Shown here piece by piece: positions 1 through 47,797 of a stretch of DNA of 47,797 nt. The position numbers and the translations under genes were made by a program. A model generated the notes under the pieces. It did no database searches. It was not told the DNA's origin and saw only the letters and a list, made by a program, of their open reading frames with translations. The stretch is from Pleurocapsa sp. CCALA 161. Lineage in GTDB: Bacteria > Cyanobacteriota > Cyanobacteriia > Cyanobacteriales > Xenococcaceae. The stretch spans positions 1 through 47,797 of the forward strand of contig NZ_PVWF01000034.1 of assembly GCF_003003995.1 (NCBI RefSeq), written 5' to 3'. Every line of letters starts with the position of its first letter. Within the stretch, counting starts at the first letter, position 1.

Positions 1-79
1 GAAACAGAAACCTAAGTCGTGAGTCTTAGGAATCCCCCACTATATCGGTACTCCGATTAGTGGCGGGAGGATGTCAAGG
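1..79 (+). mobile_element. Probable right end of an IS200/IS605 (tnpB) element
   Basis: Two hairpins are visible: CCTAAG/CTTAGG near 11-30, and an imperfect one, CCACTA/TAGTGG with inner CGG/CCG, at about 37-64. They are followed by GGCGGGAGGATGTCAA at about 62-77. Subterminal imperfect palindromes followed by GGGAGGA-type sequence resemble the right ends of cyanobacterial IS605/tnpB elements. A frame in the first 15 bases ends in TAA and could be the last codons of tnpB. At about 78 the sequence changes abruptly into a methyltransferase reading frame on the other strand, which fits an insertion point. The element body would lie outside the window, so the family call is tentative. Confidence 0.4.
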
Positions 80-299
80 TTCCATCCAATTCAAAACCAA
101 CAACTTTACCCTGTTTACCAACTAGGAAAGCTAGTTCAAAAGTAACATCTCCTCCGCCACAGCCTAGATCTAAGCAGTGCATCCCTGTTGTGATTTCCAG
201 ACGCTGAAAAAAATTCTGGGTATGGGGCTGCATGACTCGGGATGAAATTTTTAATCTTGCCTTGCCTTCAGCTCTACCTGCGATCGCTTAGTGTTTCAT
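80..299 (-). pseudogene. Class I SAM-dependent methyltransferase, N-terminal remnant
   Basis: Read on the minus strand, the sequence encodes a typical methyltransferase start: EGKARL, then RVMQPHTQNFF, then motif I LDLGCGGGDVT, then GKVVGFELD (motif II). Homologues run on for another 150 or more residues. Here the frame stops making sense at about 79, where the IS-like end begins. There is a second lesion: the ATG at 297-299 is followed after three codons by TAA (288-290), at a place where relatives usually have Tyr before AIAG. Both an in-frame nonsense codon and a truncation are therefore present. The methyltransferase substrate cannot be told. Bases 300-457, up to crtO, hold no recognisable gene. 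Confidence 0.6.
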
Positions 300-457
300 T
301 TATCTTTTTTAATCTCTCAGAATTTTAGAGAACATAATAAACTCAGGAAATTAGTTTTGCACACGACTATTCAACAATCTCTTGCCCTGGATAGATAAAG
401 CCATAGACAAAATATTTCTAATATTTAAAAAGCAATTATTGAATTAAATATAAAGTT

Positions 458-2149
458 ATGCCGACATACGACGTAGTGATCATCGGTGCGGGTCACAATG
501 GATTGGTTTGTGCTGCTTACCTACTCAAAGCGGGTTATAGTGTGGCATTACTGGAAAAGCGCTCTATTCCTGGGGGAGGGGCAACTACCGAAGAAGCTAT
601 GCCAAAAGAAGCCCCAGGGTTCAAATTTAACCTATGCGCGATCGACCACGAGTTTATCCACTTAGGGCCAGTAGTCGAAGAACTAGAGTTAAACAAATAT
701 GGTTTGGAATATCTCTACTGTGATCCTGTAACCTTTTGTCCTCACCCTGATGGTAGATATTTTTTAGCTCATAAATCTGTAGAAAAGACCTGTGCCGAAA
801 TTGCTCGCTTTAACCAAAGGGATGCTCAAAAGTACGGCGAGTTTATTGATTTTTGGCAACGTCTGACTAAAGGCATCACGCCTATCTTTAATGCCCCACC
901 TAAGTCCGTACTAGATATCGCTGGTAACTACGGTTTAAAAAATATTCAAGATTTGCTTTCAACTTTAGGGGGTGTCGATAAAACCTTAGATTTGATTCGT
1001 ACCATGCTGACATCTCCCGAAGATAGTCTGCAATATTGGTTTGATTCAGAGTTTCTTAAAGCGCCTTTAGCTAGGTTAGCCTCAGAATTTGGCGCGCCTC
1101 CTTCCCAAAAAACTATTGGCATCGGCTCAATGATGATGTCCATGCGTCATAACCCAGGTATGGCAAGACCTCGTGGTGGCACAGGAGCCTTAACTAAGGC
1201 ATTGCTTAATTTGGTCACAGAAAAGGGCGGGGTAGTATTATGCGATCGCGCTGTGGAAACAGTATTAATTAGTAATGAAGGCAAGGCAGAAGGAGTTAGA
1301 ACTAATAACGGTGAGGAATATCGGGCTAAAACTGCGGTTATTTCTAATATTGATGCTCGTCGCTTATTTTTAAATATGATTCCGACTGAAGCGAGTAATG
1401 CAGCCGATCCAAATTTAAGAGAAAGATTAGATCGACGCATTGTTAACAACAATGAAACTATCCTCAAAATAGATTGCGCTCTGTCTGAAGCACCACGTTT
1501 TGAACGCTACGGTCATCGAGAAGAATTTAATATTGGTTCAATTTTAATCGCTGACTCGGTACACCATGTTGAAGAAGCTCACGCCCTACCTTCAATGGGT
1601 AAGATACCCGATGAAAATCCTTCGATGTACCTCGATGTACCTACCGTACTCGATCCTTCTCTTGCTCCAGAAGGCAAACATATCTTGTGGATTGAATTTT
1701 TTGCTCCATATCAAATTCGCGGGCTAGAGGGAACAGGTCTAAACGGCACTGGTTGGACAGATGAACTTAAAAACCAGGTTGCAGATCGAGTGATTAATAA
1801 ACTTGCCGACTATGCACCCAATGTTAAAGACTCAATCATCGCCCGTCGAGTAGAAAGCCCTGCCGAATTGGGAGAACGCTTGGGGGCATATAAAGGCAAT
1901 TACTATCACATCGATATGACCCTCGATCAAATGGTTTTTTTCCGCCCTTTGCCCGAAATAGCCAACTATACAACACCTATAGATGGACTATATCTAACTG
2001 GAGCAGGAACTCATCCTGGAGGCTCTATTTCAGGGATGCCAGGACGCAACTGCGCTCGCGTGTTTTTGCAGAAGCAGCAGCCAATTAAAACCATCATTGA
2101 AGATACTAAAGATACTATTGAGTCTACAGTCAAGTCGATATTTAAATAG
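458..2149 (+). CDS. crtO: CrtO-type beta-carotene ketolase
   Basis: This 563-residue FAD-dependent oxidoreductase belongs to the phytoene desaturase superfamily. The N-terminus has the dinucleotide-binding motif VIIGAGHNGL (residues 7-16) followed by LLEKR and GGGATTEE. The C-terminus has GLYLTGAGTHPGGSISGMPG, the second FAD-contact region of the family. From memory it matches Synechocystis CrtO along its whole length, including CAIDHEFI, RPRGGTGALT, NNNETILKIDCAL and MPGRNCARVFL. CrtO introduces 4-keto groups into beta-carotene, giving echinenone (and canthaxanthin in some species), in membranes. The ATG start lacks a Shine-Dalgarno sequence. The gene is convergent with thrB, with 148 bp between stops. 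A related desaturase or isomerase role is the alternative. Confidence 0.85.
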   Translation: MPTYDVVIIGAGHNGLVCAAYLLKAGYSVALLEKRSIPGGGATTEEAMPKEAPGFKFNLCAIDHEFIHLGPVVEELELNKYGLEYLYCDPVTFCPHPDGRYFLAHKSVEKTCAEIARFNQRDAQKYGEFIDFWQRLTKGITPIFNAPPKSVLDIAGNYGLKNIQDLLSTLGGVDKTLDLIRTMLTSPEDSLQYWFDSEFLKAPLARLASEFGAPPSQKTIGIGSMMMSMRHNPGMARPRGGTGALTKALLNLVTEKGGVVLCDRAVETVLISNEGKAEGVRTNNGEEYRAKTAVISNIDARRLFLNMIPTEASNAADPNLRERLDRRIVNNNETILKIDCALSEAPRFERYGHREEFNIGSILIADSVHHVEEAHALPSMGKIPDENPSMYLDVPTVLDPSLAPEGKHILWIEFFAPYQIRGLEGTGLNGTGWTDELKNQVADRVINKLADYAPNVKDSIIARRVESPAELGERLGAYKGNYYHIDMTLDQMVFFRPLPEIANYTTPIDGLYLTGAGTHPGGSISGMPGRNCARVFLQKQQPIKTIIEDTKDTIESTVKSIFK

Positions 2150-2234
2150 GCTCTCATGATGATGTAGGAGTAAACTAACCTTCTCTAAAAGTAAATCTTT
2201 GCTTGAAGTATAGCGTATAGTACTACGTGACAAA

Positions 2235-2302
2235 TTTAGGACATGAAAATCTTGTTAGAACTGCTTCGCCATTCTTCACTACAGTGAATGTAATGTCCTA
2301 AA
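2235..2302. repeat. Nested inverted repeat between convergent genes
   Basis: The arms TTTAGGACAT (2235-2244) and ATGTCCTAAA (2293-2302) are perfect over 10 bp and enclose 48 bases. The enclosed part holds a second small hairpin, TTCACT/AGTGAA. The right arm overlaps the thrB stop codon. It could act as a bidirectional terminator for crtO and thrB, or be a small miniature element. There is no long T-run. Confidence 0.5.
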
Positions 2303-3206
2303 CGACTTTTGCCCCTGAAGGATTGATAGCCAGCGATCGCACTTGAGATGCAACTCCGATACTGTTCCAAGCTTCCAGCATCGATTTAACTACTTGTTCT
2401 ACCCGTTCAGGATTAGCTAGAGCCAGTAAAGTAGGTCCTGCGCCACTAATCACCATGCCATATGCCCCAGCAGCAAGAGCAGCCTGTTCTACTTTCTGAT
2501 AGCCAGTAATTAGTTTTTGGCGATAGGGTTGGTGTAATTTATCGGCTAAGGCAGTTTTGAGCCATTGAGGGTTATTGGTTTCCAAGCCTCGAATCAATAG
2601 TCCCATCCGCGCAATATTAAAAATGGCATCACTGCGGGTATATTCTGCGGGCAATACCTCACGAGCTTCTCTAGTGGACAGTTCAAAATTGGGAATAGCC
2701 ACAATGGGAATAATATCCTGATGCCAAGGAATTGAGGTAATTTGCCATGTTCCGCAATCCTCTACCGACAGCAGACAGTTGCCCAGTAAAGCTGGCACTA
2801 CGTTATCTGGATGACCTTCAATGGCGATCGCCATTTCCATAATTTCCTTTTGACTCAAAGGATTTCCTGCTAGGTTGTTTGCTCCCAATAAACCCGCGAC
2901 AATTGCTGTGGCAGAACTACCTAAACCCCGTGACAAAGGAACTCCTAGCTTAATGGTAATTTCTAGATGCGGTGGTGTTTGTTGGATGTGTTGATAGAAC
3001 TGAACTAGAGAACGATAAAGTAGATTGTTTTCCCCCAACCCGACTTTATGAGCCTCTTCTCCTTCAACAATAATCTTTAATTTAGGATCATGATCAACCA
3101 CCACAAATTGAAATTCATTTGCCATAGTTAAAGCTGCCCCCAGACAATCAAAACCAACTCCAATATTGGCCGTGGTGGCAGGAACAGTAACGGTAACCTT
3201 CTTCAT
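2298..3206 (-). CDS. thrB: Homoserine kinase
   Basis: The enzyme phosphorylates L-homoserine with ATP, the penultimate step of threonine synthesis. It is a GHMP-family kinase of 302 residues, the normal length. Visible motifs are VPATTANIGVGFDCLG near the N-terminus (motif 1), LSRGLGSSATAIVAG (residues about 92-106, the phosphate-binding Pro/Leu-x-x-x-Gly-Leu-Gly-Ser-Ser loop) and GMVISGAGPTLLAL (motif 3) towards the C-terminus. HPDNVVPALLG between them is also typical. The start is ATG with no obvious Shine-Dalgarno. It is separated by 347 bp from the GH57 gene upstream on the same strand, so it probably has its own promoter. Confidence 0.95.
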   Translation of the reverse strand: MKKVTVTVPATTANIGVGFDCLGAALTMANEFQFVVVDHDPKLKIIVEGEEAHKVGLGENNLLYRSLVQFYQHIQQTPPHLEITIKLGVPLSRGLGSSATAIVAGLLGANNLAGNPLSQKEIMEMAIAIEGHPDNVVPALLGNCLLSVEDCGTWQITSIPWHQDIIPIVAIPNFELSTREAREVLPAEYTRSDAIFNIARMGLLIRGLETNNPQWLKTALADKLHQPYRQKLITGYQKVEQAALAAGAYGMVISGAGPTLLALANPERVEQVVKSMLEAWNSIGVASQVRSLAINPSGAKVV

Positions 3207-3553
3207 ACAATCTGCTTACTGTTGAAATTGAATTTATATATCTAAGATGGGTCTTTAGCGATCAACAATTGAGATCTTATAACGTTTGTGGCTTTTTTTA
3301 CGCCCACCTGTACTAGTGTGTTGGCAAGATCCTCAAACAATAAACGCGGATGATTTATCTGTTGACCGACTAATTCTAGGTTTTTGCTTTCTCATTGCTT
3401 GTAAAGCGACGTTGCAAAAGAAGTAATGATTCCACTTTAATTAACTGTCTACAAAAAATATAGATCGTAGTCAGAAATACTGAATATTATTACCTAATCA
3501 GCAACGCCGTTTCGAGAATTGGTATTAATTCACAGAGCAAATTATCAACGATG
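3207..3553. other. Gene-poor gap with a startless coding-like frame
   Basis: On the minus strand 3242-3391 is open for 49 codons and reads like protein (for example NHPRLLFEDLANTLVQVGVK), but it has no ATG and a TGA directly upstream. It may be the tail of a decayed gene, or chance. I do not recognise a family. The rest of the gap should hold the thrB promoter; I see no clear promoter boxes. Confidence 0.3.
3496..3508 (-). repeat. GGCGTTGCTGATT motif downstream of the GH57 gene
   Basis: Read on the minus strand this is GGCGTTGCTGATT, 45 bases past the stop of the DUF3536 gene. An identical 13-mer occurs at 16646-16658 and a near copy at 25064-25075. All sit just past or at the 3' end of a gene and in the gene's sense orientation. 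Confidence 0.5.
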
Positions 3554-6142
3554 CTACAGCCAACAATTAACGTCGATCGCCAAACTTTGCCCTAATTTGA
3601 GTAAGGGTTTTATTTGGGTAATATCCCAGCGACAGCTACTGCGGGAAGTTGAATCAAGCAGACAGTTGGGGACTATGTATTGATGTAGGCAGCTAAAGTA
3701 GATTTCTTGCGCCCGATCTAAAGCCAATCCCAGGCGCATTTGTTGACCAAGGGCGATCGCTATTTCAATTCGCCTTACATCGGCTTCTAAGGTGTCAGGG
3801 TTACCGTCGTAGAGCAATCGCCATAAAAGACGCACAATTGTTTGTTCTAAGATTAGCTTAACATCAGGAATATCGAGCCAGCATTCTAGATAATTTGCTT
3901 CTGTGGCAGTGACAGTAAGTTCTGCCAGGGCGCTATCAATAATCGCTGCTGTTTCGATTCCCTGTTCTAAGGTGTTCGCCGTTTCAATACAACGATAAGA
4001 TAACGCCACTTCCGCAGCTACTTTTAATTCTTGGGGGACAGGCATTTCTTCCCTTTGAAAAGCTGCTAGCATACTATAGTTTTCTCGGTATACCTGGGTA
4101 TAAAGCTGGTCGAGATGTTTTTTTGTTTGAGCAGTTAATAGTCTGACAATTCGCTGTCTTTCTTCCGCAAAAAGATCTTGCAGATTAAAAGAATGATCCC
4201 CCATTGAACGGTTCATTTTAAGAATAACCTGGGCTGCGCTAGCCTGTTTGAGATCGTTAAATAGCTGCTGCTTTAACTCCGTATAAGCCAAACGACCATC
4301 AAATTCTTTAATACAACAGTGAAAATCCCATCCCCCCAGATGCAGTGCAGCGAAGACAAAATGCTTGCTTTCCCAGGTGATTTCCGAGGTTAGCTGAATT
4401 TGTCCCAAGGAAAGAGTAAGAGTCCCCATCTGCTGCTTTTGATAATCTAGCTGCTCAACTCCATAGCAGTAAATTCGTTCTTGAGGTCGATAATCGGTAA
4501 AGATAGAGCCAATGGCATAGTGAGCAGCTACCTGATGCAGACTTACCTGGGAAGGTGCGACTAAGTCCTGAAAAACTTTTTTGCCGTTACCAAAAAGCGC
4601 AACGTTGCTTGGTGCTTGAGCTAGATAGTCGAGAAACTTTTGCTTTAGATCGATCCCCGCTACTGCTCCCGCTAATTCCATCGCCCGCGTGGCATAGCGT
4701 AAGATTTGTACTCCTTCAGGGCGAGAAATTTCTTCAAAAAACCAACCACAGCTAGTGTACATCAATAATGTGTGACGCTCCATTTCCAGTAAGCGCAGAG
4801 CATCAATTTGCTCCGCTGATGATAATTCTTTTGCCTGATGACGCAAAAAGAACTCGGTCACGTTCCCTTGAGAGCGATCGCGCATTACCTGAATATATTC
4901 ATTCCGTGTCAACCAGGGATCGCGGAAGAACTTACCGCCAATCTCTTCATAAACTGGAATGAGCCGATCTCGCAGCCAGTCTAGAGCATTGCGCAACGGT
5001 CTTCGCCATTTTTGATGCCAACCACCACCACCAGCACAACCGCAGTCATCTTGCCAGCGATCAACTCCATGGGCGCAACTCCAGGCTGTCAAAGGCTTTA
5101 ATTGTACTTCCCAAGTAGGCGGACAAATACTGAGATAATGAGCATAATTGGTTACAGTCCAACCTTCCTGGGCAAATTGTTGACTTAAAGCGTAGGCAAT
5201 ACACTTTTCTGTACCGCCTTTATGATGTCCAAAAGTTTCTCCGTCAGTGGCAACACTAATTAACTGCGAAGGAAGATCGCCACGCACTGCTTGCCCTAAT
5301 CGATCTGTTAAGTTTTCAGCGGTATTTAAAACATCGTTAAAGCCCATGTCGCGGGAGATCGGACCATCATAAAAGAAGATATCAATATAGCGATCGCCAG
5401 GCGTATCTGAAGGGGAATCGCGATCCAGAAAACAACGGTAGGGACGAGTGGGATCGATTTGCTGTCCCCCAACTTCATGCCATTTAGCCTCTGGCTCATC
5501 TTCTGTGGTCATTACACGGCATCTTTGAGCCTGGGAGGGGGCAAGAATAATAAACTTAATCTCCTCCTCTATTAGCGCTTCTAGGGTCGGATAATCAACC
5601 GCTGTTTCTGCTAGCCACATTCCTTCTGGTTCACGACCAAAGCGATCCCGAAAGTCAGCTTTTCCCCAACGGATTTGGGTGATTTTATCTCGTTGATTAG
5701 CTAAGGGCAGAATAATATGGTTATATACCTGGGCGATCGCATTACCATGTCCATTTAATCTAGCACTGCTGAGGCGATCGGCTTCTAAAATCCTTTGATA
5801 GACTGCGGGATCATACTGTTCTAACCACGACATTAACGTCGCGCCAATATTAAAACTGAGATATTCAAAATTATTAACGATCCCCAGCAATTCTTGTTTA
5901 TGGTTAAGGATACGGGCAAAGGCATTAGGACGATAGCATTCGTGATGGATACGTTCATTCCAATCATGGTAAGGGTGAGCGCTAGGCTGCCTTTCAATCG
6001 TATTTAAATAAGGGTTTTCTCTAGGAGGCTGGTAAAAATGACCGTGAACTGTAACATAAACCCCCTGAGCAGTTTTCAGGGGATCGCACTCAACTGTCTG
6101 GATTGAACTAACGGCTGAATGAATTAATGAGATCGAAACCAT
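3554..6142 (-). CDS. Glycoside hydrolase family 57 protein with DUF3536
   Basis: This 862-residue protein has the GH57 catalytic barrel in its N-terminal half and a DUF3536-type region in its C-terminal half. Visible GH57 signatures: VHGHFYQPPRENPY (conserved region 1, residues about 33-46), GMWLAETAVD (region 3, where the nucleophile Glu is expected) and SVATDGETFGHH (region 4, expected acid/base Asp). WSCAHGVDRWQDDCGC is a further well-conserved block. GH57 enzymes act on alpha-glucans (amylase, branching or transglycosylase activities); cyanobacterial members of this subfamily are usually annotated only as alpha-amylase/alpha-mannosidase-like, so the substrate is not settled. There is no signal peptide, so it is probably cytosolic and may act in glycogen metabolism (inference). 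The gene stands alone, and no Shine-Dalgarno precedes its ATG. Confidence 0.85.
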   Translation of the reverse strand: MVSISLIHSAVSSIQTVECDPLKTAQGVYVTVHGHFYQPPRENPYLNTIERQPSAHPYHDWNERIHHECYRPNAFARILNHKQELLGIVNNFEYLSFNIGATLMSWLEQYDPAVYQRILEADRLSSARLNGHGNAIAQVYNHIILPLANQRDKITQIRWGKADFRDRFGREPEGMWLAETAVDYPTLEALIEEEIKFIILAPSQAQRCRVMTTEDEPEAKWHEVGGQQIDPTRPYRCFLDRDSPSDTPGDRYIDIFFYDGPISRDMGFNDVLNTAENLTDRLGQAVRGDLPSQLISVATDGETFGHHKGGTEKCIAYALSQQFAQEGWTVTNYAHYLSICPPTWEVQLKPLTAWSCAHGVDRWQDDCGCAGGGGWHQKWRRPLRNALDWLRDRLIPVYEEIGGKFFRDPWLTRNEYIQVMRDRSQGNVTEFFLRHQAKELSSAEQIDALRLLEMERHTLLMYTSCGWFFEEISRPEGVQILRYATRAMELAGAVAGIDLKQKFLDYLAQAPSNVALFGNGKKVFQDLVAPSQVSLHQVAAHYAIGSIFTDYRPQERIYCYGVEQLDYQKQQMGTLTLSLGQIQLTSEITWESKHFVFAALHLGGWDFHCCIKEFDGRLAYTELKQQLFNDLKQASAAQVILKMNRSMGDHSFNLQDLFAEERQRIVRLLTAQTKKHLDQLYTQVYRENYSMLAAFQREEMPVPQELKVAAEVALSYRCIETANTLEQGIETAAIIDSALAELTVTATEANYLECWLDIPDVKLILEQTIVRLLWRLLYDGNPDTLEADVRRIEIAIALGQQMRLGLALDRAQEIYFSCLHQYIVPNCLLDSTSRSSCRWDITQIKPLLKLGQSLAIDVNCWL

Positions 6143-6694
6143 AAAAAGAGCGTTCCCTAATAGTTAAATGGGTTAATAAGTTGAATATTGCAAATCAAAT
6201 ATAATTGCTTAAGCTTTTGAAGAGGGTAAGTAAAAACTCAAGCATTAGTCAATTCTGGTTTAGTTTGTTTGTGGCGACTCCATGTAACTTATTTAAACTT
6301 AGTTTTTTTCTGATTAAGTTGGTTTGTAAGATAAATCAACAAACTTTAATTAAACAGAATATGTATTACCGCCAAATCTTGACAATAATTATGAGCATTA
6401 GCTTAATTTAATTTTGCCCAACTGTCTCCTCTTTCAAATCTATAATGGTGATCCGAAGGCTAGGCGAAGCCTAATCGCTTTTAATTTAGCAGCGTAAAGC
6501 GATCGCCTTAGCATTACAGATTTTGAGCTTGGCTTGAGCAGAAAACGCAGTTGATCTCGTAACTATATATTATTTATTGATCTCGATGGCGATCGCCGTT
6601 GATGCCAAACTGAAATTAAGACAGCAATTGATTTTACTTTTTATTCTGTCAATATTTCCCCAATAGCGATCGCCCTGATTATTTATTAACTGAC
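6143..6694. other. AT-rich intergenic region, no supported gene
   Basis: It contains three HIP1-type octamers (near 6499, 6589 and 6665), a small hairpin AGGCT/AGCCT at 6457-6472 and many stop codons in all frames. A 68-codon frame at 6205-6411 has no ribosome site, an odd Phe/Leu/Ile-rich composition and no recognisable motif, so I do not call it a gene. Confidence 0.5.
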
Positions 6695-6847
6695 TTAATT
6701 TAGTTGAGCAACTACTGACTGTGGCCAAAATTCCTGTATATCTTTTGGCAACATATTAGCTACATCAACGATTTCTCCTACGGTTACCCATTGAGCTAAA
6801 ACAGCAAAAACTCCAGCGATCAATGTTTCTATCTCTATTTGCTTGAT
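6695..6847 (-). pseudogene. DUF2267-like C-terminal remnant
   Basis: The minus-strand frame reads ETLIAGVFAVLAQWV, then VGEIVDVANMLPKDIQEF, then a stop. The spacing of helix, then Gly-Glu, then ANMLPKDIQEFWP resembles the repeat unit of DUF2267 proteins (AxQLPKEL near the end of each unit). Upstream the frame closes at TAA (6848-6850) and there is no ATG before the conserved part, so the N-terminal half of the gene is missing. DUF2267 proteins are small and of unknown function. It could also be an unrelated helical fragment. Confidence 0.4.
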
Positions 6848-6928
6848 TTAGGGTGAACCTGCAAAGTAAACAGATTTTTAAATTTAAAACAATCAACTAA
6901 AAAACTAAAAAGTTTTAAAATTGCTTCT

Positions 6929-6969
6929 GACTTCTAATTTGCGAAGCTTACCCTTTAGGACTTCTAATT
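6929..6969 (+). repeat. Dispersed GCGAAGC...CCTTTAGG element flanked by 11-bp direct repeats
   Basis: A 19-base core, TGCGAAGCTTACCCTTTAG (6940-6958), lies between two perfect copies of GACTTCTAATT (6929-6939 and 6959-6969). Related cores occur at 42733-42749, 44628-44646 and 47510-47529. The flanking duplication looks like a target duplication or a slippage product. Confidence 0.6.
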
Positions 6970-6981
6970 CTAGTAATTTAA

Positions 6982-7021
6982 AAGTCGCGGATGAATCACT
7001 TTGTAGAATCTTCCACGACTT
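6982..7021 (-). terminator. Candidate terminator of prk
   Basis: On the minus strand AAGTCGTGG pairs with CCGCGACTT (nine pairs, one G-T) across a 22-base loop, followed by TTAAATT. It starts 31 bases after the prk stop. The loop is long and the T-run short, so this is only moderately convincing. Confidence 0.4.
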
Positions 7022-7052
7022 CAAAATAACTAAGTGAGTTTAGCTATCAACC

Positions 7053-8051
7053 CTATACTTTTGCTGTTTCTGTTGTTTTAGCAGTTAACTTTTCATAAGT
7101 TTCACGCATTTTCAAGCCAACTAAAACTTGGAACAAACCAGTTCCATTTTTTGAACCAGGATAATCCCGATGCTTAAGCAGTAACTCAGTCATTTCACCA
7201 TAGTGGTCAGTACTAGTATTGCTGAGGTGGCTTTCAATATAGATCATTTGTTCGAGGTTGCCGAACTCTCCATCTACTTCTAAAATCGAAACTTCATTAT
7301 TGTAGAAGCTATCTGGGCCGTAGTACATTTTAATTCCTGGAATAGGACATTGTAGCTTACGTCCGCATGGTCGCCAGTGAATAGTTGAACCTTCATCAAA
7401 GAGGTAGACAGTATCAAAGTTGGGTACACCTTCTTTTTGAATTAGACGAACTCTAAGTAATTCACTGTCCTTATCTTGTACTAACTGAGTTGGCAGTACT
7501 TGAATTACCACATCGGCAAATTCTCTTTGCACCTCGATATAAGCTTTAAAATCGGGTTCACGTGACTTAATTGAAGCCAAAATATCTTCGTAGGTGTGAC
7601 CGCGTTCAGCCATATCGCGCTGAATTTTCCACTGGATTTTAACTTCATCGCTGATGTCTAGATAGACGCTAAAGTCGACAAGTGCGCGTACTCTTTCGTC
7701 GTATAGAGGATGCAGTCCTTCAATGACGACTACTTTGTTTGGTTCAATTCTTTCGGGAGGGTCGAGTTCGCCAGTTTCATGATTATAGATTGGCTTGTCG
7801 ATCGCATTGCCTTCTTTTAAAGATTTAATTTGCTCATACATCAAGTCAAAATTATTGGCTTGAGGATTTAAAGCTGTAACACCGGCTGCTTTTCTGCCTT
7901 GGCGATCGAGACTATGATAGTCGTCAAGACAAATCACCGTCATAAACTCTTCACCAAATAAATCTGTTAAACGGCGAAGAAAAGTTGACTTACCACATCC
8001 AGAGTCACCTGCTACTCCAATCAGTACCACTCGGTCTAAATCAGCGGTCAT
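7053..8051 (-). CDS. prk: Phosphoribulokinase (Calvin cycle)
   Basis: The enzyme phosphorylates ribulose 5-phosphate to the Rubisco substrate ribulose 1,5-bisphosphate. It has 332 residues, normal for cyanobacteria. The P-loop is GVAGDSGCGKST (residues 12-23). The regulatory pair Cys19 (in the P-loop) and Cys41 (CLDDYHS) is present, as is the C-terminal pair in CGRKLQC. VVVIEGLHPLYDERVR and PIYNHETGELDPPE are family landmarks. By family knowledge it is switched off in the dark by disulfide formation and by the CP12/GAPDH complex. The start is supported by AGAGGA five bases before ATG. It is divergent from petH across about 600 bp, so two light-linked genes share a control region. Confidence 0.97.
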   Translation of the reverse strand: MTADLDRVVLIGVAGDSGCGKSTFLRRLTDLFGEEFMTVICLDDYHSLDRQGRKAAGVTALNPQANNFDLMYEQIKSLKEGNAIDKPIYNHETGELDPPERIEPNKVVVIEGLHPLYDERVRALVDFSVYLDISDEVKIQWKIQRDMAERGHTYEDILASIKSREPDFKAYIEVQREFADVVIQVLPTQLVQDKDSELLRVRLIQKEGVPNFDTVYLFDEGSTIHWRPCGRKLQCPIPGIKMYYGPDSFYNNEVSILEVDGEFGNLEQMIYIESHLSNTSTDHYGEMTELLLKHRDYPGSKNGTGLFQVLVGLKMRETYEKLTAKTTETAKV

Positions 8052-9861
<1,810 letters not shown>

Positions 9862-9912
9862 ACTTCTAGCTCTCAACTCATAATCACATCACAAACATCA
9901 TAATTAGCTTCG

Positions 9913-9944
9913 CGTCTACTAGATTAATAGTGGACGTTTTTTTT
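9913..9944 (+). terminator. Rho-independent terminator of petH
   Basis: CGTCTACTA (9913-9921) pairs with TAGTGGACG (9928-9936) over nine pairs with one G-T, with a six-base loop, followed directly by eight T. It lies 52 bases after the petH stop. Confidence 0.85.
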
Positions 9945-10160
9945 ATGTTGAACCTGTAAATGATTTCGCGTCTTTCTTAGTTACTAAAAAACACTTTTAA
10001 ATTATTCTTATAAAGCTTATAAATTATAGCTTACAGCTTATAACTATCATGACTTAATTTAACCAATCTTGATTTAAAAATGAGAATTACGTTAAATTTA
10101 GTTAAGCTAGAGGTAATATAAAGAAAAGAAACTTGACTAAAGGTTAAGGACGACTACGAC

Positions 10161-10238
10161 ATGGTCTCACAGCTACCGTTTAGAACAAATAAAAATAAGC
10201 TAATAAATATTCAATTAAAAACAAGTTACACCTTATGA
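10161..10238 (+). CDS. Possible 25-residue leader peptide overlapping ftsH
   Basis: ATG 10161 opens a frame of 25 codons (starts [11 protein letters not shown]) whose TGA overlaps the ftsH start as ATGA (10235-10238). AAGGA lies 10 bases before this ATG, whereas the ftsH ATG itself has no Shine-Dalgarno. This geometry would allow translational coupling, with ribosomes finishing the short frame restarting on ftsH. The peptide matches no family I know, and the frame could be accidental. Confidence 0.35.
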
Positions 10239-12133
10239 AAAATTTTTCGTGGAAAATTGCTTTACTTTGGACGTTACCTTTATTGGTCGTCGGCTTTTTC
10301 TTGTGGCAAGGAACTTTTACTACTCCCACCGCTAGCAGTGGCTTAAGTGGCAACACTGCCAGTACTCGCATGACCTATGGACGCTTCCTCGACTATTTGA
10401 ATTCAGACCGAGTTACCTCTGTCGAGCTATACGACAACGGCAGAACAGCTATTGTTCAGGCGATCGACCCAGAATTAGATAATCGACTACAGAAGTTAAG
10501 AGTTGATCTACCTGCTAATTCCCCTGAGTTGATTGCCAAGTTGCGGGATGCTGATGTCAATTTTGAATATCACCCAGCAGGTAATGAAGGAGCAGTCTGG
10601 GGACTTTTGGGTAATTTACTCTTCCCCGTAATTTTGATTGGTGCTTTATTCTTCTTGTTCCGCCGTTCCAACAATATGCCTGGTGGGCCTGGACAAGCAA
10701 TGAACTTTGGTAAGTCTAAAGCCAAGTTCCAAATGGAAGCCAAAACAGGCATTATGTTTGATGATGTAGCTGGTATTGACGAGGCTAAAGAAGAATTACA
10801 GGAAGTTGTGACTTTTTTAAAGCAGCCTGAAAGATTTACTGCCGTTGGTGCAAAAATTCCCAAAGGTGTGTTGCTAGTTGGACCTCCTGGAACTGGTAAA
10901 ACTTTATTAGCTAAAGCGATCGCTGGTGAAGCTTCAGTGCCTTTCTTCAGTATTTCTGGTTCGGAATTCGTGGAAATGTTTGTCGGTGTCGGTGCATCCC
11001 GTGTTCGTGACCTATTTAAGAAAGCAAAAGAGAATGCGCCTTGTCTAATCTTTATTGATGAGATTGATGCCGTAGGTCGCCAACGTGGTGCTGGTATTGG
11101 TGGTGGTAATGATGAGAGAGAACAAACTCTCAATCAACTACTAACTGAAATGGATGGTTTTGAAGGAAATACGGGGATCATTATTATTGCAGCAACTAAC
11201 CGTGCTGATGTATTAGATTCTGCCCTCATGCGTCCAGGTCGTTTTGACCGTCAGGTCATGGTTGATAATCCTGATATCAAGGGTCGTCTCGAAATTCTGG
11301 AAGTTCATGCCAGAGACAAAAAAATTGCCCCTGAAGTGTCTTTAAATGCGATCGCTCGTCGTACTCCTGGTTTTTCGGGTGCTGATTTAGCCAACCTCCT
11401 CAACGAAGCAGCTATTTTAACTGCTAGAAGACGCAAGGAAGCAGTTACTATTCATGAAATTGATGACGCGGTAGACCGTGTTGTCGCTGGGATGGAAGGT
11501 ACTCCTTTAACCGATGGCAAAAGCAAAAGATTGATTGCCTATCATGAAATTGGTCATGCGATCGTTGGTACTTTAGTCAAAGACCACGATCCCGTACAGA
11601 AAGTAACCTTAATTCCTCGTGGACAGGCTCAAGGTTTAACCTGGTTTATTCCTAGTGAAGACCAAGGTTTAATTAGTCGTTCTCAACTCATGGCGAGAAT
11701 TGCTGGAGCAATGGGTGGTCGTGCCGCCGAAGAAGAAATTTTTGGTAGCGACGAAGTAACTACTGGTGCTGGAGGCGATTTACAGCAGGTATCAGAAATG
11801 GCGCGCCAAATGGTAACCGTTTACGGTATGAGTGATTTAGGTCCAATTGCTCTAGGTGGCGGACAAGGCGATCAGGTATTCTTGGGTGCTGGGTTAACAT
11901 CTCGTGCCGAATATTCAGAAGAAGTAGCTTCACGTATTGACGATCAGGTACGTCAAATTGCCGAACACGGTCATCAGCTAGCACGTAAAATTATTAGAGA
12001 AAATCGTGAAGTAATTGATCGCTTAGTCGATCTATTAATTGAGAAAGAAACAATTGATGGTGAAGAGTTGAAGCAAATTGTTTCTGAATATGCCGAAGTG
12101 CCAGAAAAAGAGAGATTTGTACCTCAAATTTGA
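10235..12133 (+). CDS. ftsH: FtsH membrane protease, FtsH2 (Slr0228) type
   Basis: This is a zinc AAA protease of the thylakoid membrane that degrades damaged photosystem II D1 and other membrane proteins. It has 632 residues with two membrane helices near residues 8-24 and 113-132. The AAA module has Walker A GPPGTGKT, Walker [11 protein letters not shown], and a second-region-of-homology [20 protein letters not shown]. The zinc site is [10 protein letters not shown], with the third ligand expected in the following helical region. The sequence matches from memory the Synechocystis Slr0228 branch (FtsH2; plant type B), starting [11 protein letters not shown]. The family forms hexamers, usually hetero-oligomers with FtsH3. 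Expression may be coupled to the short frame at 10161; a strong terminator follows. Confidence 0.95.
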
Positions 12134-12160
12134 TTATAGTTGTGCTTTAAATTATCTTGG

Positions 12161-12192
12161 GGATAGTCTTTATAAGACTATTCTTTTTTTTT
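12161..12192 (+). terminator. Rho-independent terminator of ftsH
   Basis: GGATAGTCTT (12161-12170) and AAGACTATTC (12174-12183) form ten pairs with a three-base loop, followed by nine T. It lies 28 bases after the ftsH stop and is the clearest terminator in the window. Confidence 0.9.
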
Positions 12193-12628
12193 GAGCAAAT
12201 TTTTTGACTTGGAGAAGCGATCGCCTATAGATTGAGCAGAGGAAAATTAATTGGCATGAGCATAAATGTATTTTAAACTACATTTTTACTTGAGAAATAG
12301 ATCAACAATTTAGGATTACTTTGGGATCAAAAATCAATTTTAGCTTCATTGTTCGAGAGCTTTTTATCTTCAATACTCTTCATATTAATCAAAAAGAATA
12401 TCTTAATTCGTGAAATCTAAAGAAAATATTTAAAAATTAAGACTTTTAGTGCTAGTCTCATATCATGCATGTAGATTAATTTAATAGTTTATCTTGCTAC
12501 TATTAACGCTTCTGTTCGCCAGACACTATGTTAACCAATCAGCTTTTAACTTTGTGAACAATTCTGCTATTAAACACTCCGTCAATAATATACTGCCTTT
12601 ATTGAATAGTGGGTTGTCAACTAGAGCC
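12193..12628. other. AT-rich gap before the GGDEF-EAL gene
   Basis: It contains one HIP1 octamer (near 12218) and long A/T runs. The last 135 bases (from TTG 12494) are open in the frame of the next gene but lack an ATG. They may be leader sequence or extra N-terminal residues. Confidence 0.4.
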
Positions 12629-14374
12629 ATGATTGATCTTGCTCCTCAAAAGTCGGCTGAAGATAAATTGCGCCAAGATTTGCAAGAGAGTAAAACTAAA
12701 TACGCACTGACGAGCGAAGTAATCAGCGATGGTATTTGGTCTTGGGATTTGAGTAGCGATCGCCTTGAGTATTCCACTCGTTGGAAGTCGATGGTGGGTT
12801 ATGGTGAGCAAGAGATTAAAAATAATCCCGTAGAATGGCTAGTTCGAGTCCATCCTGCCGATATAGAAAAGCTTAAAAGGCATTTAACAGAGTGCTGGCA
12901 GGGAAAAATTGATCGCTTTGAAGTGGAATATTCTTTGTTACATCGAGATGGACAATATCGCTTAATGCGCTGTAAATGTATTGCTGTAACCGATTTAGCA
13001 GGAGAGGTTATTCATTTAATCGGCGCTCAGACGGATTTGACCCAAGATCGGCAAATTAAAGCTCGGCTGAATTACCAAGTCGATCACGATCGCTTAACTA
13101 AATTACCCAATCGTCAGCTATTTATTGAAAAGCTGCAAAAATTATCTGAACTTGAGCAGCAGGCAAATTATGACTTTGGCATTTTGTGCCTGGACTTAGA
13201 TCGATTTAAAAATATTAACCACAATTTCGGGGATGACATTGGGGATCGCATTTTAGTCGAAATTGCGCGTCAGTTAGAGTCCTGTCTTAGACCTCAAGAC
13301 ATACTGGCTCGCTTGGGAGGAGACGAGTTTGCTATACTATTAACTAGTTTTGTTGGGCAAGAGCGTCCTGCGGAGATAGCTTCTCAAATTCAGCAGCAGC
13401 TATCCACGCCGATTAAGATTGCCAATTATAGTATTTTGGTCAGTACTAGCATTGGGATCGCTACTGCCGATACTAATTGTTTACCACCGAACAGTGTCAA
13501 TGCATTGCTTCAATGCTTGCAGAATGCCGAACTTGCTATGCATCAAGCAAAAGCTATGGGAAAAGCTCGCAATCAGGTCTTCGAGTCTAGGCTATATTTA
13601 CAAACCCTAGAAAAAACTAGGTCTGAGGATGATTTACGCAAGGCACTCGAACAAGAGCAATTTCTACTATACTATCAGCCTTTGGTGCAGTTAATAGACC
13701 AGCAGGTGATTGGATTTGAAGCTTTAATTCGCTGGCAACATCCTATGCGGGGTTTAATCTCCCCAGGTGATTTTATTCCTCTGGCGGAAGCTACGGGATT
13801 AATTATCCCAATTGGCTGGTGGGTATTACGTTCAGCTTGTGAGCAAATGGTGCAGTGGCAGCAAAATTCAGCGGCTCAATCACTTTTTATCAGTGTCAAT
13901 ATTACAGGTAAGCAGTTTTCCCAACCCTATGCAGGGGATATTATTGCCCAAATTTTAACGGAAACAGGCTTGAATCCAAAATGTTTAAAGCTAGAGATTA
14001 CTGAAAGTGAAATTATTGAAAACATTGCCCTAGTATTGCCTACGGTAGAGAGGCTTAAAAGCTTGGGAGTGCAACTATCGATGGATGACTTTGGGACGGG
14101 GTATTCTTCCCTCAGCTACCTTCACTGTTTACCAGTTGATACCCTCAAGATCGATCGCTCATTTATTCAGGGTATGGAAAGCGATCGCCATCAGTTAGAA
14201 TTAGTTAAAACTATTATCAAGTTAGCCGAAGTATTTGAGCTAGATTTAATTGCCGAAGGAATTGAGACACCAACCCAGTGTGCCAAGTTGCTTGAACTTC
14301 AGTGCAAGTATGGACAAGGTTATTTGTTTTCTCAACCTGTTAATAGTGCGATCGCAGCTACTCTATTACATTAG
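12629..14374 (+). CDS. PAS-GGDEF-EAL cyclic-di-GMP enzyme
   Basis: The predicted bifunctional enzyme could both make and break cyclic-di-GMP. From ATG 12629 it has 581 residues. Order: short coiled coil, PAS/PAC sensor (DGIWSWDLSSDRLEYS to GAQTDLTQDRQ), GGDEF domain (HDRLTKLPNRQLF to RLGGDEFAILL at 13310-13342), then EAL domain. The GGDEF motif is intact and RPQD five residues before it is a proper inhibitory RxxD site. The EAL residues are also intact: FEALIRW (Glu at 13718), NITGKQF, ITESEI, MDDFGTGYSS, LKIDRSFI and AEGIET. There is no membrane helix, so it is cytosolic, with the ligand of the PAS domain unknown. A TTG at 12494 would add 45 residues of unconvincing sequence. It lies 145 bp before a response regulator on the same strand. 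Confidence 0.85.
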   Translation: MIDLAPQKSAEDKLRQDLQESKTKYALTSEVISDGIWSWDLSSDRLEYSTRWKSMVGYGEQEIKNNPVEWLVRVHPADIEKLKRHLTECWQGKIDRFEVEYSLLHRDGQYRLMRCKCIAVTDLAGEVIHLIGAQTDLTQDRQIKARLNYQVDHDRLTKLPNRQLFIEKLQKLSELEQQANYDFGILCLDLDRFKNINHNFGDDIGDRILVEIARQLESCLRPQDILARLGGDEFAILLTSFVGQERPAEIASQIQQQLSTPIKIANYSILVSTSIGIATADTNCLPPNSVNALLQCLQNAELAMHQAKAMGKARNQVFESRLYLQTLEKTRSEDDLRKALEQEQFLLYYQPLVQLIDQQVIGFEALIRWQHPMRGLISPGDFIPLAEATGLIIPIGWWVLRSACEQMVQWQQNSAAQSLFISVNITGKQFSQPYAGDIIAQILTETGLNPKCLKLEITESEIIENIALVLPTVERLKSLGVQLSMDDFGTGYSSLSYLHCLPVDTLKIDRSFIQGMESDRHQLELVKTIIKLAEVFELDLIAEGIETPTQCAKLLELQCKYGQGYLFSQPVNSAIAATLLH

Positions 14375-14519
14375 CCAAACTTGGGTATTGCTGATTTCAC
14401 CAGGTGACCCCGCATTGAATCGTGAATAAATAAAACTGTATACTTAATCAATAAATTTCAAGTCAAGCAATTTAAGCGTAATGTTGTAAGCTAGCTTGAG
14501 CATCAAACCTGAATTTTAG

Positions 14520-15263
14520 ATGATTAATGTTCTTATTGTAGATGATCAGAATTTAACTCAGAAACTAATAGAAACTTATTTAAAACCTGAATCAGAAATA
14601 AATATAGTCGGTTTTGCCCATAATGGTCAGGAGGCGATCGCCAAAATTCCTCTTTTACAGCCAAATGTAATTTTGATGGATGTGGAAATGCCTGAAATGG
14701 ACGGCTTAAGTGCTACCAAAATTATTACTCAGCAGTTTCCGCAATCTAAAGTATTAATTTTTACTGTTCACGATCACGAGGAAAATTTAAGCCAGGCGCT
14801 CAAAAATGGCGCTAAAGGATATTTATTAAAAACTGCAACGGCACAAGAACTTGCTAATGCAATTTATTACGTTAATCAAGGATATTTTCATTTAAGCGTC
14901 GAACTGACGGAAAAATATCTGCAAAAAATTGTTATTACCAAATCAGAATTTGAAGAGGTTTCTAAAATTGAGCGTAAGGTAAATTATCTTTATCGAGCTT
15001 TGGGAAAAATAGAGAATCACTTACAACAGAGTTCTAGGGGGAATTTAGAGGAGCATTTAGAACTGAAACTTGAAGATATAGTGCAACAAGAAATGGCACG
15101 CTTACACGATCGCGACTCCAATCTTCAATTTAAAGTTGACCGCATGAAACATAGTCAGGAACGACTAGAAAAAAGTGTTAGCTATTTGTTTAGAATTCAA
15201 ATTGCTTTAATTGTAATTATTTTATTATTTGCTGCTTATGTAGTTTTTAACCGTCTTAACTAA
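14520..15263 (+). CDS. Response regulator receiver with coiled coil and C-terminal membrane anchor
   Basis: This 247-residue protein begins with a receiver domain: Asp8-Asp9 acidic pocket, phospho-acceptor Asp54 (ILMDVEMPEMDG), Thr82 and Lys104. The receiver is of the NarL type, but the expected helix-turn-helix output is absent. Residues about 140-220 are instead highly charged and helical (coiled-coil-like, EFEEVSKIERKVNYLYRALG), and residues about 226-244 form one hydrophobic helix (IQIALIVIILLFAAYVVF) four residues from the end. It would be a tail-anchored, membrane-tethered receiver that signals by protein contacts rather than DNA binding (inference). The gene follows the GGDEF-EAL gene by 145 bp, a possible functional link. 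Confidence 0.8.
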   Translation: MINVLIVDDQNLTQKLIETYLKPESEINIVGFAHNGQEAIAKIPLLQPNVILMDVEMPEMDGLSATKIITQQFPQSKVLIFTVHDHEENLSQALKNGAKGYLLKTATAQELANAIYYVNQGYFHLSVELTEKYLQKIVITKSEFEEVSKIERKVNYLYRALGKIENHLQQSSRGNLEEHLELKLEDIVQQEMARLHDRDSNLQFKVDRMKHSQERLEKSVSYLFRIQIALIVIILLFAAYVVFNRLN

Positions 15264-15276
15264 ACTAGAAATTAGC

Positions 15277-15501
15277 TTAAACAACGGTTTTACTAGGATT
15301 AACTAACAAATTTTTATTGAGAGCATTGCGGTAAGATAGTCGCGATTTAATATTGTCAGTGTAGGACAGCTCTTTTTGCAAGTATTTCCAAATCGACTCA
15401 CAGGCTTCATAACTGCCTATTGTAGCTAATAGGCGATCGCCTTGATAGATCCCCCACCTTTGATTTTCTGCTTGCTTGATTTCGTATTTAAGATCAGACA
15501 T
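15277..15501 (-). CDS. Small protein of unknown function
   Basis: A 74-residue frame starting MSDLKYEIKQAENQRWGIYQ, with GDRLLATIGSYEACESIWKYL following. Its composition looks protein-like (beta-hairpin then helix) and resembles small conserved cyanobacterial proteins, but I cannot name a family. It is convergent with the response regulator, 13 bp between stops. There are no membrane segments, cysteine motifs or signal peptide. Being a real gene is likely but not certain. Confidence 0.55.
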   Translation of the reverse strand: MSDLKYEIKQAENQRWGIYQGDRLLATIGSYEACESIWKYLQKELSYTDNIKSRLSYRNALNKNLLVNPSKTVV

Positions 15502-15654
15502 TACAAAACTTTACTTATCTTATTATTTGTTTATATGTATATTAAAAAAGCACAGTTTGTTTAATAAATCTGTCTTACGTTCAATTTTATGCTTAAAATT
15601 ACTTAATATTCTGAAGACAATAGCAATCTTAAGTATTTCTAAACAATTAAATCG

Positions 15655-16560
15655 TCAGCATAGCTCGCCAAAATTCCTCTCAGCCAGGCTCAATATTTCA
15701 GCAGCAGTAGCATCTGGCTTTTCTAAATGAGGAACATGACCACAGGAATCGATCCACACAAGCTGGCTATGAGGAATGGCTTGCTCAAATTTGATAGCAT
15801 CCTTAATACCGAGAATTTTATCCTGTCTTCCCCAGATAATCAACGTAGGCTGTTGAATTGTCGAAATTTTATCTTGCAAAGATCTATAACCTCCACTTTT
15901 GGTAAAAGCAATTAAAGATTTGTTCCAATGCAGACATTTTAAATGTAGTGCCGCACAGACTTGGGCATCTAAACTGGCAAAACTGCGATCAAAATAAGCA
16001 GCGCGACTGATACTTTGGCGAATCTTGGGATTACGCAAAAACTCCGTGGCAAATGTGTCGATGGGAGAAAACATAAACTTGCCGATAGCGGGTTGCTTGG
16101 CTAAACCTGCACTATCAAGCAAAACCAGTTTCTCTACTGCATCGGGATAATTAAGGGTAAAATCAATCGCTGCTGCACCACCCATTGAAGCGCCGACTAG
16201 AATTACAGGCTGCCCAATTATAGTCTGCCAAAAATGATAGAGATGAATTTTGATATTTTCTGAGTTCAGCGGAATTGCTAAATTTCGCTGAGAAAAACCA
16301 AACCCCAACAGATCTACTGCATAGGTTAACTGTTGCGCAGCGAGAAGAGGTAATAGACGACGAAATTCGAGTAAAGAACTATCAAAGCCATGAATTAGCA
16401 AAATAGGTGTACTACCACTTCCTTGATGAACATAGGTAGTTGCTACATCTTCTTGACTCAATGGCGTAGAAATAGCTACTTGTTTAATTTGTTTGGTTAA
16501 GGCGATCGATGCAGCTTCAGTTAAGTTACTAGCTTCGGGTGGTATGTAGCTGGGAAACAT
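15655..16560 (-). CDS. Alpha/beta-fold hydrolase
   Basis: This 301-residue protein has the canonical order: oxyanion region LLIHGFDSSLLEF, nucleophile elbow GASMGGAAAI (Ser in G-x-S-x-G), the acid in LIIWGRQDKILG and the base in SCGHVPHLEKP near the C-terminus. All three catalytic residues are therefore visible. The family includes esterases, lipases and haloperoxidase-like enzymes, and the substrate cannot be predicted from sequence. There is no signal peptide. It lies 98 bp downstream of the mscS-type gene cluster on the same strand and might be read through from it. Confidence 0.8.
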   Translation of the reverse strand: MFPSYIPPEASNLTEAASIALTKQIKQVAISTPLSQEDVATTYVHQGSGSTPILLIHGFDSSLLEFRRLLPLLAAQQLTYAVDLLGFGFSQRNLAIPLNSENIKIHLYHFWQTIIGQPVILVGASMGGAAAIDFTLNYPDAVEKLVLLDSAGLAKQPAIGKFMFSPIDTFATEFLRNPKIRQSISRAAYFDRSFASLDAQVCAALHLKCLHWNKSLIAFTKSGGYRSLQDKISTIQQPTLIIWGRQDKILGIKDAIKFEQAIPHSQLVWIDSCGHVPHLEKPDATAAEILSLAERNFGELC

Positions 16561-16645
16561 TAATAAATTAAATAAATCAGTGAAAATAATATTTTGGCGC
16601 TCTTAATTAAATTAACGCAAAACGGTATTTAATATTGCTACATTC

Positions 16646-16658
16646 AATCAGCAACGCC
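16646..16658 (-). repeat. GGCGTTGCTGATT motif at the 3' end of the MscS gene
   Basis: Exact 13-base copy of the motif at 3496-3508, beginning four bases after the final coding codon of the channel gene and overlapping the end of its stop region, in the gene's sense orientation. Confidence 0.5.
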
Positions 16659-17533
16659 TACTTTATTTGCAGTTCTTCAACGTCTAGAAGATGGGGATAA
16701 GCAAGCTGTTGTTTGGCAAACGCTTCTTTTGCTCTGGTAATTAGATCGGTTTTATAAATGAATTCATCCCGTGCATCAAGAGGATAAGCCTTTAGCTTAA
16801 ATAAACTCCCCCAAGATTTTTCTTCCATGACTACAACAATAGGTAGCTTAAGATGAGTATACTTACTCGTTTGAGCTACTCGGTAAAGAATTTTTTTGAC
16901 TAATTTAATTTCAATTTCGTGAGCAAAGTAAAATTTGGTTACTACCTGAGCCTCTAACGCTCCCGCATTAGCACTAGATATTGCTTCTGTCCAGATTTTA
17001 TTATGGGGAATAGTAACAGTATTGTCATCTGGAGTTTGAATTTTGATGGCGCGTATACCATAACTAATTACTTCCCCATAGTAGTCTCCAATTTTAATGC
17101 GATCGCCTACTCTATAGGGAGATTCAAACAAGCCGACTATTCCCGCGATAATGGAACTGGCAAAATCTTTAAACGCAAACCCTAACGCTACCGCTACCGT
17201 ACCCGTTACTGCTAATACGTTTTCTTTTGACAAATTGAGAAATAAGTTCATCAAAAATACGGTGACAAAGGTAAATAACAGCAGTCGTAAAAAAGGTAAA
17301 AATTGCTTTACTTGTAGTCGCCATGCCCTAGCAATTCTTTCTGAAAGCCAAATAACTAGCCAATCTAATAACTTTAAGATTAAATAAGTAGCTATTAAGA
17401 TCAAAACTGCTAGGGCAACTTTTCCTGTAGTAATTTTAGAAACAATCTGTTTAGTTTGTTCTGCTGTTTCTTGGGCAGCATCTCCCGCAGATTGAGCCAA
17501 CCAATAAAAGTTGATGTTAATAAAATGATTCAT
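16658..17533 (-). CDS. MscS-family mechanosensitive channel (short)
   Basis: This 291-residue protein has membrane helices at about residues 36-60 (VALAVLILIATYLIL) and 80-100 (FLPFLRLLLFTFVTVFLMNL), then a pore-lining type helix rich in Gly and Ala (AVTGTVAVALGFAFKDFASS). The MscS beta domain follows, with PYRVGDRIKIGDYYGEVISY and TIPHNKIW. MscS channels open under membrane tension and release solutes after osmotic downshock. It is the third gene of a minus-strand cluster with an ATPase-like protein and another MscS protein. A heptad repeat lies in the 116-bp gap before it. The N-terminus is short, with no large periplasmic domain. Confidence 0.85.
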   Translation of the reverse strand: MNHFININFYWLAQSAGDAAQETAEQTKQIVSKITTGKVALAVLILIATYLILKLLDWLVIWLSERIARAWRLQVKQFLPFLRLLLFTFVTVFLMNLFLNLSKENVLAVTGTVAVALGFAFKDFASSIIAGIVGLFESPYRVGDRIKIGDYYGEVISYGIRAIKIQTPDDNTVTIPHNKIWTEAISSANAGALEAQVVTKFYFAHEIEIKLVKKILYRVAQTSKYTHLKLPIVVVMEEKSWGSLFKLKAYPLDARDEFIYKTDLITRAKEAFAKQQLAYPHLLDVEELQIK

Positions 17534-17539
17534 TTAATC

Positions 17540-17571
17540 GTTAGTTGTTGGTTGTTAGTTATTGGTTATTA
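17540..17571. repeat. Heptanucleotide tandem repeat
   Basis: Four adjacent heptads, GTTAGTT, GTTGGTT, GTTAGTT and ATTGGTT (17540-17567), lie six bases upstream of the start of the channel gene at 17533. Confidence 0.6.
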
Positions 17572-17649
17572 CCTGCATTTTTTTGATAGATATACCTTTA
17601 TGTAATTGAGAATCTTAAAGCTTAAAAACTCACAAGAGGATGACTGACT

Positions 17650-18852
17650 CTAATCTCTATTAATGACAAAGTTATTCCTTGCTAATTCCTGTTTAATATT
17701 TGGATAGTGGATGGGATTTATTTTAATAACTTTTTCCTGTTGTTCGACTACCCCCTGATGTCGCAATACTAAAACTCTGTTTTGTACTTGCGATCGCTCA
17801 TCTCCCAAACTTTCAGCTAAGGCAGATATAGTTAAATCTCCATGAAGCAAAAGGGAGTACAAAAGATATTGATCTGCTAGCTCTAAATCAGGTAGATCGG
17901 GTAAGTTGGGAATTTGAGCTACTACAAGATCTTCAGCTAATTTTGATTGCACATCTGCTTCAACATTTTCAGGAAATTTTTCTTGCTCATCTATTTTTGC
18001 ATAGTGAATTGAGGTTAAAAAAGCCTGTACGGCGACAGAACTAATTCCTTCGGAAATATCGGCTAGGCGATGAAAATAATGGCTTTGATTAGACTTATCA
18101 CCTTTTAAAAGCTGTCGCTCAATACCTGGTTTACCAAAAGTAATATCTAAATCCTGAATAATAGGCTCAAGCCATTCTTGAAATTCTTCAGGCTCAATCT
18201 TAGGTAGCGTCATTACTTTTCCGCAATAGGCTTCTAGATTGCAAACTAAGTTTAAGTATTCCCATCCGACTTGACCACCACCAATTATCCAGAAACGATC
18301 GCAAGAGCCATCACATAGTAATGACTGTAAATATTCAATTCCTTCTAACCCTTCAAGCGATCGCAAAAAACACCAGCTAAGGTTAGGAATTACGATTACT
18401 TCTGGCTGTTGTTGTGGATCATCATTTTCAGACTCTTTTTGCTCAAAATAATACTCTAACTTAGATTTAATCTTGTCCGCAGCAGTTGGTCTTGCTGTTA
18501 GCGGTAAAAGCTTCAGCGGTATTTGCTTTTGTTTTGTCCAGTCTTCTAATGTCTCAGATAAAATACGCGACACCGCAGCCACGGGACTACTAAGAATTAC
18601 AATTGAGTTATTACTATTGTTAGGATTAGCCTGCCAGCTTTCAAAAGCTTCATCTAAAGCAGAAACGATCGCCTCTTTGTCAGCAGGATTACTAGGTAGA
18701 TTTTCAATCCCCTCCACCAGCTTTTTTCTCAATTCTGGTGGCAGTTGAACTAGAGTTTGCTCTGGCTCTTGAGTTTCTTCGGAGTCTTTGGTATACCGAG
18801 AAAAAATAAAATTACGATTATTAGCCAGCCAACTTCTAAATCCCTTGAACAT
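17650..18852 (-). CDS. Degenerate ATPase-like protein with C-terminal winged helix, between two MscS genes
   Basis: I do not recognise a named family for this 400-residue protein. Residues about 80-110 (SIVILSSPVAAVSRILSETL) look like the first strand and helix of a P-loop ATPase, but no G-x-x-x-x-G-K-S/T is present. Residues about 150-160 (PEVIVIPNLSWCFLRS) resemble a Walker B strand with Asn in place of Asp. FWIIGGGQVGWEYL fits a sensor strand. Residues about 325-390 look like a winged-helix domain (LLLHGDLTISALAESLG, then RVLVLRHQGVVEQQ). The upstream MscS gene ends two bases before this start, so the two are almost surely cotranscribed. A regulatory or scaffold role for the channels is an inference only. 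Confidence 0.7.
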   Translation of the reverse strand: MFKGFRSWLANNRNFIFSRYTKDSEETQEPEQTLVQLPPELRKKLVEGIENLPSNPADKEAIVSALDEAFESWQANPNNSNNSIVILSSPVAAVSRILSETLEDWTKQKQIPLKLLPLTARPTAADKIKSKLEYYFEQKESENDDPQQQPEVIVIPNLSWCFLRSLEGLEGIEYLQSLLCDGSCDRFWIIGGGQVGWEYLNLVCNLEAYCGKVMTLPKIEPEEFQEWLEPIIQDLDITFGKPGIERQLLKGDKSNQSHYFHRLADISEGISSVAVQAFLTSIHYAKIDEQEKFPENVEADVQSKLAEDLVVAQIPNLPDLPDLELADQYLLYSLLLHGDLTISALAESLGDERSQVQNRVLVLRHQGVVEQQEKVIKINPIHYPNIKQELARNNFVINRD

Positions 18853-18854
18853 AA

Positions 18855-19856
18855 TTAGCCATGACGCACATTATTATTTTCATCGTTTTTACTATTTCTT
18901 ACCTGAGTTAATTGTTGCAAAGAATCGCTAATTCTTCTGGGCTGAGGATTATTGCCTTTAACCGAGGGCCAACCTTCTCTTTGACGAGTGCGATCGCCAT
19001 CTGTCTCTTCTGTTTGATCGTGGAATAAGATTTGTTGAGTAGGAAATGGTAGGTCGATACCCGCAGCCACCAGTTTATTACATAATTCCGTTAATACCTG
19101 ATCTTGAGAGTCTAAAATCTCTGCACGACGAGGAGGCTGCACCCACCAGCGAGCGCGAATATTGACAGTACTATCTGCTAAATCTACTACTAATGCTTCA
19201 GGAGGCGGGTCTGATATTGCTTCGGGAGCGTTTTGCAATACTTCTAAAATAATCTTCTTGGCTTCGGCAATATCATCACCATAGCCTATCCCAATGTCAT
19301 ATTCTAAACGGCGTTTATCATAAGCTGTATTTACCTTTACCGAATTGGTGAATAGCTCGGCATTAGGAATGACAATTTTAGTACCATCATAGGTTCTAAT
19401 CGTAGTAGCGCGGGTCTGTATATCCTCTACCGTACCTTCAAAATCATTAAATACGATCTGATCGCCAATAACAAAAGGTTCAGTGATTAAAATTAAGATA
19501 CCTGCTAAAAAATTTTGCAAAATATCGCGAAAAGCAAAGCCAACTGCAACCCCGCTGACTCCTAATAGCTGTATTAAATCCCCTGGTTTGAAAGAAGGAA
19601 CAATAATTGCCAAAGCAACGAATGCACCTACTAAAATAATAAATCCTTGAGAAAGCCTAGCTAAAACTAGACCGAGGTTACGAGACTTTTTACGCTTAGT
19701 AAAATTTTTAATTAATCTGCGCGAAAATCTGGCAATAAACCAAAAAATAATAAAGACGACAGCTGCAATAAATATATTCGGCAATAACTGAAACGTGCTT
19801 TTCACCATCGACGTTAGTTGCTGCGTCACGGTTTTTATCGGTGAAAAAGAATCCAT
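18855..19856 (-). CDS. MscS-family mechanosensitive channel
   Basis: This 333-residue protein has three predicted membrane helices (residues about 26-45, 65-90, and the pore helix LLGVSGVAVGFAFRDILQN at about 98-116), then the MscS beta domain (PFVIGDQIVFNDFEGTVEDI, TKIVIPNAELFTNSV) and the alpha/beta cytoplasmic vestibule up to about residue 275. A 55-residue hydrophilic tail rich in Asn, Arg and Asp follows. The pore helix has the Gly/Ala pattern expected for MscS. It is the first gene of the three-gene cluster (two-base gap to the next gene). Confidence 0.9.
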   Translation of the reverse strand: MDSFSPIKTVTQQLTSMVKSTFQLLPNIFIAAVVFIIFWFIARFSRRLIKNFTKRKKSRNLGLVLARLSQGFIILVGAFVALAIIVPSFKPGDLIQLLGVSGVAVGFAFRDILQNFLAGILILITEPFVIGDQIVFNDFEGTVEDIQTRATTIRTYDGTKIVIPNAELFTNSVKVNTAYDKRRLEYDIGIGYGDDIAEAKKIILEVLQNAPEAISDPPPEALVVDLADSTVNIRARWWVQPPRRAEILDSQDQVLTELCNKLVAAGIDLPFPTQQILFHDQTEETDGDRTRQREGWPSVKGNNPQPRRISDSLQQLTQVRNSKNDENNNVRHG

Positions 19857-20010
19857 AAAATAGTATATATTCGTTTATCTTGCCACAGACTAAGACACCA
19901 ACCTTAATTAACGCATCTATCTACAAGAAGAGAATTGTTACTATAGCTGTCACTTCTTTTCCTGTTTGCTTAGTTGCGATCGCCAAAAGACAGTTAAAAG
20001 AAGACAAATT

Positions 20011-20928
20011 TTAGGGAGAAGTAGATTGTTGCTTAAATGGCAACTTGATTCCCAGACTTTGAAAATAAGCTATGCCAACTGCTAACAAGAAAGAAATATA
20101 GGCAATAATTTGCCCTAAATATAAAGTTTGTCTATAGCCAAACAAAGCTTTAAAAATAATTCCAGGAAACTGGCGATCGGGCAATATATTTGACCCATCC
20201 CATACCTGAGCGCCTAAAATACAAGAATCATTGTTCCCCAAACACCAGTTATTGGCTGATAGCTGAGACATCAATCCCAAGGCAGCATCAAAGTGTTTGA
20301 GCGCACCCATAACCAAACCACCCACAATTAATAACAAAAATATTCCCATCACCTGAAAGAAAAGGCGAATATTAATCCGTATTCCCAAAGAAAACAGAGC
20401 AATCCCCATGATGGCAGCCAGAGTTAAACCAGCGATCGCCCCAAGCGCAGGTAAAGTCCAATTCTGCTGAAATTTTGCCAAGATAAATAATACCGTTTCA
20501 AAGCCTTCTCTGACTACAGCAATAAATATTAAAATAAACACAGCCTTACCAGCATTTTCGTTGCCTAAAGCTGAGGTAATTGCTCCTTCAACTTCGCCTT
20601 TGAGGGATTTTGCCTGTTTAGTCATCCACAGGAGCATCCAGCTCAACATAGCGATCGCAACTAGACCAAAGATTCCTTCTAATAGCTCCTTAACCACAGG
20701 TGCATAGATTCCCCCCGCAGTTTCAACTCCAGAAATGACCCCTGTTAAGAGCAACCCTACGGCGACACTGGCAATGATTCCAGCGAATATCCCCAAATAA
20801 ACCCAACGATATAATTGAGTTTGCTCTGCTTTTTTCAGACAAGCCATCACGATTCCAACGACTAAGGCTGCCTCAAATCCTTCCCGCAGAGTAACGATAA
20901 AAGTAGGTAATGCAGTAGTCAAATCCAT
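20011..20928 (-). CDS. FTR1-family high-affinity iron permease
   Basis: This 305-residue membrane protein has seven hydrophobic segments. Two family signatures are visible, LREGFEAALVVGI near residue 14 and VVREGFETVLFIL near residue 139, corresponding to the R/E-E-G-x-E iron-binding motifs of Ftr1/EfeU. The family moves ferric iron, usually with an oxidase or periplasmic partner (EfeO/EfeB); none is encoded next to it here. About 150 bp separate it from the channel gene downstream, where a promoter for that cluster could lie. An alternative substrate such as lead or another cation is possible for divergent members. Confidence 0.85.
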   Translation of the reverse strand: MDLTTALPTFIVTLREGFEAALVVGIVMACLKKAEQTQLYRWVYLGIFAGIIASVAVGLLLTGVISGVETAGGIYAPVVKELLEGIFGLVAIAMLSWMLLWMTKQAKSLKGEVEGAITSALGNENAGKAVFILIFIAVVREGFETVLFILAKFQQNWTLPALGAIAGLTLAAIMGIALFSLGIRINIRLFFQVMGIFLLLIVGGLVMGALKHFDAALGLMSQLSANNWCLGNNDSCILGAQVWDGSNILPDRQFPGIIFKALFGYRQTLYLGQIIAYISFLLAVGIAYFQSLGIKLPFKQQSTSP

Positions 20929-21000
20929 GTGTTAGAAGTTAATTAATTAAAAGTCAAAAACCGCAGCTAGTAAAAGATTTTATGATTAGTTACCAGTAAA

Positions 21001-21480
21001 TTAATTAATTATTAAACCCCAAAACCAAGTGATAGTGAAAAAAGCAATTGTGGCAAACCCTAAAATAATTAGGGTGAGCAAAATAATTAAGCCGAAAATA
21101 AACAGGCGATCGCTCTGATTCGATTCAGCAAGATCGAGATGCTTTTCTAATAGTTCAATATTTTTAATGTTGGCTTTCCAACCCAAGTCAAATATATCTC
21201 CCACCACAGGAACAGTACCAGCAAAAGAATCAATCAAAATATTGCCGACCATTTTCCACAAAATCTCACGGGGAACACCCATTCTGGCAGCCTCAACTAC
21301 AATGTAGGCAGCAATACCACCCGTGACGGTATCACCCCCGCCAGGAAGCAAGCCCAAAATCGGATCTAACCCAAAACTGATCTTAGTTCCAGGAATAGCG
21401 ATCGCATTATCCAAGATTCTGCTAACACGACGTAACTTGGTAAGCTTACTAATCTGTTTGGCAGGAAGCGGTGTTTTCAT
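21001..21480 (-). CDS. DUF4112 membrane protein
   Basis: This 159-residue protein has the DUF4112 pattern: LTKLRRVSRILDNAIAIPGT, then FGLDPILGLLPGGGDTVTGG, then the GTVPVVGDIFDLGWKAN block, and two C-terminal hydrophobic helices (residues about 128-158). Function of the family is unknown; it is widespread in bacteria. It lies 72 bp from the FTR1 gene in the same direction, possibly cotranscribed with it. Confidence 0.85.
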   Translation of the reverse strand: MKTPLPAKQISKLTKLRRVSRILDNAIAIPGTKISFGLDPILGLLPGGGDTVTGGIAAYIVVEAARMGVPREILWKMVGNILIDSFAGTVPVVGDIFDLGWKANIKNIELLEKHLDLAESNQSDRLFIFGLIILLTLIILGFATIAFFTITWFWGLIIN

Positions 21481-21518
21481 ACTGATACGTAAACTAATGT
21501 CTGTCTAAGATTTTTTTT

Positions 21519-21539
21519 GCTCATTGCTCATTGCTCTAA
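21519..21539. repeat. Three heptads overlapping the stop of the DUF1499 gene
   Basis: GCTCATT, GCTCATT and GCTCTAA run in tandem from 21519 and overlap the minus-strand stop codon at 21536-21538. Eight T precede them on the plus strand. Confidence 0.5.
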
Positions 21540-21994
21540 GCACCTAAATCTTCCATTGCCAGACGAATTTGTTCAATACGTCGGCGGTTAACTCCTAGAT
21601 CTGATTCTCCTACTCGTGAGGCAGATCTAACTTGAATGACATTTTGATCTTCAGGAAAATAAAACTCGGCATCATCGACAAATTTAAAAATACGACTGGT
21701 AGACTCAGCGTGAATATAGTTACCAGTATCTTCAATAATTTTAGTACGGGGAACAACCGAAAGCACTTTTAATAAAGTCTCTTTTGCCTGATGGCGATCG
21801 CCTTGGTAAGCAATCGGCTCGATTATATGTTTCTCATCACCGTCTTGACTCACAACGCAGTTAGGTGAACTAGGACAAGCAGACAAATGACCATTATTAT
21901 CTAAACCAATAGCTGCATATGCAGTGGCACAAAAGCTCAAACTGCTAGAGAGGGTAATAATAATACCAATAATAATTGAGATGAAACGAGACAC
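21536..21994 (-). CDS. DUF1499 protein with signal peptide
   Basis: This 152-residue protein has an N-terminal signal sequence (residues 1-27, hydrophobic core IIIGIIITLSSSLSF, probable cleavage after ATAYA). The mature part shows the DUF1499 pattern: L-S-A-C-P-S-S-P-N-C-V near the start, KVVPRT-type strand, YIHAESTSRIFKFVDDAEFY and IQVRSASRVGESDLGVNRRR. The two cysteines of CPSSPNC are conserved in the family. Function is unknown; it is predicted to be exported to the periplasm or thylakoid lumen. It ends 55 bp before the start of the DUF4112 gene and runs the same way. Confidence 0.85.
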   Translation of the reverse strand: MSRFISIIIGIIITLSSSLSFCATAYAAIGLDNNGHLSACPSSPNCVVSQDGDEKHIIEPIAYQGDRHQAKETLLKVLSVVPRTKIIEDTGNYIHAESTSRIFKFVDDAEFYFPEDQNVIQVRSASRVGESDLGVNRRRIEQIRLAMEDLGA

Positions 21995-22142
21995 AACAGT
22001 TTACTCTTGAAGAAAATACTCTTTTACTATAAATTGATTTTTGACTTTTAGCTCAGGCTAGTTTTTGGTAAAACCACGAAAGTCAGTTGCCAACTTGCAA
22101 AATGAGCTACCATTCTATGGGAATTATTACTTTACAGAGTCT

Positions 22143-23531
22143 ATGCCCACTGGCGAAATTATTGGATTAGGAAGATCGGGAATTGCTGCTGCCAGATTGC
22201 TTAATAAAAATGGTTGGCAGGTAACACTCGTGGATTCTGCAACAGAAGCACAGATAGCATCGAGATCTAATGCCCAGCAGTTGCAGACAGCCCAGCAAAA
22301 GTTAGAGCAAGAAGGAGTCATAATCAGGCTCAACAGCAAAGTTTTAGCAAAAGACACTCCTGATTTAATTGTAGTTAGTCCAGGAGTTCCTTGGGATACT
22401 GAAGTTCTGAAAACTGTTAGGGAAAACCAGGTTGAAACTATTGGCGAAATTGAATTAGCCTGGCGTTACCTCAAGCAGATTCCTTGGGTGGGTATCACAG
22501 GCACAAATGGTAAAACTACTACCACGGCTTTAACCGCTGCTATTTTTCAGAGTGCAGGTTTAAACGCTCCCGCCTGTGGCAATATTGGTCATGCTGCCTG
22601 TGAATTAGCAATTAGGCATTTTGATACCCCAGATGATAGTTTCGACTGGATTATTGCCGAATTGAGCAGTTATCAGATTGAATCTTCCCTCGCATTAGCA
22701 CCGCAAATTGGTATTTTTACGACTCTTACCCCCGATCATCTAGATCGCCACTATACCTTAGAAAATTACTATCAAATTAAAGCTTCATTACTCCGTCGCT
22801 GTCGGCACAAAATTATTAATGGAGACGATCGCTTTTTGCAAACTGTTGCTTTAGAATTTGGCTCAGACACAATCTGGACAAGTGTTCAGGGTAAAGATAG
22901 TTTTCGAGACAATCGCCATGTCGCCGTTTATATTCAAGATGGGTGGATTGTTGCTTTTGGCGAACTTATTGCTCCTGTGTCCTTGTTTAAAATGCCAGGA
23001 AAACATAACCTGCAAAATCTTTTATTAGCGATCGCCGCTGCTAAATTAGCGGGAATTGAAAAAACTGCGATCGCACAAGCCATAACTTCTTTTCCTGGAG
23101 TAGAACACCGTCTAGAATATATCTGCACTTATCAGGGAATTAAGTTAATCAACGACAGCAAAGCAACTAATTACGACGCTGCGGAAGTAGGCTTGAACTC
23201 TGTTGATGCCCCTGTGATTTTGATTGCGGGAGGGCAGAATAAAACAGGAGAAGATGCAGCCTGGATTGATAGTATTAAAGCTAAGGCTGCCTTTGTGTTA
23301 CTAATTGGTGAAGCTGCACCAGTTTTTGCTGAGAAACTAAGAAATTGCGATTACCATAACTATCAAATTGTTAACACCCTAGAAAATGCCCTAACTCAAA
23401 GCATTGCCATCGCCCAGCAGCATCGAGCCAAAGTTATTTTACTTTCTCCCGCCTGTGCCAGTTTCGATCAGTACCTTAGTTTTGAAGCGCGGGGCGAACA
23501 TTTTCGGCAGTTATGTCGGCAATTATCTTGA
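22143..23531 (+). CDS. murD: UDP-N-acetylmuramoylalanine--D-glutamate ligase
   Basis: The cytosolic peptidoglycan enzyme adds D-Glu to UDP-MurNAc-L-Ala using ATP. From ATG 22143 the protein has 462 residues, the usual length. Rossmann start GEIIGLGRSGIAAARLL, the Mur ATP loop GITGTNGKTTTTAL, TLTPDHLDRH, then FPGVEHRLE and INDSKATNYDA are all present. A TTG at 22065 would add 26 residues, but relatives begin at the Met-Pro-Thr before the Rossmann strand, so the ATG is preferred. It is divergent from the DUF1499 gene, with the histidine kinase gene 78 bp downstream. Confidence 0.95.
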   Translation: MPTGEIIGLGRSGIAAARLLNKNGWQVTLVDSATEAQIASRSNAQQLQTAQQKLEQEGVIIRLNSKVLAKDTPDLIVVSPGVPWDTEVLKTVRENQVETIGEIELAWRYLKQIPWVGITGTNGKTTTTALTAAIFQSAGLNAPACGNIGHAACELAIRHFDTPDDSFDWIIAELSSYQIESSLALAPQIGIFTTLTPDHLDRHYTLENYYQIKASLLRRCRHKIINGDDRFLQTVALEFGSDTIWTSVQGKDSFRDNRHVAVYIQDGWIVAFGELIAPVSLFKMPGKHNLQNLLLAIAAAKLAGIEKTAIAQAITSFPGVEHRLEYICTYQGIKLINDSKATNYDAAEVGLNSVDAPVILIAGGQNKTGEDAAWIDSIKAKAAFVLLIGEAAPVFAEKLRNCDYHNYQIVNTLENALTQSIAIAQQHRAKVILLSPACASFDQYLSFEARGEHFRQLCRQLS

Positions 23532-23609
23532 TCTCAGCCTTGAGCTAAAGCAGAAATTCAACAGAATAACTTAAAATCTGAGGATAGCACAACCTAAATT
23601 AAATTCACT

Positions 23610-25061
23610 ATGCTGTGTGTTCAAGAACTGCTAAAACTAGAGTTGTTTCAAAAGTTAGAGCGCGATCGCCTAGACTGGGTTTGCGATCGTGCTACACAGT
23701 TAGAACTAGCTAGAGGAGATACTTTAGTCAAAGAAGGTAATGCCCATAAAGGCTTTTTGATTCTCACCGCTGGCAGCATTGGGGTCACTCGCTTTAGCGA
23801 AGGTGTGGAAATGCCCATTGGACATCATCATGCACCCTCTTTTTTTGGGGAAATTCAGATCATGACGGGGGATTTAGTCCCCGTCACCCTCAGAGCCTTA
23901 AGCGACTGTCAAGTACATGAAATTACCCCTGAAGACTTTTTACAGCTAGTCCATGAATGCCGTGACTTTGAAAAAACTGTTTTTCAAACTATTCAAAAAA
24001 GGGTACAAGGTTTACAGTCATTTATCCAAAATCGCGAAAAAATGGCAGCTTTGGGAACTTTAGCAGCAGGTTTAGCTCATGAACTTAATAATCCTGCTGC
24101 TGCGGTAGTGCGATCGCTTAAGGATGTTACCCCAGCGATCTTAGAGCTACAGCGGATGAATCTAGTCTATGGACAGCGCAATGTAGATGAGGAGCATACT
24201 GCCCAATGGCTCAAACTAAGAGATGAAGGCTACAAGTTTATTGCTGATAATAACTCCGATCCTTTGGCAATGATGGATCGTGAAGATGCGCTGCAAGATT
24301 GGTTGGAAAATTATGGAGTAGCAGAAGCCTGGAAGTTGACTACACCGCTAGCAGCAGGGAAGATTGAGCCTCAGTTACTAGAGCCACTGGTAGAATGTTG
24401 GCGGGACGATCCTACCGAGCTTAGAGATATGGGTTTGCGCTGGCTGGCTCTGTCTTTTGAAGTGATGATGATGATTCAGTCAGGGCTACGTGGGGCAGAA
24501 CGAGTTTCCGCTCTGGTACAGTCGATGAAATCTTATTCTCATTTAGATCGAGGCGCTAAACAGCAGGTAGATGTTCATCAGGGCATTGAAGATACGCTCC
24601 AGCTCTTATCCCACAAACTTAAACAGGGAGTAACTGTTAAACGCAGTTACGATCGCAATTTACCCAAAATACTCGCTTTTGGGAGCGAATTAAACCAGGT
24701 TTGGACTAATTTAATTGATAACAGTATTCAAGCGATGGCAGGAAAAGGCAATCTAGAAATTATCACAGCAGGAAAAGACGATCAGCCTAACCTAAAAAAT
24801 ACCGCTGCGCATAACGACATGGCTTCGCAACGCATCATTGTCAAAATCATTGATTCAGGAACGGGTATTAACCCTGCAATTCAGTCTCGTATCTTTGAAC
24901 CTTTTTTTACGACTAAACCAGTTGGTGAAGGCTCTGGCTTAGGTTTGGATAACGTTCGACGCATTGTTGAAAATCGTCATCGTGGCTCAATTACTGTTGA
25001 ATCCGCACCAGGAAAAACCTGTTTTACAATTTGTTTACCAGTTAATATTTGTAAAATTTAA
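23610..25061 (+). CDS. Sensor histidine kinase with N-terminal cyclic-nucleotide-binding-like domain
   Basis: This 483-residue protein has no membrane helices. Residues about 10-125 form a cNMP-binding/CAP_ED fold (VKEGNAHKGFLILTAGSIGV, then SFFGEIQIMTGDLVPVTLRA). The HisKA-type site follows: GTLAAGLAHELNNPAAAVVR, with the phospho-acceptor His in AHELNNP (about residue 159). The HATPase domain has NLIDNSIQAMAG, DSGTGINP, FEPFFTTKP and GSGLGLDNVRRI. The ligand may be a cyclic nucleotide, but the Arg-containing phosphate cassette of true cAMP binders is not obvious. The partner regulator is not adjacent. Residues about 395-404 (NTAAHNDMASQ) interrupt a region usually short in relatives. Confidence 0.85.
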   Translation: MLCVQELLKLELFQKLERDRLDWVCDRATQLELARGDTLVKEGNAHKGFLILTAGSIGVTRFSEGVEMPIGHHHAPSFFGEIQIMTGDLVPVTLRALSDCQVHEITPEDFLQLVHECRDFEKTVFQTIQKRVQGLQSFIQNREKMAALGTLAAGLAHELNNPAAAVVRSLKDVTPAILELQRMNLVYGQRNVDEEHTAQWLKLRDEGYKFIADNNSDPLAMMDREDALQDWLENYGVAEAWKLTTPLAAGKIEPQLLEPLVECWRDDPTELRDMGLRWLALSFEVMMMIQSGLRGAERVSALVQSMKSYSHLDRGAKQQVDVHQGIEDTLQLLSHKLKQGVTVKRSYDRNLPKILAFGSELNQVWTNLIDNSIQAMAGKGNLEIITAGKDDQPNLKNTAAHNDMASQRIIVKIIDSGTGINPAIQSRIFEPFFTTKPVGEGSGLGLDNVRRIVENRHRGSITVESAPGKTCFTICLPVNICKI

Positions 25062-25063
25062 AG

Positions 25064-25075
25064 ACGTTGCTGATT
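25064..25075 (+). repeat. GCGTTGCTGATT-like motif just after the histidine kinase gene
   Basis: ACGTTGCTGATT begins three bases after the stop codon, sharing CGTTGCTGATT with the copies at 3496 and 16646 and reading in the same sense relative to the upstream gene. Confidence 0.4.
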
Positions 25076-25102
25076 TAAAGAGCAGGTGCGATCGCACTTT
25101 TC

Positions 25103-25135
25103 AGATCTAAATTTGAGATCTAATTTAAGATCTAA
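25103..25135. repeat. Three spaced copies of AGATCTAA
   Basis: AGATCTAA occurs at 25103, 25116 and 25128, a 12-13 bp period, in the 95-bp gap between convergent genes. Each holds the palindrome AGATCT. This may be a chance repeat, a binding-site array or a decayed tandem repeat. Confidence 0.4.
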
Positions 25136-25156
25136 CTTTTGGTGGAGATTTTCAAA

Positions 25157-25618
25157 CTAACTCAAATTACTAATATTGGGCAGAGTATTTACTGGTTCAT
25201 CAACTGTTTCATTAGGAGCTTGAACTTCGCTTGCGGGGACTGTCTCTAAATCTCCTGTTAAGGCTTCGCTGTCGTTAATGGGTATAGGTTCAAACGATAC
25301 CTTGGCTTCTAGCCAAGCAGCTAATAAATTAGGTAGATTGCGCTTGAGCCAAAATAAGGCAGCCAGACGCGCAACTGGTTTGATATAGCCTACCAATATC
25401 TTCATCATTTTATTTAGTGGTGGGTTATGCAGCTTTTTGTTGGCATAGTTGATTGAACCCACATCGATCAAACTATCAATAATCAGTTTTAAAGCTACTT
25501 CTTCTCGTTCGACAATCTGCTGCAACAACAAGGTAACATCACGCATCCGCTCTTGCTTTTTTAATTCTTCAGCAGAAATTGGCTTGGCGTTGAGAGGTTC
25601 TTCTGAATATGTCAGCAT
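25157..25618 (-). CDS. Conserved-looking protein of unknown function
   Basis: This 153-residue protein reads as mostly helical in residues 20-100 (MRDVTLLLQQIVEREEVALK, then PVARLAALFWLKRNLPNLL), followed by an acidic, Pro/Glu/Thr-rich tail. The middle part has amphipathic, weakly hydrophobic segments but no clear membrane helix. I do not recognise a family. It is only 53 bp downstream of the NRPS gene on the same strand, so it may be cotranscribed with it, but it has no visible biosynthetic motif. Confidence 0.6.
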   Translation of the reverse strand: MLTYSEEPLNAKPISAEELKKQERMRDVTLLLQQIVEREEVALKLIIDSLIDVGSINYANKKLHNPPLNKMMKILVGYIKPVARLAALFWLKRNLPNLLAAWLEAKVSFEPIPINDSEALTGDLETVPASEVQAPNETVDEPVNTLPNISNLS

Positions 25619-25671
25619 ATAAAATTTGTATATTTAATACAGCTAAGATTTTTAGTATAGTGACCAATGCA

Positions 25672-28600
25672 CTAATTCTGTTTCAATTTGACTTGTCTCA
25701 TTTTAGCTAGCTCATCGCACCGAGGTTTAGCGGTAAAATTTGCCAGAATGGCTTTGAGTTTTCTTCCAAGTATCTGGGCATTTTCTGGCTTAAGTAATAG
25801 GCTAGTATGCATACCAGGAACTTCATAAACATCAATTCCGCCCAATGCCAGTCCTTGCCAACCTCCATCGGGATCAAAATAACCGCAAGCCTGTCTAGCT
25901 TGAGCGCGAAAAAGAGTTAATTTTCCCTCATAAACAGTAGGTGTATATTGTTCTTTTGCCTGCAAGTTAATATTTTGAATTTGGGCGATCAGCCTTTGTT
26001 CTGGAGAACTCATTAAATTGGCTAACCTAGAATATCTCTGTTGCCAAGCACAAGGTATTTTAGATTGTAAAATATATTCAAATCGGTCTGTCAAATAAGC
26101 TAATTTTTCCCTTAATGATAATGCGCTTAAATTATTTAGGTGAATCCCTAACCGTTGTACCAATGTAGATTGATCGTAGCCATTAGGTCCAAAACAGTCA
26201 AATAATGCTAGAACAGCGACTGTTTCTCCTTGTTGGACAAGTTGTTGTGCCATTTCAAAAGCTACAAAACCACCAAAAGAGTGTCCTGCTAAAAAATAAG
26301 GTCCTTGGGGTTGAATTAGTTTGATTTCTTCAAGATAGCTAGCAGCCATCTCTTTAATTGAAGTTAGTGGTGTTTGTTGACCATCCAAACCTTTTGCCTG
26401 TAGCCCATAAATAGGTCTATCCGATCCTAACGCTTCGGCTAACCATTGGTAACCCAATACATTCCCACCAACGGCATGGATCAAAAATAAAGGAGGCTGA
26501 TGACCATGGGGTTGAATACTCACCAGAGAAGACCAATAAGCAGAGCATCCTTGCTCTAGCATCAAGCTAGCCAATTGGGCAATGGTCGGTGCTTGAAAAA
26601 GCGTCGCTAAGGGTAAATTTTTACCAAAAGTGGTTTGAATTTGCTCAAACAAGCGTAACGCTAATAAGGAATTACCTCCCAACTCAAAAAAGTTATCATT
26701 TCTACCAATCGGTTTAGCATTTAAAATCCGCGACCAAATCTGGCTTAACTGCCATTCTAAGGTATCTTGAGGCGGGAGAAAATCATTTTCTGTTTCTAGC
26801 TGATTTAATGGTAGTTCAAGTAGTGCTGGACGGTTGATTTTGCCATTGGGAGTTAAAGGCATAGAGTCTAAAAAAACAAACGCCGCAGGAATTGCGTATT
26901 CAGGTAATCTAGTTTTAAGAAAGTCCCGTAGTTGTTTGCTAGTTATCGATTTTAGTTTTGAAACACAATAGGCAACTATAGTTGTCTGTTCGGAGTTATC
27001 AGAAGCAGTATCCTTGAGGACGGGTCGATTAGCGATCGCCACAATAGTTTCTGTTATTCCTGGATATTGTGATAGGGTAGCTTCAATTTCGCCTAGTTCG
27101 ACTCTAACACCGCGAATTTTTACTTGATTATCAATACGCCCCAAAAATTCGATATTACCATCTTCAAGATAACGTCCTAAATCTCCAGTTTTGTAGAGAC
27201 GAGCTGTTGCTGAATCACTAAAAGGATCAAGAATAAATTTACTGGCGGTTAATTGCTCCCGATGCAGATAACCTCTGGCTACACCAACTCCACCAATATA
27301 AAGTTCTCCCGTCGCTCCAATTGGTACTAACTGTAATTTTGGATCGAGGATATAAAAAGATTGGTTATTAAGCGGACGACCGTAAGGAATCGTTTTAGTC
27401 GAGGGAGCTAAGTTCTCAATGGGATAATAAATTGACCAAATTGATGCTTCTGTTGCCCCTCCTAAACTAATAATTTGTAGTTGTGGGTTAAGGGTTTGTA
27501 GCTGCATGACCAGGTGTGGACTAATGCGATCGCCACTCAGTAAAACTAAGCGCAGAGATTTAGGCAATGTCCGCTGATTAGTCATGATCTGGTCGAGCAG
27601 CAGTTCCATCAAAGCTGGAGCTGAATTCCAAATAGTAACTTTTTCTTGGATGATTAATTCTAGCCAGTGTTCTGGGTTGGGGCAATTTTCGGGCTGAGGA
27701 ATAATCACCCTACCACCCGATCCCAATAATCCAAAAATATCGTATACCGACAGATCGAAGCTTAAGGAAGATACTGCTAAAACGCTATCTTGAGAGCTAA
27801 TTTTAAAACGTTGTTCAAGATCAAATAAGGTATTAACCACGCTGTGATGTTCAATTTCGACTCCTTTGGGATTTCCCGTCGACCCAGAAGTGTAGATCGA
27901 ATAAGCTAAATTATGGCTATTGACATTGCTAACAGGCTGGTAATTGACCGCCACGATCTCCTGCCAGTCTTGATCTAAACAAACAACCTGCGCTGAGGTT
28001 TCGGGTAAGCGATCAAGTAATTTACTTTGAGTTAAGAGAATCCCTACTCCACCATCTTCTAATAAATAGGTCAGTCTCGCCGTCGGATAATTCGGGTCTA
28101 AAGGTAAATAAGCGCCACCTGCTTTAAGAATAGCAAATAAACCGATAATCATTTCTACGGAACGATTGAGGCAGATTCCAACTAAGGTTTCGGCTTGAAC
28201 TCCCAAACTTTGCAGATAACCAGCCAATTGATTGGCTTTTTGCTCTAATTCTCCATAGGTTAAGTATTGCCCTTGGCAAACTATAGCCAGGGCTTGAGGA
28301 TGTTCGGCTGCTTTTGCTTCAAATAGTTGATGAAGACAGCATTGAGGATAGTTACTTTTAGTATCGTTCCACTCCCCAAAAATTTTTTGATGCTCAAAGG
28401 TAGATATTAAAGGCAGTTGAGAGACGGGGCATTGGGAGTGACGAGCAATTGCTGTTAACAAGATCGTCCATTGCTCGATCATCGTCTCAATAATTTGTGC
28501 TGAAAATAGCTGAGTGTTGTAAGACCAAAAGTATTCTGCTTGTTGTCGGTCAATAATTAAAGTGAAATCGGCAACGAGCAAATTTTCTGGGGGTAAGGCA

Positions 28601-30042
28601 TCTCGACTTAGTTGAGTTACAGCGACTGAAAAGTTAGTTTGTCGAGCAACCAGTTCGGGACATCGAACCATAATATCGGTTGAATAGGTTTGATGTTGTT
28701 GGTTACGCCTCAGTTTGTTAGTTACTGTTTTTAAGACATTAGTAAAATCCTGTTCGAGTTCAATGTTTAAATTGCAGGGTACATATCGAGCGAACCAAGG
28801 AGCATGAAGATCGCTAGTGAGCCGATCAAATCCCAAACTGATGAGATTGTTGCCACTTAAACGAGCTAAATAAATCGCGAAGGCAGCAATGCTAACTGCC
28901 AAAGAGTCTTGTAGGAAATTAGTAACTGTTGAGCTTAGAGGTAATTTAACTTGGCGATAATTATTATATTTATTCTGTGCCGAAGCTGTGGGTATTTGCT
29001 CACAAGGTAAAGTTAACTGTCGGCACTTTGATAATTGTTTTACCCAATAGGTTTGTGATGGTGCAATTTCGCTTTCAAATTTAACTAATTGAGCTATCGA
29101 TTGAGCGCCTATTTCTGGTAGCTTTTGTCCTACCTCTAATTGATAATTGGCAACTAATTCAGTGATTGATTTGGTTTGTTTTTGTTGACTGACAATAATT
29201 TCCAGGGCAATATCTTGGCTACCTGTAGCGACAATTAACCTTTGTTTTTCAATTCCCACTATTATTCCAGGCAATTGTGAAGATAAAACAGTTAACACTG
29301 TAACTTTTGTCACAATTACATAGTCCAGACTTGAATTGGAGTTTAAAATTAGTTTCGCTGTAGCCAGCGGATTGGGATAATCACCAAAATCTAAACCTCT
29401 AACTAAATTATCAATTTCTGTAGCTGAAGCATTAAAATCAATTATGCCCAATGCTGGAGGTTTTTGGTGTCGCGAAAAATAACTACGCTGTTGTAAATCT
29501 TGAGACTTAAAAGTTGTTTTTTTAGTTACTAATTCCTCAATCAATTCTTGAAAAGAAACAATTGCTGCCTGATAACATTTGGCATTGAGAGTTAAGGCAG
29601 TTTCTGAAGGCTCAAGCTCTATTTCTACCTGCTTTAATATTTGCCCAGTATCCACCTCTAGCTCCATTTCATGCCAGGTAATTCCATGTTGCTTTTCACC
29701 GTTGATAATCGCCCAGGAAGTGGCATTTACTCCAGCATAAGCTGGTAAAAGTGCATCGTGATAATTAATTGCTGTCTTGGCTAAATTAAGAATTTCTTGA
29801 TTTAAAATAGTTTGATTGATAATACTAAATAGATAATCGTATTGAGTTGGAGAAGATATTTGTTGAAATTGCCGAAGATTTTTACAATAAATAATCTTAC
29901 GGTTTGCTGTCCATCGGGCGATCGCTTGATCGGCAGATATGACTGTACTGACTTGATAATTATTTCTAATTAGTATTTCAGCACACTCAATTAATAAATT
30001 TCCTTCTCCAATTAGGACACAATTAAAGGAAAACTTCTTCAT
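25672..30042 (-). CDS. Single-module NRPS: formyltransferase / half condensation / adenylation (Cys-type) / carrier / thioesterase
   Basis: A 1456-residue megasynthase. Residues 1-200 are a formyltransferase: Asn93-x-His95 with LLP (INYHDALLPAYAG) and Asp131 (VDTGQIL) match the catalytic Asn, His and Asp of methionyl-tRNA formyltransferases; residues about 200-310 fit their C-terminal domain. Residues about 330-550 are only the C-terminal lobe of a condensation domain (TYWVKQLS onwards); no HHxxxDG is present. Adenylation domain at about 570-1070: YSIYTSGSTGNPKGVEI, and pocket residues Asp763, Leu764, Tyr767, Asn806, Leu834, Ser836, Leu860, Ile868, Trp869, Lys1068, giving DLYNLSLIWK, the published cysteine code. 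Carrier Ser1125 is in FFELGGNSLLALR; thioesterase Ser1255 is in GHSFGG, Asp1282 in ALFDC, and His lies in PGMHTSL. The product is unknown; a formylated or cyclised Cys derivative is inference. Confidence 0.9.
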   Translation of the reverse strand: MKKFSFNCVLIGEGNLLIECAEILIRNNYQVSTVISADQAIARWTANRKIIYCKNLRQFQQISSPTQYDYLFSIINQTILNQEILNLAKTAINYHDALLPAYAGVNATSWAIINGEKQHGITWHEMELEVDTGQILKQVEIELEPSETALTLNAKCYQAAIVSFQELIEELVTKKTTFKSQDLQQRSYFSRHQKPPALGIIDFNASATEIDNLVRGLDFGDYPNPLATAKLILNSNSSLDYVIVTKVTVLTVLSSQLPGIIVGIEKQRLIVATGSQDIALEIIVSQQKQTKSITELVANYQLEVGQKLPEIGAQSIAQLVKFESEIAPSQTYWVKQLSKCRQLTLPCEQIPTASAQNKYNNYRQVKLPLSSTVTNFLQDSLAVSIAAFAIYLARLSGNNLISLGFDRLTSDLHAPWFARYVPCNLNIELEQDFTNVLKTVTNKLRRNQQHQTYSTDIMVRCPELVARQTNFSVAVTQLSRDALPPENLLVADFTLIIDRQQAEYFWSYNTQLFSAQIIETMIEQWTILLTAIARHSQCPVSQLPLISTFEHQKIFGEWNDTKSNYPQCCLHQLFEAKAAEHPQALAIVCQGQYLTYGELEQKANQLAGYLQSLGVQAETLVGICLNRSVEMIIGLFAILKAGGAYLPLDPNYPTARLTYLLEDGGVGILLTQSKLLDRLPETSAQVVCLDQDWQEIVAVNYQPVSNVNSHNLAYSIYTSGSTGNPKGVEIEHHSVVNTLFDLEQRFKISSQDSVLAVSSLSFDLSVYDIFGLLGSGGRVIIPQPENCPNPEHWLELIIQEKVTIWNSAPALMELLLDQIMTNQRTLPKSLRLVLLSGDRISPHLVMQLQTLNPQLQIISLGGATEASIWSIYYPIENLAPSTKTIPYGRPLNNQSFYILDPKLQLVPIGATGELYIGGVGVARGYLHREQLTASKFILDPFSDSATARLYKTGDLGRYLEDGNIEFLGRIDNQVKIRGVRVELGEIEATLSQYPGITETIVAIANRPVLKDTASDNSEQTTIVAYCVSKLKSITSKQLRDFLKTRLPEYAIPAAFVFLDSMPLTPNGKINRPALLELPLNQLETENDFLPPQDTLEWQLSQIWSRILNAKPIGRNDNFFELGGNSLLALRLFEQIQTTFGKNLPLATLFQAPTIAQLASLMLEQGCSAYWSSLVSIQPHGHQPPLFLIHAVGGNVLGYQWLAEALGSDRPIYGLQAKGLDGQQTPLTSIKEMAASYLEEIKLIQPQGPYFLAGHSFGGFVAFEMAQQLVQQGETVAVLALFDCFGPNGYDQSTLVQRLGIHLNNLSALSLREKLAYLTDRFEYILQSKIPCAWQQRYSRLANLMSSPEQRLIAQIQNINLQAKEQYTPTVYEGKLTLFRAQARQACGYFDPDGGWQGLALGGIDVYEVPGMHTSLLLKPENAQILGRKLKAILANFTAKPRCDELAKMRQVKLKQN

Positions 30043-30423
30043 GTATTTTCAATAAATTATTTTCTTAGCTAGAGTCTTAATTTTTATCGCTCAATAGATA
30101 TAACAAATTGTGCCAAAAATTATCTATTAGCACACTTTGATTAGTAGTTTAAAAAATCTTATATATTGTCAAAAGTAATCAGTTTAAGCTGCTATTTTAC
30201 TTTAATTTCTACTTAATGCTAGATTTATTTTTAACTCAAACATTATTAAATTGCGTATATTATCTCATATTTTTGCAACTTTTGATAGCTTTTTTAGAGT
30301 ATTTTTATCTACTATACGGGGATATTAATATGAAATACTTTAAAGTTTGCTACAGATGAAAAGTAGAGGAAGTAGAGGAGGTAGTGGGGTAGAAGAGTAA
30401 TTTGTAGCATTCATTTTTGGATT
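30043..30423. other. Very AT-rich upstream region of the NRPS gene
   Basis: 381 bp with no gene-like frame. The end nearest the DUF1400 gene holds a purine-rich stretch with heptad-like GTAGAGG/GTAGTGG units (about 30361-30395). It should contain the NRPS promoter; I cannot place it confidently. Confidence 0.4.
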
Positions 30424-30969
30424 TCAGATCAGATATTGACTGCTACCTTCTACAAAGTTAACGAAATTTTCCCGCAGCTTGAACAAAATTTTGCCGTTGA
30501 CATAGACTTCTTGCGTTGGGTAATTTTCTAAAAGTTCAATTAAAGAGATTAAATTATTATCGCTAGCTGAGGTGACTAATGCTCCCCGCAAAGCCGTTAC
30601 ATTTGCTATTTCAGTTCTAGAACTGACTACATTTCCTGTCTGAGATAAAATGTATTCTCCTGGTATTGTATTCAGTAAGTCTGAGATCAGCCTATTGTTG
30701 GCAGGAAATTCTTGTCTTAAAATGCGCCGTATTACAAATGGGTTTTGTTGACCATGTTTCAATAAAGTATTTAATGCTGGAGAAACTTTGCCTGTGTCGG
30801 CAAAATCTTGCAACTCTTCTAGAGAAATTGATTGGCTTAATCCACCGTCGGTAAAAATAACTTTTTCTGAACCTGAAGCTCGACTAGGAACAAAAAAAAT
30901 TAACGCTCCTGCACTAATAAAAGCGATCGCAACTTGTCTTAACCATTTTAATCCTGTAGCTTTTCTCAT
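30424..30969 (-). CDS. Stand-alone DUF1400 domain protein, exported
   Basis: From ATG 30969 the protein has 181 residues. That start is chosen because GGAG lies seven bases before it; an upstream ATG at 31014 lacks this. Residues 1-31 form a signal sequence (VAIAFISAGALIFFVPSRAS). The mature part has the DUF1400 pattern (alpha/beta hydrolase N-terminal domain): EKVIFTDGGLSQSISLEEL, then LQDFADTGKVSPAL, IPGEYILSQTGNVV, TALRGALVTSA and LLENYPTQEVYVNG. In most cyanobacterial proteins this domain precedes an esterase-like hydrolase; here the hydrolase is absent and the gene ends naturally with a stop. It lies 381 bp upstream of the NRPS gene on the same strand. Confidence 0.75.
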   Translation of the reverse strand: MRKATGLKWLRQVAIAFISAGALIFFVPSRASGSEKVIFTDGGLSQSISLEELQDFADTGKVSPALNTLLKHGQQNPFVIRRILRQEFPANNRLISDLLNTIPGEYILSQTGNVVSSRTEIANVTALRGALVTSASDNNLISLIELLENYPTQEVYVNGKILFKLRENFVNFVEGSSQYLI

Positions 30970-31111
30970 TTGTTTTCTCCTGCAATCAAGCATCATTCTT
31001 ATTTTATGTGGCAAAAATTCAGATTATGCTGCTGCTGACTAAATTAAAACAAAGTTGATTTTTTGTTCAACTAAATGATAAAATAGTATTAGTTAAATTG
31101 CAAGTTTACTG

Positions 31112-31378
31112 ATGAACAAGTACTACATTCTCAATTTAGACCCCCAAGCAACTCATGAGTGGGATCGTTGTGTATTAAGAAATCCAATTACAGGAGGCAG
31201 ACCAGATTTGAATGAGGAAGTAGCTCAAGTTATTAATGCTGAAGCTGGCTCATATTTAATCAAGGTTAGTTTGCAGATCGAAGTTCTCGAGCAAAGCCTA
31301 GCTACTGGGCGTAAAACAGTAGAGCTACCTGCGGGAAAAAACCCTACTATGATGACAAAACAGAGATTAGCTAGTTAA
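31112..31378 (+). CDS. Small protein of unknown function
   Basis: 88 residues starting MNKYYILNLDPQATHEWDRC. Composition is protein-like: a beta-rich N-terminus, then VAQVINAEAGSYLIKVSLQI and a basic C-terminus. I do not recognise a family. It is divergent from the DUF1400 gene and convergent with the asparaginase gene (45 bp apart). There is no signal peptide and only one cysteine. There is no clear ribosome site. Confidence 0.55.
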   Translation: MNKYYILNLDPQATHEWDRCVLRNPITGGRPDLNEEVAQVINAEAGSYLIKVSLQIEVLEQSLATGRKTVELPAGKNPTMMTKQRLAS

Positions 31379-31423
31379 ATAATTCTCGTTGCAGCCAAAA
31401 ACGGAGAGCAAAAATTAGCACAC

Positions 31424-32377
31424 TTAGAGAATTGACATTTCGCCAACTGTTTCTAACCGTGTAAAGCTGCTTAACTGAACAAACATGTCACAAAGCGTCT
31501 CGGAGATAGCAGGACTTATCCAACCCATTTGCTTCAAAAGATGAATTGCGGTGGCACACTTAGCTCGCCTAGCGCCGTCCTTAACTTTGATTGCCAGTCC
31601 CATTCCTTCGCCAACACGACCAATACACTGAATTCCTTCTGCTCCAGACTTGCTAACTAGCTCGCCCTCGCTAAGACGCATTAGTTCAGTATCAAATGCT
31701 CCTTCGCCCCCAATCATGCGGGGATAATAAGTCATGGCTCGGGTAATTCTTTCTAAGTCCAAACTTGTCCCTGCTGCCAACTGAGCATAAAGATGCGCCA
31801 TCTGCTGAAGCTGCATTTGATAAGTAGGCATTCCACAGTCATCTTGCGCGCCCAGCAATTCTGCGCCTGGCATTCCTAGCAACTCAGAAATTTTGCCCAG
31901 AATTAGCTGCTGTACTGGATGAGAATGCTTAATATAATTGTGGAGGGGCAGATCCAAATTTTGGCAGACTGCTAAAGCTCCCGCATGTTTACCAGAGCAA
32001 TTATGCTCTAAGCGATTCTTTCTACCAGTAGGAATGGGGCATTGTAGAGCGAGAGGGTCAACATCCGCACGCCATAGAATATTGAATGCCTGTCGAGCAT
32101 GTTCAATTTTTCCTTGGTGGGAGCTACAGATAATGGCTAAATCGCGATCGCTCAAACCATACTTTTGGATTGTTCCTGTTGTAGTTACAGCCAAAGCCTG
32201 AAAAGGTTTTAATGCCGAGCGCATAAAGGCAGATGATTCAGAGCTACCTGCCACTAACAGTACTCTTCCTTTGCTGTCACAAACCGTTGCTTCCACCTGG
32301 TGAGAAGACTCTAAAATGCCCTCTCTTAGCAAATGTACTTCGAGTAAAGGTGTCTGGGTTCTTTTTCCCCTAGTCAT
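31424..32377 (-). CDS. Asparaginase II family (Rhizobium etli ReAV type) protein
   Basis: This 317-residue protein belongs to the serine-dependent, structurally distinct asparaginase class typified by Rhizobium etli ReAV. Key blocks: SSAFMRSALKPFQAL (Ser and Lys expected in catalysis), ICSSHQGK (second Ser), HNCSGKHAG (Cys and Lys of the metal site), DDCGMPTYQ (second Cys) and VSKSGAEGIQC (Lys). The enzyme would hydrolyse L-asparagine to aspartate and ammonia in the cytosol. It is the last gene of the yqeK / rsfS / CGLD27 minus-strand run, 70 bp after the CGLD27-like gene. Experimental activity of cyanobacterial members is not known to me. Confidence 0.8.
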   Translation of the reverse strand: MTRGKRTQTPLLEVHLLREGILESSHQVEATVCDSKGRVLLVAGSSESSAFMRSALKPFQALAVTTTGTIQKYGLSDRDLAIICSSHQGKIEHARQAFNILWRADVDPLALQCPIPTGRKNRLEHNCSGKHAGALAVCQNLDLPLHNYIKHSHPVQQLILGKISELLGMPGAELLGAQDDCGMPTYQMQLQQMAHLYAQLAAGTSLDLERITRAMTYYPRMIGGEGAFDTELMRLSEGELVSKSGAEGIQCIGRVGEGMGLAIKVKDGARRAKCATAIHLLKQMGWISPAISETLCDMFVQLSSFTRLETVGEMSIL

Positions 32378-32447
32378 GCAATCTTAAATAATTGGGTAAT
32401 TAGTATTCTAGTACGCTTGATGTTGATTAGTATTGAGTATGATAAAA

Positions 32448-32951
32448 TCAGCCAAAAATTAGCCAGATCAGGCTAGAGAGCGCGAAAACTGCGGCAATCA
32501 AGCCATAGGTTTTATGTAATCTTTGCAGAATTGGCTCTATTTCATAATTAACAACTAAGAGATCTCGGTTTAACATGGTGCTGGGCTTGAGCCAAGTTTG
32601 TCCATCGTACCAACCAGACTCTTCGTAAAAAATGCGATCGCTTTTCAGGCGATCTTTGATATATTGCCAGCCCAAATAAATGCGTGACAAAAATAGTCCA
32701 GTTAGTACAGAAATTCCCATTAAATTGGATAAAATAAATTCTAGAGGCTGTTTAGCTGGAGTAAAGAGCGACATGGATAAAGGTGTTACTAAAACCAGAC
32801 TCCAAAAAGCTACCCAAGCTACTTTACGGATATACTGCCCCCTCGCCAAAATTCCCCAGTCAAATAACCAAGATTCCTTTAGCTTCTCATATTCGTAGAT
32901 CGGCTGCTGTTCTAAGGGAACAGGACAAAAATTAACGGTAGATTTATTCAT
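32448..32951 (-). CDS. CGLD27 / Ycf36-like (DUF1230) membrane protein
   Basis: This 167-residue protein starts with CPVPLEQQPIYEYEKLKESW, the signature of the CGLD27 (DUF1230, Ycf36-like) family conserved in cyanobacteria and plastids. It has three hydrophobic segments: residues about 44-62 (VAFWSLVLVTPLSMSLF), 70-88, and the C-terminal helix VFALSSLIWLIFG. ESGWYDGQTWLKP is a further family block. Function is unproven; the plant homologue has been linked to iron and photosynthesis. It is 14 bp after rsfS, so the genes form one transcript. Confidence 0.85.
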   Translation of the reverse strand: MNKSTVNFCPVPLEQQPIYEYEKLKESWLFDWGILARGQYIRKVAWVAFWSLVLVTPLSMSLFTPAKQPLEFILSNLMGISVLTGLFLSRIYLGWQYIKDRLKSDRIFYEESGWYDGQTWLKPSTMLNRDLLVVNYEIEPILQRLHKTYGLIAAVFALSSLIWLIFG

Positions 32952-32965
32952 GCTGAGGAATAGGA

Positions 32966-33379
32966 TTAACTAGGCTGGTCAAACTCATGGCGCTCGGCGT
33001 GTCCCCAAAATGCTTCTAAATTATAGTATTCTCTCTCTTCAGGTAGAAAAATATGTACAATCACGTCGGCATAATCCTGAACAATCCAGCCTCCTTCTCT
33101 TTTGCCCGAAATTCTGACTGGGTGTAAATTATATTTTTCTTCCAGACGTTCTTCAATAGATTCGGCGATCGCATTTAATTGAGCGCGAGAAAATCCTGTA
33201 ATAATTACAAAGTAGTCAGCTAAGTAGGACACCTCACTCACCTTGAGCAAAACAATATCCGCTGCTTTTTTGTCTTCAGCAGCATTAGCAATCTCTAGCG
33301 CTAGCTCTTGGGGGTCAATGATTGATTTAGTTAAAGATTGGTTTTGGGTAGCAGTAGCTGGTTCAAACGATTTACTCAT
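32966..33379 (-). CDS. rsfS: Ribosome silencing factor RsfS (RsfA/IojAP family)
   Basis: The protein binds ribosomal protein L14 and blocks joining of ribosomal subunits in slow growth. It has 137 residues, with DUF143/IojAP core motifs KKAADIVLLKVSEVSYLADY, YFVIITGFSRAQLNAI, GGWIVQDYADVIVHIF and EREYYNLEAFWG. The N-terminal 25 residues are variable and polar. Position between yqeK and the CGLD27-like gene fits the common cyanobacterial order. Confidence 0.92.
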   Translation of the reverse strand: MSKSFEPATATQNQSLTKSIIDPQELALEIANAAEDKKAADIVLLKVSEVSYLADYFVIITGFSRAQLNAIAESIEERLEEKYNLHPVRISGKREGGWIVQDYADVIVHIFLPEEREYYNLEAFWGHAERHEFDQPS

Positions 33380-33454
33380 GCAGATATGATGTTATTAGGG
33401 GTTGTTAATTGATTAATCAAGAATTTATCCATTGGTTGTCCTTGAAAACTAAGA

Positions 33455-34030
33455 TCAACTTAATTTAGCTTGAGCTGAAGCCCAATTTCTGGTCAAAATA
33501 GTGCGGGGATGAATAATTTTCTGCTTACTTAATAAATATTCTAATGAATAATCACTAGTCTGCTGTACACATTTGTAAAGATTTTCCTGGGCAACAAGGC
33601 GCATTGCTGCTAATCGATCGCTATCTCCTCGATTTGGCTCTAAGACATCAGCAACAAAAACTACACAGCTCAGTTTGCTCATTTCGGGCGCTCCCAAAGT
33701 GTGATTGGCAATTGCCGTCAAAATTTCAGGATTTGTAACCTGAAATTTCCGTTGAGCTACCACTGCGCCAATTTCGGCATGAAGCAGATGAGGATAGTTT
33801 AAACAAACTTCGTCTACGGGCAAATGGACTTCGGCTGCTATTGTCAGCAGTTTTTGAGGTGAAAAAAACTTGGCTAAATCGTGCATTAAACCAGCTTGAG
33901 CTGCCTGTTGCTCGTCCAATTGATGACAACGAGCTAGAGTAATACAGGTGGATTCTACTCCTAAAATATGTTGTAGGCGATGGCTTGAAACATTTTTTTG
34001 CAACCAGTTAATAACGCGATCGCGCATCAT
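33455..34030 (-). CDS. yqeK: YqeK-type HD-domain phosphohydrolase (symmetrical Ap4A hydrolase)
   Basis: This 191-residue HD protein shows the metal ligands in order: HRLQHILGVESTCITLA (first His), GLMHDLAKFF (His-Asp), LLHAEIGAVVAQ (His) and AIANHTLGAP (His, TxG). YqeK proteins hydrolyse diadenosine tetraphosphate to ADP. The start is MetMet at 34030. It is the first gene of the run with rsfS, 75 bp upstream of it. In many bacteria yqeK and rsfS are neighbours with nadD, which is not in this window. Confidence 0.88.
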   Translation of the reverse strand: MMRDRVINWLQKNVSSHRLQHILGVESTCITLARCHQLDEQQAAQAGLMHDLAKFFSPQKLLTIAAEVHLPVDEVCLNYPHLLHAEIGAVVAQRKFQVTNPEILTAIANHTLGAPEMSKLSCVVFVADVLEPNRGDSDRLAAMRLVAQENLYKCVQQTSDYSLEYLLSKQKIIHPRTILTRNWASAQAKLS

Positions 34031-34402
34031 GGCAAAATTCTGCTGATAATAGCAATTATGAACTTTAGTTTAACATTTTAATGATGCTCTAGATAGATGC
34101 GCTACTTTCAGAGGATGGATAAATTAATTGTTGATCGCTAACTAATAGTTAGACATTGAATTATTTTGGGTAACATTTTGAGTTATTGCTGATTTTGTTT
34201 ATGTAAACGATATAGAATACAAATAAAAATCATTTAGTTTAAATAGCTGCTAACATTTGATTGGCAACTTATAACATCAATAAACTATTAATTAATCAGG
34301 CTACAAATAATTACTTTTTGTAAAAAATCGAATCATTTTAGTCTCAATGTCTAACCCAAAGTCCGAAAATTAAGTCTAGTAATCTAAATAAATAAACTTA
34401 AA
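34031..34402. other. AT-rich divergent region between yqeK and the lipoprotein gene
   Basis: About 370 bp containing promoters for both directions. It includes AGTTATTGCTGATTTTG (34181-34197), distantly like the GTTGCTGATT motif. No gene-like frame. Confidence 0.4.
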
Positions 34403-34906
34403 ATGATTAGTTTACGCAAATATCTAGTGGCGCTTATTTTATCAAGCTGCCTGCTATTCACTGCTTGTAGTCAGCAAGCTCCCTCACGCTTTGATGACGC
34501 ACAGCAGCAAAGCACTAGCAAAGGCGCAACGGCTGTTGTTGATACTTCTCAATCTGGCGGTACGTTTAATCGTTACTTTCCCGACGGTAATAGCCAGTAT
34601 GAACGCATCTATTCTCAGGAAAAAAAAGGTTTTGCTGAAGCTAAATTAAAAGTAGGAGGAAAAGAAATTGCTATTTTATCTATTTCTGATACTTCCAACA
34701 ATCCTAGTGCAATAGCCAAGTTCAAAGAGAGCAGCAGTAAAATTAGCGGATATCCCGCAGTAACACAAGGTAGTTCAGGCACGGCTGTTTTAGTTGCAGA
34801 TCGCTATCAAGTTAAAATTCGCTCCAAAGATTCTTCCTTTAGCGAAAGCGACCGTCAAGCATGGCTGAGTAAATTCGATCTTCGAGGTTTATCAAAGCTG
34901 AAATAG
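34403..34906 (+). CDS. Putative lipoprotein
   Basis: This 167-residue protein has a lipobox: hydrophobic ALILSSCLLFTAC, with the modified Cys predicted at about residue 22. The mature part starts with a Gln/Ser-rich spacer and continues with a compact domain (RYFPDGNSQYERIYSQEKKG, KLKVGGKEIAILSISDT, AVLVADRYQVKIRS). This is a conserved cyanobacterial type as far as I can tell, but I cannot name a function. It would sit in the plasma, thylakoid or outer membrane. The next gene follows 43 bp on in the same direction. Confidence 0.7.
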   Translation: MISLRKYLVALILSSCLLFTACSQQAPSRFDDAQQQSTSKGATAVVDTSQSGGTFNRYFPDGNSQYERIYSQEKKGFAEAKLKVGGKEIAILSISDTSNNPSAIAKFKESSSKISGYPAVTQGSSGTAVLVADRYQVKIRSKDSSFSESDRQAWLSKFDLRGLSKLK

Positions 34907-34949
34907 CCTTGATGAATTCTAATGCCAATATATATTTAAGGAGCAAGCA

Positions 34950-35840
34950 GTGAGCGATTCTATTTTTGAACTGGTAGATAATCTCCCCCAGAAAAACGTC
35001 ACGACCATGATGTTAAAATCCCTAGACTCCATCGTTCCTGGCGAATGGGAAAATACGGTTGGTTTTGTTGAGACAATTCGCAAAGTAACAGGAGAAACTG
35101 ATGAGGAACTGATTCAGCAGATTGGCGATCGCGCAGTCTGGCTTTACAATGATAAGTCTCAAGGATACCGTCGGGCAATGTGGCTTTATCAGACGGTAGA
35201 TCGTTCAGATAAGGCTTTAGGTTCGGCTGCTTTGGCAAATAAAGTGGGTAATAAAATTCCTTTAGTCGGTGGTTTGCTCAGTAAAATTACACCTAATCCT
35301 GAAAAGGCTCAAGCTTTAGATTTATCAATTAAGTTAGTAGTTGAGTTGGTAGCTTTTTGTCAGATCAATGGCATTCCTGGTGATAGCATCGGCGATTTTG
35401 TGGGCGCACTAGGAGACTATAGCGGCGAATCCTTAATGCGGATGGCAGCTTTAGTTTGTGTTGATGGTTTAATTCCTCTCGGCCCAGATTTTATTCTCAA
35501 AGCTCAGTCAACCCTAAGTGGAATTGGTCCTAAAGATTTAGAATCTAACTCTACTTTCCAAGGCGTATCAGAATCTATTCCTGGCGGTAACTCCAAAGGA
35601 AAGCTAGATTTTATTGGTGAAAGTTTTGGTTCGGTAAAAGGCTGGATGACTGATTTTGTCAGCAGCAAAAATTTGTCTCCAGAAAAAGTTGTGAAAAACC
35701 TCCAGGGATTTTTAGAATTTTCTGATAATAAGCTAGATTATGTAGCTGCCTTTATCGATGTTTCCACTAATTATTATGAGCATACAGGAACCCAAACTCT
35801 TGCTAGGAGATTAATTGAGCGAGCTTTCGATGAAATCTAG
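34950..35840 (+). CDS. Conserved-looking protein of unknown function (GTG start)
   Basis: This 296-residue protein begins at GTG 34950, well supported by TTAAGGAG six bases upstream. It is mostly helical, with no signal peptide and no continuous membrane segment except a possible one at ALDLSIKLVVELVAF. Notable blocks: SIVPGEWENTVGFVETIRKV, GDRAVWLYNDKSQGYRRAMW, GNKIPLVGGLLSKITPNPEK and VDGLIPLGPDFILKAQ. I do not recognise a domain. Its neighbours are the lipoprotein gene and, convergent, an RsbW-type kinase (six bases between stops). Confidence 0.65.
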   Translation: MSDSIFELVDNLPQKNVTTMMLKSLDSIVPGEWENTVGFVETIRKVTGETDEELIQQIGDRAVWLYNDKSQGYRRAMWLYQTVDRSDKALGSAALANKVGNKIPLVGGLLSKITPNPEKAQALDLSIKLVVELVAFCQINGIPGDSIGDFVGALGDYSGESLMRMAALVCVDGLIPLGPDFILKAQSTLSGIGPKDLESNSTFQGVSESIPGGNSKGKLDFIGESFGSVKGWMTDFVSSKNLSPEKVVKNLQGFLEFSDNKLDYVAAFIDVSTNYYEHTGTQTLARRLIERAFDEI

Positions 35841-35846
35841 CTGAAC

Positions 35847-36281
35847 TTAAGCATAATGCTTCCGCATGACAAGACAGTTACGGTGGTTGGGTAGATTGAG
35901 GTATTGCAGCTCATCAGTTAGTTTTTTAATAAACTGTAAACCTCTTCCTCCTTCTTTTTCCATCAAGCCAGCTTCTCTTTCACTCTTACGTAGTTTTTCC
36001 TTGATATCAAAAGGTTGTCCCTGATCCCAAATACGCATTTCCAAAAAGTTGGGTAACAACTTCACTTCTAGGTCAATGGGTGTAGTTTCGGGGAGATCTT
36101 GATGAGCATGGCGTACCGCATTGGTAAACGCCTCAACTAGTGCGACTTCGCACTGCCAGCCCATTTTTTGGGGAACGAGAGGAAAAACTAAGCCTTCAAA
36201 CCACTGCAATACCTCTTTCAAAGCTTCCAGTTCAGTTTTAACCTGCAAATGATATTGTTTGACTTCTAAGTTCGATTTCAT
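35847..36281 (-). CDS. Anti-sigma regulatory factor (RsbW-type serine kinase)
   Basis: This 144-residue protein is a stand-alone HATPase of the Ser/Thr anti-sigma factor type. The N box is EAFTNAVRHAHQDLPE, the G1 box MRIWDQGQPFD, and the G2 box GGRGLQFIKKLTDEL. In other bacteria such kinases bind a sigma factor or phosphorylate an STAS-domain antagonist. No antagonist or sigma gene is adjacent, so the partner is unknown. The gene is convergent with the preceding gene (six-base gap). Confidence 0.85.
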   Translation of the reverse strand: MKSNLEVKQYHLQVKTELEALKEVLQWFEGLVFPLVPQKMGWQCEVALVEAFTNAVRHAHQDLPETTPIDLEVKLLPNFLEMRIWDQGQPFDIKEKLRKSEREAGLMEKEGGRGLQFIKKLTDELQYLNLPNHRNCLVMRKHYA

Positions 36282-36670
36282 TGAACGCTGATGACTCTAA
36301 AGTCTGCCAAGTGTTAAGTGAATTTAGCTAGTAAGATAAAATGCTCAGTTTTGCTGTGGGATTAAAATCTAAATTATTGGCATCGAGCTAAACCCTAGCT
36401 AATGATCACAATAGATTGATACCAACTAAATAAATTATAACTATTATTATTAATAGTATATATATTTACAGATTTTCTCAGCAATAACTGTTAGGAGATA
36501 ACCCTAAACTAGGGGCTGTTTTTGTAAGTGTCAACTATATTATTTATCTTAAACTTATGGCGTTTCAACTTGTAAATAAATCTTATTTTTAGTTTACATT
36601 TGGATTTTAGTTAGAGGTGTGCTTCAGCTTCAGCTAAAATTACTGTTGGTCACTGGAGAGGCAATTATTA
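36282..36670. other. AT-rich region before truB
   Basis: About 390 bp. A small hairpin CCCTA/TAGGG (36502-36514) is followed by GCTGTTTTTG and might be a weak terminator. I see no gene. The truB ribosome site GGAGAGG lies at the end. Confidence 0.4.
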
Positions 36671-37594
36671 ATGATAATCATGTTTGGGTTTATTAATTTC
36701 AATAAACCTGCTGGGTTTACCTCTCATGACTGTATTGCTAAGTTACGTAAACTTTTAAACACCCGCAAAATTGGTCATGGGGGTACGCTTGACCCCTCAG
36801 CAACAGGAGTGCTGCCTATCGCCGTGGGTAAAGCTACTCGTTTGTTACAGTTTTTACCTACTGCCAAAGCCTATCGTGCCTGTATTCGTCTAGGGATCAC
36901 AACTACTACCGACGATCTAGAGGGAGAAGTAATTCAGCAAGTCGATCGCTTTGACATAGACCAAGAACAAATTATTGAGCGCTTGCAAGGTTTTATTGGC
37001 ACAATCGAGCAAGTTCCGCCAATTTACAGCGCCATTAAGCAAGAAGGAAGAAAACTTTATGATTTGGCTCGTAAAGGAGAGGAAATAACCGTAAAATCAC
37101 GAAACATAACGATTAGTGACTTAAAACTGCTCAAGATTACTCATCAAGATTTTTGTGAATTAGAGATAGAGATCCACTGTGGCCCTGGTACTTATATTAG
37201 GGCGATCGCTCGTGATTTGGGAACACAATTAGGAGTTGGAGGGACTTTAGCAAATTTGGTGCGGATTCAAAGCTGTGGAATGTTCCTCGAAGATAGTCTG
37301 ACCTTTGCCGATCTTGAACATAAACTAAATCAGCAAACCCTTGAATTCATTAAACCTAACCTACTTTTAAACCATTTAGACGCTTTTGTTCTTTCTGTGG
37401 ATGATTCTAAGCGTTGGTGTCAGGGGCAACTGATAGATTTAAATCAGGCTCTTGGCAGCAGCAAGGTGATATCTGTATTCACTCCAGAACATTATCTTCT
37501 CACCTATGGAGCAGAGCAAACTTTCTTAGGAATAAGTGTTTTATATGAACGTGACGAAATACTTAAACTTAAGCCAAAAATAGTTTTGGTCTAA
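36671..37594 (+). CDS. truB: tRNA pseudouridine(55) synthase
   Basis: The enzyme makes pseudouridine 55 in the T-loop of tRNAs. It has 307 residues. The N-terminus has GFINFNKPAGFTSHD and the catalytic block GHGGTLDPSATGVLP, with the nucleophilic Asp. AYRACIRLGITTTTDD, PPIYSAIKQEGRKLYDLAR and CGPGTYIRAIARDLG are family blocks. The ATG at 36671 is preceded by GGAGAGG at good spacing, so it is preferred over the in-frame ATG nine bases later. The gene is convergent with the pentapeptide-repeat gene, with 16 bp between stops. Confidence 0.95.
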   Translation: MIIMFGFINFNKPAGFTSHDCIAKLRKLLNTRKIGHGGTLDPSATGVLPIAVGKATRLLQFLPTAKAYRACIRLGITTTTDDLEGEVIQQVDRFDIDQEQIIERLQGFIGTIEQVPPIYSAIKQEGRKLYDLARKGEEITVKSRNITISDLKLLKITHQDFCELEIEIHCGPGTYIRAIARDLGTQLGVGGTLANLVRIQSCGMFLEDSLTFADLEHKLNQQTLEFIKPNLLLNHLDAFVLSVDDSKRWCQGQLIDLNQALGSSKVISVFTPEHYLLTYGAEQTFLGISVLYERDEILKLKPKIVLV

Positions 37595-37610
37595 TAACTC
37601 TAGCTCAAAT

Positions 37611-38219
37611 CTATTTGTCTACAGAGAGACACAGTGTTTTTGCCCTGGGTGAAATAGCTTGGCTTAAATTCGTACCTGATAATACAGCTTCTTCTAAGTT
37701 GGCGCTACTTAAGTTGGCTTTGGTTAGGTTAGCTCCAGTAAGTATAGCTCCCCTCAGATTAGCTCCCTGCAAATTTGCCGAACTTAAATCCGCATAGCTT
37801 AGATTTGCCCATGATAAATCTGCTCCCTGCAAGTCAGCATCCGCTAAACAAGCAAGACGCATCTGTGCGTCACGGAACATTGATTGACGTAAATTAGCTT
37901 GGCTTAAATTAGCGCGGATCAAAAAAGCAGCATTACATTTGGCTTGCTCTAGATTTGCCCGCTGAAAATCTGTTCTCCACAGCATGGTTTTAAATAGATT
38001 AGCTTCCGCTAAGTCAGCCCTGCTTAATACAGTACGGCTCAGATTAATTTCCGCTAAATTAGCACGCCACAGTTTAACCCCCGCTAAATTGAAATCATTT
38101 AGGGAGGCTTGGGTTAAGCTAACCTGAGAAAAATCGCGCTTGCCCATTTTATACTCACTTATAAGCTGGGCAACATCAATTCTTTTGGTCTTAAATTTAT
38201 GGGTATTTGAATAAAACAC
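37611..38219 (-). CDS. Pentapeptide-repeat protein
   Basis: This 202-residue protein has a variable first 35 residues, then about 27 consecutive A(D/N)LXX units (DFNLAGVKLWRANLAEINLS onward, ending NLEEAVLSGTNLSQ). Such repeats form a right-handed quadrilateral beta-helix. There is no membrane segment or signal peptide. Pentapeptide proteins are numerous in cyanobacteria with varied or unknown roles. An alternative start lies at the Met about 25 residues in (MGKRDFSQ). The region is convergent with truB. Confidence 0.85.
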   Translation of the reverse strand: MFYSNTHKFKTKRIDVAQLISEYKMGKRDFSQVSLTQASLNDFNLAGVKLWRANLAEINLSRTVLSRADLAEANLFKTMLWRTDFQRANLEQAKCNAAFLIRANLSQANLRQSMFRDAQMRLACLADADLQGADLSWANLSYADLSSANLQGANLRGAILTGANLTKANLSSANLEEAVLSGTNLSQAISPRAKTLCLSVDK

Positions 38220-38272
38220 TTAGTTTTAAACTATTAAGCCTTATTGATTACAAAACGATTGCTAACTAGTCT

Positions 38273-38443
38273 CTAACTAACTACAGCAGCAGTAGAGATA
38301 GAAGCGATAACGACTAATAAAGCGATCGCTCCCCAGATCACATACCCACGTTTGTCTTGGGAGGAAGGAGCGTCAGCGTAATACATAGCTGGTTCTTTGG
38401 CAAAGTTGTTAATAATTCCGTTTTCGTCAGAGATAGTAGTCAT
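38273..38443 (-). CDS. psb34: Psb34-like photosystem II assembly protein
   Basis: A 56-residue frame: MTTISDENGIINNFAKEPAM, then YYADAPSSQDKRGY and one membrane helix (VIWGAIALLVVIASISTAAV). The soluble N-terminus with G-x-x-N-N-F-A-x-E-P-x-M-Y is the pattern I know from Psb34 (Synechocystis Ssl1498), a small PSII assembly factor that attaches to CP47. It is short enough to be missed by length-filtered gene finding. There is no good Shine-Dalgarno. It lies 53 bp from the pentapeptide gene on the same strand. Confidence 0.75.
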   Translation of the reverse strand: MTTISDENGIINNFAKEPAMYYADAPSSQDKRGYVIWGAIALLVVIASISTAAVVS

Positions 38444-38832
38444 GATGTTTAACTGTGTTAATTAACTTATGTAAATAACATTAACACATATGTAACGATA
38501 TATTACTAAATGTTGACATATTTAACTAGAACTTAAGATTTCGCAGTGGTCTATGAATTCTCAGAATTGGCGATCGCAATTAGTCAAGATAAATTTAATC
38601 AACAGCCCACCCCAATTTTTTTCTTTAGTCATTTATACTCATTGACGACCAAAAAACAGATCTAAAGCCACTATAGATTTGGTGGAATTACGAGTGATTG
38701 CGATCTAGGTAAAGATTTACTAAGATATGCTTCAGTTTGGGAATTTTCTGCTGAGTAATCGGCTAAAACGGTCTGTTGAAAAAATAAATATTTAAGAAAT
38801 CAGTTTTGAATAAATATATTGACGGAGCAGTC
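38444..38832. other. AT-rich region upstream of the lysozyme gene
   Basis: No gene-like frame apart from nine codons before the lysozyme ATG. One HIP1 octamer near 38571. Promoters of psb34 and the lysozyme gene should both lie here. Confidence 0.4.
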
Positions 38833-39477
38833 ATGTTAACTAGTGTTTGCTCTTTGGGACTAACAACCATTTCGATCGCCGAAAGCAAAATTTATGAACC
38901 ATCAAATAATGTAGTTAAAGACTTACAGCTAGAGAGATTAGACCATTCTTTGCGGGTTAATCTCAAAAAAACAGAAAGCTATATTGCACCCACTCCAATT
39001 AAGGCTCAGCCCAAACCAATACCTAAAGTTGCCATCAACTTGATCAAGGAGTTTGAAGGATTTAAAGACTACGCATACATTGATACTGATGGCACTCCTG
39101 TAATCGGCTATGGTTTATCCCGAATTGGTGGTATACCCGTACAGATTGGCGATCGCATTTCCACCACCCAGGCTGATGCAGCTTTAAATACTCACATCAG
39201 GGAAATTCACCGAGAATTAGAGCCAATAGTACAAGTTGATTTAAGCGATCGCCAATTAAGTGCGTTAACTTCTATTGCTTTTAATGTTGGCGTAGAGAGC
39301 ATCAAAAATAGTACTTTGGTGCAAAAAATTAATGCCCAAGATTATGCAGGTGCAGCCGATGAGTTTCTGCGTTGGGATAAAGCTAATCTCCAGGGCGCGT
39401 TAGTCCAAATGCCAGGATTAACCAGAAGAAGAGCCGCCGAAAGACAGCTATTTTTAAGTGGTAGCCAGAGTTCTTAA
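38833..39477 (+). CDS. GH24 lysozyme (phage-type muramidase), exported or anchored
   Basis: ATG 38833 gives 214 residues and has GGAG five bases before it; a TTG at 38806 would add nine residues (with a Lys that a signal peptide would want), so the start is not settled. After a hydrophobic N-terminus and a 50-residue linker comes the T4-lysozyme-type domain: LIKEFEGFKDYAYIDTDGTP (catalytic Glu, then Asp/Thr spacing E-D-T), VIGYGLSR, LSDRQLSALTSIAFNVGVES and LTRRRAAERQLFL at the end. It cleaves peptidoglycan glycan chains. No phage genes are nearby, so this may be a domesticated enzyme used in cell-wall remodelling (inference). Confidence 0.8.
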   Translation: MLTSVCSLGLTTISIAESKIYEPSNNVVKDLQLERLDHSLRVNLKKTESYIAPTPIKAQPKPIPKVAINLIKEFEGFKDYAYIDTDGTPVIGYGLSRIGGIPVQIGDRISTTQADAALNTHIREIHRELEPIVQVDLSDRQLSALTSIAFNVGVESIKNSTLVQKINAQDYAGAADEFLRWDKANLQGALVQMPGLTRRRAAERQLFLSGSQSS

Positions 39478-39594
39478 GGATTTAGCTAGCTTAGAGCTTG
39501 ATCGACAGTAGCGTAATGACACCATACATGTATATCTTGGGACATAAGTTATTGCTCAATATGTTTATATACTTTCTGATGGGTCATAAATTAA

Positions 39595-41589
39595 ATGGTA
39601 GATATAGCACCTCAAATCAATCGTATTGATGGTCGTCTTTGGCAACGGTTTATTAAAGTAGCCTTACCCTATTGGTATCCCAGTAAAAAGAAGGCGGGAA
39701 CTTTTTTTTTAATGTTGCTACTGTTGTTGATTTTTCTATTTGCAGCACTGTTTATGGCGATCGCTGGAACTCTCTGGTTAGGACAGCAATTATTCCCTCA
39801 ATTTACCAACGAAGCTGCTGCTGGCTTGATCGGCATGAGGAAACAGATCTTTGCTAATTCAACCGCACAAGGGATTCTAGCTCTTGCTCTCATCCTTCCT
39901 ACAGCAGTATTTGCCTGGAAATTTCCCCGCTGGCAAGGACGGGTTAAACAGTGGGGGTTATTGTCGGCACTTTTGCTGTTTTCTATTATGGTTAGCGGTT
40001 TAAACGTGGTAATTTCCTTTACGATCCGCTTTATTGAGACTGCCTTAGTAGATAAAGATGAATCGACGTTTTGGCTGTTTTTATGGGTCTATGGCGGAGT
40101 ATTTGTTGTTGGTACAGCGATCGTGGTGATCTATAGCTATTGTCAGAAATTATTAGGAGTTTACTGGCGAGAATGGTTAACTCAAAATATTCTTCAGCGG
40201 TACTTAGAAAATAGGGCTTACTATCAAATCAATGCTCAAAAGCAAATTGATAACCCAGATCAGCGTATTGCCGAAGATATTCAATCTTTTACTGGTACTA
40301 GCCTAACTTTATTGTTGAGTATCCTCGATTCAGTGATTACTCTAGTTTCCTTTGTGGGAGTTTTATGGGCTATATCTAGCAGTCTTTCTCTAGTCTTAGT
40401 CGGCTATGCCCTATTTGGGACTATTGTTACTGTCTTGTTGGGTAAAAGACTGATTGGGCTTAACTATAACCAACTCCAGCGAGAAGCTGATTTTCGCTAT
40501 GGTTTGGTTCATTTGCGAGACAATGCTGAGTCGATCGCTTTTTATGGTGGAGAATCACAAGAATTGACCAGTGTTGGTCAAAGATTTGCGCGAGCAATTA
40601 GAAACTATCATGCTTTAATTGGTTGGCAAAGAAATCTTGAATTTTTTACTACGGGGCATAGTTATTTTGTACGTATTTTGCCTTATTTAGTGGTCGCACC
40701 ACTTTTTCTAGCGGGACAAATTGATTTTGGCGCGATCGGTCAGGCTACTGTGGCATTTTTCCAAATTTTTGGCGCTTTGACCCTAATTATCGGTCAGTTT
40801 CAACTGCTGACTGCTTTTGCAGCGGGTATTAACCGAATTGCTATTTTAGATGAAACCCTGACAGATCTGGAAGAGGGAGCTGTCAGGGAGTCAGGAGCAA
40901 CAAAGATTGGCGCAACTATCGATTCTCGGTTGGCATTGGAAGAGGTAACCTTGTTAACCCCCGATCATCAACAAACTCTCGTTGAAGATCTCTCTGTCGC
41001 TGTTGAACCACAGCAAAGTTTAGCTATTGTTGGCGAAAGCGGTGTGGGTAAAAGCTCTTTGTTAAGAGCGATCGCTGGATTGTGGAATATGGGTTCGGGC
41101 AACATTGTTCGACCAGCATCTGATTCTCTGCTCTTTCTGCCACAAAAACCCTATATGATCCTGGGGACATTAAGGCAACAGCTACTTTATCCCCATACCG
41201 ACAGCCAGATCCCCGACGAGCAGCTAGAAGAAGCTCTAAGACAAGTCAACTTAGCAGATTTAACCGCAAAAGTAGGTGGACTAGATGTGGAATTGAGTTG
41301 GTCAGACGTTTTATCTTTGGGAGAACAACAAAGATTAGCCTTTGCCCGATTATTACTGACCAAACCTAGCTATGCAATTTTAGATGAAGCCACTTCAGCA
41401 CTAGATGTACAAAATGAAAAACGGCTTTATCGAATGCTACAACAGTCCGACACGACCATTGTCAGTGTCGGTCATCGTCCCAGCCTATTACAATATCATC
41501 AAAAAGTACTTAAGCTTAGAGGTCAGTCACAATGGCAAGTATTATCGGTAGAAGATTACCTGGCAACTTTTAATGAACTAGATACTTAG
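39595..41589 (+). CDS. ABC transporter, fused permease-ATPase (ABC_membrane_2 / YddA-SbmA type)
   Basis: This 664-residue protein has five or six membrane helices in residues about 38-390. The membrane half resembles the SbmA/BacA and peroxisomal ABCD type: YYQINAQKQIDNPDQRIAED and FRYGLVHLRDNAESIAFYGG are characteristic. The nucleotide-binding domain has Walker A GESGVGKSSLL, signature LSLGEQQRLAFARLL and Walker B YAILDEATSALD. The signature begins LSLGEQ rather than LSGGQ, as in this subfamily. The protein is a half transporter, expected to dimerise. Its substrate is unknown; relatives carry peptides, cobalamin or fatty-acyl compounds. It starts at ATG 39595 with no neighbour partner gene. 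Confidence 0.88.
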   Translation: MVDIAPQINRIDGRLWQRFIKVALPYWYPSKKKAGTFFLMLLLLLIFLFAALFMAIAGTLWLGQQLFPQFTNEAAAGLIGMRKQIFANSTAQGILALALILPTAVFAWKFPRWQGRVKQWGLLSALLLFSIMVSGLNVVISFTIRFIETALVDKDESTFWLFLWVYGGVFVVGTAIVVIYSYCQKLLGVYWREWLTQNILQRYLENRAYYQINAQKQIDNPDQRIAEDIQSFTGTSLTLLLSILDSVITLVSFVGVLWAISSSLSLVLVGYALFGTIVTVLLGKRLIGLNYNQLQREADFRYGLVHLRDNAESIAFYGGESQELTSVGQRFARAIRNYHALIGWQRNLEFFTTGHSYFVRILPYLVVAPLFLAGQIDFGAIGQATVAFFQIFGALTLIIGQFQLLTAFAAGINRIAILDETLTDLEEGAVRESGATKIGATIDSRLALEEVTLLTPDHQQTLVEDLSVAVEPQQSLAIVGESGVGKSSLLRAIAGLWNMGSGNIVRPASDSLLFLPQKPYMILGTLRQQLLYPHTDSQIPDEQLEEALRQVNLADLTAKVGGLDVELSWSDVLSLGEQQRLAFARLLLTKPSYAILDEATSALDVQNEKRLYRMLQQSDTTIVSVGHRPSLLQYHQKVLKLRGQSQWQVLSVEDYLATFNELDT

Positions 41590-41932
41590 CATCAGAGACA
41601 TTGTGACTCTGCAAACATTAAGAAATATTGAATAAGCTACATCTCATAATTAGGTATCTAGGGAACTGCTTAAGCTCTTAGATACCTTTAATCATCTACG
41701 TAGATTTAGAGCCTTAAAATAAGCTTAAACTCTTGTTTTTGAGCAGGTTTATTGGGTTAACTTATCTTTGATGAACATTAGTATTAACAATCAGATTAAG
41801 CTCGGATAACTGTTGTACCGATTTTTGTTGACTAACCCTGAGCCAAAAAAATTGTGGTAACGTAATTAAAGTAAAGATAAGTAACAAAAATAAGAAAAAG
41901 TATACTTACACTAGCTCATACTCATTTAACCT
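41590..41932. other. AT-rich gap between the ABC and DUF3120 genes
   Basis: About 340 bp with no gene. It holds the hairpin at 41652-41687 and a run of A/T-rich sequence upstream of the DUF3120 gene. Confidence 0.4.
41652..41687 (+). terminator. Candidate terminator after the ABC transporter gene
   Basis: AGGTATCTA (41652-41660) and TAGATACCT (41679-41687) pair over nine bases with an 18-base loop, followed by TTAAT. The loop is long and the T-run weak, so the role is uncertain. Confidence 0.45.
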
Positions 41933-42652
41933 GTGACATCTTCCTCAAGTTCCGATCGCCCATCAGCAAACCCTGTGACTATTCTCGATTTACCTCTACA
42001 ACCAAGTCGAGGAAGTCAATCCTGGCGAGTATTTTTTGCATCTTCTTTTCTCGTTTCAGTTCCCGTATTTTTTCAAGCCCCTATCGTCAGGCTATTTCCT
42101 GAACTTAGTCTGGTACTAACCCTGTTTTGGGTTGGATTAGGTTTTTACCTCTATCAGCGCCCTCAAAATCGCTGGTGGGGAGATATTATTTTAGGCTTTA
42201 GCTGGAGTTGGTTAGCTGGCTCGATCTATTGGGGTTGGTTGAGATCTGAGCCTTTAATTCATATGCCGATTGAGGCGATTGGTTTGCCTTTTGCGCTGTG
42301 GTGTATTTGGCGAGGCTGGGGGAAAATTGGTAACTTCTTTTATCTCGGTTCACTGTTGGGTACGGCGATTACCGATCTCTATTTTTACTTGGTAGATGTA
42401 ATTCCTTACTGGCGATCGCTAATGACGGTGGACATGAACCCTGCTTTAGCCTCGCCCATTTTAAAAGCAGCGCTAGGACAGGTGCAAACTGTTTGGGGCA
42501 TCAGTTGGGCGATCGTCTTAGTAAATATCTTGTTAGGAGTTAGCTGGTGGGCATTAAAGAAAACCGAGCTACACTGGTGGGCATTCGCTGGAGCAGTTTT
42601 AAGCACAATTTTAGTTGACAGCTTGTTTTGGATTGTTGCCTACTTTGCTTAA
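41933..42652 (+). CDS. DUF3120 membrane protein
   Basis: This 239-residue cyanobacterial membrane protein has about seven hydrophobic segments and many Trp residues (SWSWLAGSIYWGWLRSEPL, RGWGKIGNFFYLGSLLGTAI, LVDVIPYWRSLM). This matches the DUF3120 family, of unknown function. The start is GTG at 41933, giving a polar Ser-rich N-terminus; no clear Shine-Dalgarno is seen. A perfect 12-bp hairpin lies 60 bp downstream. Confidence 0.8.
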   Translation: MTSSSSSDRPSANPVTILDLPLQPSRGSQSWRVFFASSFLVSVPVFFQAPIVRLFPELSLVLTLFWVGLGFYLYQRPQNRWWGDIILGFSWSWLAGSIYWGWLRSEPLIHMPIEAIGLPFALWCIWRGWGKIGNFFYLGSLLGTAITDLYFYLVDVIPYWRSLMTVDMNPALASPILKAALGQVQTVWGISWAIVLVNILLGVSWWALKKTELHWWAFAGAVLSTILVDSLFWIVAYFA

Positions 42653-42711
42653 AGGAATGTCCGTTGTTTTACTAATATAAAGGCTAAACCTAACCTAATT
42701 ACGTCTAATGT

Positions 42712-42757
42712 GGATTAGCTTCGCAAATGAACGAAGCTAATCCTTTAGGAAATGAAC
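42712..42757 (+). repeat. Perfect hairpin overlapping a CCTTTAGG element with 8-bp direct repeats
   Basis: GGATTAGCTTCG (42712-42723) pairs perfectly with CGAAGCTAATCC (42732-42743) with an eight-base loop. Overlapping it, the core GAAGCTAATCCTTTAGG (42733-42749) lies between two copies of AAATGAAC (42725-42732 and 42750-42757). This is a second copy of the element at 6929-6969, with different flanking repeats. Confidence 0.6.
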
Positions 42758-42766
42758 TAATTCGTA

Positions 42767-42790
42767 GCTGTAAGCTATAAGCTATAAGCT
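42767..42790. repeat. Heptanucleotide tandem repeat GCTATAA
   Basis: GCTGTAA, GCTATAA, GCTATAA and GCT follow one another from 42767. A related set of AGCTTA/AGCTTATAA units occurs around 10015-10045. Confidence 0.5.
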
Positions 42791-43019
42791 TTTTTAAGAA
42801 AAAGCAATGGGTAGCTCCTTTGAGTTACGATGGCAAATATTAATAGCTAGAGACTTGGGTTATCTGGAAACTAGTAAATGTGAAATGTTTGAATCGAAGA
42901 TTCTAAAAGTAAATCGAATGCTTGGGGGTTTACTTAAAAAGCTTAGAGCTAAAAATGAATCACTATAACGGAGTGTATCCTTTAGGATAATTTTTAATTC
43001 ACATTAAACGTTAATTTTT

Positions 43020-44060
43020 ATGGCTCAAAGTAATGATAGGATAACCTCATCTCGACTCCAAAACCTACAGCAAAATGAAACGCTCCTCTATATAGTTAAA
43101 CGGCTATTCCAAGCTGCAATAACTTTGCTTTTGGCTTCGGCACTTTGTTTCCTCATCTCAGAAATTGCCCCTGGAGACTATTTAGATACCCTCAAGCAAG
43201 ATCCCCAGATTACACCTGAGAGGATTGCCGCGTTGAGTGAGCAGTTTGGTTTAGACAAGCCTGCAATAGTACAGTATTTTCGGTGGCTATGGCGTATCTT
43301 GACTAGATTTGATTTTGGTCAAAGTTTTGTTTATTTTCGCTCCGTTTCGTCTTTGCTGATCGAACGAGTTCCTGCCACTCTGTTACTAGCGATCGCCTCA
43401 ATTATTTTGACTTGGGCGATCGCTATTCCCTTGGGTATCTTAAGCGCAGTCAAGCAAAACAGCCGTATCGATCAGGTTTTGCGGATACTAAGCTATATAG
43501 GACAGGGTTTTCCCAGCTTTATTACTGCTTTAATCTTTCTCATCATTGCTCAGTTTTTGTCGCCTCTATTTCCCGTAGGCGGGATGACTAGTATCAACCA
43601 CGATCAGCTATCTCTAATCGGCAAAATTCTGGATATTGCTTGGCATATGTTGTTGCCGACGATTGCCCTTAGTATTACTAGTTTTGCTGGATTACAGCGC
43701 TTAACTAGAGGTCAATTGCTAGATGTTTTGCGCCAAGAATATATTCAAACTGCGCGAGCGAAAGGTTTACCAGAAAATAAAGTAATTTATGTTCATGCAC
43801 TGCGCAACGCCATTAATCCCCTAGTAACGTTATTGGGATTCGAGTTTGCTAGCCTGCTTGGAGGTTCATTTATTGCCGAATTTTTCTTTAATTGGCCAGG
43901 ATTAGGTCGTTTAACTTTACAGGCGGTACAGGCTCAAGATAAATATCTGGTGATGGCAAGTCTAATGATGGGTGCAGCTATGCTAATTATCGGTAATCTA
44001 CTGGCGGATTTACTCCTCAAAGCAGTAGACCCCAAAATAAAATTAGCAGATCTCAAATAG
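43020..44060 (+). CDS. ABC transporter permease, DppB/OppB type
   Basis: This 346-residue protein has six membrane helices. The N-terminus reads LLYIVKRLFQAAITLLLASA, then IAPGDYLDTLKQDPQITPER, QFGLDKPAIVQYFRWL and DFGQSF, the start pattern of peptide/nickel importers. The EAA loop that contacts the ATPase is YIQTARAKGLPENKVIYVHA followed by LRNAINPLV. The family works with a second permease, two ATPases and a binding protein; none of these is adjacent, so this is an orphan. It may serve a distant operon. Confidence 0.88.
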   Translation: MAQSNDRITSSRLQNLQQNETLLYIVKRLFQAAITLLLASALCFLISEIAPGDYLDTLKQDPQITPERIAALSEQFGLDKPAIVQYFRWLWRILTRFDFGQSFVYFRSVSSLLIERVPATLLLAIASIILTWAIAIPLGILSAVKQNSRIDQVLRILSYIGQGFPSFITALIFLIIAQFLSPLFPVGGMTSINHDQLSLIGKILDIAWHMLLPTIALSITSFAGLQRLTRGQLLDVLRQEYIQTARAKGLPENKVIYVHALRNAINPLVTLLGFEFASLLGGSFIAEFFFNWPGLGRLTLQAVQAQDKYLVMASLMMGAAMLIIGNLLADLLLKAVDPKIKLADLK

Positions 44061-44170
44061 ACCTTAGTTCGGTAAGCTGGTATCAGCTAAAAACTATAGA
44101 ACGAAGCTCAATTAACCGCAAGACATAATTCCGTTCTATCCAGTTAAATAGACCAGAAGAGGAAGTAGTT

Positions 44171-44455
44171 ATGTTATTACAAATCAATTACTTAATTCGT
44201 TCCAAGCAAGACGGCAAATACCTAGTAGCCCGAATGCCACAGCAAAGCGGGATCGAAGCCAGCTATCTTTTAGTCTTTCAACAAGACTACGATGCTATGA
44301 GCTATATCAATACTCATGGTCAAGAATTTAGCGATCGCCTTACCGTTGAAACCGCCTCCCCAATTCAACTAAAAGGACTGATGGAACGCTGGAAATATGC
44401 TGGCTTTGCGATCGTTAAAGATCCTTTATTGCCTGAGATCCAATTTGTTAGTTAG
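44171..44455 (+). CDS. Small protein of unknown function
   Basis: 94 residues starting MLLQINYLIRSKQDGKYLVA; contains ASYLLVFQQDYDAMSYINTH and LKGLMERWKYAGFAIVKDPL. GAGGA lies seven bases before the ATG. It looks like a small conserved cyanobacterial protein but I cannot name a family. There is no signal peptide. Its stop codon TAG flows directly into the heptad array. Confidence 0.65.
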   Translation: MLLQINYLIRSKQDGKYLVARMPQQSGIEASYLLVFQQDYDAMSYINTHGQEFSDRLTVETASPIQLKGLMERWKYAGFAIVKDPLLPEIQFVS

Positions 44456-44620
44456 TAGTAGGTAGTGGGTAGTAGGTAGTAGGTAGTGGGTAGTAGGTAG
44501 TAGGTAGTGGGTAGTAGTTAGTGGGTAGTAGTTAGTGGGTAGTAGGTAGTGGGTAGTAGTTAGTAGGTAGTAGGTAGTAGGTAGTGGGTAGTAGGTAGTG
44601 GGTAGTAGTTAGTAGTTAGG
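44456..44620 (+). repeat. Heptanucleotide tandem repeat array (STRR type)
   Basis: About 23 consecutive heptads, mainly TAGTAGG, TAGTGGG and TAGTTAG/TAGTAGT variants, begin at the stop codon of the preceding gene. Cyanobacteria are known for short tandemly repeated repetitive (STRR) heptamers. The array has stops in each forward frame. Confidence 0.9.
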
Positions 44621-44647
44621 AATTAGTCCTAAAGGATAAGCTTCGCC
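44621..44647 (-). repeat. Dispersed CCTTTAGG element next to the heptad array
   Basis: On the minus strand the core reads GCGAAGCTTATCCTTTAGG (44628-44646), one base different from the copy at 6941-6959. Flanks are only imperfectly repeated (CTGATTACT against CTAATTCCT). Confidence 0.6.
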
Positions 44648-44765
44648 AGTAATCAGTAGTCATTTATCGGTAATTACTAAATATAGTGACAGCTTTACTC
44701 TAAACGATAGCAATTCGCGATAGATTGAAATATAGAGTAGCAAACTATACGAATTAACAAGATAA

Positions 44766-45224
44766 ATGAGCAAAACCGTCGCTGAAGTCATGACTACTGA
44801 TCTAGTCACAGTATCTCCTGAGACTTCTCTACAGGAGGCGATTCAAATTTTGGCAGAGCGAGAAATTAGTGGTCTACCTGTAGTTGATAATCAGGGAAAG
44901 TTGGTAGGAGTGATCTCAGAAACCGACCTAACCTGGCAAGCTACAGGAGTAGATACACCACCTTATGTAATGTTTCTGGATAGCGTAATCTACCTGCAAA
45001 ATCCTGCTAAATACAATCAAGAAATACATAAAGCCTTGGGTCAGACAGTAAAAGATGCTATGAGCGATCGCCCAGCTACCGTTCAAGAGCATCAGCTAGT
45101 GCGAGAAGCTGCTCAAATTATGCACGAACATAAAGTGCGTCGTCTTCCTGTGCTGAACGATCGCTCGCAGCTAGTTGGGATGATCACTCAAGGAGACGTG
45201 ATTAAGATGATGGCAGCCGAATAA
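44766..45224 (+). CDS. Tandem CBS-domain protein
   Basis: 152 residues made of two CBS domains: VAEVMTTDLVTVSPETSLQE to GKLVGVISETDLTW, then VKDAMSDRPATVQEHQLVRE to SQLVGMITQGDVIKMM. The pair would form one Bateman module that binds adenine nucleotides. There is no other domain, so it probably acts by contact with another protein. A stem follows at 45238. The gene starts 146 bp after the heptad array and has no clear ribosome site. Confidence 0.88.
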   Translation: MSKTVAEVMTTDLVTVSPETSLQEAIQILAEREISGLPVVDNQGKLVGVISETDLTWQATGVDTPPYVMFLDSVIYLQNPAKYNQEIHKALGQTVKDAMSDRPATVQEHQLVREAAQIMHEHKVRRLPVLNDRSQLVGMITQGDVIKMMAAE

Positions 45225-45237
45225 GCTAGACAAATTG

Positions 45238-45258
45238 TTGAGCGATGATTTCGCTCAA
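45238..45258 (+). terminator. Hairpin after the CBS gene
   Basis: TTGAGCGA (45238-45245) pairs with TCGCTCAA (45251-45258), eight perfect bp with a five-base loop, 14 bases past the stop. There is no T-run, so it may act as an RNA end stabiliser rather than an intrinsic terminator. Confidence 0.5.
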
Positions 45259-45333
45259 ATTTCAACAAAAAACTGTTTTGACAATTTTACAATCAACTTT
45301 AGTTTTCATCGATATTGATTAACCAATTTAAAC

Positions 45334-45990
45334 ATGAGCATCACACCAGAATCAGTCCAAGAGCTATTAAATTCTGAAGACTTTGGCGAGCGGATTCGAG
45401 GTTTAAATCAACTGCGCCAGATTGAACCCACAACTGCCTTCGCTCTTGTGCAGCCAATGATTACCGATAATAATACCCGCGTGCGCTATGCTGCGGTGAG
45501 TCAATTGGATACCCTTGGGGTGAGCGATCAAGATACTGCTTTAAAACTTTTGCGCGATCGCCTATTTAACGATCCAGAACCTGATGTTCAAGCAGCAGCA
45601 GCAGACGCGATTGGCGGTTTAAAGTTAACTGAAGCTTTTGAAGATTTAAACAATGTCTATCACAACACCACTGAATGGCTCGTGCAGTTTAGTATCATTG
45701 CTGCATTAGGCGAATTAGGAGAACCTAAAAGTTTTGCCCTGCTCAAAGAAGCTTTGCATTCTAATAATAATCTTTTACAGACCGCTGCAATCGGTTCGAT
45801 GGGCGAATTGGGAGACCCTCAAGCTATTCCTCTGCTCAAAAACTTTGCCGAGCATGAAGACTGGCAAATACGTTTTCGGCTAGTACAGGCTCTAGGAAGA
45901 TTAGGTGGTGAAGAAGCTAAAGCCATTATTACTAAGCTGGTAGACGACGAATCTGAACAAGTAGCTCAAGAAGCAAAAAATAATCTTTGA
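45334..45990 (+). CDS. nblB: HEAT-repeat protein, NblB / phycobilin-lyase-like family
   Basis: 218 residues forming about five HEAT repeats: RIRGLNQLRQIEP, VRYAAVSQLDTLG, DVQAAAADAIGGL, WLVQFSIIAALGELG, LLQTAAIGSMGELG, WQIRFRLVQALGRLG. The start MSITPESVQELLNSEDFGER matches from memory the NblB family (related to CpcE/CpcF bilin lyases). NblB helps dismantle phycobilisomes during nutrient stress, probably by removing or handling bilins. Synechocystis relatives vary in effect, so the exact role here is open. It is a monocistronic-looking gene. Confidence 0.65.
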   Translation: MSITPESVQELLNSEDFGERIRGLNQLRQIEPTTAFALVQPMITDNNTRVRYAAVSQLDTLGVSDQDTALKLLRDRLFNDPEPDVQAAAADAIGGLKLTEAFEDLNNVYHNTTEWLVQFSIIAALGELGEPKSFALLKEALHSNNNLLQTAAIGSMGELGDPQAIPLLKNFAEHEDWQIRFRLVQALGRLGGEEAKAIITKLVDDESEQVAQEAKNNL

Positions 45991-46196
45991 GCAAATTATT
46001 GAACCTGTTCATTTTAAGACAGGGTGATTAAAGTGTTATCTGTAGTAAGACTAAGTTGCCTAAATCTGCTAAATATGTTTCTTTAAGGTAAATTTTTGCC
46101 TAATTAAAGTTTAGAGTTTCAGTTAAGAGTTAAGATTTTGCTACTTGTTATCAGGATCTTTTGATCTGTGCAGCTAAGTAGCTAATTGTCGCCATC

Positions 46197-47294
46197 ATGT
46201 TATCTAAACTTTTGAGTATTAGTTCTATATCTTTAACTATTTTAGTCTTTTCGTCTTTAATCTCTGCTCAACCAAATTTAATAGTGGCTCAGATCGATCA
46301 ATCTGAGTTAAATAATTTGCTTCTGGCAGGCAATAAATACGTCGAATCACAAAATTATGACAAAGCTTTAGAAACCTACGCAAAAGCAGCGGACATTGAC
46401 GACCAAAATTCCCAGATTTTTTCTGGTATTGGCTATGTGCAAACTCTGAAAAAAAATTATGCTGAAGCAGCAAAAGCTTATCAAAAAGCCGTTAAGTTAT
46501 CTCCAAAAGACCCCAAACTTTATCACGCACTGGGTTTTTGTTTGGGTAATTTGGGCAAGAATTTAGCAGCAGCGGAAGCTTATGAGCAAGCCATCGCTCT
46601 TGAGCCAGATAATTTACAAAATCATTTGGGTTTGGGAGTGGTGCTAGTCAGAGCCGAAGAATACGATCGCGCTGTGGAGACTTACAAAAATATTATTACT
46701 CTAGCGCCTGATAACCAAGAGGCTAAAGATGCTTACAAAATTGCTTCACGGATTTTATTAGACCAACAAAAATATTCAGAAGCGATCGCTCTTTTAGAAG
46801 TAGCCGTAAAACAGCAGCCTTATGAATTAGATCTTAAGTTGCAGTTAGCCAAAGCTCTATTCAACCAGGGAGATATTACAGCAGGACTACAAACCCTAGA
46901 ATTAGCCACGAAGGTTGCTCCCCAAAATCATCTTATTTATCTGCAAATCGGCAAGATTCTATATCAGCAGGGAGAATTAGACCGTGCTTTAGCCGAGTAT
47001 CAGTGGGCAGCCAGACTCAAACCCGATGATCAATCGGCTATTGAGGGTACAGGATTAATTTATCTGGCACAAAAGAATTACTATCGGGCAATTATTGATT
47101 TTCGCCGTTTAACTGAACTTGTACCCAACAACCCGCGAGGCTATCACAACTTAGGTCTTGCCCTCAAAGGTAGAAACAGAGATGAAGAAGCGATCGCTGC
47201 TTTGCAACAGGCTTTGGAGCTATATAAAAATGATGGTAATCAAGAGCAGGCGAATCAAGTGACGAAGTTGATTGCAGAAATTAATCAAGGGTAG
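46197..47294 (+). CDS. TPR-repeat protein with signal peptide
   Basis: 365 residues. Residues 1-32 form a signal sequence (ISLTILVFSSLISAQ). Then about nine tetratricopeptide repeats: NYDKALETYAKAADID, NYAEAAKAYQKAVKLSP, NLAAAEAYEQAIALEP, EYDRAVETYKNIITLAP, KYSEAIALLEVAVKQQP, DITAGLQTLELATKVAP, ELDRALAEYQWAARLKP, NYYRAIIDFRRLTELVP and RDEEAIAALQQALELYK. TPR proteins serve as scaffolds; the partner is unknown. Location is predicted in the periplasm, lumen or anchored at the membrane. Confidence 0.8.
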   Translation: MLSKLLSISSISLTILVFSSLISAQPNLIVAQIDQSELNNLLLAGNKYVESQNYDKALETYAKAADIDDQNSQIFSGIGYVQTLKKNYAEAAKAYQKAVKLSPKDPKLYHALGFCLGNLGKNLAAAEAYEQAIALEPDNLQNHLGLGVVLVRAEEYDRAVETYKNIITLAPDNQEAKDAYKIASRILLDQQKYSEAIALLEVAVKQQPYELDLKLQLAKALFNQGDITAGLQTLELATKVAPQNHLIYLQIGKILYQQGELDRALAEYQWAARLKPDDQSAIEGTGLIYLAQKNYYRAIIDFRRLTELVPNNPRGYHNLGLALKGRNRDEEAIAALQQALELYKNDGNQEQANQVTKLIAEINQG

Positions 47295-47509
47295 AGCAAA
47301 AAATCTTTTAACAGCTAAAAGCTTAGAGCCAAGAGCTACCCCTGTTAAGGTGAGCAAATGTACTAATAAAAAAATATTCATGAGAACATAAAACAAAGCA
47401 TTTAGGGAATATTGCCTGATGATTAATACTATCTTCTCTGAATTTGTCCTCAAGGATACACTCAATGCGATATCCTCATTGGCTTAAGGACAAGAGTGCA
47501 AGCCCTAAC

Positions 47510-47529
47510 CCTAAAGGGTATCGCTTCGC
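47510..47529 (-). repeat. Fourth copy of the dispersed CCTTTAGG element
   Basis: On the minus strand the sequence is GCGAAGCGATACCCTTTAGG (47510-47529). It has no flanking direct repeat and lies just in front of a transposase remnant. Confidence 0.5.
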
Positions 47530-47690
47530 ATATTAAAGAAACTCCAGTAACGGTAATAGTTAGAGGAATTATGGAGATAATTTTTGAACCGACCGCATTA
47601 AATGAATTGTTTGAAACTTATGCAGTCAAGCAATATACGAGAGAGTTGTTGAATTTCCTTCCTCAACTCAATTCTAGCGATTATTTTTAG
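47530..47690 (+). pseudogene. Transposase N-terminal remnant (IS4-like)
   Basis: The frame ETPVTVIVRGIMEIIF, then ALNELFETYAVKQYTRELL, resembles the first 60 residues of an IS4-type transposase found in cyanobacteria (pattern S-P-V-x-V-M-V-R-x-x-M-E, L-N-x-x-F-E, Q-Y-T-R-x-L-L-F). After about 40 residues the match ends and the frame stops at 47688-47690. There is no ATG for the upstream part; the Met at 47571 is internal. The body of the element and the catalytic DDE region are missing. The 47295-47509 stretch before it has no gene. Confidence 0.45.
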
Positions 47691-47699
47691 TCGAAACTC

Positions 47700-47797
47700 T
47701 AGATTCAACCAAAAGTGGACTCATCTGACTCCTCCCGTGGAGACCCCCGCTAAAACCGAGGCGGGTGTATTGAGCGCAGCGAATACCGCCTCGGTTT
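47700..47797 (-). mobile_element. Probable IS end with a 12-bp hairpin at the window edge
   Basis: AAACCGAGGCGG (47753-47764) and CCGCCTCGGTTT (47786-47797) are perfect inverted arms with an inner TATT/AATA stem. On the minus strand this is followed by GCGGGGGTCTCCACGGGAGG and AGTCAGATGAG. Hairpin plus GGGAGGA plus TCA resembles the end at 1-79, in the opposite orientation. It is an IS200/IS605-type candidate; family and boundaries need a search. Confidence 0.35.

Follow-up and report, generated by a model that had tools for sequence, protein, structure and literature searches.

The results of this study indicate that a single gene of Pleurocapsa sp. CCALA 161 encodes a stand-alone, one-module NRPS, which probably loads cysteine, N-formylates it on its carrier domain and releases it by its own thioesterase, with half a condensation domain acting as a non-catalytic adaptor. 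The gene lies in the window, the whole stretch of 47,797 nucleotides that was analysed (contig NZ_PVWF01000034.1). Its product (P0001) has the order FT-C'-A-PCP-TE, in which a formyltransferase (FT), the C-terminal lobe of a condensation domain (C'), an adenylation domain (A), a peptidyl carrier domain (PCP) and a thioesterase (TE) follow one another:

25672..30042, minus strand: whole gene, FT-C'-A-PCP-TE one-module NRPS, 1456 aa
29458..30030, minus strand: formyltransferase catalytic domain, residues 5-195 (Formyl_trans_N 78-158; ArnA-like over A2 profile 16-302)
29764..29766, minus strand: N93 codon of the formyltransferase trio
29758..29760, minus strand: H95 codon of the formyltransferase trio
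29650..29652, minus strand: D131 codon of the formyltransferase trio
29143..29457, minus strand: formyltransferase C-terminal domain, residues 196-300 (Formyl_trans_C 198-298)
28363..29070, minus strand: C', the condensation-domain C-lobe without N-lobe, residues 325-560 (Condensation profile 153-455 of 456)
26803..28350, minus strand: adenylation domain, residues 565-1080, pocket DLYNLSLIWK (cysteine)
26548..26775, minus strand: peptidyl carrier domain, residues 1090-1165 (PP-binding 1098-1159)
26668..26670, minus strand: carrier Ser1125 codon (LGGNSLLA)
25792..26493, minus strand: thioesterase domain, residues 1184-1417 (Ser1255, His1412)

The preliminary description had placed an FT-bearing NRPS at this position and named no strand. 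The reading frame is real and runs on the minus strand from 30042 to 25672, the plus strand of the interval being stop-rich. It is preserved more than chance would allow, since syntenic orthologues with 92% and 80% identity were found, the gene order around them being kept in two genomes (G249 and G135), and since dN/dS against these genomes was low (0.30 and 0.18, respectively, for the whole gene; 0.34 and 0.28 for C'; below 0.4 for all domains). Pfam matched Formyl_trans_C (198-298), AMP-binding (574-926), PP-binding (1098-1159) and Thioesterase (1184-1417), together with Formyl_trans_N at 78-158, covering only positions 90-171 of the 181 of the profile, and Condensation at 295-554, covering only positions 153-455 of 456. 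The domain scan and a P0001 query against the genome it comes from, which yielded no second NRPS match on the same contig, bore out the description of the enzyme as a one-module NRPS with its own release domain. Two PPTase-like ORFs were present in the genome. The EntF model gave a partial match (422.8 bits, the model's cut-off being 2400).

In the proposed mechanism, the A domain would activate L-cysteine and load the PCP, the two-domain FT would formylate the alpha-amine of the carrier-bound amino acid, presumably with N10-formyl-tetrahydrofolate as the donor, and the TE would either hydrolyse off N-formyl-cysteine or transfer it to an acceptor. C' would be non-catalytic, filling the C-lobe place beside the A domain as a conserved adaptor and coupling the FT to the A-PCP pair. 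The computations show the order of the domains, their intact motifs, the cysteine code, purifying selection, the single C' branch and the retention of C' where FT is absent; from there we infer the donor, the order of the steps, the product and the role of C'. The one-module build, the TE of its own and the cysteine code make loading, formylation and release of one cysteine unit without an upstream module, as first suggested, the most likely reading; the cyclisation proposed with it was not sustained.

Alternatively, with loading and formylation unchanged, the TE might transfer the N-formyl-aminoacyl moiety to an acceptor such as a surface-sugar amine, or join several units, rather than hydrolyse it. 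This appears unlikely, although several relatives point in that direction: five acidobacterial one-module relatives (L066, L079, L088, L089 and L093) come immediately after NeuB/NeuC/NeuA and Wzz/Wzc-type genes, one from Nitrospirota (L120) lies near glycosyltransferase and Gfo/Idh genes, a monooxygenase-type FT-C' gene from Ruegeria adjoins a glycosyltransferase and a sugar transferase, and amino-sugar formyltransferases are among the closest solved relatives of the FT. However, tblastn found no such glycan genes either in the window or in the flanking DNA of its relatives. The NeuB/NeuC/NeuA run was confined to 5 loci of the 80 that scored best against FT-C' out of 327, a selection that favours rows with C'; all five come from Acidobacteriota and are mutually related. 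These acidobacterial relatives are located in loci for nonulosonate glycans, L088 running off its contig.

As first described, the condensation domain consists of the C-terminal lobe only. The cut falls at the lobe boundary, and the start of C' corresponds to that boundary in solved C domains (Txo1 193-455, SrfA-C 200-455). A regular expression over P0001 found no HHxxxDG, and the protein departs from the two-lobe PF00668 definition, which includes this motif. The FT was also suggested to replace the donor lobe; it does occupy the N-lobe position, but a functional substitution is not supported since C' persists in FT-less relatives. Four loci (L164, L165, L166 and L167) encode FT-less C'-A-PCP proteins, and four others (L103, L105, L177 and L178) carry FT-C' ORFs without A, which may in part be broken genes; L103 precedes a C-A-PCP gene by 115 bases. 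Reduced forms also exist (L175 and L176). Because C' is found without FT and FT-C' is found without A, C' is best read, on these sequence comparisons, as an adaptor. The C' lobes formed one branch (90 vs 24 rows, SH-aLRT 100), which also stood apart from 30 other C-lobes (90 vs 30, SH-aLRT 99), in C-lobe and FT trees that were quick builds with SH-aLRT only and long branches. P0001 fits this FT-C' unit, having a two-domain FT, a short linker and a C-lobe within the C' branch. Among 77 rows, pairwise distances of C' correlated with those of FT (r 0.78) and of A (r 0.79), closer ties than that between FT and A (r 0.69).

It is improbable that C' is instead a remnant of an old condensation domain, now without a role. 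In favour of a remnant, C' is the most divergent domain, with a median pairwise identity of 23% vs 39-41% for FT, A and PCP, and the genome has two further, unrelated genes that lack FT and begin with a C-lobe, one that stems from ordinary C domains. Yet C' has a dN/dS of 0.28-0.34, comes after FT in all 99 rows, is retained after loss of FT and is carried with FT when A is absent, and the family motif was present in 62 of 97 C' and in 0 of 33 canonical C domains.

The formyltransferase residues named in the preliminary description are in place: N93 and H95 align to 'NLHG' of ArnA and D131 to 'DAG', and we take the three to be the catalytic residues. The N-x-H and D pattern of N10-formyl-THF formyltransferases is thus found in P0001, whose activity is predicted. 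Over A2 profile 16-302, the FT half matched ArnA as well as Met-tRNA formyltransferases (best E 9e-37). The trio was intact in 95 of 99 rows. The FT could nevertheless be inactive or act on another group, plain cysteine or another amino acid being released; the four rows without the trio, and relatives in which FT is missing, lend this some colour, but we consider it very improbable, as the trio is intact in the window's protein and in its same-genus relatives and the FT is under constraint.

The pocket DLYNLSLIWK (residues 763, 764, 767, 806, 834, 836, 860, 868, 869 and 1068) was identical at 10 of 10 residues to a published cysteine signature, in agreement with the preference first proposed, which remains a predicted one. 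The carrier serine and the complete thioesterase were likewise recovered, Ser1125 in LGGNSLLA, Ser1255 in GHSFGG and His1412 in GMH; the Pfam Thioesterase match, a GxSxG motif and a later histidine mark a type I thioesterase. The cysteine-coded form was observed in a single genus (7 of 87 coded rows), where a paralogue at 61% identity and proteins of four same-genus genomes are also cysteine-coded one-module forms. The ring closure put forward in the preliminary description, in which the formylated cysteine becomes a thiazoline or thiazolidine, is the least probable outcome and unsupported since P0001 has no Cy or complete C domain: N-formyl-cysteine has the required atoms, and the cysteine codes listed in one paper include oxidised, ring-forming modules (PMC12283262), but oxidase domains are absent from P0001 as well and no such domains occurred among the scanned neighbours.

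A gene cluster around the gene was considered and rejected: the scanned neighbours look housekeeping, and synteny was seen only in G249 and G135. A Pfam scan of 30 of the 53 ORFs (>=70 aa) gave RsfS, TruB, asparaginase II, DUF1400, MscS, FTR1, histidine kinase, FtsH, phosphoribulokinase and similar proteins. The fetched flanks of the G046, G207 and C197/C83 copies shared no neighbours with the window beyond weak repeat/kinase-like matches, and nothing in the neighbourhood pointed to how N-formyl-cysteine might be used. Rfam, tRNA and PADLOC scans of the window gave no match.

The search for homologues of the same domain order, recommended earlier, showed that the one-module cysteine form recurs in the same genus, while FT-C' itself is widespread. 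FT-C' is a recurring unit that is not peculiar to this gene: it spans 13 named phyla, and C' followed FT in every one of the 99 rows (92 distinct, the other seven repeating a gene already present from another collection), which are biased toward this combination since most were gathered by FT-C' similarity. An FT-only search was set at E <= 1e-26 so as to exclude ordinary formyltransferases (from about 4e-25), a threshold that would also miss an LgrA-like FT. FT-C' was also found within elongation modules such as L018 and L050, where an intact C domain precedes it and the pocket is Lys/Orn-like, which suggests, from the pocket residues, that it may formylate a side chain there. An acidic pocket was present in 19 of 19 internal-FT rows vs 5 of 68 others, counts that include related rows and six duplicates, so that a Fisher p is not valid evidence alone; on the FT tree there were only three independent pairs, and the sign test was not significant. 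A formyl-hydroxyornithine-type Lys/Orn hydroxylase (PF13434) was sought beside internal-FT modules in 11 genomes and rejected, with no adjacent match; it shared a contig with the FT in just two of them, G084 (about 245 kb apart) and G235 (one large contig, megabases apart). No paper in print was found for the exact code DAEDIGTV.

Among known systems, the initiation module of LgrA (F-A-PCP) has a formyltransferase that acts inside the module that also contains A and PCP (PMC5053139). P0001 likewise carries an N-terminal formyltransferase on an A-PCP module; unlike it, F of LgrA matches FT only over about 30-165, leaving the second FT domain unmatched, its A starts at residue 206 without C', where P0001 has about 240 aa of C' between FT and A, and LgrA is part of a multimodular protein whereas P0001 is one module ending in a TE. 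The anabaenopeptilide synthetase ApdA has a formyl transferase in its initiation module, according to two papers (PMC3252866, PMC2533009). Since a decayed anabaenopeptilide-like cluster in G235 has FT-C'-A(DVQFIAHVVK)-PCP followed by A domains with DAWQFGLIDK and DFWNIGMVHK, ApdA itself is by analogy probably FT-C'-A. Both FT modules are cyanobacterial, but ApdA heads a multimodular depsipeptide line and has another substrate code. NRPSs with a luciferase-like monooxygenase of the MupA/Atu3671 type (TIGR04020 inside A) are also FT-C'-A-PCP in L139 and L086, which differ from P0001 in a glycine-like pocket, the inserted monooxygenase and the lack of a detected TE; Aminobacter and Ruegeria plasmid records with FT-C' carry this annotation. 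ArnA and methionyl-tRNA formyltransferases share the two-domain FT, but without a fusion to carrier-bound chemistry. One-module proteins of the EntF type (C-A-PCP-TE) share the A-PCP-TE order with P0001, and EntF has a complete condensation domain.

A 2022 review describes formylation domains as very scarce, always in the initiation module, with three products known (PMC8949500), and a 2025 paper adds further loading modules for sponge-symbiont peptides (PMC12858407). No description of an FT domain followed by half a condensation domain was found in the portions consulted of the open PMC literature. FT-C' differs from the formylation domains of the review in its build, brings a half condensation domain of its own and is apparently a much commoner formylating unit. 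We put forward, tentatively, that it could be a mobile formylation cassette in which this half domain has turned into a dedicated adaptor, serving starter modules, one-module acyl suppliers, a free-standing protein and elongation modules, where it would formylate a Lys/Orn-like side-chain amine behind an intact C domain. The natural variants without either neighbour of C' offer material on the role of a C-lobe without its partner lobe, FT-C' parts may be usable for adding N-formyl groups in engineered synthetases, and the predicted product, as a small formyl-capped thiol, could readily be looked for.

The ORF studied encodes a 1456-aa protein (P0001) in which the Pfam matches run in the order Formyl_trans_N, Formyl_trans_C, Condensation, AMP-binding, PP-binding and Thioesterase, that is, a two-domain formyltransferase (FT; FTN and FTC), the C-lobe of a condensation domain (C'), and A, PCP and TE domains. 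The gene and its two neighbours, whose synteny is kept in the related genomes G249 and G135, are as follows:

25157-25618, minus strand: 153-aa ORF without a Pfam match, downstream of the FT gene
30042 to 25672, minus strand: FT-C'-A-PCP-TE gene
30424-31014, minus strand: DUF1400 gene, upstream of the FT gene

The residues N93, H95, D131 and Ser1125 and the pocket DLYNLSLIWK named in the preliminary description, which does not state a strand, were all found in P0001. Its claim that the HHxxxDG lobe is missing also held, as the motif was absent and the Condensation match spans profile positions 153-455 of 456 only.

A profile of the FT-C' unit (59 rows) was compared with known families. Positions 16-302 matched ArnA and Met-tRNA formyltransferases, and condensation-domain C-lobes matched from ca. 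321-324 onward, entering at residue 193 (Txo1) or 200 (McyB and SrfA-C); the unit thus comprises a complete two-domain formyltransferase followed by a C-lobe. Judging from these boundaries, the condensation domain of FT-C' is cut between its lobes. The LgrA condensation match begins slightly earlier (profile 284, residue 916). Since FT matches the formylation domain of LgrA over about 30-165 only and the A domain of LgrA starts from residue 206, LgrA is built differently from FT-C'-A.

Scanning genome contigs with 19 FT-C' rows as queries gave 327 relatives, and the 80 best-scoring ones were retained. All 80 had the order FTN-FTC-C' (in a few of them a contig end interrupts C'), and they came from 13 named phyla and 5 records without a phylum. 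Adding the window and 18 rows from cyanobacteria brings the count to 99 of 99 rows (92 distinct genes) with FT-C', the linker between FT and C' measuring 23-78 aa (median 26). Homologues with the domain order of P0001, a search for which the preliminary description had proposed, numbered 19 among the best 80 of 327 by reading of the domain layout (three with an extra insert); these closed one-module proteins come from five named phyla, with one further record unassigned. FT-C' matches were obtained at E <= 1e-60 in 12 of 386 genomes of the phylum sample, and in 40 of 291 genomes of the order sample, a few being partial or FT-less. With a profile of FT alone, 43 matches were obtained, spread over 40 of the 291 genomes; 39 of the matches continue into C', two more (genomes G124 and G138) have a reduced C', and one (G107:C78, with a stop inside) lacks C', a tally that leaves out G164:C339. 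The loci in G124 and G138 (L175 and L176) encode 984-989 aa in which FT has shrunk to roughly its first 135 positions and is followed by the reduced C' and A-PCP. Among PLSDB plasmids, 70 records matched FT-C', and in 67 the match covered 80% or more of its length.

Syntenic copies of the FT gene share 92% (G249) and 80% (G135) identity, copies elsewhere in the genome 59% (G046) and 57% (G207), and the own-genome paralogue, cut by the start of contig C197, 61%. Against the two syntenic copies, dN/dS was 0.30 and 0.18 for the whole gene, 0.34 and 0.28 for C', 0.37 and 0.22 for the FT core, and 0.21 and 0.13 for A. The Cys-coded full-length form occurs in 5 of 13 same-genus genomes of the order sample, own genome included. 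Among named records, Hyellaceae cyanobacterium CSU_1_1 comes closest (91% over FT-C').

In quick C-lobe trees with long branches and SH-aLRT without bootstrap, 90 C' stood on one side of a branch versus 24 canonical lobes (SH-aLRT 100), or versus 30 when own-genome lobes were added (SH-aLRT 99). A TYxRDxxxRYP-like motif was found in 62 of 97 C' versus none of 33 canonical domains. By these comparisons, C' is a lineage of its own among C-lobes. The own genome also carries FT-less C-lobe-A-PCP-TE stretches (C197 from 16657, and C136:395-3598, where the match runs across stops) whose lobes group with canonical ones; truncation before the first A domain therefore arose separately too.

C' diverges more than any other domain (median identity 23%), and its pairwise distances correlate with those of FT (r 0.78) and A (0.79), FT versus A giving 0.69 (77 rows). 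Four loci have C' without FT (L164 to L167). L164, from the genus of the window (code DFWNIGMVHK), scored 242 bits with the C' model versus 35 with canonical C, and C' of L165, L166 and L167 aligns closely with that of the FT-bearing L024 and L027, in which the residues corresponding to the N-H-D trio of FT are already altered (NHE and NQE). L168 has lost the FT core and retained FTC-C', with a stop within the matched stretch. FT-C' ORFs without A were found at L103, where a C-A-PCP gene follows after 115 bases, and at L105, L177 and L178. C' thus remains beside A when FT is missing, and accompanies FT when separated from A. Read economically, C' would be an adaptor, and not a catalytic partner or debris.

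Pocket codes were readable in 87 rows, and seven of these (six genes), all from the genus of the window, have DLYNLSLIWK or DLYNMSLIWK. Other N-terminal FT modules bear codes such as DILQMGMIWK, and DAWQFGLIDK, DAFWLGGTFK and DLFNNALTYK, which we take to be Gln, Val and Ala codes. In PMC12283262, DLYNLSLIWK and DLYNMSLIWK both count as Cys-activating signatures, and the Gly code given there, DILQLGMIWK, is close to DILQMGMIWK. The two DILQMGMIWK-type modules tested (L139 and L086) have a luciferase-like monooxygenase (Bac_luciferase) inside A, that of L139 being of the TIGR04020 MupA/Atu3671 type. In L139, L086, L082, L090, L097, L111, L112, L122, L136 and L141, the layout is FT-C'-A with 370-420 aa inserted into A, and the code is glycine-like. 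Separately, L060 and L161 (genome G235) form a decayed, cyanopeptolin/anabaenopeptilide-like cluster that opens with FT-C' and contains several broken ORFs.

FT also lies inside elongation modules: a full C with HHxxxD[GA] directly precedes it in 18 rows (12 distinct genes; C-FT-C'-A-PCP), and a PCP does so in one further row (L117). Pocket position 239 is E in all 19 internal-FT rows (DAEDIGTVVK type) versus 5 of 68 N-terminal rows. In PMC12283262, DGEDHGTVVK stands in the Lys paragraph and is 90% identical to the Orn signature DGEDHGTVTK; no match to DAEDIGTV was found in the open-access literature. If the alpha-amine is taken by C, FT in these modules could act on the side chain. Counting against this reading, the internal-FT/pocket-E rows are related to one another and the tree requires only five changes; an independent-pairs test (three pairs) was not significant. 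At six cyanobacterial loci (L049, L050, L051, L057, L058 and L059), the starter ahead of the module is an A-PCP unit that lacks the Asp usually found in the pocket. This arrangement, with the single starter tested resembling an acyl-CoA ligase, is consistent with alpha-amine acylation. These loci form a recurring NRPS cluster in which further C-A-PCP(-TE) modules follow; the starter is fused in L049, and a methylisocitrate-lyase/PEP-mutase-like ORF lies beside the cluster in L049, L057 (below NCBIfam cut-offs) and L059.

For P0001, the A domain would convert Cys via Cys-AMP to Cys-S-PCP, FT would formylate the alpha-amine of Cys, and TE would release the product, by default through hydrolysis; the formyl donor, step order and product are those we infer. 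Genes for amino-acid loading and carrier activation are present. TE might instead pass the product to an acceptor, and this reading competes seriously with hydrolysis because in five acidobacterial relatives (L066, L079, L088, L089 and L093) the FT-C'-A-PCP-TE gene comes immediately after NeuB/NeuC/NeuA and Wzz/Wzc-type genes. Neither the window nor the regions flanking its same-genus relatives yielded such genes. At L066, a second ORF with an FT-like start follows at once. For cyclisation, put forward in the preliminary description as an alternative, P0001 has no recognisable catalyst.

No description of FT-C' was found in the open-access literature searched. The published work drawn on comprised PMC8949500, PMC12283262, PMC3252866, PMC2533009, PMC2739229, PMC12858407, PMC5053139, PMC1894796, PMC10212144, PMC11546977 and PMC8402340. 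Within the formylating NRPSs, the one-module FT enzymes that carry a C-lobe constitute a new variant.
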